A stretch of 39,705 bases of DNA from Mycobacterium sp. UM_CSW (GTDB taxonomy: Bacteria; Actinomycetota; Actinomycetes; Mycobacteriales; Mycobacteriaceae): assembly GCF_000455205.1 (NCBI RefSeq), contig NZ_AUWQ01000040.1, positions 1-39,705 on the forward strand, in the 5' to 3' direction. The notes beneath the pieces were generated by a model. It was not told the origin of the DNA and ran no database searches. It saw nothing but the letters and a program-made list of their open reading frames with translations. Both the position numbers and the translations under genes were made by a program. Shown here in pieces: positions 1-39,705 of the stretch; position 1 is the first letter of the stretch, and each line of letters begins with the position of its first letter.

Positions 1-90
1 CAGCGGGCTCGACGCCCAAGCCCAGGCCTCGGTGACGTCGTCGGCGCGTGGCGCGAGGGCGGTTCGATCCATGTCGTTCCAGGTGCTCAT
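1..90 (-). CDS. Unknown protein, N-terminal 30 codons only
   Basis: An open frame starts with ATG at 90 and runs leftward out of the window. A clear ribosome binding site (AAGGAAG, 7-8 nt upstream of the ATG) supports the start. The visible residues begin MSTWNDMDRT and contain the Trp-rich stretch EAWAWASS. Thirty residues are too few to assign a family and I do not recognise it. It is divergent from the small secreted protein gene at 399, so the roughly 300 nt between them should hold both promoters. Confidence 0.55.
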   Translation of the reverse strand, partial: MSTWNDMDRTALAPRADDVTEAWAWASSPL

Positions 91-248
91 GAGGCGCTTC
101 CTTCGGTGCGGGTCGCGACCCGGGTTGGGCCGCCGTCATGGGTAGGAGCACGGACCCGGCGTGAGTCGGACACTTTTTTGAAGACTTTTTCGGCGCCGCG
201 GCGGCCAGGATCAGAGTCGCCGACGCCGCTTGCCAGGTCTTGGTGAAG

Positions 249-269
249 TTCTTGCGATTTTCTTGCGAT
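249..269. promoter_or_regulatory. Tandem 10-bp direct repeat with 11-bp period, possible activator site
   Basis: The 308-nt gap between the divergent genes at 90 and 399 has no other gene. It contains TTCTTGCGAT at 249-258 and again at 260-269, so the copies are 11 bp apart, one helical turn. Tandem sites with this spacing are typical of OmpR/PhoP-family response regulators. The word itself is not the mycobacterial PhoP consensus I know, so no regulator is named. Two T-runs near 172-190 (CACTTTTTTG and GACTTTTTCG) lie upstream of the repeat. Confidence 0.3.
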
Positions 270-398
270 CGATCGACACCGACGAGGCTACGAATTTTCA
301 CAAATCCGCGTGTGAGCAACCGCGCAGGCAATACGCTTCCACCGGCGCGTCGGGATCGTCACGATCTGAGATGTCTGCAATCAGGGAGGTTCGGGCGG

Positions 399-653
399 AT
401 GTTGTCCCGGATAACTTTCATCGCGGCGGTCATCGCCTTGGTCGGCGTCGGATTCGCGTCACCGGCTTACTCGTCACCTGGCGGCGGCTGCTACACCGCC
501 GCATCGGGGGATTGTGTGCCGTATCCCCAAAAGGGCGGCTCGCAGCCGCCTAATGCCACTGCCCAATGTGCCGATGGAAGCTGGTCGTTCAGCGAGCATC
601 CCCACTCGAGTGGAACCTGCCACGGGCATGGCGGCGTGCAGCGGTATTTGTAG
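399..653 (+). CDS. Small secreted DUF3761-type protein
   Basis: This 84-residue protein starts at ATG 399, with GGGAGG about 10 nt upstream. The frame is open further upstream, but only this start places a signal peptide at the N-terminus: basic MLSR, then a hydrophobic stretch ITFIAAVIALVGVGFA and an Ala-rich cleavage region near residues 22-27. The mature part has the DUF3761 pattern of CYTAASGDCVP, PPNATAQCADGSWSFSEH and SGTCHGHGGVQRYL, with four cysteines that could form two disulfides. The family is common in mycobacteria and other actinobacteria and has no established function. The protein is probably exported. Confidence 0.75.
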   Translation: MLSRITFIAAVIALVGVGFASPAYSSPGGGCYTAASGDCVPYPQKGGSQPPNATAQCADGSWSFSEHPHSSGTCHGHGGVQRYL

Positions 654-769
654 AGCTTCGTTTGTCGAGATCGACGTTAGCGCGAAGAACTGCGACGAGT
701 GATCTGCACGCCAGCGTCAATCTGAGTCTCCGAAAACTCCAATAACCCAGTGACGGAACGGAATTCTCG

Positions 770-1996
770 CTAACCCGCCACGGTCAGATAGATCAGCACG
801 ACGTTGAGCACGCTGACCATCACCGCGACCGCCCAGCCGATGACCGTCGTGACGGGATGGTTCGCATCGGTACCCATCAGCTCGCGGTTGCTGGTCAGCC
901 TGACCAGCGGAAGCACCGCGAACGGGATGCCGAAGGACAGCACGACCTGCGATATGACCAGCGCGCGGGTCGGATCCCAGCCGAGCGCCAAAATCGCGAT
1001 CGCGGGGCACAGCGTCACCAGCCGGCGCACCAGCATGGGCACGGACAAGTGCAGCAACCCCTGCATGATCATTGCGCCGGCGTAGGCACCCACCGACGAC
1101 GACGCCAGGCCGGACGCGAGCAGTCCGATCGCGAACAGCACCGCGATCGTCTGCCCCAGGGTGTTGTGAATCGCGGTGTAGGCGCCGTCGATGGTCGCGC
1201 TTTCCTGGTGGCCCTGCAGGTTGATCGCGGCGACGAGCAGCATCGCCGCGTTGACCATGCCGGCGACGGCCATGGCCAACACGACGTCGAAGCGCGTGAC
1301 GCGCAACAGCCAGCGCCGGTCGTGGCCGGCCTCGGGATGCCCGTGCCGGTCCAGCACGAGGCCCGAATGCAGATACACCGCGTGCGGCATCACGGTGGCG
1401 CCGAGGATGGCCGCGGCGAGCAATACGCTTTCGGCGCCGTGGAATCGGGGGAGCAATCCCGACACCACGGCCTCGGACGGTGGCGTGGCGACGAAGAAGC
1501 TCGCCGCGAAGCCGATGGCGATGACGAGCAGCAGCCCCGTGATGACGCGTTCGAAGAGGAGCTGGCCGCGGCGGTCGCGGATCGCCAGCAGCAGCATCGA
1601 GACCACCCCGGTGATGACCCCGCCGACCGGCAGCGGCAGGCCGAACAGGATCCGCAGCGCGATCGCCCCGCCGATGACTTCGGCGACATCGGTTGCGACG
1701 GCAACGATTTCGGCCTGCGCCCAAAACGTCAGTCGCAGCGGACGGCCCATCCCCTTGCCGATCGCCGCGGGCAGCGACCGTCCGGTCACCAACCCGAGTT
1801 TCGCGGACAGGTACTGCACCAGGCCGGCCGTCACGTTGGCGGCGACGATGACCCATAGCAGCAGGTAGCCGTACTGCGAGCCGGCGCTGACGTTGGCCGC
1901 GACGTTTCCCGGATCGACGTAGGCGATCGCGGCGACGAACGCGGGGCCGAGCAGATACCAGCTCGTTTTGAGCGAGGCCCCGGTGCCCTGCGCCAA
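770..1996 (-). CDS. mntH: Nramp-family divalent metal transporter MntH
   Basis: This 408-residue polytopic membrane protein belongs to the Nramp (SLC11) family of proton-coupled Mn2+/Fe2+ importers. Two family signatures are visible: DPGN at residues 28-31 in the first membrane segment, and the MPHAVYLHS motif in the sixth, whose Met contributes to metal selectivity. About ten to eleven hydrophobic segments follow one another along its length. The gene seems to start at a TTG codon (1996), with GAGG 9 nt upstream; an in-frame TAA further upstream leaves no ATG or GTG. It is the orthologue of Rv0924c by sequence and position. A short inverted repeat 38-51 nt upstream may be a metalloregulator site. 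Confidence 0.93.
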   Translation of the reverse strand: MAQGTGASLKTSWYLLGPAFVAAIAYVDPGNVAANVSAGSQYGYLLLWVIVAANVTAGLVQYLSAKLGLVTGRSLPAAIGKGMGRPLRLTFWAQAEIVAVATDVAEVIGGAIALRILFGLPLPVGGVITGVVSMLLLAIRDRRGQLLFERVITGLLLVIAIGFAASFFVATPPSEAVVSGLLPRFHGAESVLLAAAILGATVMPHAVYLHSGLVLDRHGHPEAGHDRRWLLRVTRFDVVLAMAVAGMVNAAMLLVAAINLQGHQESATIDGAYTAIHNTLGQTIAVLFAIGLLASGLASSSVGAYAGAMIMQGLLHLSVPMLVRRLVTLCPAIAILALGWDPTRALVISQVVLSFGIPFAVLPLVRLTSNRELMGTDANHPVTTVIGWAVAVMVSVLNVVLIYLTVAG

Positions 1997-2033
1997 GCGT
2001 ATCGACCTCGATCCACGTTCTCGAATAAAAAAG

Positions 2034-2047
2034 TTAGGTTAACCGAA
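2034..2047. promoter_or_regulatory. Inverted repeat upstream of mntH, possible metal-sensor operator
   Basis: TTAGGTT followed directly by AACCGAA forms a 14-bp inverted repeat with one mismatch, centred about 44 nt upstream of the mntH TTG start. The half-site TTAGGTT resembles the arms of the mycobacterial IdeR box (TTAGGTTAGGCTAACCTAA), but the site is shorter. DtxR-family Mn or Fe sensors (MntR, IdeR) are the likeliest candidates. This is inferred from a single short palindrome. Confidence 0.35.
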
Positions 2048-2086
2048 TACTGCGACGGACCGTTTGGCTACCCGCTCCGCGGTGGA

Positions 2087-2800
2087 TCATGCCGCCCCGA
2101 TGCTGCCGCCCCCGTCCACCCGGACGATCTGACCCGTCATGTACCCGGCGTCCTCATGCAGCAACATCGCGATCACGTGGGCGATCTCGGTAGGCGTACC
2201 GACGCGCTGCATCGGTATGGCGGCGAGAAGACGACCCTCGACTTCTGATCCGGCGGGACTGCGTCGGCGGAACATCTCTGTTTCGATGGGGCCGGGCGAT
2301 ACCGCGTTGACGGTAATCCCGGTCCCGGCCAGCTCGCCCGCCCAGATGCGGGTGCACGTTTCCAGCGCGGCCTTCGAGGCGGCGTAGGGCGTCCGTTCCG
2401 CGACGCCGAGGGTCGTCAGGCTGGTGACGTTGACTATGCGGCCCCATTCGGAGGCGATCATGCCCGGCAGAACGGCCTGCACCACCTGCACCGCGGTGCG
2501 CACATTCATGTCGTAGGTGGTGAAGAGATCGTCGAGGTCGATCGAGCCGATGCGGCCCCACCGGGAGAAGCCGACGTTGTTGACCACCGCGTCGACGACG
2601 CCGTCGGCGACGATCGCGTCGAGGGTCTGCGCGGTCGCGGCCCGGTCGGCAAGGTCGACCTCGTGGAATTGCCCGGGGAAGTCCGACGGCGCGCTGCGGG
2701 CGAGCCCGATCACCTCGTACCCATTGCCGGCGAGGCGATCGACGACCGCGCGGCCGATGCCCTTGGACGCTCCGCTCACGAGAACACGCCGTTTCGTCAT
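2087..2800 (-). CDS. Short-chain dehydrogenase/reductase
   Basis: This 237-residue classical SDR should catalyse an NAD(P)(H)-dependent alcohol/ketone interconversion on an unknown substrate. The cofactor motif SGASKGIG spans residues 9-16, NNVG is at 74-77, the catalytic Ser is S127 and YxxxK is Y139/K143. The C-terminus ends DGGGSIGAA, usual for FabG-like members. The ATG at 2800 is chosen because AAAGGG lies 7 nt upstream; the frame extends 14 codons further without a better site. It is the last of three leftward oxidoreductase genes (with 2878 and 4079) that may form one transcription unit. The gap to the previous gene is 77 nt. Confidence 0.88.
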   Translation of the reverse strand: MTKRRVLVSGASKGIGRAVVDRLAGNGYEVIGLARSAPSDFPGQFHEVDLADRAATAQTLDAIVADGVVDAVVNNVGFSRWGRIGSIDLDDLFTTYDMNVRTAVQVVQAVLPGMIASEWGRIVNVTSLTTLGVAERTPYAASKAALETCTRIWAGELAGTGITVNAVSPGPIETEMFRRRSPAGSEVEGRLLAAIPMQRVGTPTEIAHVIAMLLHEDAGYMTGQIVRVDGGGSIGAA

Positions 2801-2877
2801 GCTTTTCCCTTTCGTGCCACCCCTGAGAACCATTCGGGGCAACGCCGAAACGGCGGCGCTTCATGCCGTGCTTTAGA

Positions 2878-3954
2878 TCACCCCGGGACGTAGAGGCCGC
2901 GGCCCGAGATCAGGGGCAGGTCAAGGGTCGTCACGATGCCGGGCGGGGCGGCCACCACGGCGGGAATCGCGTTCACGACCCGCATCGCGGTGGCCACCAG
3001 GCCGGCGTGGTTGTGATCGCCGAGGCGGCTGCTCAAGCAGATGTCCATCGCGTACGACGGCTCGCCGGTGATCTCGATGCGGTAGGAGCCGCCTTCCTGC
3101 GCGGGCTGCGGCCAGTCGGGACGCAGGTCCTCGCGCAACCGCGTGACGTGTTCGAGGACGACGACGGGGTCGCCGTTGACCATTCCGAACACCTCGAACC
3201 GCAGCCCGGCGGCCGTGCCCTTCGCAATGTGCCCCGAGGCGATATCGAAGTCCTCGGGCGCGGGCTCGCGGACGTATTCCTCGGCGACGCTGTCGAGCTT
3301 GATGCCCAGTCCGGCAGCCAATTGCCGCACCACTGACCCCCACGCCAAGCTCAGCACGCCGGTCTGCAGCAGCATCGGGATCTCGTCGAGGGGCTTGCCG
3401 AATCCCATCACGTCGAACATGACGGCCGCGCTGTCGTAGGTGGCGTAGTCGACAATCTCCATGCACCGGATCTGCTGGATGCTCTGGCAGGTGCCGGCCA
3501 ATGCCAGTGGCAGCAGGTCGTTGGCGAAGCCGGGGTCGATGCCGTTGACGTACAGGCTCGAATTGCCTTCGCGCGCGGCATCTTCCAACGGCGAGATGAG
3601 CTCTTCGGGTATCACTTCCCAGGGGTACTGGAGAAAGACCGGGCCGCTGCCGACGACGTTGATTCCGGCGGCGAGGACTCGGCGGTAGTCCTCCAAAGCC
3701 TCGGGCAGGCGATTGTCGGCCAGGGCGTTGTAGACCGCGCACTGCGGACCGGTGGCGAGTACGGCGTCCAGGTCGGTGGTGGCCAGCACTCCGGTCGAAT
3801 CCTCAAGTCCGGCAAGCTCCGCCGCATCCTTGCCGGCCTTGGCGTCTGACGACACCCAAACCCCGGTGAGTTCGAACTCGGGATTTGTGATCAACGCCTT
3901 GAGCGCGTGGACGCCGACGTTGCCGGTGCCCAACTGAACGACGGGTATGGCCAT
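2878..3954 (-). CDS. Dihydrodipicolinate-reductase-like NAD(P)-dependent oxidoreductase
   Basis: This 358-residue protein begins MAIPVVQLGTGNVG, a Rossmann start typical of the family that pairs a dihydrodipicolinate-reductase-like N-terminal domain with a 2,4-diaminopentanoate-dehydrogenase-like C-terminal domain. Such proteins are multiplied in mycobacteria and their substrates are mostly unknown. It is not DapB, which is much shorter. The start at 3954 has an excellent AAGGAG 8 nt upstream; the longer frame to 4011 runs into repeat DNA. By length and position it corresponds to Rv0926c. It sits between two SDR genes, so joint action on one lipid or sterol-like substrate is plausible but unproven. 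Confidence 0.82.
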   Translation of the reverse strand: MAIPVVQLGTGNVGVHALKALITNPEFELTGVWVSSDAKAGKDAAELAGLEDSTGVLATTDLDAVLATGPQCAVYNALADNRLPEALEDYRRVLAAGINVVGSGPVFLQYPWEVIPEELISPLEDAAREGNSSLYVNGIDPGFANDLLPLALAGTCQSIQQIRCMEIVDYATYDSAAVMFDVMGFGKPLDEIPMLLQTGVLSLAWGSVVRQLAAGLGIKLDSVAEEYVREPAPEDFDIASGHIAKGTAAGLRFEVFGMVNGDPVVVLEHVTRLREDLRPDWPQPAQEGGSYRIEITGEPSYAMDICLSSRLGDHNHAGLVATAMRVVNAIPAVVAAPPGIVTTLDLPLISGRGLYVPG

Positions 3955-3984
3955 GGCGGGCTCCTTAGCGGTAGGGGTAACACC

Positions 3985-4068
3985 GCGAGCAGACGCAAAA
4001 GCGCCCGACACGCCGTGCGTAAGGGGACTTTTGCTGGGGGTACCTCCCGCTTGCGGGGGACTGCTCGC
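3985..4068. repeat. Palindromic intergenic repeat carrying an inner insertion
   Basis: Left arm: GCGAGCAG (3985-3992), AC, GCAAAAG (3995-4001). Right arm: CTTTTGC (4028-4034) and CTGCTCGC (4061-4068). The two outer and two inner words are exact reverse complements. In the right arm, the 2 nt expected between the words are replaced by 26 nt (4035-4060). The left arm shares its first 13 nt, GCGAGCAGACGCA, with the hairpin after sucD (39249), so this is a dispersed family. It lies between the SDR gene at 4079 and the reductase at 2878, and could act as an RNA hairpin within a leftward transcript. Confidence 0.7.
4035..4060. repeat. 26-nt GC-rich mini-repeat, copy 1, nested
   Basis: This 26-nt unit starts TGGGGG, has CACC/TACC then TCCCGC in the middle and ends GCGGGGGA. 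It matches a second copy at 7316-7341 at 24 of 26 positions; both differences are T/C changes. TCCCGC and GCGGGGGA can pair as a small hairpin. It interrupts the right arm of the larger palindrome at 3985-4068, so it arrived after that palindrome formed. Confidence 0.65.
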
Positions 4069-4078
4069 GCCTCATGGT

Positions 4079-4870
4079 TTACAGGTCCGGGACGGGGATG
4101 TCGAGGTTGGGGAAGGTGAGGCCACCGTCGACCTCGAGCGTCTTGCCGGTGAGGAAGCTGCCGGCCGGGGACGCCAAATAGACTGCGGCGGCGGCGATGT
4201 CGACGGGATCGCCGAGGCGGCGCATGGGTGTGACCTTCTCCATCGGTGCGCGCAGCTCGTCGTTGGAGGCCACCACGTCCAGCGCCGACGTCAGGATCGA
4301 TCCGGGGGCGATGGCGTTGACCCGGATGCGCGGGCACAGGTCCAGCGCGGCCAGCCGGGTGTAGTGGGACAGCGCGGCCTTGGCGGTGCCGTAGGCGGCG
4401 AAACCGCGCCCGGCCAGCCTGCCCATAGTGGAGGTGATGTTGATGATGCTGCCGCCGCCGGAGTGCTCCAGCATCAACGGCACCGCGGCGATGGTGAGCG
4501 CGTGCGCGGTGGCGACGTTGAAGGTGAACGCCTCCTTGAGGTCCTTGGTGGAGGTGGTCAGCAGGGTGTTGGGCATGGTCCCGCCAACGTTGTTGACGAC
4601 GATGTCTAGTTTCCCGAACACCTCGACGGCCTGGTCGGCGAGCTCCGCGGTCGACTCGGGATGGGCCAGGTCGGCGGCGACGGCGTGGGCGCGACGGCCG
4701 GTGGCGCGGACCTGTTCGGCGACGGCATCTAATTGAGATTGGGTGCGCGAGGCGATGAGCACATCGGCGCCTGCCTCGGCGAAAGCCACCGCGATGGCCG
4801 CACCGAGGCCGCGCCCGCCACCCGTGATGACGGCGACTTTGTCGTCCAGACGGAACCTGTCAAGGATCAT
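4079..4870 (-). CDS. Short-chain dehydrogenase/reductase, Rv0927c-like
   Basis: This 263-residue classical SDR has TGGGRGLG at residues 17-24, NNVG at 93-96, catalytic S147 and Y160/K164, and the C-terminal [10 protein letters not shown] segment. Length and position match Rv0927c. The ATG at 4870 follows AGAGAGG by about 6 nt; a further 11 codons upstream to 4903 are open but less well supported. A perfect match to the KstR pattern lies 70 nt upstream, suggesting expression under sterol-catabolism control. It heads the leftward run of three oxidoreductase genes. Confidence 0.9.
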
Positions 4871-4939
4871 TACGGCCTCTCTATTCGAGTTGTCCGGCGA
4901 CACGGTAACAAACCTCGCCGACGCAGATCACGGCATTTC

Positions 4940-4953
4940 TGAAACAGGTTCTA
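4940..4953. promoter_or_regulatory. KstR-like operator
   Basis: TGAAACAGGTTCTA fits the published KstR pattern TnnAACnnGTTnnA at every fixed position. KstR is the TetR-family repressor of cholesterol and sterol degradation genes in mycobacteria. The site lies 70 nt upstream of the SDR start at 4870 and about 200 nt upstream of pstS, in the 280-nt divergent gap; the SDR is the likelier target. The rest of this gap includes the stretch GTTAACCTTGTTACTGTTAG at 5048-5067, a possible part of the pstS promoter, without a confident RegX3 box. Confidence 0.5.
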
Positions 4954-5150
4954 GTTTGTCATACCGGCGCGGCGATGTAACTCCCCGACCGGCCCCAATT
5001 GCGCTCCGGACCGTCGCCCGACGCCCGCCGGACAGAATTCTCCGAACGTTAACCTTGTTACTGTTAGCTACTTGGCTGCGACAGATACCTGGTTGCCGGG
5101 CCGCAGCCTCAGGCGGCGGCGATGTTTCATCCCTACTGTTAGGAAGAGAA

Positions 5151-6275
5151 TTGAAACTGAACCGATTTGGCGCCGCCGTGAGTGTGCTGGCTAGCGCCGC
5201 TTTGGTGTTATCCGGGTGTGGCAGCGAGAACAACAACTCGAGCGGAGCAAGCGGTAGCAGTGCGACGTCCGGCGGATCCGCGGGCAAGGTGAGCTGCGGT
5301 GGGAAGAAGACGCTGAAGGCCAGCGGGTCGACGGCCCAGGCCAACGCGATGACGCGGTTCGTCAACGCGTTCGAACAAGCGTGCCCCGGTCAGACGTTGA
5401 ACTACACCGCCAATGGCTCCGGTGCCGGAATCAGCGAATTCAACGGCAATCAAACCGATTTCGGTGGGTCGGACTCGCCGCTGGCTCAAAACGAGTACGC
5501 CGCGGCCCAGCAGCGCTGCGGCTCGCCGGCGTGGAACCTGCCGGTGGTGTTCGGCCCGATCGCGATCACCTACAACGTCAAGGGCGTGACCTCGCTGAAC
5601 CTCGACGGTCCGACGGCGGCGAAGATCTTCAACGGCGCCATCACCACATGGAACGACCCGGCGGTCCAGGCGCTCAACAACGGAACCGCCCTGCCGGCCG
5701 AGCCGATTCACGTGGTGTTCCGCAACGACCAGTCCGGGACCACGGACAACTTCCAGAAGTACCTCGATGCCGCGTCCAACGGCGCGTGGGGCAAGGGCGC
5801 CGGAAAGACGTTCAACGGCGGTGTCGGTGAGGGAGCCAAGGGCAACGACGGCACCTCGGCAGCCATCAAGGCCACCGAGGGATCGATCACCTACAACGAG
5901 TGGTCGTTCGCCAAGGCCCAGAACCTGAACATGGCCAAGATTGTCACCGCCCCCGGCAGCGACGCCGTCGCCATCAGCGCCGACTCGGTCGGCAAGACGA
6001 TCTCCGGCGCCACCGTCAAGGGCGAGGGCAATGACCTGGTGCTCGACACCAACTCGTTCTACAAGCCGACGCAGGCCGGCTCCTACCCGATCGTGCTGGC
6101 GACGTACGAGATCGTTTGCTCGAAGTATCCCGATTCACAGGTCGGCACGGCCGTGAAGGCTTTCCTGCAGAGCACTATCGGCGCGGGCCAAAATGGCTTG
6201 GCGGACAACGGATACATCCCCATTCCGGACTCGTTCAAGTCGAAACTGTCGACTGCGGTCAACGCAATCGCGTGA
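5151..6275 (+). CDS. pstS3: Phosphate ABC transporter substrate-binding lipoprotein PstS
   Basis: This 374-residue exported lipoprotein binds phosphate for the Pst importer. The signal peptide runs from [10 protein letters not shown] to the lipobox LSGC, with lipid-modified Cys at residue 23. Phosphate-binding family motifs follow: [22 protein letters not shown], and [12 protein letters not shown], typical of the PstS ligand site. The whole sequence closely follows Rv0928 (PstS3). The start is TTG at 5151 with AGGAAGAGA just upstream; the frame is open to 4743, but only this start gives a proper signal peptide. pstC follows at once. SenX3-RegX3 control is expected from known biology of this operon, but I could not confirm a site. 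Confidence 0.94.
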
Positions 6276-6286
6276 TTCGGAATGTC

Positions 6287-7279
6287 ATGACGCGCGGAGC
6301 AGTGGCCGGTCCGACGACCAGAACTCAGCCTGCGCTGAAGGCGACCGATCCGCATAAGGTGCAGCGGGGCGACCAACTGTTCAAGTTGGTCGCCGCCGCG
6401 GCCGGTTCGACGATTGTGATCGCGATCGTGCTGATCGCGATATTCCTGTTGATCCGCGCCGTGCCCTCGCTGCGTGCGAACCATGCGAACTTCTTCACCA
6501 GCGCGCAATTCAATACCACCAGCGCAGAACATTTGGCGTTCGGTATCCGCGACTTGTTCATGGTCACGGTGCTGAGCTCGGTGAGCTCGCTGGTGGTGGC
6601 CGTGCCGGTGGCGGTCGGGATCGCGATATTCCTCACCCAATACGCGCCGAAACGGTTCGCGCGACCGTTCGGTGCGATGGTTGATCTGCTGGCCGCGGTG
6701 CCGTCGATCATCTTCGGGTTGTGGGGCATCTTTGTGTTGGCGCCCAAACTCGAGCCGATCGCGGAATTTCTGAACCGCAACCTGGGCTGGTTGTTTTTGT
6801 TCAAGCAGGGCAACGTCTCGCTGGCCGGCGGCGGCACCATCTTCACCTCCGCGATCGTGCTGTCGGTGATGATCCTCCCGATCATCACCTCGGTATCGCG
6901 GGAGGTGTTCCGGCAGACCCCGCCCATTCAGATGGAGGCGGCGCAGGCGCTGGGCGCCACCAAGTGGGAGGTGGTGCGGATGACCGTGCTGCCGTACGGC
7001 CGCAGCGGCGTGATCGCGGCGTCAATGCTCGGGCTGGGCCGCGCGTTGGGGGAAACCGTTGCGGTGCTGATCATCCTGCGGTCGGCCGCCCGCCCGGGCA
7101 ACTGGTCGCTGTTCGACGGTGGTTACACGTTTGCTTCTAAGATCGCTTCCGCGGCAGCGGAATTCAGCGAACCGCTGCCCACCGGGGCTTACATAGCCGC
7201 CGGGTTCGCGCTGTTCGTCCTCACGTTCGTCGTCAACGCGCTCGCGCGCGCGGTCGCGGGTGGGAAGGTCAACGGGTGA
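6287..7279 (+). CDS. pstC2: Phosphate ABC transporter permease PstC
   Basis: This 330-residue inner-membrane protein has six predicted membrane segments and forms one half of the phosphate channel. The ATPase-contact motif of ABC permeases is visible in [20 protein letters not shown]. Sequence and position match Rv0929 (PstC2). ATG 6287 is used here; a GTG at 6272 overlaps the pstS stop as GTGA and would add five residues, so translational coupling is possible. Neither start has a strong Shine-Dalgarno sequence. The partner permease follows after 73 nt. Confidence 0.92.
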
Positions 7280-7315
7280 GTCGCGCCGGCGACAAACTAG
7301 TCGGGAGCGATGAGG

Positions 7316-7341
7316 TGGGGGCACCTCCCGCTCGCGGGGGA
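7316..7341. repeat. 26-nt GC-rich mini-repeat, copy 2, between pstC and pstA
   Basis: Same unit as 4035-4060, with 24 of 26 positions identical. It sits in the 73-nt gap between pstC and pstA and ends 11 nt before the pstA ATG. Its final GGGGGA plus the following GAG (7336-7344) is the only Shine-Dalgarno-like purine run at a suitable distance (8 nt) from that ATG, so the repeat seems to supply the ribosome binding site. Confidence 0.65.
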
Positions 7342-7352
7342 GAGCGGCGCGC

Positions 7353-8255
7353 ATGAGTATCGACGCGCTCGACCTGCCGGTCAAACCGGATGTGTTCAGC
7401 CCGCTGAGCCTGCGGCGGCGGATCACCAACAATGCCGCGACCACATTTTTCGTCGCCTCGTTCATCGTGGCCCTGGTACCCCTCGTCTGGGTGCTCGGAG
7501 TCGTGCTCACACGAGGGTGGTATGCCGTCACCCGCTCGGGCTGGTGGACCCACTCGCTGCGCGGTGTGCTGCCCGAGGAATTCGCCGGCGGTGTGTATCA
7601 CGCGCTGTACGGAACGCTGGTGCAGGCCGGTGTGGCCGCCGTGTTGTCCGTGCCGCTCGGCATGATGACGGCGGTGTTCCTGGTGGAATACGGGTCCGGC
7701 CGGTTGGTGCGGCTCACGACCTTCATGGTCGACGTGCTGGCCGGGGTGCCCTCGATCGTGGCGGCGCTGTTCGTCTTCAGCCTCTGGATCGCCACCCTAG
7801 GTTTCCAGCAGAGCGCCTTTGCCGTGTCGTTGGCATTGGTCCTGTTGATGCTGCCGGTGGTGGTGCGGTCCACCGAGGAGATGCTCCGGCTGGTGCCCGA
7901 CGACCTGCGAGAAGCCAGCTACGCGCTGGGGGTTCCCAAGTGGAAGACCATCGTGCGGATCGTCATCCCGATCGCGATGCCGGGCATTGTCTCGGGCATC
8001 TTGCTGTCGGTCGCGCGCGTCATCGGGGAAACCGCCCCGGTGCTGGTGCTGGTCGGCTACAGCCGGTCCATCAACTTCGACATGTTCCACGGCAACATGG
8101 CCTCGCTGCCGCTGTTGATCTACACCGAACTCACCAACCCCGAACACGCCGGCTTCCTGAGGATCTGGGGTGCGGCATTGAGCCTGATCATCATCGTCGC
8201 GGTGATCAACCTGCTGGCTGCCGGGTTCCGCTTCATGTCGATGCGGCGGCGCTGA
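7353..8255 (+). CDS. pstA1: Phosphate ABC transporter permease PstA
   Basis: This 300-residue membrane protein is the second channel subunit of the Pst importer, matching Rv0930 (PstA1). It has about six membrane segments and the permease loop REASYALGVPKWKTIVRIVIP, which docks the ATPase. ATG 7353 begins MSIDALD; the H37Rv protein, as I recall it, begins a few residues earlier (MSPSTSIEALD), so the mini-repeat just upstream may have reshaped the start. No ATPase gene (pstB/phoT) follows, so the ATPase must be encoded elsewhere. The gene converges on ku with 13 nt between stops. Confidence 0.92.
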   Translation: MSIDALDLPVKPDVFSPLSLRRRITNNAATTFFVASFIVALVPLVWVLGVVLTRGWYAVTRSGWWTHSLRGVLPEEFAGGVYHALYGTLVQAGVAAVLSVPLGMMTAVFLVEYGSGRLVRLTTFMVDVLAGVPSIVAALFVFSLWIATLGFQQSAFAVSLALVLLMLPVVVRSTEEMLRLVPDDLREASYALGVPKWKTIVRIVIPIAMPGIVSGILLSVARVIGETAPVLVLVGYSRSINFDMFHGNMASLPLLIYTELTNPEHAGFLRIWGAALSLIIIVAVINLLAAGFRFMSMRRR

Positions 8256-8268
8256 CCACCCGGCGCGG

Positions 8269-9177
8269 TCAGGACTTTGACGCGGCCTTCTTGGCGGGCG
8301 CCTTCTTGGCGGCCGTCTTCTTGGCCGGCGCCTTCTTCGCGGGCGCTTTCTTCGCCGCGGCCTTCTTGGCGGGCGCCTTACCGTTGCCGGAGCGTGCCTT
8401 GACGCTGGCCTCCAGCTTGGCCAGCAGGTCCGAGACGTCCTCGGTCTCGTCCAGTTCCTTGGGCTGCTCCTCGGCGGTAAACGCCTCGCCGCCTTCGAGT
8501 TTCGCCTCGATCAGTTCCTGCAGCTGCTCCTGGTAGGTGTCGTGGTAGCGGTCGGGGTTGAAGTCCTCGGCCATCGACTCCACCACCTGCCCGGCCATCT
8601 TGAGTTCGGCGGGCTTGATGTCGACCTTCTTGTCCAGCACGGGGAAGTCGGGGTCGCGGATCTCGTCTGGCCACAACAACGTGTGCACCACCATCACGTC
8701 GCGCTTGCCGAAGTCCTTGACGCGCAACGCCGCCAGTCTCGTCTTGTTGCGCAGCGTGAAGTGGACGATCGCCATCCGATCGGTCTCGGCGAGCGTCTTG
8801 GCAAGCAGCACATATGATTTGGATGACTTCGAATCCGGCTCGAGGAAGTAGCTGCGGTCGAACAGCATCGGGTCGACGTCGCTGGCGGGGACGAACTCGA
8901 GCACCTCGATCTCGCGGCTGCGTTCCTCGGGCAGGGTGGCGATGTCGTCGTCGGTGATGATCACCGATTGCCCGTCGGGCGACTCGAAGGCCCGGGCGAT
9001 GTCACGGTATTCGACGACCTCGCCGTCTTTCTCGCAGATGCGTTGGTAGCGGATGCGGCCGTTGTCCTTGGCGTGCACCTGATGGAACTTGATGTCGTGG
9101 TCCTCGGTGGCGCTGTACACCTTGACCGGGACGTTCACCAGTCCGAACGCAATCGAACCCTTCCAGATTGAACGCAT
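8269..9177 (-). CDS. ku: Ku, DNA end-binding protein of non-homologous end joining
   Basis: This 302-residue bacterial Ku should form a homodimeric ring on double-strand DNA ends and recruit LigD. The core runs from MRSIWKGSIAFGLVNVPVKVYSA through the Ku70/80 beta-barrel; the C-terminal part contains the minimal region ending near EDVSDLLAKLEASVKA. The last 40 or so residues are a Lys/Ala/Pro tail of repeated AKKAPAKKA units, which H37Rv Ku (273 residues) largely lacks and which fast growers such as M. smegmatis have in some form. Such tails bind DNA. ATG 9177 is set by the conserved N-terminus. There is no Shine-Dalgarno sequence; CATACT lies 7 nt upstream, so a leaderless mRNA is possible. 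ligD, its usual divergent neighbour, is 5 kb away. Confidence 0.95.
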   Translation of the reverse strand: MRSIWKGSIAFGLVNVPVKVYSATEDHDIKFHQVHAKDNGRIRYQRICEKDGEVVEYRDIARAFESPDGQSVIITDDDIATLPEERSREIEVLEFVPASDVDPMLFDRSYFLEPDSKSSKSYVLLAKTLAETDRMAIVHFTLRNKTRLAALRVKDFGKRDVMVVHTLLWPDEIRDPDFPVLDKKVDIKPAELKMAGQVVESMAEDFNPDRYHDTYQEQLQELIEAKLEGGEAFTAEEQPKELDETEDVSDLLAKLEASVKARSGNGKAPAKKAAAKKAPAKKAPAKKTAAKKAPAKKAASKS

Positions 9178-9249
9178 GTAAGTCAGTATGCCCACACCGC
9201 CCCCAGCAAAACAGCGCAGCACGCCCGCATCGCGGACTTTCGGGTACAG

Positions 9250-10158
9250 CTAATTCCGTGGAGGGGCCCGCAGGCTGTCTCGGTCGGGCAGGTCGGCCCC
9301 GGCGCGGCCGACGGTCCACGCCGACGCCAGGCACGCCGACTGCAGCGCCTCCGTCAGCGCGTCGAGCCCGATCCGGGCCAGGGCGGCCCGCCGGGCGGCG
9401 CCCAACAAACCCATGCCCCAGAGCGCGTCCAGCAGGCCGACCATGAACGCGTCGCCCGCGCCGACGGTGTCCACCACCTCGACCTGCCGGGCGGGCACCC
9501 GGACCTCGCCGGCCGGGCACAATGCCACGGCGCCCCGATCGCCCATCGTCACGACGACGATCGCCGGTCCCGACGCGAGCCACGCTCGGGCCGTCGACTC
9601 CGGGTCGCGATCGGGATCGATCCAGGTCAGGTCCTCGTCACTGGCCTTGACGATGTCGCTGCGCTCGACGAAGCGGGCGATGCGGTCGCGGGCGAGATCC
9701 CGGTCGGCGATGAGCGACGGGCGCACGTTGGGGTCGAAGCTGACGGTGGCCGACACCCGATAGGTGTCGAGCAGCGCCGCGACCGCCAGGCACCCCGGCT
9801 CGCGTACGGCGGCGATCGATCCCGTGTGCACCAACAGGGGCGGCGCGACCTCGGGTGTGCCGGAAAGCTGCCATTCCAGGTCGAAGGTGTAGGTCACCGA
9901 CCCGTCATCTCCGATCGTCGCGACCGAGGTTGGTGTCCGAGTAGCGGAGGCACTTCCCGGAACAAGTTGTGCGCCTGACGATTTGACGTAATCAACGATG
10001 CGCTGGCCGTGCGGGTCGTCGCCGATGTAAGTCAAGAAGTCGACGTCGCGACCAAGCCTCGCCAGTCCGGCGGCGACGTTGAGCGGGCTGCCACCAAGAT
10101 GCTCGTCACCGTCGATGATGTCGACCAGCGCCTCGCCGATCACCAGCCCGCGGGTCAT
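9250..10158 (-). CDS. PfkB-family carbohydrate kinase, probable fructokinase
   Basis: This 302-residue ribokinase-fold kinase has the N-terminal Gly-rich substrate motif HLGGSPLNVAAGLARLG and the C-terminal signature DTVGAGDAF, whose Asp (D236) is the catalytic base. Its start overlaps the stop of the polyol dehydrogenase gene at 10155 by 4 nt (ATGA), so the two are translationally coupled. That context suggests phosphorylation of the ketose made by the dehydrogenase, for example fructose from mannitol or xylulose from arabitol. The exact sugar cannot be read from the sequence. Confidence 0.85.
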   Translation of the reverse strand: MTRGLVIGEALVDIIDGDEHLGGSPLNVAAGLARLGRDVDFLTYIGDDPHGQRIVDYVKSSGAQLVPGSASATRTPTSVATIGDDGSVTYTFDLEWQLSGTPEVAPPLLVHTGSIAAVREPGCLAVAALLDTYRVSATVSFDPNVRPSLIADRDLARDRIARFVERSDIVKASDEDLTWIDPDRDPESTARAWLASGPAIVVVTMGDRGAVALCPAGEVRVPARQVEVVDTVGAGDAFMVGLLDALWGMGLLGAARRAALARIGLDALTEALQSACLASAWTVGRAGADLPDRDSLRAPPRN

Positions 10159-11567
10159 CGCGCCAACGCCTCGAGCGTCGCCCGAGCCCCCTTGCGGTGC
10201 AAAGAATCCAGGGCCCAGCGGTACGCCTCGACAAACCGCGGTTGGTGGGCCAGATCGCAGAACAGCGCGGTGACCTCAATGAACCCGGTGGGATTGTGGT
10301 GCTGCGACCGGGCGATCGGGACGAGCGAGTCCGCCAGCTGATCCACCACCTCGTACGGCTTGCCCGACTCGTCGACACCCTCGGCGTAGCGAGCCCAACT
10401 GGCCACCGCCGCGGCCGCCAGCTGAACCGGCCCGCCGCTGGCCAGGTTGTCGCAGATGACGGGAAACAGCCATTTCGGGATGCGGTCCGACGAATAGGCG
10501 CACAGCCGCGCAACGGTGTCGCGGACGGCGGGGTTGGCGAACCGCTCCACCAGCGTGCGGCCGTACGCATGAAGGTCAATGCCCGGCACGGGCGGCAGCG
10601 TGGGGATGGCCTCGGTGTCGAAGTAGGAGAGCAGGAATCGGGCGAAGAGCGGATCACTCGCCGCCTCGTGAACGAACTTGAATCCGCTCAGATGGGCGAA
10701 GTAGGCCAGGCACTGATGCCCCGCGTTGAGCAACCGCAACTTCATCAGCTCGTACGGGCGCACATCGTCGACCATCAGCACCCCCGCCCGCTCCAGCGGC
10801 GGGCGACCATCGGCAAAGTCGTCTTCGATCACCCAAGCGGTGAACGGCTCGGCCACCACCGGCCACCGGTCGTTGACGCCGAAGTCACGCCGCACTTCCG
10901 CGGCCATCTCCAAAGTCGTTGCCGGAGTGATGCGGTCGACCATCGAGCTCGGGAACCGGGCGTGTTCCGCGACCCATTGGGCCAAGCCGGGATCCAAGCG
11001 CTCGGCACTGGCGAGCACCGTACGCTTGGCTACCTCACCGTTGCTCTCGATGTTGTCGCAGGAGACGATCGTCGGCGCCGGGATTCCTTGACCGCGTCGC
11101 CTGGCGAGCGCCTTGGTGATCAACGCGAACGCCGGCCCGTCGGGATCGCGGTATCCGCCTTCGGTGATGGTCAGCGAAATGATCCGGGTGGATGCCGCAG
11201 CCAGCACCCCCAACGCCGCTTCCGGATCGTCCGGGGCGTAACGGTAGTCGACGATCGAGCCGATCACCTGCGCGTCCCGAGTGCCGTCGGGATGATCCAA
11301 GATCAGCGTGTACAGCCCGTCCTGATCGTTGAGGACGTCGCGCATGGTCCAGTCGGAGGGCATCACCCCGACGCCGCAGATGCCCCAGTCGTATGCCAGG
11401 CCCTGCTGGAGCAGCAGGTTGATGTACGCGGCCTGATGCGCCCGGTGGAAATGCCCGGCTCCGATATGCGCGATACCGACGGTCACGCTTTCGCGGTCAT
11501 AGTTCGGCGCCTCGATCGGCACTTTGGACAGCGACGCATTATTCAGATCGATCGGGCTAGCCACCAT
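10155..11567 (-). CDS. Mannitol/polyol 2-dehydrogenase, long-chain family (copy 1)
   Basis: This 470-residue protein belongs to the polyol-specific long-chain dehydrogenases, which oxidise D-mannitol, D-arabitol or related acids to 2-keto compounds with NAD. The nucleotide-binding start AHIGAGHFHRAHQA is clear. The catalytic set is present with exact family spacing: K276, N281 and H284 in KLRLLNAGH. The ATG at 11567 has a strong GGGGAGGAG about 8 nt upstream. The PfkB kinase overlaps its end. A 119-nt gap separates it from the HAD gene upstream, so it may have its own promoter or continue from the HAD gene. Confidence 0.9.
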   Translation of the reverse strand: MVASPIDLNNASLSKVPIEAPNYDRESVTVGIAHIGAGHFHRAHQAAYINLLLQQGLAYDWGICGVGVMPSDWTMRDVLNDQDGLYTLILDHPDGTRDAQVIGSIVDYRYAPDDPEAALGVLAAASTRIISLTITEGGYRDPDGPAFALITKALARRRGQGIPAPTIVSCDNIESNGEVAKRTVLASAERLDPGLAQWVAEHARFPSSMVDRITPATTLEMAAEVRRDFGVNDRWPVVAEPFTAWVIEDDFADGRPPLERAGVLMVDDVRPYELMKLRLLNAGHQCLAYFAHLSGFKFVHEAASDPLFARFLLSYFDTEAIPTLPPVPGIDLHAYGRTLVERFANPAVRDTVARLCAYSSDRIPKWLFPVICDNLASGGPVQLAAAAVASWARYAEGVDESGKPYEVVDQLADSLVPIARSQHHNPTGFIEVTALFCDLAHQPRFVEAYRWALDSLHRKGARATLEALAR

Positions 11568-11686
11568 CGGCCAACTCCTCCCCGGGCCGCTGCCCGATCG
11601 CTACCGGGCCCGCGACACCTATCGACGGTACGACGACGGCGGGCCGCAGCCCAGCCGCTTCGACCAGTCGAGGACCAGTCACAGCC

Positions 11687-12544
11687 CTACGTGCGGGGGG
11701 AACCTACGGTCGGCACGGCTGACAACAGCAGGACATCGGCGAGGGCACGCCACGAATCGGTTATCGCGACTGCACCGGCATCAATCAATTCTGCACGGCG
11801 GCAATCCCATTCGTCAGGTGGCACGAACATGAGGTTACCGACGGTGGCGTACCCGGCTGCGACCGCGGAAGTCACGCCGGCCACGGAGTCTTCGATGGCC
11901 AGCCCTTGTTCCGCTGCGACACCGAGTACCTCGCCGCAATGCAGATAAACCGCCGGGTCCGGTTTGCTCGTCGGCACCGCAAGAGAATCCTCCGCGCTGA
12001 ACGTCACAGACTCCGGCATCAGCGTGTCGAGGCCGGTGGCGGTGAAGCAGGCACGCAGGCGCTTGGTGGCGCTGGAGCTGACCGCCGCCAGTGCGTAGTG
12101 GCTCGCGAGCTCGTGCAACGGTTCCAGCACCTGGGGATCGGATGTCAGGGTGACAGCCAGGTGAGCGGTGACCCGTTCGCGCTCTTCGTGCACCCACTGT
12201 TCGAGTTCGTCGGCGGACAACGCGTTGCCGCTCGCCAAATCGCGCGCCGAAGCGACCACCGCTTCGGGGCGGCCCTCGGCCAACACCTGATCGAGCGGCA
12301 CGGCGCACTGCACCGCCAGGTCGAGAGCCATGGCACGAAAGTTTTTCCCGACCGCCCGCTTACGCAATTCGTCACAGCTGAACGGAGCGGCCACCCCGAA
12401 CCTTGCCAGGAAACGATTCGTCACCTCGGTCGAGGCCTCGAACGCCGGTCTCTCCGAGCCGAACAGGTTGTCGTCGGCGTCACAGAGCAAGGTGGTGATC
12501 GGCGCCGGATCGAATGGGCGCACAAAGGTCAGCCCGCCGTTCAT
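11687..12544 (-). CDS. HAD-superfamily hydrolase, probable sugar phosphatase
   Basis: This 285-residue HAD protein has motif I as CDADDNLF, with nucleophile D22 and general acid D24, a cap domain from about residue 40 to 130, motif II SSSATKR, the motif III Lys in TSKPDP and the metal-binding Asp in IEDSVAG. It resembles beta-phosphoglucomutase/phosphatase-like members. DADDN replaces the common DxDGT, with Asn where Thr or Val is usual. Its ATG overlaps the stop of the second polyol dehydrogenase by 4 nt, so a role in sugar or polyol phosphate metabolism is likely. The substrate is unknown. Confidence 0.8.
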   Translation of the reverse strand: MNGGLTFVRPFDPAPITTLLCDADDNLFGSERPAFEASTEVTNRFLARFGVAAPFSCDELRKRAVGKNFRAMALDLAVQCAVPLDQVLAEGRPEAVVASARDLASGNALSADELEQWVHEERERVTAHLAVTLTSDPQVLEPLHELASHYALAAVSSSATKRLRACFTATGLDTLMPESVTFSAEDSLAVPTSKPDPAVYLHCGEVLGVAAEQGLAIEDSVAGVTSAVAAGYATVGNLMFVPPDEWDCRRAELIDAGAVAITDSWRALADVLLLSAVPTVGSPRT

Positions 12545-14076
12545 CGCGACACCAACTCCCGCTCGTCGTCGCGCATCGCATCCCGCAGCGTGGCCACCAC
12601 ACCGCGCTCGTCGATCTCCGTAATCATGTCGCCCAGCCGCTCCGCAAACCCCGGAACCGTGCGCAGTTCGGCGAACATCTCATGCCCCAGTAGCGGTTCG
12701 GGGTTGTTCCGTGCCATGTTGGCCAACCTGGCCACCGGTATCGCCTGCGAGTCTTCGAGGCGTAACTTGCGCCCCCTGAGGTCGTGGCCGCGCATATAGC
12801 GGGCCCATCCGGCAACGGCCAACATCAGCAGGGTGTGCGGCCTGCCCCGTGCGATCGCGTCCTGCAGGGAGGGCAGCAGAAACGACGCTATCTTGCTCGT
12901 TCCCCGTCGAGCGAGCCGCGACAATTGATCGCTCATTCGGGGGTTGCTGAGCCGATCGAGCACCGTGCCTCGGTACGCGGGCGTGTTCATCCCGGGGACT
13001 GCGGGCAACAGTGGCTGAATCTCGTCGCCCAATAGCCTCTCTACATAGTCGAAGATGACGCGGTCCCGCATCGCTTGGTCGGTGCGCTGGTATCCGGCGA
13101 GTGTGGCCAAACATGCGAGCGCGATATGGCTTCCGTTGAGCAGACGTGTCTTGATCAGCTTGTGGTCGCGGACGTCGGTCACGAATTCGGCACCCACCAG
13201 GTCGAGCGGTGGGCGCCCATTGCTGAAGGAGTCCTCGATCACCCATTGGGAATGGGGTTCGGTCACGACGGGCCATTTGTCGGCGACGCCGAAAGTCTGC
13301 TCGACGAACTTGCGCTCCGACTTCGAGGTTTGAGGGGTGATGCGATCGACCATGGTCGAGGGGAACGCGACATGCGTGTCGATCCACCGGGCAAGCCGGG
13401 GGTCCTTCAAGGCCGCGAACGATACCAGCGCGGTCCTCGCCGGCTGCGTGTCGGCGGGAATGTTGTCGCAGCAGAGCACGGTGAACGGCGTGACGCCTGC
13501 GCGGCGGCGGCGGTCGAGCGCTTCGGCCAGATATCCCCACGCGGTGGCATAGCCGTCGGCGGCGACGAGATCGGCGCGCACGTCGGGGTGGTCCGCGTCG
13601 AATTCGTCGGTGACGGGGTTGAGGAAGTATCCGTTGCAGGTGATCGTCAGGCTGACGATGCGGGTTTCGGGGTCTGACAGTGCGGCGCCGACCGCTGCGC
13701 GCTCGTTCGGTGCGTAATGAAGGGAACCGATCGACCCGACGACACGAGCGGTTTGGCGGTCATGGCCGCGCTGTACCACGGTGTACAGCCCATCCTGGGC
13801 CGACAGCAAGTCTTTGACGTCGGGGGAATGGAGACTGATGCCGGCTACCCCCCAACGATCCGAAATGCCGGAGCGGGCAAGGTCATCGAAGTAGACGGCC
13901 TGATGTGCGCGGTGGAAGTTGCCCGCCCCGATGTGAACGACGGCACGCTGAAGGGCCGACCTGTCGTAGGTGGGCACGTCAATTCGTTGCGAATGCAATT
14001 GCAGTGTGGCGTCGCTCAGCGGGACGCCGCCTCTTGGACGGCAGTGGGAGGCGATGGCATCAAACACCGTTTCCAC
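12541..14076 (-). CDS. Mannitol/polyol 2-dehydrogenase, long-chain family (copy 2)
   Basis: This is a second member of the same family, about 511 residues from GTG 14076. It has VVHIGAGNFHRAHQAVYF near the N-terminus and the catalytic KTRLLNGSH (K309, N314, H317). It differs widely from copy 1, so it is not a recent duplicate and probably has a different polyol preference. The frame is open to 14208 without a convincing start; GTG 14076 (GAGG 4 nt upstream) and GTG 14067 are the candidates, and homology only begins near residue 40. The gene is divergent from ligD and begins the leftward cassette. Confidence 0.85.
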   Translation of the reverse strand: METVFDAIASHCRPRGGVPLSDATLQLHSQRIDVPTYDRSALQRAVVHIGAGNFHRAHQAVYFDDLARSGISDRWGVAGISLHSPDVKDLLSAQDGLYTVVQRGHDRQTARVVGSIGSLHYAPNERAAVGAALSDPETRIVSLTITCNGYFLNPVTDEFDADHPDVRADLVAADGYATAWGYLAEALDRRRRAGVTPFTVLCCDNIPADTQPARTALVSFAALKDPRLARWIDTHVAFPSTMVDRITPQTSKSERKFVEQTFGVADKWPVVTEPHSQWVIEDSFSNGRPPLDLVGAEFVTDVRDHKLIKTRLLNGSHIALACLATLAGYQRTDQAMRDRVIFDYVERLLGDEIQPLLPAVPGMNTPAYRGTVLDRLSNPRMSDQLSRLARRGTSKIASFLLPSLQDAIARGRPHTLLMLAVAGWARYMRGHDLRGRKLRLEDSQAIPVARLANMARNNPEPLLGHEMFAELRTVPGFAERLGDMITEIDERGVVATLRDAMRDDERELVSR

Positions 14077-14186
14077 TGTGCCTCGACGCGGTCCCTGGTT
14101 TAACCCTTCCGTGGTTGATGTCACAAAACAAATTGGCAGCGAAGGCGATAATCGGTGGTCAGAGCAGTTAACAGCGTTGAAACGCG

Positions 14187-14192
14187 TAGGTT
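14187..14192 (+). promoter_or_regulatory. Candidate -10 element of a leaderless ligD mRNA
   Basis: TAGGTT fits the mycobacterial -10 pattern TAnnnT and ends 6 nt before the ligD ATG (14199), where transcription would begin at the start codon itself. There is no Shine-Dalgarno sequence in front of ligD. Leaderless mRNAs are common in mycobacteria. The same arrangement occurs at 19450 and 26126. Confidence 0.45.
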
Positions 14193-14198
14193 GACAGC

Positions 14199-16469
14199 AT
14201 GGCAGCACGGGTGAAGCTCACCAACGCCGACAAGGTGCTGTATCCGGCGACGGAGGACGGCCGAATGGCCGTCACAAAAGGGGACGTCTTCGACTACTAC
14301 ACCCGCATCGCCGAGGTGATGCTGCCGCACATCGCCGGGCGGGCAGCCACCCGCAAGCGCTGGCCCAACGGCGTCGAGCAGGAGTCGTTCTTCGAAAAGC
14401 AACTGGCGTCGTCGGCGCCCGACTGGCTGCCGCGGGCCAGCGTCACCCACCGGTCCGGGACGACGACCTATCCGATCATCGACAGCGCCGACGGGTTGGC
14501 CTGGATCGCGCAGCAGGCGGCGCTGGAGGTGCACGTCCCGCAGTGGCGGTTCGTCGCCGAGTGGACCCGGAGCAGGGCCGAAGAGCTCAAGCCCGGCCCG
14601 GCAACGCGATTGGTCTTCGACCTGGATCCGGGCGAAGGCGTGACGATGCCGCAACTGTGCGAGGTCGCCCATGCCGTGCGGGACCTGATGACCGACATCG
14701 GGCTGACCACATTCCCGCTCACCAGCGGCAGCAAGGGGGTGCACCTCTACGCGCCACTGGACAACCCGGTGAGCAGCAAGGGCGCCACCGTGTTGGCCAA
14801 ACGCGTTGCCCAGCAACTGGAAAAGGCAATGCCCAAGCTGGTCACCTCGACCATGACCAAGAGCCTGCGGGCGGGAAAGGTGTTCCTCGACTGGAGCCAG
14901 AACAACGGTTCCAAGACCACCATCGCGCCGTACTCCCTGCGCGGGCGCGAACATCCGACCGTCGCGGCACCGCGCACCTGGGAAGAGCTCGAGGATCCGT
15001 CGGTGGGCCAGCTGCGCTACGACGAGGTGCTCGACCGGGTCGCCCGCGACGGCGATCTGCTGGCGGCGCTCGACGCCGACGCACCGGTCAGCGACCGGCT
15101 CAGCAAGTACCGCAGCATGCGGGACGCGTCGAAAACCCCCGAACCGGTCCCGGCGGCGAGACCCGTTACCGGCCAGGGCAATTCGTTCGTCATCCAGGAG
15201 CACCACGCCCGCCGCCTGCACTACGACTTCCGGCTCGAGCGCGACGGCGTCCTGGTGTCGTGGGCGGTGCCGAAGAACCTCCCCGACACCCCGTCGGTCA
15301 ACCACCTCGCGGTCCACACCGAGGACCACCCCCTCGAATACGGCTCGTTCGAGGGGAACATCCCCAAGGGGGAGTACGGCGCCGGCAAGGTGGTCATCTG
15401 GGATGCCGGCACGTACGAGGCGGAGAAGTTTCAGGAGGACGAGGTGATCGTCAACCTGCACGGCAACCGAATCTCCGGGCGCTACGCGCTGATTCAAACC
15501 AACGGCGACCAATGGCTGGCGCACCGGATGAAGGACCAGAAGGTCTTCGAGTTCGACACGATCACGCCGATGCTCGCCTCGGAGGGTTCGGTGGCCGGCC
15601 TCAAGGCCGGGCAGTGGGCATTCGAGGGCAAATGGGACGGCTATCGGCTCCTGGTGGAGGTCGATCACGGCGACTTGCGGATCCGGTCCCGGCGCGGCCG
15701 CGAAGTAACAAAGGAATATCCCGATTTGCGTTCGCTGGCAGCCGATCTCTCCGGGCATCACGTGGTGCTGGACGGCGAGGCCGTCATTCTGGACGAGAAC
15801 GGGGTGCCCAGCTTCCACGCGATGCAAAACCGGGGTCGCGGCGCCCGCGTCGAGTACTGGGCGTTCGACCTGCTCTACCTCGACGGCCGCTCGTTGCTGC
15901 GGGCGCGCTACTCCGACCGGCGAAAGCTGCTGGAATTCCTTGCCGCCACAGGAAATCTGACCGTGCCCGACCTGCTGACCGGTGACGGGGCCCAGGCGCT
16001 CGAGCACTCGCTGAAGTACGGCTGGGAGGGCGTGGTCGGGAAAAAGCGTGACTCCACCTATCAGCCGGGCCGGCGTTCGGCGTCGTGGATCAAGGACAAG
16101 AACTGGAACACCCAGGAAGTCGTCATCGGCGGCTGGAAGGCAGGCGAGGGCGGGCGCACCAGCGGCATCGGCTCGCTGCTGATGGGAATCCCGGGGCCCG
16201 ACGGCTTGCGCTTCGCCGGACGCGTCGGCACCGGGTTCACCGAACGCGACCTGGCGAACCTGAAGAAGACGTTGGCGCCGTTGCAGACCGACCAATCCCC
16301 ATTCCACCCGCCGCTGCCCCGGCAGGATGCCAAGGGGGTGACGTTCGTCGAACCGGTCCTCGTCGGCGAGGTGCGCTACAGCGAATGGACCCCGGATGAC
16401 CGGTTGCGCCAATCGAGTTGGCGCGGTCTGCGGCCGGACAAGGAACCAAGTGAGGTGGTACGCGAGTGA
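14199..16469 (+). CDS. ligD: LigD, ATP-dependent NHEJ DNA ligase/polymerase/3'-phosphoesterase
   Basis: This 756-residue three-domain enzyme processes and seals Ku-bound double-strand breaks. Residues 1 to about 290 are the primase-polymerase domain, with the metal-binding pair D141/D143 in FDLDPGEG. A phosphoesterase domain follows from about 325 (FVIQEHHARRLHYDFRLE, HPLEYGSFEG) to about 450. The ligase domain is last, with the nucleotidylated Lys K478 in EGKWDGYR. Polymerase-phosphoesterase-ligase is the mycobacterial order (H37Rv LigD, 759 residues). The next gene overlaps its stop by 4 nt. The start lacks a Shine-Dalgarno sequence. Confidence 0.96.
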   Translation: MAARVKLTNADKVLYPATEDGRMAVTKGDVFDYYTRIAEVMLPHIAGRAATRKRWPNGVEQESFFEKQLASSAPDWLPRASVTHRSGTTTYPIIDSADGLAWIAQQAALEVHVPQWRFVAEWTRSRAEELKPGPATRLVFDLDPGEGVTMPQLCEVAHAVRDLMTDIGLTTFPLTSGSKGVHLYAPLDNPVSSKGATVLAKRVAQQLEKAMPKLVTSTMTKSLRAGKVFLDWSQNNGSKTTIAPYSLRGREHPTVAAPRTWEELEDPSVGQLRYDEVLDRVARDGDLLAALDADAPVSDRLSKYRSMRDASKTPEPVPAARPVTGQGNSFVIQEHHARRLHYDFRLERDGVLVSWAVPKNLPDTPSVNHLAVHTEDHPLEYGSFEGNIPKGEYGAGKVVIWDAGTYEAEKFQEDEVIVNLHGNRISGRYALIQTNGDQWLAHRMKDQKVFEFDTITPMLASEGSVAGLKAGQWAFEGKWDGYRLLVEVDHGDLRIRSRRGREVTKEYPDLRSLAADLSGHHVVLDGEAVILDENGVPSFHAMQNRGRGARVEYWAFDLLYLDGRSLLRARYSDRRKLLEFLAATGNLTVPDLLTGDGAQALEHSLKYGWEGVVGKKRDSTYQPGRRSASWIKDKNWNTQEVVIGGWKAGEGGRTSGIGSLLMGIPGPDGLRFAGRVGTGFTERDLANLKKTLAPLQTDQSPFHPPLPRQDAKGVTFVEPVLVGEVRYSEWTPDDRLRQSSWRGLRPDKEPSEVVRE

Positions 16470-18406
16470 AGTGGGTGACCTTTCGAGGCGACGACGACGA
16501 ACGCACCGGGGTGCTCTCCGGTGACACCGTCCACGCGATGCCGCCGGGCGTGACGCTGCTCGACCTGATCGGTCGAGGCGCCGACGGGCTGCGCCGGGCC
16601 GGCGAAGAGGCGTTGCGTTCCCCGTCGGCCGTCGCGCGGCTCGACGACGTGACGGTGCTGGCTCCGATTCCGCACCCGCCGTCGATCCGCGACTCCCTGT
16701 GCTTCTTGGATCACATGCGCAACTGTCAGGCCGCGATGGGCGGCGGCCGGGTGCTCGCCGACACCTGGTACCGCATCCCGGCGTTCTACTTCGCGTGCCC
16801 CACAACCGTTTTAGGCCCCTACGAAGACGCCCCGACGGCGCCGGGAAGCGCTTGGCAGGACTTCGAATTGGAGATCGCCGCCGTCATCGGTGTCAGCGGC
16901 AAGGACCTGACCGTCGAGCAAGCCGAAGACGCCATCATCGGCTACACCATCTTCAACGACTGGTCCGCACGCGACCTGCAGCAGCGGGAAGGCCAGCTCG
17001 CGATCGGGCAGGGCAAGGGCAAGGACAGCGGGGTCACACTGGGCCCCTACCTGGTGACGCCCGACGAGCTCGAGCCGTACCGGCGAGACGGCAAGCTTGA
17101 CCTGCAGGTGACCGCGTTGGTCAACGACACCGTGATCGGTTCGGGGTCGACCGCCCAGATGGACTGGACCTTCGGCGAGGTCATCTCCTACGTCTCGCGC
17201 GGCGTGCCGCTTATGCCCGGCGACGTCATCGGCTCCGGAACCGTGCCCACTTGCACGCTCGTCGAGCACCTCAATCCGGCTGCGCTGGAATCATTTCCGG
17301 GATGGCTGCACGACGGCGACGTCGTCACCCTGCGGGTCCAGGGCTTGGGCGAGACCCGGCAAACCGTGCGCGCCAGCGGCCCGCCGCATCCCCTGGCCGC
17401 TCGGCGCAACCCGGACGCCGCGCCCGCCCCGGCCCGGGTCAACCGGGCCCCGGCGAAGGTGCCCTACACGCGCGGCCTGCACGAGGTCGCCGACCGGGTG
17501 TGGGCGTGGACGCTCCCGGACGGCGGCTACGGGTGGAGCAACGCCGGGCTGATCGCCGGCGACGGCGGGTCACTGCTCGTCGACACGCTGTTCGACCTGG
17601 CGCTGACCCGCGAAATGCTCGCCGCGATGAGGACAGTCACCTCATCCGCTCCCATCACCGACGCCCTGATCACCCACTCCAACGGCGACCACACCCACGG
17701 CAACCAGCTGCTGGACGCGTCGGTGCGCATCCTCGCCGCGCAGGGCACCGCCGACGAGATCGCGCACGGGATGGCGCCCGAGATGCTGGCCATGGCGCAG
17801 ACCGCGAACCTCGGCCCGGTCGCGACGCCGTACGTGCGAGACCGCTTCGGGCACTTCGACTTCAGCGGCATCAAGCTGCGCAACGCCGACCAGACGTTCG
17901 AGCGCGAACTCACCGTCGAGGTCGGCGGGCGCCGCATCGACCTGCTGAACCTCGGCCCCGCCCACACCGCCGCCGACTCGGTGGTGCACGTGCCCGACGC
18001 GGGGGTGCTGTTCGGCGGCGACCTGCTGTTCATCGGCTGCACCCCGATCGTGTGGGCCGGCCCCACCGCCAACTGGATCGCGGCGTGCGACGCGATGATC
18101 GCGCTCGACGCCCCAACCGTGGTGCCGGGCCATGGCCCGGTCACCGATCCAGACGGGATCCGCGCGGTCCGTGGCTATCTCGCGCACGTGGCGGACCAGG
18201 CCGAGGCCGCCTACCGCAGGGGCCTGTCGTGGGCCGAGGCGGCCGATTCGATCGACCTTGGCGAGTACGCGACCTGGCTGGACGCCGAGCGGGTCGTCGT
18301 CAACGTCTATCAGCGCTACCGCGAACTCGACCCGGACACACCACAACTGGAGGTGATGGCCTTGCTGGTGATGCAGGCCGAGTGGCTCGCCAAGCGCACT
18401 TCGTGA
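16466..18406 (+). CDS. Fumarylacetoacetate-hydrolase/metallo-beta-lactamase fusion, Rv0939-like
   Basis: This 646-residue protein joins two enzymes. Residues 1 to about 305 are a fumarylacetoacetate hydrolase-family domain, with the metal ligands in DFELEIAAVIG and the segment GYTIFNDWSARDLQ; such enzymes cleave or decarboxylate 2-oxo-dienoates. After a Pro/Ala-rich linker (about 305-340), the rest is a metallo-beta-lactamase-fold hydrolase with THSNGDHTHGN, LGPAHTAADS, FGGDLLF and VPGHGPV. The usual HxHxDH is H404-x-N406-x-D408-H409, with Asn in place of the second His. The GTG start overlaps the ligD stop as GTGA, with GAGG upstream, so it is co-translated with ligD. It matches Rv0939 in length; substrates are unknown. 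Confidence 0.88.
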   Translation: MKWVTFRGDDDERTGVLSGDTVHAMPPGVTLLDLIGRGADGLRRAGEEALRSPSAVARLDDVTVLAPIPHPPSIRDSLCFLDHMRNCQAAMGGGRVLADTWYRIPAFYFACPTTVLGPYEDAPTAPGSAWQDFELEIAAVIGVSGKDLTVEQAEDAIIGYTIFNDWSARDLQQREGQLAIGQGKGKDSGVTLGPYLVTPDELEPYRRDGKLDLQVTALVNDTVIGSGSTAQMDWTFGEVISYVSRGVPLMPGDVIGSGTVPTCTLVEHLNPAALESFPGWLHDGDVVTLRVQGLGETRQTVRASGPPHPLAARRNPDAAPAPARVNRAPAKVPYTRGLHEVADRVWAWTLPDGGYGWSNAGLIAGDGGSLLVDTLFDLALTREMLAAMRTVTSSAPITDALITHSNGDHTHGNQLLDASVRILAAQGTADEIAHGMAPEMLAMAQTANLGPVATPYVRDRFGHFDFSGIKLRNADQTFERELTVEVGGRRIDLLNLGPAHTAADSVVHVPDAGVLFGGDLLFIGCTPIVWAGPTANWIAACDAMIALDAPTVVPGHGPVTDPDGIRAVRGYLAHVADQAEAAYRRGLSWAEAADSIDLGEYATWLDAERVVVNVYQRYRELDPDTPQLEVMALLVMQAEWLAKRTS

Positions 18407-18469
18407 CCGCGAAAGTGCAACTACCGACGCGTTCCCCGAGAGCGGGTGTTGGCAGTTGCACTTTCGCGG
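18407..18469. terminator. Perfect 16-bp inverted repeat between convergent genes
   Basis: CCGCGAAAGTGCAACT (18407-18422) is exactly repeated in reverse complement at 18454-18469, with a 31-nt loop. It starts directly after the stop of the fusion gene and ends 3 nt before the methyltransferase stop. A bidirectional terminator is the natural reading, although neither side has a long U-tract. It may also be a member of a dispersed mycobacterial hairpin family. Confidence 0.6.
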
Positions 18470-18472
18470 CGG

Positions 18473-19387
18473 CTAGGTCTTGATCGCCCGCACGAAATTG
18501 ATGGTGGCGGCGGGTCCGTGCTCGGCCTCCAGCAGTTCCGGCAGGCCCGCCGCGGCGAACAGGTCGGTGAGCGCGAAAGTGGTTGTCGCCCAACCGTCGG
18601 CGCCCAGATGTGCGGCGACGTCGGTGTGCTTGCCGGGGTAGGTCAGCGCGGCGATGTCCAGGTCGAGCCCGTGCCAGCGCCAGCCCTCGGTGGTGCGCCG
18701 CGCCTGCTCCTCCGACTCCCGCGAGGCGTCGTTGAGCGACCCATAGTCCGCGGCGAAGCGGCTGCCCTCGCTGGACAGCGGGGTGATCGCATCCAGCAGC
18801 CGAACCTCGGCCTCCGGCGGCAGAAATCCGATCAGCACCCCCTCGGCCAGCCACGCCGTGGGTTGCGCGGGGTCGAAGCCGGCCTCCTGCAGCGCCGCCG
18901 GCCAATCCTCGCGGAGGTCGATGCCGATGGTGCGCAACTCGGCTGTGGGGGCCGCGCCGATCTCCGACAGCGCCGCGGTCTTGAAGGCGATCACCTCGGG
19001 CTGATCGATCTCATACACCGTCGTCCCGGTCGGCCACGCAAGCCGATACGAGCGGGCGTCGAGCCCCGACGCCACGATCACCACCTGCCGCAGGCCCGCC
19101 TTGCCGGCCGCGGCGAAGTAGTCGTCGTAAAACCGGGCGCGGGCGGCGAACGTGTCGACCATGCGGGGAAATCCGATGCCCTTCTCGAGGTCGTCGGCGT
19201 CGAGTTCACCGCTGGCCAACTTCGTGAACACGCCCAGGCCAACGGCGCGGACCAGCGGCTCGGCGTACTCGTCGGTGACGACGGGCTGCGAATTCCGGGT
19301 GGCGGCCGCGCGCGCCGCGGCGACCATGGTGGCGGTGGCGCCCACGCTGCTGGCCAGGTCCCAGGTGTCATCTTCGGTTCGTGCCAT
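18473..19387 (-). CDS. SAM-dependent methyltransferase, mycobacterial TIGR00027/LCMT-like family
   Basis: This 304-residue protein belongs to a family expanded in mycobacteria and annotated as putative S-adenosylmethionine-dependent methyltransferases. Characteristic segments are [20 protein letters not shown] at the N-terminus, [24 protein letters not shown] (the SAM site), [12 protein letters not shown] and [16 protein letters not shown]. Targets are not known. The start at 19387 has AAGGAGAGAG just upstream. It is divergent from the enoyl-CoA hydratase with 74 nt between them. I do not recall a counterpart at this place in H37Rv. Confidence 0.9.
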
Positions 19388-19449
19388 GCTCTCTCCTTCG
19401 ATAGGCGGCAAAACCACGGTATGCCGCACCGGTAAACACCCATGTCGCC

Positions 19450-19455
19450 TACGGT
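19450..19455 (+). promoter_or_regulatory. Candidate -10 element of a leaderless enoyl-CoA hydratase mRNA
   Basis: TACGGT matches TAnnnT and is followed by 6 nt and then the ATG at 19462. No Shine-Dalgarno sequence is present. The spacing is identical to that in front of ligD and the SDR at 26138. Confidence 0.4.
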
Positions 19456-19461
19456 TCACCT

Positions 19462-20268
19462 ATGCCCGCAGTGGAATTCGAAACTCTCGAGGACAACATC
19501 GCCTGCATCACCCTGAACCGGCCGGAGCGGCTGAACGCGATCGACGGGGCGCTGATCGGCGGCGTCGACGCAGCCCTCGACGCGCTCGGCGACGGTGAGC
19601 ACCGGGTCGCGATCATCACCGGGGCCGGGCGGGGCTTCTGCGCCGGCGCCGATCTCAGCGGCACCGGCGAGGCCTGGACCAAGCCCAGGCCGACCAGCCC
19701 GCCGTTCAAGGTCAACTATGACTCGCAGGTGCGCCTAGCCGAGCTGTTCACCCGGATCTACGAGCTGCCCATCCCGGTGATCTCCGCGGTCAACGGCGTG
19801 GCCGTCGGGGGCGGGCTTGCCTTCACCCTCGTCAGTGATATCCGCGTCGCGTCCGAGAACGCCCGGTTCGGATCGGTGTTCATCAAGGCGGGCTTCTCGT
19901 CGATGGACATGGGGACCAGCTACCTGCTGCCCAAGATCGTGGGCGCCGGGGTCGCGCGTGAGCTGATGCTGACGGGTCGCATCATCGACGCGGACGAGGC
20001 TTATCAGATCAAGCTGGTGCACGAGGTGGTGCCGGCGGATGAGCTGATGCCGGCCGCGATCAGGCTGGCCCGATCCATCGCCGAGAACAACGCGTATGGC
20101 GTGTGGCAGACCAAGATTGGGCTCAACGCGGCGCTGGACGCGCCGAGTCTGCGCCACGCCATCGAGCTGGAGAACCGCACCCAGATCCTCAGCGGCTTCA
20201 CCAACAATCCGACCGAAGCGGCCATGGCCCACATGGAGAAGCGGCCCCCGAAGTGGGATCCCCTGTGA
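19462..20268 (+). CDS. Enoyl-CoA hydratase/isomerase family protein
   Basis: This 268-residue crotonase-fold enzyme should act on an acyl-CoA, most simply hydrating a 2-enoyl-CoA in beta-oxidation. The CoA-binding/oxyanion segment GRGFCAGADLSG and the second oxyanion loop AVNGVAVGGGLAFTLVSDIRVAS are clear. In the position of the second catalytic Glu of classical hydratases the sequence reads FSSMDMGTSYLLPKIVG, with Asp rather than Glu nearby, so it may be an isomerase or another crotonase activity. Its stop is 3 nt from that of the convergent F420-type oxidoreductase gene. Confidence 0.88.
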   Translation: MPAVEFETLEDNIACITLNRPERLNAIDGALIGGVDAALDALGDGEHRVAIITGAGRGFCAGADLSGTGEAWTKPRPTSPPFKVNYDSQVRLAELFTRIYELPIPVISAVNGVAVGGGLAFTLVSDIRVASENARFGSVFIKAGFSSMDMGTSYLLPKIVGAGVARELMLTGRIIDADEAYQIKLVHEVVPADELMPAAIRLARSIAENNAYGVWQTKIGLNAALDAPSLRHAIELENRTQILSGFTNNPTEAAMAHMEKRPPKWDPL

Positions 20269-20271
20269 CGG

Positions 20272-21138
20272 CTAAACTTTCGCGATCACGTTCTCCGCGA
20301 ACATCTCCAGGTTGCGGATCTTGTTGTCCAGCGGCTCGTCGTCTTTGCCCATGATGTAGGGAATGCGGAAGCCGACGATCACGTCGGTGACGCCCTTGTC
20401 CTCGAGCCGCTTGATGCCGTCCGCGGTGTAGGCGTCCACCGAGATGACGTGGATCTCGAACGGGCCGGTCTTGCCCGCTTCCTCGCGATACCGCTTGAGC
20501 TTGGCGAGCAGCGCGTCGAGTTCCTCCGGATCGCCGCCGCCATGCATCCAGCCGTCCAGGCGTGCCGCGCGGCGCAGCGCGGCGTCGGCGTGTCCGCCGA
20601 TCAGAATCGGGATCGGCTTGGTCGGAGCCGGGGTCATCTTTGTCTTGGGGATGTCGTAGAACTCGCCGTGGAATTCGAAGTAGTCGCCGGTGGTGAGGCC
20701 TTGGATGATCTCGATGCATTCGTCCATCCGCTTGCCGCGCTTGGCAAATGGAACGCCCAGCAGTTCGTAGTCCTCGGGCCACGGGCTCGTGCCGACCCCG
20801 AAACCCACGCGGTTATCGGTCATCGCGGCCAGTGAACCGATTTGCTTGGCCACCAACGCGGGTGGCCGAATGGGCAGCTTGAGCACGAAGAAGTTGAACC
20901 GCAGCGTCGACGTCACCGCGCCCAACGCCGACGTAAGCACGAAGGTTTCGATGAACTCCTTGCCGTCCAGGAATTCGCGGTTGCCGTCGGGGGTGTACGG
21001 ATACTTCGAGTCGGATTCGAAGGGATAGGCGATGCTGTCGGCGATCGTCATGGCGTGGTAGCCGGCGGCTTCGGCCGCCTTGGCGAGCGGGATGTAGTAG
21101 CGAAAGTCCGTCATCGCCTCTGCGTAGGTGAACCGCAC
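20272..21138 (-). CDS. LLM-class F420-dependent oxidoreductase, Rv0940c-like
   Basis: This 288-residue luciferase-like TIM-barrel protein is of the type that uses F420 (or FMN) in mycobacteria. Typical segments are LAKAAEAAGYHAMTIADS, VAKQIGSLAAMTDNRVGFGVGTSPWPEDYELLGVPFAKRG and PIPILIGGHADAALRRAARLDGW. The start is GTG 21138, with AGGAAGG 8 nt upstream; a nearby ATG is out of frame. A perfect KstR-type palindrome lies 37-50 nt upstream, placing it in the sterol-catabolism regulon. Rv0940c is, as far as I recall, also listed in that regulon. The reaction is unknown. Confidence 0.9.
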   Translation of the reverse strand: MRFTYAEAMTDFRYYIPLAKAAEAAGYHAMTIADSIAYPFESDSKYPYTPDGNREFLDGKEFIETFVLTSALGAVTSTLRFNFFVLKLPIRPPALVAKQIGSLAAMTDNRVGFGVGTSPWPEDYELLGVPFAKRGKRMDECIEIIQGLTTGDYFEFHGEFYDIPKTKMTPAPTKPIPILIGGHADAALRRAARLDGWMHGGGDPEELDALLAKLKRYREEAGKTGPFEIHVISVDAYTADGIKRLEDKGVTDVIVGFRIPYIMGKDDEPLDNKIRNLEMFAENVIAKV

Positions 21139-21174
21139 GTCATCCGCCTTCCTGGAGGGACCGTCACACGAGAT

Positions 21175-21188
21175 TAGAACGTGTTCTA
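21175..21188. promoter_or_regulatory. KstR operator in front of the F420-type oxidoreductase
   Basis: TAGAAC-GT-GTTCTA is a perfect inverted repeat and matches TnnAACnnGTTnnA, including the preferred AG/CT flanks of the best KstR sites. It is 37 nt upstream of the GTG at 21138, where a repressor would overlap the promoter. KstR releases such sites when 3-oxo-cholestenoyl-CoA-type ligands accumulate. Confidence 0.7.
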
Positions 21189-21229
21189 CTTTTACCCGCG
21201 CGCGGGTCCCTGAACAAGGTGTCGTCTGG

Positions 21230-21994
21230 CTAGAGCTGGTTCTCGGGCCCGATGACGGCCCAGACGGTCTTGCCCGACGCCGTCGGGGTGCTGCCCCAGG
21301 CGCGTGACAACGCGTCGACGATCGCCAGGCCGGACACGTCGATGCCCTTGTCCGGCGACGGCAGCCGCAGGGCGGGTGTGCTGCTGGCGTCGGACACTGC
21401 GATGGTGGCCGTCGCGCCGTCGGTCTCGACCCGCATCATCGGCACGCTTCCGGTGTGCTCGAGCACGTTCTCCACGAACACGTTGACGACCACCAGCGCG
21501 ACCGGGATGAGCGTGGACTGCGACCACGCGGTCAGCCACTCGCGGACCAGCCGGCGTGACTCGCGAAGACTGGTCAGGTTGGCGGGCAGCTCGGCATCGG
21601 CGTGGCGCACGGTGCGGCTGGTGAGCCGGTCGAGCGCCTTCATCGCGGACTTCTCGGTCGCGTACACCGGCATGAAGCGGGCGACCTCGCTCCGGGTGAT
21701 CGCCTCGCGGGCGGCGCGGTCCGCGCACACCAGCACGATCGGGACGTCGGGCCGGGTGTGCGCCTGCCAGCGCACGCCGATGAAGCTCGACCAGACCGAT
21801 TCCTCGGGGACCTGCAGGCGGGAGACGTTGACGAGGACGGCGGACGGCTCGTCCAGCGTCGCCTTCGTGATGATGTCGCGCAGCGCCGCGGAGCTGCTGC
21901 CGTCGAGCACGCCCTCGACCGTGAGCACGACGACCGACTGCTCCGTGCGCGTCGCAACGGCCAGCGAGCTCGGTGACTCAGCTACCGCGCTCAC
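21230..21994 (-). CDS. STAS domain / HATPase fusion, sigma-factor-regulator-like (Rv0941c-like)
   Basis: This 254-residue protein combines two partner-switching modules. Residues 1 to about 115 look like a STAS (anti-anti-sigma) domain: VVVLTVEGVLDGSSSAALRD and PSAVLVNVSRLQV. The rest resembles an RsbW-type GHKL ATPase: NVFVENVLEHTG (N-box), DASSTPALRLP and GLAIVDALSRAWGS (G-box). In other systems these are separate proteins that sequester or release a sigma factor. GTG 21994 is preferred over GTG 22003 because GAAAGGGG lies about 8 nt upstream of the former but abuts the latter. No sigma factor gene is nearby. Confidence 0.8.
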   Translation of the reverse strand: MSAVAESPSSLAVATRTEQSVVVLTVEGVLDGSSSAALRDIITKATLDEPSAVLVNVSRLQVPEESVWSSFIGVRWQAHTRPDVPIVLVCADRAAREAITRSEVARFMPVYATEKSAMKALDRLTSRTVRHADAELPANLTSLRESRRLVREWLTAWSQSTLIPVALVVVNVFVENVLEHTGSVPMMRVETDGATATIAVSDASSTPALRLPSPDKGIDVSGLAIVDALSRAWGSTPTASGKTVWAVIGPENQL

Positions 21995-22309
21995 CGCAGC
22001 CACCCCTTTCCGGTCAGGGCTTTATCCTCGCCGACCGAGCCCCGGCAAGCCGTGTTATCCGGGTGCGCGTGTCTCAATAGCAATTTAGGCCCCCGCGTTC
22101 CCACCGTGAAAGACGGCGGATGCGATTTCCTGATCCGGTCCGCTGCCATATCCCCCGCTCCTGGAATTCCCGCCCGCCAATTGCTTGAGAACCCGCCCCC
22201 TTGGCGGCGAAAACTGCCCATCCGTCGCAGCACAGTGAGATGAAAAGAGACTAACGCGGTTACCCGAACGTCACGATCGGCAAACCTTCGAAATACCGCG
22301 CTGCGCGGG
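21995..22309. other. Intergenic stretch between two leftward genes
   Basis: Roughly 300 nt with no convincing gene. It should hold the promoter of the STAS/ATPase gene; the part near 22050-22095 is less GC-rich (with TTGAGACAC and GGATAACAC on the minus strand) and is the likeliest place. A 63-codon rightward frame at 22052-22243 has no ribosome binding site or recognisable motif. Confidence 0.4.
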
Positions 22310-23482
22310 TCAGCTCAGCGCGTACGGCGGAGCGCCGACCCCCGCCACCGTGTGCGTGCCCCACGGGGTCCGCTCGATGATGCGGGCCGGCGCGCTGCGC
22401 TCGCCGACCGTCAGGATCGCGGTGCGTGCCTGCTTGAGCGACTCGTCGGGCAGCGCTGAGGAACCGAAGACCGTGCCTTGCCAGTGGTAATGGCCGTCGA
22501 TCGGATCCAGGTGGCCGGCGAGACGCACGCGCACCGGATGGTCGGATCCGGCGATCGTCAGCGTCGCCGCGCCCTCGTATGTCGCGTCGGTCCCGGCCGC
22601 GCCGGACGTCAACTCGAACGCCGACGCCACCGGCTGGGGCTGGGCCGGTCGCACACAGACGCGCTCGTTGAACACCCGCTGGCTGCTGCGGCGCACTTCG
22701 ATGCGGGTGCTGTCGGTGCGTTCCATCAGCGTGATGCACTCGGCGACATAGCGTGCTTGCGCGCCGGTGTCTGGCCCGGTGACGAAGAAGTAGTTGGGCA
22801 AGCCGCGAACGGCGACCCCGAAGTAGTGCTCCATGCCGTCGACCAGCGTGGTGCCCGACGTCGGGTCGAGCGCGGCGAACCCGGTCCCGTAGATGATGGC
22901 ATCGGCGTCGTGATCGACGCCGTCGGCGGTTCGGACGCGCGATGCGGTGATGGCGACGACGGGCGATCTCACCAGCGCGGGCCGCGGCGCCGCGTCGGCG
23001 GCCGGTTTGATGCGGCGACGCAGCCAGCGCTTGGCGCGGGTGGCGGGCAGCGGCAGCTCGTCGACGACCCGGCGCGGCGGGTGTGCGAAGACCGTGACCG
23101 AGGCCGCCGAATTCATCAGCCGCGGGATGTGGTGACCGGCGGTGGAATCGGCGCCGATGACGGCGACGCGCTTGCCGGTCGGGTCGAAGCCCGCCGGCCA
23201 CTGCGCTGCGTGAAACGACTCGCCTAGGAAGTCGTCGCGTCCGGCGATGTCCGGTAACCACGGGACGGGCTGATGCGCGGCGACGACGACGCGGGCCCGC
23301 ACGGGTTCGCCACCGGCCGTCGTCAGCAGCCAGGTGTCGGTGGCGTCGTCGAACTCTGACCCGAGCACGTCGCGGTCGAGCGTCGCGACGTCGGTGATCC
23401 CGGCCGCCCGCAGGGCCGCCCGTGCGCTGTCTCCCGCCCCAACGACGAGCACCCGATGGCAGCGCACGGGCGACTGGGTCAC
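22310..23482 (-). CDS. FAD/NAD(P)-binding flavoprotein with C-terminal DUF4873-like domain, Rv0943c-like
   Basis: This 390-residue protein starts at GTG 23482 with a Rossmann segment HRVLVVGAGDSARAAL, in which the last Gly of GxGxxG is Ala. A second dinucleotide segment KRVAVIGADSTAG lies near residue 110, and IIYGTGFAAL is typical of flavin monooxygenases and thioredoxin-reductase-like enzymes. The last 100 residues (YEGAATLTIAG, GHYHWQGTVFG, WGTHTVAGVGAPP) fit DUF4873, often fused to such flavoproteins in actinobacteria. The GTG overlaps the stop of the AurF-like gene by 4 nt, so the two are co-translated and probably form a redox pair. Confidence 0.82.
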   Translation of the reverse strand: MTQSPVRCHRVLVVGAGDSARAALRAAGITDVATLDRDVLGSEFDDATDTWLLTTAGGEPVRARVVVAAHQPVPWLPDIAGRDDFLGESFHAAQWPAGFDPTGKRVAVIGADSTAGHHIPRLMNSAASVTVFAHPPRRVVDELPLPATRAKRWLRRRIKPAADAAPRPALVRSPVVAITASRVRTADGVDHDADAIIYGTGFAALDPTSGTTLVDGMEHYFGVAVRGLPNYFFVTGPDTGAQARYVAECITLMERTDSTRIEVRRSSQRVFNERVCVRPAQPQPVASAFELTSGAAGTDATYEGAATLTIAGSDHPVRVRLAGHLDPIDGHYHWQGTVFGSSALPDESLKQARTAILTVGERSAPARIIERTPWGTHTVAGVGAPPYALS

Positions 23483-24384
23483 AGGAATCGGCTGCGCTTC
23501 CAGCCGCGCCGCGCGATCGGGCCCAGCAGGCCGACCTCGGTCAGAAACGCCGCCAGCGGCGCGAAGCCGGCAACCTGCATCTCGCGGCGGTGCGGGCTGG
23601 TGCGCGCGGTCCTTCGTGCCCGCTTCGCGTCCAGGCCCACGCGTGCGTACGGGATCGGGTTGCTGAACAAGTAGTTGAAGAAGTAACCGCCCAGCCCGTT
23701 GATGTTGGCCATGAACCAGCGGTTGAGCCGCGGCATCTCCGCCGCGCGCTTGCGGGCACCGTCGCGGGCGAACTGAATGTGGCGGGCCTCTTCGGTGACG
23801 TGGATCCGCATGAGCCGCTGGATGATTGGCTGCAGCTCGGGGTCGTCCATCATCTGCCGTTGCAGCGAGTCGAAGATCTCTTCGCCGATGAGGGCGGCAA
23901 TCCACAGCATCGAGCCGCGCTGGAACGCCAGCGGCAGCGCGTTGATGATCCACCGGTGAAACAGCCTCGGCCGCACCGGCTTTGCGCCGATGCGCTCGAT
24001 GGCCTTGCCGAACATGACCATGTGCCGGGTCTCGTCACCCAGCTCGGTGAGCTTGTAATGCGTCGAAGAGCTGGTGGGGTCCTCGTGCAAGATGGTCCGC
24101 AGCAGCGACTGGTTGAGCATGTTCTCGAACCAGATCCCGGCCGAGAGCGTGTTGACCAGTTCCTGGCGGGACAGGTCGATCTGCTGCTCGCGCGTCATCT
24201 CGTCCCACATCGGGGTGTTGTACAACGACACCAGCCGCGGCGGCAGGTAGAACTTGTCGGGGTCCAGCGGCGCGTCCCAGTCGATGTCGACCACCGGCTC
24301 GTAGGACTTCTTGACCGAGCCCTTCAGCAATCGGTCTGAGAACTCCTCACGACTCGGCCCACTTGGCTTCACCGGAGCGGTCAT
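23479..24384 (-). CDS. AurF-like diiron oxygenase
   Basis: This 301-residue helical protein carries the complete diiron ligand set of the AurF (p-aminobenzoate N-oxygenase) family: E87 in FENML, E118 and H121 in DETRH, E168 or E169 in IGEEIF, and H195, E199 and H202 in HVTEEARH. The spacing of the last three equals that of AurF. Relatives oxidise aromatic amines, but many mycobacterial members are uncharacterised, so N-oxygenation is only one possibility. The ATG at 24384 is set by the homologous region; GAAGGG is 11-12 nt upstream. It needs an electron source, which the overlapping flavoprotein could supply. Confidence 0.85.
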   Translation of the reverse strand: MTAPVKPSGPSREEFSDRLLKGSVKKSYEPVVDIDWDAPLDPDKFYLPPRLVSLYNTPMWDEMTREQQIDLSRQELVNTLSAGIWFENMLNQSLLRTILHEDPTSSSTHYKLTELGDETRHMVMFGKAIERIGAKPVRPRLFHRWIINALPLAFQRGSMLWIAALIGEEIFDSLQRQMMDDPELQPIIQRLMRIHVTEEARHIQFARDGARKRAAEMPRLNRWFMANINGLGGYFFNYLFSNPIPYARVGLDAKRARRTARTSPHRREMQVAGFAPLAAFLTEVGLLGPIARRGWKRSRFL

Positions 24385-24417
24385 TGCGTGGCGTCCCTTC
24401 GTCGGGTGCTGCAGGCG

Positions 24418-24437
24418 GTACCCATGGTACTGGGTAC
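24418..24437. promoter_or_regulatory. Inverted repeat between the AurF-like gene and cobF
   Basis: GTACCCA (24418-24424) and TGGGTAC (24431-24437) are exact reverse complements around TGGTAC. The site is 34 nt upstream of the AurF-like ATG and about 45 nt upstream of cobF, in the short divergent gap. Size and layout suit a TetR-type repressor. It does not match KstR, IdeR or LexA sites. Confidence 0.4.
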
Positions 24438-24483
24438 TTGAGGGGCCGACTAGGCCTTCCAGGTTTCGATTCGGTTGACTGGC

Positions 24484-25239
24484 GTGGTGGGTCGGCACAT
24501 TCACGTCATCGGCATCGGCGCCGGCGACCCGGGCTATGTGACCGTTCAGGCCATCGAGGCGCTCAACGACACCCAGGTTTTCTTCGCGATGGACAAGGGG
24601 GAGACGAAAAGCGAGCTGGTCGCCCTGCGACGCGAGATCTGTGCCCGGTTCATCCGGCAGCCCGGGTATCGCTTCGTGGAGTTGCCCGATCCCAAGCGCT
24701 CGACCGAGGCCGACTATCGGGACGCGGTCGCGGACTGGCACGCCGCGCGGGCGCGGGTGTGGGCGGACGCCATCTCCGCCGAGCTGGGCCCCGACGGCGT
24801 CGGCGCCTTCCTGGCCTGGGGCGACCCGTCGCTGTACGACAGCACGCTGCGCATCCTCGACGCCATCAAGGCCGAAGCCGCCGAGCTCGAGTTCAGTTAC
24901 GACGTCATCCCGGGCATCACCGCGGTCCAGGCGCTCACGGCTCGGCATCGCATCCCGCTCAACGAGGTCGGCGAGCCGGTCCTCATCACCACCGGCAGGC
25001 AGCTGCGGAGGAACGGCTTGGCCGGCTCGGCGGTGGTGATGCTCGACGCCGACTGCTCGTTTCAGACGTGCCCGCCCGACACGAAGATCTGGTGGGGCGC
25101 CTACCTCGGCACCGGTGACGAGCTGCTGGTGGCCGGCACCGTCGGCGAGGTCGCGGCGCGCATCGTGGCGCTGCGCGCCGACGCCCGCGCGCGGCACGGC
25201 TGGATCATGGACACCTATTTGCTCAGACCGGCAGACTGA
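24484..25239 (+). CDS. cobF: Precorrin-6A synthase (deacetylating) CobF
   Basis: This protein of about 251 residues is the SAM-dependent C1 methylase that removes the acetyl group from precorrin-5 in aerobic cobalamin synthesis. Visible motifs are HIHVIGIGAGDPGYVTVQA, the SAM-contact segment FLAWGDPSLYDSTL and VIPGITAVQAL. GTG 24484 is chosen; TTG 24475 and GTG 24487 are alternatives and none has a good ribosome binding site. The place between the Rv0943c- and Rv0944-like genes is where M. tuberculosis complex strains are reported to have lost cobF. The other cob genes are not in this window. Confidence 0.9.
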   Translation: MVGRHIHVIGIGAGDPGYVTVQAIEALNDTQVFFAMDKGETKSELVALRREICARFIRQPGYRFVELPDPKRSTEADYRDAVADWHAARARVWADAISAELGPDGVGAFLAWGDPSLYDSTLRILDAIKAEAAELEFSYDVIPGITAVQALTARHRIPLNEVGEPVLITTGRQLRRNGLAGSAVVMLDADCSFQTCPPDTKIWWGAYLGTGDELLVAGTVGEVAARIVALRADARARHGWIMDTYLLRPAD

Positions 25240-25244
25240 AGGGC

Positions 25245-26108
25245 GTGCCCGAACTACCCGAAATCGAAGCGCTCGTCGACCATTTGCGCCGCCACGCCGT
25301 CGGATCGACCATCGGTCGCGTCGACGTCGTTGCGTTTTCGGTGCTGAAGACCTTCGACCCGCCGATCAGCGTTCTGCACGGTCAATCGGTGACCGGGGCC
25401 CAGCGCTGGGGCAAATACCTAGGCTTGCAGGCCGGGCCGTTGTTCCTGATCGCCCACCTGTCGCGCGCGGGGTGGCTGCGGTGGTCGGACAAGCTGGCCG
25501 CGGCCCCGCTGCGTCCCGGCAAGGGCCCGATCGCCATGCGGGTGCACCTGGGCACGCGCGGTGAGGCACCCGGCTTCGACCTCACCGAGGCCGGCACGCA
25601 GAAGCGGCTGGCGGTGTGGCTCGTCGACGACCCGCAGCTGGTGCCCGGCATCGCCGCCCTCGGCCCCGATGCGCTGGAGCTCAGCCCCGAGGACCTGGCC
25701 GGGGTGCTGGCCGGCAACACCGGCCGGATCAAGACGGTCATCACCGATCAGAAGGTGATCGCGGGCATCGGCAACGCTTACAGCGACGAGATCCTGCACG
25801 TCGCGAAGATCTCGCCGTTCGCCACCGCGGGCAAGCTGTCCGACGAACAGCTCACCGCCCTGCACGACGCGATGATCTCGGTGCTGACTGACGCGGTGAG
25901 CCGCTCCGTCGGCCAGGGCGCCGCCATGCTCAAGGGGGAGAAGCGCTCCGGCCTTCGCGTGCACGCCCGCACCGGCCTGCCGTGCCCGGTCTGCGGGGAC
26001 ACCGTGCGCGAAGTGTCGTTCGCGGACAAGGCTTTTCAGTACTGCCCGACGTGCCAGACCGGCGGCAAGGTGCTCGCCGACCGCCGCTTGTCGCGGCTGC
26101 TCAAGTAG
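25245..26108 (+). CDS. Fpg/Nei-family DNA glycosylase, full length
   Basis: This 287-residue base-excision repair enzyme starts (M)PELPEIEAL, giving the catalytic N-terminal Pro and adjacent Glu after Met removal, which fixes GTG 25245 as the start. A helix-two-turn-helix segment ITDQKVIAGIGNAYSDEIL follows. The C-terminal zinc finger has CPVC and CPTC. The H37Rv gene at this position, Rv0944, is recalled as only about 158 residues and lacks the N-terminal half; here the protein is intact. It lies 5 nt after cobF, probably in one mRNA. The lesion preference is unknown. Confidence 0.9.
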   Translation: MPELPEIEALVDHLRRHAVGSTIGRVDVVAFSVLKTFDPPISVLHGQSVTGAQRWGKYLGLQAGPLFLIAHLSRAGWLRWSDKLAAAPLRPGKGPIAMRVHLGTRGEAPGFDLTEAGTQKRLAVWLVDDPQLVPGIAALGPDALELSPEDLAGVLAGNTGRIKTVITDQKVIAGIGNAYSDEILHVAKISPFATAGKLSDEQLTALHDAMISVLTDAVSRSVGQGAAMLKGEKRSGLRVHARTGLPCPVCGDTVREVSFADKAFQYCPTCQTGGKVLADRRLSRLLK

Positions 26109-26125
26109 CCGCCGGCAACGGTCGA

Positions 26126-26131
26126 TATGCT
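26126..26131 (+). promoter_or_regulatory. Candidate -10 element of a leaderless SDR mRNA
   Basis: TATGCT matches TAnnnT and ends 6 nt before the GTG at 26138. There is no Shine-Dalgarno sequence. It lies in the 29-nt gap after the glycosylase gene, so the SDR may have its own promoter here. Confidence 0.4.
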
Positions 26132-26137
26132 GCCCGG

Positions 26138-26887
26138 GTGACTCGTCAGAAGATCCTCATCACCGGCGCCAGTTCCGGCCTGGGCGCCGGGATGGCGCGC
26201 TCCTTCGCCGCCAAGGGCCGCGACCTCGGGCTGTGCGCCCGTCGCACCGACCGGCTCGACGAGTTGAAAGCCGAACTGACGCAACAGTATCCGGGAATCA
26301 AGATCGCCGTTGCCGCGCTGGACGTCAACGACCACGAGCAGGTGCCGAAGGTGTTCGCCGAAATCAGCGACGAGCTCGGCGGGGTCGACCGCATCGTCGT
26401 CAACGCCGGTATCGGCAAGGGTGCGAAGCTGGGCTCGGGCAAGCCGTGGGCGAACAAAGCGACCCTGGAGACCAACCTGGTCGCCGCCCTGGTGCAGATC
26501 GAGGCCGCGCTGGAATTGTTCGCCAAAAGCGGACAGGGCCATCTGGTGCTCATCTCGTCGGTGCTCGGCAACAAGGGGGTGCCGGGCGTCAAAGCCGCTT
26601 ACGCCGCAAGCAAAGCCGGGATGCGCTCGCTGGGTGAATCGCTGCGCGCCGAATACCGACGCGGCCCCATCAAGGTTTCGCTGATCGAGCCGGGCTACAT
26701 CGAGTCGGAGATGACCGCCAAGTCCGCGAGCACAATGTTCATGGTGGACAACGAAACTGGCGTCAAGGCGTTGGTCGACGCGATCGAGCGCGAACCCGGC
26801 CGCGCCGTCGTGCCGTGGTGGCCGTGGGCCCCGCTGGTCCAGTTGATGCGGGTGCTGCCGCCCCCGCTGACGAGGGTGTTCGCCTAG
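26138..26887 (+). CDS. Short-chain dehydrogenase/reductase, Rv0945-like
   Basis: This 249-residue SDR has TGASSGLG at residues 9-16, NAG at 89-91, catalytic Ser at 140/141 and Y155/K159 in YAASK. The C-terminal part PGRAVVPWWPWAPLVQLMRVLPPPL is hydrophobic and Pro/Trp-rich, as in SDRs that work close to membranes. The substrate is unknown. GTG 26138 is chosen because it directly precedes the conserved N-terminus. The stop is 3 nt from that of convergent pgi. Confidence 0.88.
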   Translation: MTRQKILITGASSGLGAGMARSFAAKGRDLGLCARRTDRLDELKAELTQQYPGIKIAVAALDVNDHEQVPKVFAEISDELGGVDRIVVNAGIGKGAKLGSGKPWANKATLETNLVAALVQIEAALELFAKSGQGHLVLISSVLGNKGVPGVKAAYAASKAGMRSLGESLRAEYRRGPIKVSLIEPGYIESEMTAKSASTMFMVDNETGVKALVDAIEREPGRAVVPWWPWAPLVQLMRVLPPPLTRVFA

Positions 26888-26890
26888 CCG

Positions 26891-28555
26891 TCAGCTCGTG
26901 CGTCCGCGCTCGGTGCGGTAGCGGCGGACCAGCGCGTCGGTCGAGCTGTCGGTCTGCGGCGCGGGTGAGGCGTCGCCGGTGATCACCGGAAGCAGCGCCT
27001 TGGCCTGCGTTTTGCCTAGCTCGACACCCCACTGGTCGAATGAGTCGATGCCCCAGATCACCCCCTCGGTGAAGACCTGGTGTTCGTAGAGCGCAATCAG
27101 CTGACCCAGCACCGACGGGGTGAGCCGGTCGGCCAAAATCGAAGTGGACGGCCGGTTTCCGGGCATCACCTTGTGCGGCACAACGTCGGGGGGTGTGCCC
27201 TCGGCGGCGATCTCCTCGGCGGTCTTGCCGAACGCCAGCACCTGAGTCTGGGCGAAGAAGTTGCTCATCAACAGGTCGTGCATGCTGCCCGTGCCGTCGG
27301 CGGTGGCCAGGTCGTCGGTGGGTTGGCTGAAGCCGATGAAATCGGCCGGCACCAGCCGGGTGCCCTGGTGCAGCAACTGGTAGAACGCGTGCTGGCCATT
27401 GGTTCCCGGTTCGCCCCAGAAGATTTCACCGGTGTCGGTGGTGACCGGCGTGCCGTCGGCGCGGGTCGACTTGCCGTTGGATTCCATGGTCAGCTGTTGC
27501 AGGTAGGCCGCGAAGCGGGCCAGGTCGTTCGAATACGGCAGCACCGCGCGCGATTGCGCGCCCATGAAGTTGGAGTACCACAGCCCGATCAGGCCGAGCA
27601 GCACCGGCGCGTTCGACTCCAGCGGGGCGGTCTGGAAATGCCGGTCGACGATGTGGAATCCGGACAGGAAATCAGCGAACGCCTCCTTGCCGATGACGGC
27701 CATCACCGACAGCCCGATCGCCGAGTCGACCGAATAGCGCCCGCCGACCCAGTCCCAGAACCCGAACATGTTGTCGGTGTTGATGCCGAAGTCGTCGACC
27801 AGGCGCTTGTTGGTGGAGACCGCCACGAAATGCTTGGACACCGCGGCGTCGCCGAGCGCGTCGGTCAGCCAACGGCGCGCGGCGGTCGCGTTGGTCAGCG
27901 TCTCCAGGGTGGAGAAGGTCTTCGACGCGACGATGAAAAGCGTTGTAGCCGGGTCCAAGTCGGCCAGCTTGGCGACCAGGTCGGCGGGGTCGATGTTGGA
28001 GACGAAGCGCGCCGAGATTCCGGCGTCCGCGTAGTGGCGCAGCGCCTGGTAAGCCATGGCCGGCCCCAGGTCCGACCCGCCGATCCCGATGTTGACCACG
28101 GTGCTGATCTTTTTCCCGGTGGCCCCGGTCCATTCACCGCTGCGTAACCGGTCGGTGAAGTCGCCCATCTTGTCCAGCACGGCGTGCACGTCCTCGACGA
28201 CGTTCTGGCCGTCGACGATCAGCTCGGCGTCCCGCGGCAGCCGCAGCGCGATGTGCAGCACGGCCCGGTCCTCGGAGGTGTTGATGTGTGCGCCGGAGAA
28301 CATCTGGTCGCGGCGCTCCTCGAGGTTAGCCGTGCGCGCCAGGTCGACCAGCAGCCCCAGCGTCTCTCGGGTCACCCGGTGTTTGCTGTAGTCGATGTAG
28401 AGGTCGCCGGCGGTCACGGTGAGCTCGCGGCCGCGATCGGGGTCCTCGTCGAAGAACTGCCGCAGATGGGTCTGGCCGATTTGTTCGTGATGCCTGCGCA
28501 GGGCGTCCCACGCCGGGGTGGCGGTGATGTCGGGGATGGTTTGCAGGGAGGTCAT
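26891..28555 (-). CDS. pgi: Glucose-6-phosphate isomerase
   Basis: This 554-residue enzyme interconverts glucose 6-phosphate and fructose 6-phosphate in the cytosol. The sugar-phosphate isomerase fold is clear from [14 protein letters not shown], the phosphate-binding [31 protein letters not shown] (near PROSITE signature 1) and [11 protein letters not shown] near the C-terminus. Full length equals the H37Rv protein within a residue or so. ATG 28555 has AGGG 8 nt upstream. The chorismate mutase gene lies 52 nt upstream on the same strand, so read-through from it is possible. Confidence 0.96.
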
Positions 28556-28607
28556 GATTTGACCCTAGTGCGGTCCGACGGGGCGGAGCCAGGTGTGACG
28601 GATGGCC

Positions 28608-28880
28608 TCAGTGGCCGAGCCGGCCCCGGCCCAGCCGCAGCAACAGCATCGCCAGGTCTTTACCGTCGGGACCGAGCTCGCTGTAGCGCTCGATGACCTT
28701 CATCTCGCGGCTGTGGACCAGCCGGGTGCCGCCGGACGCCATCCGTACCTTGCCGATCGCCTGCGATACTTCGGCTCGCCGCTTCACCGCGGCGAGGATC
28801 TCGGCGTCCAGTCGGTCGATCTCCTGGCGCAACGCGTCAATGTCGGTAGCCTCTTGGGACTCGACCATCTCGATGTTCAT
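28608..28880 (-). CDS. Chorismate mutase, AroQ-delta type
   Basis: This 90-residue helical enzyme converts chorismate to prephenate, the first step toward Phe and Tyr. It closely follows Rv0948c, including KRRAEVSQAIGKVRMASGGTRLVHSREMKVIERY and the C-terminal LGRGRLGH. In M. tuberculosis this intracellular enzyme is weak alone and is activated by binding the DAHP synthase AroG through that tail. ATG 28880 is preferred because GGAG lies 7 nt upstream; an in-frame ATG at 28922 would add 14 residues (MRPEPPHQEN...) and has only a distant GAGG. A leader peptide and terminator hairpin lie directly upstream. Confidence 0.93.
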   Translation of the reverse strand: MNIEMVESQEATDIDALRQEIDRLDAEILAAVKRRAEVSQAIGKVRMASGGTRLVHSREMKVIERYSELGPDGKDLAMLLLRLGRGRLGH

Positions 28881-28936
28881 CTCTAACTCCGCATTCTCTT
28901 GATGTGGGGGTTCTGGTCTCATCCGTTATCGGGCCT

Positions 28937-28981
28937 CACAAAAGAGACGAGCCCCGAATCCGGAAGCGGACCACGGGGCTC
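28937..28981 (-). terminator. Attenuator-type terminator hairpin before chorismate mutase
   Basis: Read on the minus strand, GAGCCCCG (28981-28974) pairs perfectly with CGGGGCTC (28956-28949). Inside, TCCG-CTTC-CGGA forms a second 4-bp stem. The stem is followed by CTCTTTTG, a short U-rich run, as in an intrinsic terminator. It stands between the leader peptide stop (28993) and the enzyme start (28880). An 11-nt stretch of the upstream leader hairpin (CCGGCCAGCGG) can pair with CCGCTTCCGG in the terminator top, an alternative, antiterminating fold. Confidence 0.6.
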
Positions 28982-28992
28982 TGCGAAAGCAG

Positions 28993-29043
28993 CTACACCA
29001 CGGGCACCGCTGGCCGGTACCCATAAAAAAATCGGCGCTGCAT
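28993..29043 (-). CDS. Leader peptide rich in Phe and Tyr, for chorismate mutase attenuation
   Basis: A 16-codon frame, MQRRFFYGYRPAVPVV, is too short for ordinary gene calling. Codons 5-9 are Phe-Phe-Tyr-Gly-Tyr (TTT TTT TAT GGG TAC), the end products of the pathway started by chorismate mutase. GGTGAG lies 8 nt upstream of the ATG. Directly after the Tyr codons a hairpin GGGTACCG/CGGTGCCC (29022-29015 with 29009-29002; one G-U pair) begins, then CTGC-TTTC-GCAG, then the terminator. This is the classic layout of ribosome-mediated attenuation. Stalling at scarce Phe/Tyr-tRNA would cover the first arm and let the antiterminator form. Confidence 0.6.
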   Translation of the reverse strand: MQRRFFYGYRPAVPVV

Positions 29044-29268
29044 GTTGAGCACTCACCGAGTGTGCCACTAAGGGCCGTAACCACGCAAAAGGGTCTTAGT
29101 GATCATCGACGTCAGCAATCAAATAGGTTCGGTGGCCGCCCGCCCACGATCCTTCGCGACCGGAGTCCAGGGTCATCGAAGGCGGCCCTGAGTTGCGTTC
29201 CGGCTCCGGCCGCGAAGCCCAGACATCCGATCAGCCCGGCATGGTTCGATGCTCACGGCGTTCGCTCT

Positions 29269-32200
29269 ATGGTGAAAACCGTGCTCACAAAAGTACTGGT
29301 CGCTAACAGGGGCGAGATCGCCATCCGCGCCTTTCGGGCGGCCTACGAACTGCAAATGGCCACCGTGGCGATCTACCCGTACGAAGACCGCAATTCTGTG
29401 CACCGGCTGAAAGCCGACGAGTCGTATCAGATCGGCGAGGAGGGGCACCCGGTGCGGGCCTATTTGTCGGTTGACGAGATCGTCGCCACCGCCCTGGCGT
29501 GCGGAGCGGACGCGATCTACCCCGGGTATGGATTCCTTTCGGAGAATCCAGACTTGGCGACGGCGTGCGCGGCCGCGGGCATTACGTTCGTCGGCCCGAG
29601 CGCTGAGGTGCTCGAGCTGACGGGCAACAAGTCGCGGGCTATTGCGGCGGCGAGGGCGGCGGGTCTTCCGGTGCTGGCCTCCTCTGCACCCTCGACATCA
29701 GTGGACGAGCTGGTGTCGGCCGCCGAGTCCATGGCCTTCCCTCTGTTCGTCAAGGCGGTGGCCGGCGGAGGCGGCCGCGGGATGCGCCGAGTTACCGACG
29801 CGGCGGCGCTGCCCGAGGCAATCGAGGCGGCAAGCCGCGAGGCCGAGTCCGCCTTCGGCGATGCCTCGGTGTTCCTCGAGCAGGCCGTGCTCAACCCGCG
29901 GCACATCGAGGTGCAGATTCTGGCCGACACCCGGGGCAACGTGATGCACCTCTACGAGCGGGATTGCAGCGTCCAACGCCGGCATCAGAAGGTCATCGAA
30001 ATCGCACCGGCGCCGAACCTGGATCCCGAATTGCGGGAGCGCATCTGCGCGGACGCGGTGAAGTTCGCACAAAGTATCGGCTATACATGCGCAGGCACGG
30101 TCGAGTTTTTGCTAGACGAGCGCGGCAACCACGTGTTCATCGAGATGAACCCGCGCATCCAGGTCGAGCACACCGTCACCGAGGAGATCACCGACGTCGA
30201 CCTGGTGTCCGCCCAGCTGCAGGTTGCCGGGGGGCAGACCCTGGAACAGATTGGCTTGAGCCAGGATTCGCTCGTCCCGCACGGCGCGGCGCTGCAGTGC
30301 CGCATCACCACCGAGGATCCGGCCAACGGATTCCGTCCGGACACGGGTCGAATCACCGCCTATCGCACCCCGGGTGGGGCGGGAATTCGGTTGGATGGCG
30401 GAACGACGCTGGGGGCCGAGATCAGTGCGCATTTCGATTCGATGCTGATCAAACTGACCTGTCGGGGCCGGGATTTTTCCACGGCCGTGCGGCGTGCGCG
30501 GCGCGCGGTTGCGGAGTTCCGCATCCGCGGCGTGTCGACGAACATTCCCTTCTTGCAATCGGTTCTGGACGACGCGGATTTCCAGGCCGGCCGTATCACG
30601 ACGTCGTTCATCGAGCAGCATCCACAGCTGCTCACGGCGCGCAGTTCGGCGGACCGCGGCACCAAGATCCTCACGTACCTGGCCGACGTAACGGTCAACA
30701 AGCCGCACGGTGAACGCCCCTCGGCTGTGTACCCGAACGACAAGCTTCCTGACATAGACCTGTCGACGGATCCGCCAGCAGGATCCAAGCAGCGCCTGAT
30801 CGAACTCGGGCCGGAGCGGTTCGCGGGGTGGCTACGCCAGTCGCCGGGCGTCCGTGTCACGGATACCACGTTCCGCGACGCGCACCAGTCCCTGCTGGCT
30901 ACGAGGGTGCGCACCAGCGGACTGGTCATGGTGGCGCCATACATCGCCCGGATGATGCCCCAGCTGCTGTCGGTCGAATGCTGGGGCGGGGCGACTTACG
31001 ACGTCGCGCTGCGCTTTTTGAAGGAGGACCCATGGGAGCGGCTCGCGGCCTTGCGTGAAGCGATGCCCAACATCTGCCTACAAATGCTGCTGCGCGGGCG
31101 CAACACCGTTGGCTACACGCCCTATCCCGAGACCGTCACGACGGCATTCGTCGAGGAGGCGACTGCGACCGGCATCGACATCTTTCGGATCTTCGACGCG
31201 CTGAACAACGTCGACTCGATGCGCCCCGCGATCGACGCGGTTCGCCAAACCGGTACCGCCGTAGCCGAGGTGGCGATGTCCTACACGGGCGATCTCAGCG
31301 ATCCGGCCGAAAAGCTCTACACCCTGGACTACTACCTGAAGCTGGCCGAACAGATTGTGACGGCGGGCGCACACGTGCTGGCGATCAAGGACATGGCCGG
31401 GCTGTTACGCGCCCCCGCCGCGACCACACTGGTTTCCGCGCTCAAGGCTCGGTTCGACCTGCCGGTGCACGTACATACGCACGACACTCCCGGTGGGCAA
31501 TTGGCGACCTACGCGGCGGCCTGGCACGCCGGAGCCGATGCCGTCGATGGCGCAGCGGCGCCGCTGGCCGGGACTACCAGCCAGCCAGCGCTGTCCTCCA
31601 TCGTGGCCGCCGCAGCGCATACCGAATACGACACCGGCCTGTCCCTGGCCTCCGTGTGCGATCTGGAGCCGTACTGGGAGGCGTTGCGCAAGGTGTACGC
31701 GCCGTTCGAATCCGGGCTGCCCGCCCCGACAGGGCGGGTGTACCGCCATGAAATCCCGGGTGGGCAATTGTCTAACCTGCGTCAGCAGGCGATCGCGCTG
31801 GGTTTCGGTGACCGGTTCGAAGAGATCGAAGATGCCTACGCCGGGGCCGATGCCATCCTCGGGCATCTGGTCAAGGTGACCCCGTCGAGCAAGGTGGTCG
31901 GGGACTTGGCGCTGGCCCTCGTCGGCGCAGGCGTCAGCGCGCAGGATTTCGCCGATGACCCGGCGCGTTACGACATTCCGGACTCGGTCATCGGTTTCCT
32001 GCGTGGGGAACTTGGTGACCCGCCCGGCGGTTGGCCCGAGCCTTTACGCACCAAGGCATTACAGGGGCGCGGTCCGGCGAAGGCGGAGCAACAGCTGTCA
32101 GCCGAGGATGAAAAGGCGTTGGCCGCAAGGGGTATCGACCGCCAGGCAACGCTGAATCGGCTGCTGTTCCCCGGACCGACCAAAGAATTCGAGGACCATC

Positions 32201-32664
32201 GTGAGCAATACGGCGACACCTCCCGGCTGAGCGCCAATCAGTTCTTTTATGGACTTCGGCAGGGGGACGAACACCGTGTCGAGCTGGAGCGCGGTGTGGA
32301 GTTGCTCATCGGTCTAGAGGCGATTTCCGATGCCGACGAACGCGGCATGCGGACAGTGATGTGCATCCTCAACGGGCAGTTGCGTCCGGTCGTGGTGCGT
32401 GACCGCAGCATCGCCGCCGATGTGCCGAATGCTGAGAAGGCTGACCGTAACAATCCGGATCACGTCGCGGCCCCATTTGCCGGGGTCGTCACCGTGACTG
32501 TGGCCATCGATGAGGAAGTCGCTACGGGACAGACGATTGCGACGATCGAAGCGATGAAGATGGAGGCTGCCGTTACTGCTCCGAAGGCGGGCAAGGTCGC
32601 ACGGGTAGCGGTGTCTCACACCGCACAAGTCGAGGGTGGCGACCTGTTGGTGGTTATCAGCTAA
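29269..32664 (+). CDS. pyc: Pyruvate carboxylase
   Basis: This protein of about 1131 residues is a single-chain biotin enzyme that carboxylates pyruvate to oxaloacetate. Domain order is standard: biotin carboxylase (1 to about 450, with VLVANRGEIAIRAFRA, the ATP-grasp loop AVAGGGGRGMRRV and EMNPRIQVEHTVTEE), carboxyltransferase (about 540-830, TFRDAHQSLLATRVR), a linker, and a biotin carrier domain with the biotinylated Lys K1097 in EAMKM. It is very similar to Rv2967c (pca), which in H37Rv lies elsewhere. ATG 29269 begins MVKTVLTKVLVANRG; GTG 29281 is another choice. No good ribosome binding site is seen. The 225 nt between the leader peptide and this start hold both promoters. Confidence 0.95.
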   Translation: MVKTVLTKVLVANRGEIAIRAFRAAYELQMATVAIYPYEDRNSVHRLKADESYQIGEEGHPVRAYLSVDEIVATALACGADAIYPGYGFLSENPDLATACAAAGITFVGPSAEVLELTGNKSRAIAAARAAGLPVLASSAPSTSVDELVSAAESMAFPLFVKAVAGGGGRGMRRVTDAAALPEAIEAASREAESAFGDASVFLEQAVLNPRHIEVQILADTRGNVMHLYERDCSVQRRHQKVIEIAPAPNLDPELRERICADAVKFAQSIGYTCAGTVEFLLDERGNHVFIEMNPRIQVEHTVTEEITDVDLVSAQLQVAGGQTLEQIGLSQDSLVPHGAALQCRITTEDPANGFRPDTGRITAYRTPGGAGIRLDGGTTLGAEISAHFDSMLIKLTCRGRDFSTAVRRARRAVAEFRIRGVSTNIPFLQSVLDDADFQAGRITTSFIEQHPQLLTARSSADRGTKILTYLADVTVNKPHGERPSAVYPNDKLPDIDLSTDPPAGSKQRLIELGPERFAGWLRQSPGVRVTDTTFRDAHQSLLATRVRTSGLVMVAPYIARMMPQLLSVECWGGATYDVALRFLKEDPWERLAALREAMPNICLQMLLRGRNTVGYTPYPETVTTAFVEEATATGIDIFRIFDALNNVDSMRPAIDAVRQTGTAVAEVAMSYTGDLSDPAEKLYTLDYYLKLAEQIVTAGAHVLAIKDMAGLLRAPAATTLVSALKARFDLPVHVHTHDTPGGQLATYAAAWHAGADAVDGAAAPLAGTTSQPALSSIVAAAAHTEYDTGLSLASVCDLEPYWEALRKVYAPFESGLPAPTGRVYRHEIPGGQLSNLRQQAIALGFGDRFEEIEDAYAGADAILGHLVKVTPSSKVVGDLALALVGAGVSAQDFADDPARYDIPDSVIGFLRGELGDPPGGWPEPLRTKALQGRGPAKAEQQLSAEDEKALAARGIDRQATLNRLLFPGPTKEFEDHREQYGDTSRLSANQFFYGLRQGDEHRVELERGVELLIGLEAISDADERGMRTVMCILNGQLRPVVVRDRSIAADVPNAEKADRNNPDHVAAPFAGVVTVTVAIDEEVATGQTIATIEAMKMEAAVTAPKAGKVARVAVSHTAQVEGGDLLVVIS

Positions 32665-32864
32665 CGGGCGCCTCGAGGCAGCCGGGCGCCATCGCGGATG
32701 ACGTCCGACGCCCGTGGCCCTGGCGCCGACCGCGGCGCCCTGTGCTGCGGCTCGGCTGGATTCAGGGTTCATCGCCGCTATCGCAGAGTTGCGTGTGCTC
32801 ATAGGTGTCGTCGGGGAGTCCGGCACCGCTGGTCGCGCCGCGCCGGAGCCCCTGGCCAGCGAAG

Positions 32865-32887
32865 TAGTCGGTGGGCGGCGGTAAATT
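32865..32887 (+). promoter_or_regulatory. PafBC-type (RecA-NDp) DNA-damage promoter of uvrD1
   Basis: TAGTCGGTG, exactly 8 nt, then TAAATT. The published RecA/LexA-independent damage promoter of mycobacteria is TTGTCRGTG-N8-TAnnnT, so eight of nine bases of the upstream element, the spacing and the -10 all fit. It ends 9 nt before the uvrD1 ATG, so the 5' leader would be 2-3 nt or absent. PafBC is the activator known to act at such promoters. Confidence 0.7.
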
Positions 32888-32896
32888 TGGAGCGAC

Positions 32897-35224
32897 ATGA
32901 GTGTGCACGCGACCAGTAGTACTGATGCCAAGTCCGCCCCCGAAGCAGAGCAGCTGCTCGACGGGCTCAACCCGCAACAACGTCAGGCGGTGGTGCACGA
33001 GGGTTCGCCCCTGTTGATCGTGGCGGGCGCGGGCTCGGGCAAGACGGCCGTCCTGACGCGGCGCATCGCCTACCTGATCGCGGCGCGGGGCGTCGGCGTC
33101 GGCCAGATCCTGGCGATCACCTTCACCAACAAGGCCGCCGCGGAGATGCGCGATCGGGTGGTGCGGCTGGTGGGCCCCCGGGCCCGCGCGATGTGGGTGT
33201 CGACGTTCCACTCGACCTGCGTGCGCATCCTGCGCAATCAGGCGTCGCTGATCAAGGGCCTCAACTCCAACTTCTCGATCTACGACGCCGACGACTCGCG
33301 GCGGCTGCTGCAGATGATCGGCCGCGACATGGGGCTCGACATCAAGCGCTACTCGCCCCGGCTGCTGGCCAACGCCATCTCCAACCTGAAGAACGAGCTG
33401 ATCTATCCGGACGAGGCCGTCGCCAACCTGACCGACGATTCCGACGAGTTGAGCCGCACGGTGGCCTCCGTGTACGGCGAATACCAGCGGCGGCTGCGGG
33501 CGGCCAACGCGTTGGACTTCGACGACCTGATCGGGGAGACCGTCGCGGTGCTGCAGACGTTCCCCGAAATCGCGCAGTACTACCGGCGGCGGTTCCGCCA
33601 CGTGCTGATCGACGAATACCAGGACACCAACCACGCGCAGTACGTGTTGGTCCGGGAATTGGTCGGCACCGAGACCGTCGACGACGTGCCGCCCGGCGAG
33701 CTGTGCGTGGTCGGCGATGCCGACCAGTCGATCTATGCGTTCCGCGGCGCCACCATCCGCAACATCGAGGACTTCGAGCGTGACTACCCGGACGCGAGAA
33801 CCATTCTGCTGGAACAGAATTACCGCTCCACGCAGAACATTCTGTCGGCCGCCAACTCGGTGATCGCCCGCAACTCCGGGCGCCGCGAGAAGCGGCTGTG
33901 GACCGACGCCGGCGCCGGCGAGCTGATCGTCGGCTACGTCGCCGACAACGAGCACGACGAGGCCAGGTTTGTTGCCGAGGAGATCGACGCGCTCGCCGAG
34001 CGCGGCGAGATCACCTACAACGACGTGGCGGTGTTCTATCGCACCAACAACTCGTCGCGGTCGTTGGAGGAGGTCTTCATCCGCGCCGGGATCCCGTACA
34101 AAGTCGTTGGGGGAGTGCGGTTTTACGAACGCAAGGAGATCCGCGACATCGTCGCCTACCTGCGTGTGCTGGACAACCCCGGTGATGCGGTCAGCATGCG
34201 GCGCATCCTCAACACGCCGCGCCGGGGGATCGGGGATCGCGCCGAGGCGTGCGTGACGGTGTACGCCGAGAACACCGGTGCCAGCTTCGCCGACGCGCTG
34301 GTGGCGGCGGCCGAGGGCAAAGTGCCGATGCTGAACACGCGCGCGGAGAAGGCGATCGCGGGTTTCGTCGAGCTGCTGGACGACCTGAGGGGGCACCTCG
34401 ACGATGACCTCGGCGACCTGGTCGAGTTGGTGCTCGAACGCTCCGGGTATCGCAACGAGCTGGAGTCCTCCACCGACCCGCAGGAGCTGGCCCGGCTGGA
34501 CAACCTCAACGAATTGGTCAGCGTCGCACACGAATTCAGCGCCGATCTGGCAAACGCGGCCGCGCTGGACGAGTCGGCGCCCGAGGACGAAGACGTGCCG
34601 GACACCGGTGTGCTGGCGGCGTTTCTGGAGCGCGTCTCGCTGGTCGCCGACGCCGACGACATCCCGGAGCACGGCGCCGGGGTCGTCACGCTCATGACGC
34701 TGCACACGGCGAAGGGTCTGGAGTTCCCGGTGGTGTTCGTTACCGGCTGGGAGGACGGGATGTTCCCCCACATGCGGTCGCTGGACGATCCGACCGAGCT
34801 TTCCGAGGAGCGGCGGCTGGCCTACGTCGGCATCACCCGGGCGCGTCAGCGGCTCTATGTGAGCAGGGCCATCGTCCGGTCCTCGTGGGGCCAGCCGATG
34901 CTCAACCCGGAATCGCGCTTCCTGCGCGAGATTCCGCAGGAGCTGATCGACTGGCGGCGCAGCGCACCCGCGCCGTCGTTCAGTGCCCCGGTGAGCGGCG
35001 CCGGACGGTTCGGCGCGCCGCGGCCGTCGCCGACCCGCTCGGGCGCAAGCAAACGCCCGCCGCTGGTGCTGCAACCCGGCGATCGGGTGACCCACGACAA
35101 GTACGGGCTCGGCCGGGTCGAGGAGGTCTCTGGCGTCGGCGAATCGGCCATGTCACTGATCGATTTCGGCAGCGCGGGGAGGGTGAAGCTGATGCACAAC
35201 CACGCCCCGGTCAGCAAGCTTTAG
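32897..35224 (+). CDS. uvrD1: ATP-dependent DNA helicase UvrD1/PcrA
   Basis: This 775-residue SF1A helicase unwinds DNA 3' to 5' in nucleotide excision repair and replication-fork maintenance. Walker A AGAGSGKT spans residues 43-50, motif II is DEYQDT at 239-244, followed by GDADQSIYAFRGA, LEQNYRS, TLHTAKGLEFPVVFVTGWEDGMFPH and YVGITRARQRLYV. A Tudor-like C-terminal domain (PGDRVTHDKYGLGRVEEV) closes the protein; in M. tuberculosis the C-terminal region is reported to bind Ku. C452 lies where M. tuberculosis UvrD1 has the Cys reported to form a redox-controlled dimer. Upstream is a PafBC-type promoter. Its stop codon overlaps, antiparallel, the stop of the next gene. Confidence 0.96.
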   Translation: MSVHATSSTDAKSAPEAEQLLDGLNPQQRQAVVHEGSPLLIVAGAGSGKTAVLTRRIAYLIAARGVGVGQILAITFTNKAAAEMRDRVVRLVGPRARAMWVSTFHSTCVRILRNQASLIKGLNSNFSIYDADDSRRLLQMIGRDMGLDIKRYSPRLLANAISNLKNELIYPDEAVANLTDDSDELSRTVASVYGEYQRRLRAANALDFDDLIGETVAVLQTFPEIAQYYRRRFRHVLIDEYQDTNHAQYVLVRELVGTETVDDVPPGELCVVGDADQSIYAFRGATIRNIEDFERDYPDARTILLEQNYRSTQNILSAANSVIARNSGRREKRLWTDAGAGELIVGYVADNEHDEARFVAEEIDALAERGEITYNDVAVFYRTNNSSRSLEEVFIRAGIPYKVVGGVRFYERKEIRDIVAYLRVLDNPGDAVSMRRILNTPRRGIGDRAEACVTVYAENTGASFADALVAAAEGKVPMLNTRAEKAIAGFVELLDDLRGHLDDDLGDLVELVLERSGYRNELESSTDPQELARLDNLNELVSVAHEFSADLANAAALDESAPEDEDVPDTGVLAAFLERVSLVADADDIPEHGAGVVTLMTLHTAKGLEFPVVFVTGWEDGMFPHMRSLDDPTELSEERRLAYVGITRARQRLYVSRAIVRSSWGQPMLNPESRFLREIPQELIDWRRSAPAPSFSAPVSGAGRFGAPRPSPTRSGASKRPPLVLQPGDRVTHDKYGLGRVEEVSGVGESAMSLIDFGSAGRVKLMHNHAPVSKL

Positions 35225-35772
35225 GCCTGCAGCCAGCGTTTGGTCTGCGGGTGAAACGCCAGCACCACGCTGGCGACCGGCAGCAGCCACAGGGTGTACA
35301 CGATCCACGCCACCCGCGCGCCCGCGATGAACACGCCCCCGTAGGTCAGCACCGCGACCACCGCCCCGGCCGCGATGAGGTAGCGCCCCACCGGCCGATG
35401 CTGCAGCAACAAGATCACGCCCGACACCGTGGTGATCGCGAACACCAGCGCCAGAAACGCGACCGCGATGCAGAACAGGCGGTCGGTTCGCCACCAGCCG
35501 GCGATCAGGTCGGTGGCCACCACGGACGTGGCCCAGCCGCTGACGATGCTGACAGCGGCGGCGGCGACGGCCGTCCGGCCGCTCGGTTCGGGGCCCGGCA
35601 GAACCCGGGGCCGGGCGGGAGTCGCCTGGTACGGGGGGATCTGCGTGGTCGGTGACTCCGGCACAACGGGCATTGGCCCGGTCGGTGCCCGGCGAATGAT
35701 CCGAGTCTGCGATTCCGAGGGGGGTGTTGCCGTCTCGGGTGGCGGGGCAGGCGGGTCGTTCGGCGAAGTCAC
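35221..35772 (-). CDS. Small membrane protein with Pro-rich N-terminal tail
   Basis: This 183-residue protein has about 65 residues of Pro/Thr/Ser-rich, probably cytoplasmic sequence (PPAPPPETATPPSES) followed by four hydrophobic segments: TAVAAAAVSIVSGWATSVVA, LFCIAVAFLALVFAITTVSG, YLIAAGAVVAVLTYGGVFIA and VAWIVYTLWLLPVASVVLAF. I do not recognise a family. GTG 35772 lies 1 nt after the stop of the M23 peptidase gene, so it is co-translated with it, suggesting a shared envelope role. Its TAA overlaps the uvrD1 TAG on the opposite strand. Confidence 0.75.
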   Translation of the reverse strand: MTSPNDPPAPPPETATPPSESQTRIIRRAPTGPMPVVPESPTTQIPPYQATPARPRVLPGPEPSGRTAVAAAAVSIVSGWATSVVATDLIAGWWRTDRLFCIAVAFLALVFAITTVSGVILLLQHRPVGRYLIAAGAVVAVLTYGGVFIAGARVAWIVYTLWLLPVASVVLAFHPQTKRWLQA

Positions 35773-35773
35773 C

Positions 35774-36907
35774 TCAGCCAGCGTAATTGCCGACGTTAAG
35801 TCCCCGCTTTGCGAGCCACGGCACCGGGTCGATCCGCTCCGTGCCGCCCTGCAGCACCTCGAAGTGCAGGTGCGGTCCGGTGGAATTGCCGCGGTTGCCC
35901 ATGGTCGCGATCTGGTCGCCGGCCATCACGCGCTGGCCGACGCTGACCAGCGTCGTGTTGACGTGGCCGTAGAGCGTGACCGTGCCGTCGGCGTGGCGGA
36001 GCTTGACCAACGCCCCGTAACCGGCGGCCGGCCCGGAGTCGATGACGACGCCGTCGGACACCGCATAGATCGGTGTGCCGATCGAGTTGGCCAGGTCGAT
36101 GCCGGCGTGCAGCACACCCCAGCGGTAGCCGAAGTTCGAGGTGAAGATCCCCTTCGTCGGCATCACATAGAGCGGTTGCTGCAATCGCGCCTCGCGCTGC
36201 GCGCGATCGTTGGCGAAGGCCACGCCTCGAGCGAATTCCTCGTTGTGCACCGCGGCATTCGCCGCCGGCGCGACCGCGATCACCTGGGCGCCGCGGATGG
36301 TGTTCGGGCCCGTCCCGCCGTCGAGCGCCGAGGCGTTGGCCGTCAGCACGGCCTCCGTCTTGGGGGTGTCGGCGTGGCTGGTCGCCGTGTGGGCCGCCGC
36401 GGCGGCGGCGCCGGCCGCCATCGCGGAGATCAGCAGGCGGCCCCTGGCCGCGCTGGTCGGCTGCTTGCGGTGCTGCCCGCCGCGCCGGATCACCGGAATG
36501 ACGTCCGTGATGTCCGAGTGGTTGTGGCGATGCTCTTCGATGCCGGGAGCGTCCGGCTGAAATCGCGCCGGGACCGGCACGGCGGCGGGCGCGGCCAGCA
36601 ACAGCGGGGCCAGGTCGTCGACGTCGTGCAGGTCATCGAGCTCCGGCGCCAGCAGCACTTGAGCCTCGTTGTCGAAGGTCGAGTCGTTGCTGAAGTCCAG
36701 GTCTTTGAGATCGCCGGACTCGTCGGCGAATTCCAGGTCGTCGAAGTCGAATCCGTCGAGCGGAAGGATCTCGGTGACTTCGTTTCGGTGGGTCTCCGTC
36801 CACCGGCCGCCGGCTGCGCGACCGACCCTCACGACGCCGGTTGACACGGCTGAATGACGGGCTAAACGGTGCTGCGACAAGCTGAATTGTCCTCGTATCG
36901 TGACCAT
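35774..36907 (-). CDS. M23-family metallopeptidase, membrane-anchored, Rv0950c-like
   Basis: This 377-residue protein ends in a LytM/M23 zinc endopeptidase domain, which cleaves peptidoglycan cross-bridges: [20 protein letters not shown] holds the HxxxD ligands, and GPHLHFEV the HxH. Residues 1 to about 140 are acidic ([20 protein letters not shown]) and probably cytoplasmic. One Ala-rich segment around 150-170 ([16 protein letters not shown]) is the likely membrane anchor, making it a type II protein with the enzyme outside. ATG 36907 lacks a good ribosome binding site and the start is uncertain; Rv0950c is recalled as about 332 residues. A CRP site lies 77 nt upstream. Confidence 0.87.
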
Positions 36908-36983
36908 AACGTTATCTGGACCCTAGGAAGGTATCCGCTAACCGACGGGCCTTGCAACCTCGGGCGAAGAAGCCAACCGATAT

Positions 36984-36999
36984 TGTGATTCGCATCACT
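36984..36999. promoter_or_regulatory. CRP/Rv3676 binding site between the M23 peptidase gene and sucC
   Basis: TGTGATTCGCATCACT matches the mycobacterial CRP consensus TGTGAnnnnnnTCACA in nine of ten fixed positions. It lies 77 nt upstream of the M23 peptidase start and 160 nt upstream of sucC, in a 251-nt divergent gap. I recall this intergenic region being listed among M. tuberculosis CRP targets but cannot check it. Confidence 0.65.
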
Positions 37000-37158
37000 T
37001 TGGAGGCGTGCCGGTATGCCGTGAGCTGTGCCACATCGGTGGACGCGACGGTAGCAGGAATTCGGCGGGTGGATACAGTGCCAGCGTGCGAGTTGCCGAT
37101 TCCGGCGCCGCCGCCAACGTATAGGCCTAGCAGCAAGCCGACCGAAGACAGTGAGGCC

Positions 37159-38322
37159 ATGGACCTTTTCGAGTATCAAGCCAAAGAATTGTTCGCCAAG
37201 CACAACGTACCGAGCACGCCCGGGCGAGTGACCGACACCGCCGACGGCGCCCGGGCCATCGCCGAGGAGATCGGTCGCCCGGTGATGGTCAAGGCGCAGG
37301 TCAAGATCGGCGGTCGCGGCAAGGCGGGCGGCGTCAAGTACGCCGCCACCCCGGAAGACGCATACGAACACGCCAAGAACATCCTCGGCCTGGACATCAA
37401 GGGCCACGTCGTGAAGAAGCTGCTGGTCGCCGAGGCCAGCGACATCGCCGAGGAGTACTACATCTCCTTCCTGCTCGACCGCGCTAACCGCACCTACCTG
37501 GCGATGTGCTCGGTCGAGGGCGGCATGGAGATCGAGGAGGTGGCCGCCACCAAGCCCGACCGCCTGGCCAAGGTGCCGGTGAGCGCCGTCAAGGGTGTCG
37601 ACGTGGCGACCGCGCGGTCCATCGCCGAGCAGGGCCACCTGCCGGCCGAGGTGCTCGACGCCGCCGCCATCACCATCTCCAAGCTGTGGGAGCTTTTCGT
37701 CGCCGAGGACGCGACCCTGGTGGAGGTCAACCCGCTGGTGCGCACGCCGGACGACCGGATCCTGGCGCTGGACGGCAAGGTCACCCTGGACGCCAACGCC
37801 GACTTCCGCCACCCCGACCACACCGAGTTCGAGGACCGCGAGGCCACCGACCCGCTGGAGCTCAAGGCCAAGGAACACCACCTCAACTACGTCAAGCTCG
37901 ACGGCCAGGTCGGCATCATCGGCAACGGCGCGGGGCTGGTGATGTCGACCCTCGACGTCGTCGCGTACGCCGGGGAGAAGCACGGGGGCGTCAAGCCGGC
38001 GAATTTCCTCGACATCGGCGGCGGCGCCTCGGCGGAGGTGATGGCCGCCGGGTTGGACGTGGTCCTGGGTGACCAGCAGGTCAAGAGCGTGTTCGTCAAC
38101 GTCTTCGGCGGCATCACGTCGTGCGACGCGGTGGCCACCGGCATCGTCAAGGCCCTGGAAATTCTCGGCGGTGAGGCCAACAAGCCGCTGGTGGTGCGGC
38201 TCGACGGCAACAACGTCGACGAGGGCCGTCGCATCCTGACCGAGGCCAACCACCCGCTGGTGACGCTGGTGGCCACGATGGACGAGGCCGCCGACAAGGC
38301 CGCCGAGCTGGCGAGCGCCTGA
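37159..38322 (+). CDS. sucC: Succinyl-CoA synthetase beta subunit
   Basis: This 387-residue ATP-grasp subunit of succinyl-CoA ligase converts succinyl-CoA to succinate with ATP or GTP formation in the TCA cycle. Signatures are [55 protein letters not shown] (magnesium site) and [15 protein letters not shown] with FLDIGGGA. The ATG at 37159 follows GTGAGG by 2 nt; the frame is open to 36952 but the conserved start is unambiguous. sucD follows after 14 nt. Length equals H37Rv SucC. Confidence 0.97.
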
Positions 38323-38336
38323 GAGGACTTGGAACC

Positions 38337-39239
<903 letters not shown>

Positions 39240-39248
39240 AGGTCTTCG

Positions 39249-39308
39249 GCGAGCAGACGCAGAATCGCGCGCCGCTGCGCGGATTTGTGCGATTCTGCGT
39301 CTGCTCGC
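39249..39308. terminator. Perfect 20-bp inverted repeat after sucD
   Basis: The 20 nt at 39249-39268 are repeated exactly in reverse complement at 39289-39308, around a 20-nt loop. It starts 9 nt after the sucD stop and ends 18 nt before the convergent PE_PGRS-type stop, so it can end transcription from both sides. Its outer part, GCGAGCAGACGCA, is shared with the palindrome at 3985, marking a dispersed repeat family. Confidence 0.7.
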
Positions 39309-39326
39309 GCTAGACGAGAGCGGCAA

Positions 39327-39705
39327 TCACAGACCAGGTTGACCGTCGAGGCCAAGCAGCCCGCCGGACCCACCCTGACCGCCGGCGCCCCGGAACACGG
39401 GCGCCGTGCCGCCGTTGCCGCCGTTACCTCCGTTGCCGACCACCACGGCGTTGCCGCCAGCGCCGCCGGTGCCGCCCTTACCCGCGAGGGCGGTGCTGTT
39501 GCCGCCGTCGCCGCCGGCGCCTCCCTGGCCGAACAGGATGCCGGTATCGCCGCCGACCCCGCCGGCGCCCCCGGTTCCGCTGCCGCCGACCGTGCCGCCG
39601 GCGCCACCGGCGCCACCGGAGCCGGACAACACCCCGCCATGCCCGCCTCCTCCGCCGGCCCCGCCATTGAACCCGGTGCCGCCCGAGCCGCCGGTGCCGC
39701 CTGTG
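39327..39705 (-). CDS. PE_PGRS-type protein, C-terminal part only
   Basis: The frame enters from the right edge and ends at 39327, giving 125 codons of Gly-Gly-Ala/Gly-Gly-X repeats (GGAGGAGG, GGNGGNGG) and the ending GGLLGLDGQPGL, typical of mycobacterial PE_PGRS proteins. The PE domain and start lie outside the window. An internal GTG at 39632 is not the start, since the repeat pattern continues through it. PE_PGRS proteins are surface or secreted proteins of slow-growing mycobacteria. In H37Rv a different gene follows sucD. Confidence 0.8.
   Translation of the reverse strand, partial: TGGTGGSGGTGFNGGAGGGGGHGGVLSGSGGAGGAGGTVGGSGTGGAGGVGGDTGILFGQGGAGGDGGNSTALAGKGGTGGAGGNAVVVGNGGNGGNGGTAPVFRGAGGQGGSGGLLGLDGQPGL

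Follow-up and report, generated by a model that had tools for sequence, protein, structure and literature searches.

The window, the whole stretch of 39,705 nucleotides analysed here, comes from a Mycobacterium-type genome (6.39 Mb in 186 contigs) and carries on its minus strand a gene for an AroQ-type chorismate mutase (PF01817), the step where Phe and Tyr synthesis branch off the common path. The encoded enzyme shares 99% identity with its counterpart in Mycobacterium sp. E796 (L031), and its gene is flanked downstream by a glucose-6-phosphate isomerase gene (PF00342) and upstream by a divergent pyruvate carboxylase-type gene. An open frame for chorismate mutase begins at ATG 28922 (28920-28922) and has 14 residues more than the M. 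tuberculosis enzyme of solved structure (2qbv_A, a 90-residue chain); the latter aligns from Met 15 of this frame, which is ATG 28880. Based on this alignment and on the Shine-Dalgarno site, the gene most likely starts at 28880 and not at 28922, and the 14 additional codons probably belong to the leader RNA, which would therefore extend to about 28881. The locus of M. tuberculosis itself lies outside the sample, in which the best identity to the solved M. tuberculosis protein among 396 genomes is 87%. Read along the minus strand, the region presents a -35-like element, 18 nt, a -10-like element, 6 nt, GTG 29052, a leader with a hairpin (P1) inside it, a spacer, a terminator with its tail, GGAG and chorismate mutase. 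The features are as follows.

29083..29088, minus strand: -35-like TTGCGT of the putative promoter, a weak consensus match with an 18-nt spacer; TTTTGCG is kept in the Mycobacterium loci printed
29059..29064, minus strand: -10-like CACACT within the conserved GGCACACT; relatives keep GGCA[ACG]ACT
28993..29052, minus strand: putative leaderless leader peptide VLNMQRRFFYGYRPAVPVV, with GTG start and stop codon at 28995-28993
29041..29043, minus strand: non-conserved ATG, the start assumed in an earlier note on this DNA
29023..29031, minus strand: putative control codons Phe-Phe-Tyr (TTT TTT TAT)
28998..29026, minus strand: P1, the leader hairpin of segments 1:2, with arms 29026-29015 and 29009-28998
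28965..29011, minus strand: candidate antiterminator (segments 2:3), 29011-28989 with 28984-28965, which excludes both P1 and the terminator
28949..28981, minus strand: predicted intrinsic terminator hairpin (segments 3:4), -23.0 kcal/mol
28939..28948, minus strand: U-rich tail GUCUCUUUUG
28887..28890, minus strand: Shine-Dalgarno GGAG of chorismate mutase
28608..28880, minus strand: chorismate mutase, the putative regulated gene, from its likely true start ATG 28880-28878 as placed by the 2qbv_A alignment

The earlier note had read a 16-codon leader frame, MQRRFFYGYRPAVPVV (29043-28993, minus strand), from ATG 29043, with GGTGAG 8 nt before it as a Shine-Dalgarno sequence. The frame and the GGTGAG are present in the sequence, but the conserved start is GTG 29052-29050, three codons upstream of that ATG and 6 nt after the -10-like CACACT. 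Among 135 distinct loci in which both the leader core and the -10-like motif occur, a set selected by the core pattern, an ATG stands at the place of 29043 in 13, while a GTG or ATG lies 6 nt (101 loci) or 7 nt (33 loci) after the -10-like motif in 134. This start is in frame with the leader core, with no stop inside, in 133 of the 134; the distance from start to core takes eleven values between 12 and 63 nt, the sole out-of-frame exception being 47 nt. Moreover, in 51 of 58 leaders from outside the window's family an in-frame start is preceded by xANNNT, whose last base lies 6-7 nt before it; the background for this pattern is 2.9% at shifted positions, a single place being tested each time. 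In three loci (L166, L210 and L240) the same -10-like motif is found 6-7 nt before a GTG that runs directly into chorismate mutase. This arrangement and the fixed -10-to-start spacing suggest that the leader mRNA is probably leaderless and transcribed from at or beside GTG 29052. Against this, a scan of the region with the sigma-70 consensus found no promoter. The retention of frame over eleven lengths, together with the fixed start spacing, also points indirectly to translation of the leader ORF. An in-frame insert of about 27-45 nt precedes the control codons in L004, L020, L034, L050 and similar Mycobacterium leaders. A terminator scan flags a 5-bp stem and a T-run made of the Phe codons at 29052-29035, which is probably due to chance.

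The Phe and Tyr codons are conserved well beyond the window. We scored the best three-residue leader stretch in 150 distinct Mycobacterium loci (L001-L170) picked by chorismate mutase alone. All three residues are aromatic in 115 of them, two are in 22 (a slightly generous class, as the aromatic residues of L089 sit elsewhere in the peptide), one is in 9 and none in 1; the remaining three are L166, which has no leader, and L019 and L127, in which the motif is missing or the sequence is cut. The conservation of these codons that the earlier note had expected in relatives is thus found in 115 of the 150 loci. Synonymous codons replace one another in the 135-locus set, the second Phe being TTC in 97 and TTT in 24, and Tyr being TAC in 118 and TAT in 13. 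In the 58 leaders of other families, 57 from the window's order plus L362 from another, Phe stands at the first place in 57; the second holds Phe in 47 and Tyr in 6, and the third Tyr in 55 and Phe in 2. Phe or Tyr occupies all three places in 52 of the 58 (recounted from the peptides), Trp is found at none of them, and Gly follows in all 58. At the codon after this Gly, just 29 of the 58 share the window's Tyr. The control codons first proposed were Phe-Phe-Tyr-Gly-Tyr; judged from these leaders, the F-F-Y portion is conserved and constitutes the putative control codons, at which Phe and Tyr replace each other, and the second Tyr is not kept beyond the window's family.

The same comparison bears on whether the peptide itself acts, as a ligand-responsive nascent-chain arrest peptide (or small protein) and not through a shortage of charged tRNA. 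In favour of this, the block RFFYGYR.AVPV is very constant within Mycobacterium. However, the N-terminal part of the peptide varies freely in length and sequence, Phe and Tyr are exchanged at the control codons, and across the order the residue after FFYG may be Tyr, Ile, His, Asn, Thr, Pro or Arg while the RNA pairs are kept, so that we regard an arrest peptide as very improbable.

The leader hairpin, a small CUGC/GCAG stem and the terminator with its tail, all described in the earlier note, are present in the sequence, and P1 overlaps the 3' half of the leader peptide coding sequence. None of 200 dinucleotide shuffles of the 161-nt leader folds as well as the native sequence (z -4.28). Shuffle tests on the individual hairpins were made with 103 of 117 sequences, 14 having been dropped with the automatic terminator call outside the expected place. 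In 99 of the 103 sequences no more than 1 of 50 shuffles equals P1, and in 102 the same holds for the terminator. The mean energies are -20.6 kcal/mol for P1 versus -10.3 when shuffled, and -23.8 versus -12.4 for the terminator, whose energy is favoured by its having been chosen as the best hairpin. In an alignment of 41 sequences (A1), P1 and the terminator are paired in 95.9% of cells, slid versions reaching at most 50.7%, and three pairs are changed on both sides; shuffles average 0.8 such pairs, and 10 of 500 reach three. Within Mycobacterium the columns of both hairpins barely vary, and covariation there tells little because of this scarcity of variation. At order level (56 distinct sequences) P1 is paired in 87.4% of cells, slid versions reaching at most 45.6%, and its covariation score is 0.239 versus 0.127 shuffled, with 0 of 200 shuffles as high; its count of double-change pairs is not unusual (50 of 200 shuffles). 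Automatic terminator calls in the order-level set are often wrong, and those numbers were left out of the evidence. U-tails are broken in many species. Because the parts recur across loci and beat their shuffles, we consider them to be more than chance.

A plain terminator or structured 5' UTR that senses nothing would also account for such hairpins, with the short ORF incidental and conserved through RNA pairing alone. The last leader codons do overlap P1, and part of the peptide conservation is explained by this pairing. Yet both Phe codons are kept although they lie outside P1 except for its weak outer pair, and neither the frame kept over eleven leader lengths nor the fixed -10-to-start spacing is expected of an incidental ORF, which renders this explanation exceedingly improbable.

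An attenuator needs a third fold that competes with the other two, and the earlier note had pointed to a pairing of CCGGCCAGCGG with CCGCTTCCGG. This pairing exists; it is the outer part of a longer candidate antiterminator in which AGCGGUGCCCGUGG...CUGC pairs with GCAG...GCCCCGUGGUCCGCU. We computed the fold of the RNA freed up to the terminator loop for different ribosome positions in the 103 sequences. With the ribosome at F1, F2 or Y3 the mean energy is -21.6, -21.2 or -20.5 kcal/mol, respectively; with the ribosome at the second Tyr it is -13.3 and at the stop codon -2.1, to be compared with -23.8 for the terminator. The gap between antiterminator and terminator stays within 3 kcal/mol in 68, 64 and 56 of the 103 sequences for F1, F2 and Y3, respectively, and in none for the second Tyr or the stop codon. 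These predicted energies favour an antiterminator of about the stability of the terminator that would be freed only by a stalled ribosome.

The pairing within the antiterminator is less uniform, with 92.9% of cells paired in its basal helix and 60.4% in its apical helix. In Mycobacterium its mean energy of -21.2 versus -17.5 kcal/mol with segment 2 shuffled is a modest gain; 31 of 103 sequences have at most 5 of 100 shuffles as good, and 19 have more than 20 of 100. In a swap test of 69 sequences in 12 groups, for which Mycobacterium was kept separate from the remaining genera of its family, native halves average -15.3 versus -13.5 (sd 0.8) for deranged ones. The native mean is reached by 21 of 3000 derangements, and 34 of 3000 beat their own draw. 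Taken singly, 5 of the 12 groups (f14, Mycobacterium, f2, f5 and f7) do better than either kind of swap, which is not so for the remaining 7. By this measure the two halves of the antiterminator on average pair best with partners from the same family, and individually they do so in only 5 of 12 groups. Of the two folds in which the earlier note had suggested testing for compensatory changes, P1 covaries at order level, and the antiterminator shows an average preference that holds singly in those 5 groups.

Could the leader act instead, or in addition, on translation, by hiding the ribosome-binding site of chorismate mutase? Single folds do allow the GGAG region to be paired with the spacer that follows the leader stop, and in 16 sequences the predicted openness of GGAG is slightly greater with the antiterminator (0.35 versus 0.27). 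However, the spacer and GGAG stretches do not co-vary (native -9.51, deranged -9.58, with 201 of 300 derangements as good). On this ground we rejected an additional layer of control by sequestration of the site, and translational control by the leader is highly improbable. A further stem lies within 28948-28881, where the terminator tail (UCUCUU..GUGAGG) pairs with CC..CACA..GAGA before the Shine-Dalgarno site. In 94 Mycobacterium loci its native energy is -14.3 versus -13.3 deranged, with 0 of 300 derangements as good, and it may perhaps protect the 5' end of the read-through mRNA.

T-boxes occur on Tyr/Phe pathway genes of other phyla, according to the portions of PMC1262725 available to us, so a T-box or metabolite riboswitch might be considered here. 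The anatomy, however, is that of a leader peptide attenuator, and the probability of a T-box or riboswitch is close to nil. An Rfam search of 28300-29500 with E up to 5 gave five chance-level matches and no leader, T-box or riboswitch.

We followed the element through related genomes with R1, a covariance model of P1 and the terminator, at a threshold of E 0.001 or less. R1 matches 180 of 397 genomes of the window's order, in 52 of 85 genera and twelve families, a few of the matches spanning the terminator alone. Outside the window's family we examined 60 order-level places, one or more per genus and hand-chosen from the listed rows. An FFYG-type leader is found in 57 of these, a count to be read in light of R1 having been built from sequences with Phe/Tyr codons, which favours finding such codons in distant relatives; L336 has F-L-L, and L355 and L321 have no aromatic leader. 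Chorismate mutase lies downstream in 58 of the 60, as identified by tblastn in 52 (18 + 34) and by Pfam in 6. At class level beyond the order, 1 of 15 places (14/16 genomes with matches) has both leader and chorismate mutase (L362, of one further family); the other 14 look like terminator matches and were rejected as attenuators. Both motifs are absent from the two phylum-level matches. In the window's genome R1 has one true match and a 22-bit partial match without FFYG, and no second leader was found. Nor was an aromatic leader found before DAHP synthase, prephenate dehydratase or prephenate dehydrogenase of the same genome within the stretch scanned (L381, a weaker second dehydrogenase-like match, was left out).

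Decayed forms are found closer to the window. In its family outside Mycobacterium, RFFYGY is kept in 4 of 56 loci (L185-L240), and the others have decayed forms such as RFPSGY, or none. Within Mycobacterium the Phe/Tyr codons are lost (RFPHG, RFPNG or an early stop) in L011, L017, L080, L089 (M. lepraemurium), L111, L114 and others, and several loci without these codons still have a strong terminator. The attenuator is partly missing in L127 and L168, and L166, L210 and L240 are natural deletions in which the same putative promoter leads to a leaderless chorismate mutase. Intact, decayed and deleted attenuators would form a natural series that offers material on how such switches are lost.

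Ribosome-mediated transcription attenuation of the trp/phe type is a classical mechanism, and the window holds sequence elements by which it is recognized: a leader ORF, tandem codons for the pathway products, an intrinsic terminator and an antiterminator that excludes it. Because of the control codons, the frame-keeping length changes, P1 and the terminator, the antiterminator energies and the same downstream gene across families, we consider it highly probable that this is such an attenuator of chorismate mutase, sensing Phe and Tyr, and to this extent our checks favour the mechanism that the earlier note had proposed. Transcription would begin at or beside GTG 29052, and the leaderless leader peptide would be translated immediately. 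With ample charged tRNA-Phe and tRNA-Tyr, the ribosome would reach the stop codon and cover segment 2, the terminator would form, and transcription would stop before chorismate mutase. If charging of either tRNA-Phe or tRNA-Tyr fell short, the ribosome would stall on Phe-Phe-Tyr and break P1, segment 2 would pair with segment 3, no terminator would form, and chorismate mutase would be transcribed. The switch would thus probably let the cell make chorismate mutase only when Phe or Tyr is short. If attenuation holds, gene-level feedback at chorismate mutase is widespread in the window's order and operates via a leaderless leader peptide, and the leader explains why many chorismate mutase starts have been annotated too far upstream.

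More tentatively, and with slightly less than even confidence, we propose that this is an ancient, order-wide leaderless attenuator acting as an OR gate, in which Phe and Tyr codons are interchangeable and a lack of either amino acid lifts termination, and that it has been repeatedly lost, in some lineages leaving a promoter that drives leaderless chorismate mutase. If so, feedback at the gene level would be added to the allosteric control for which the enzyme has been known so far. An attenuator of this kind would, in addition, overturn a comparative statement of 2005: in the portions available, that comparison of 20-odd actinobacterial genomes reports that Phe or Tyr operons are preceded by no conserved RNA structure (PMC1262725). 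In the full-text literature, as far as the sources were accessible, we found no chorismate mutase attenuator in actinobacteria; an earlier listing is possible in the tables of a 2014 survey of shared 5' UTR attenuation or of a 2026 M. tuberculosis paper.

Several actinobacterial systems resemble the window's leader in part. The AroR leader before the aroF operon of C. glutamicum encodes a Phe-Tyr-Phe peptide (Neshat 2014, cited in PMC11802643; aroF leader in PMC4046766) and, as is proposed for the window, attenuates the synthesis of aromatic amino acids through an aromatic leader peptide; unlike the window's leader, it controls DAHP synthase and, in the excerpts at hand, is reported to answer Phe but not Tyr. 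Leaderless leader peptides are described for C. glutamicum ilvB (cited in PMC4046766), for mycobacterial polycysteine short ORFs (Canestrari 2020, cited in PMC9094748) and for LeuL, TrpL1 and IlvL of Streptomyces lividans (PMC8079986). Like the peptide proposed here, they are amino-acid-rich, read from the mRNA 5' end and placed before actinobacterial biosynthetic genes, but they serve other amino acids and genes, none of them Phe/Tyr or chorismate mutase in the portions of these sources available. The experimentally tested ilvB1 attenuator of M. tuberculosis (PMC13236596, as excerpted) shares a leader ORF with product codons, competing hairpins and a terminator; it differs in serving the branched-chain amino acids and another gene. 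Another close parallel in design is the pheA leader of E. coli (pheL), with the trp-type attenuators, in which product codons, P1, antiterminator and terminator follow in the same order; E. coli pheA also includes a chorismate mutase (PMC11802643, in part). No likeness of the window's leader to pheL or trp-type leaders was found at sequence or Rfam level, and it differs from them in being, as it appears, leaderless, in mixing Phe and Tyr codons and in having a stand-alone AroQ-type chorismate mutase as its target. The chorismate mutase attenuator would represent a new case of the classical mechanism, with unusually wide conservation.
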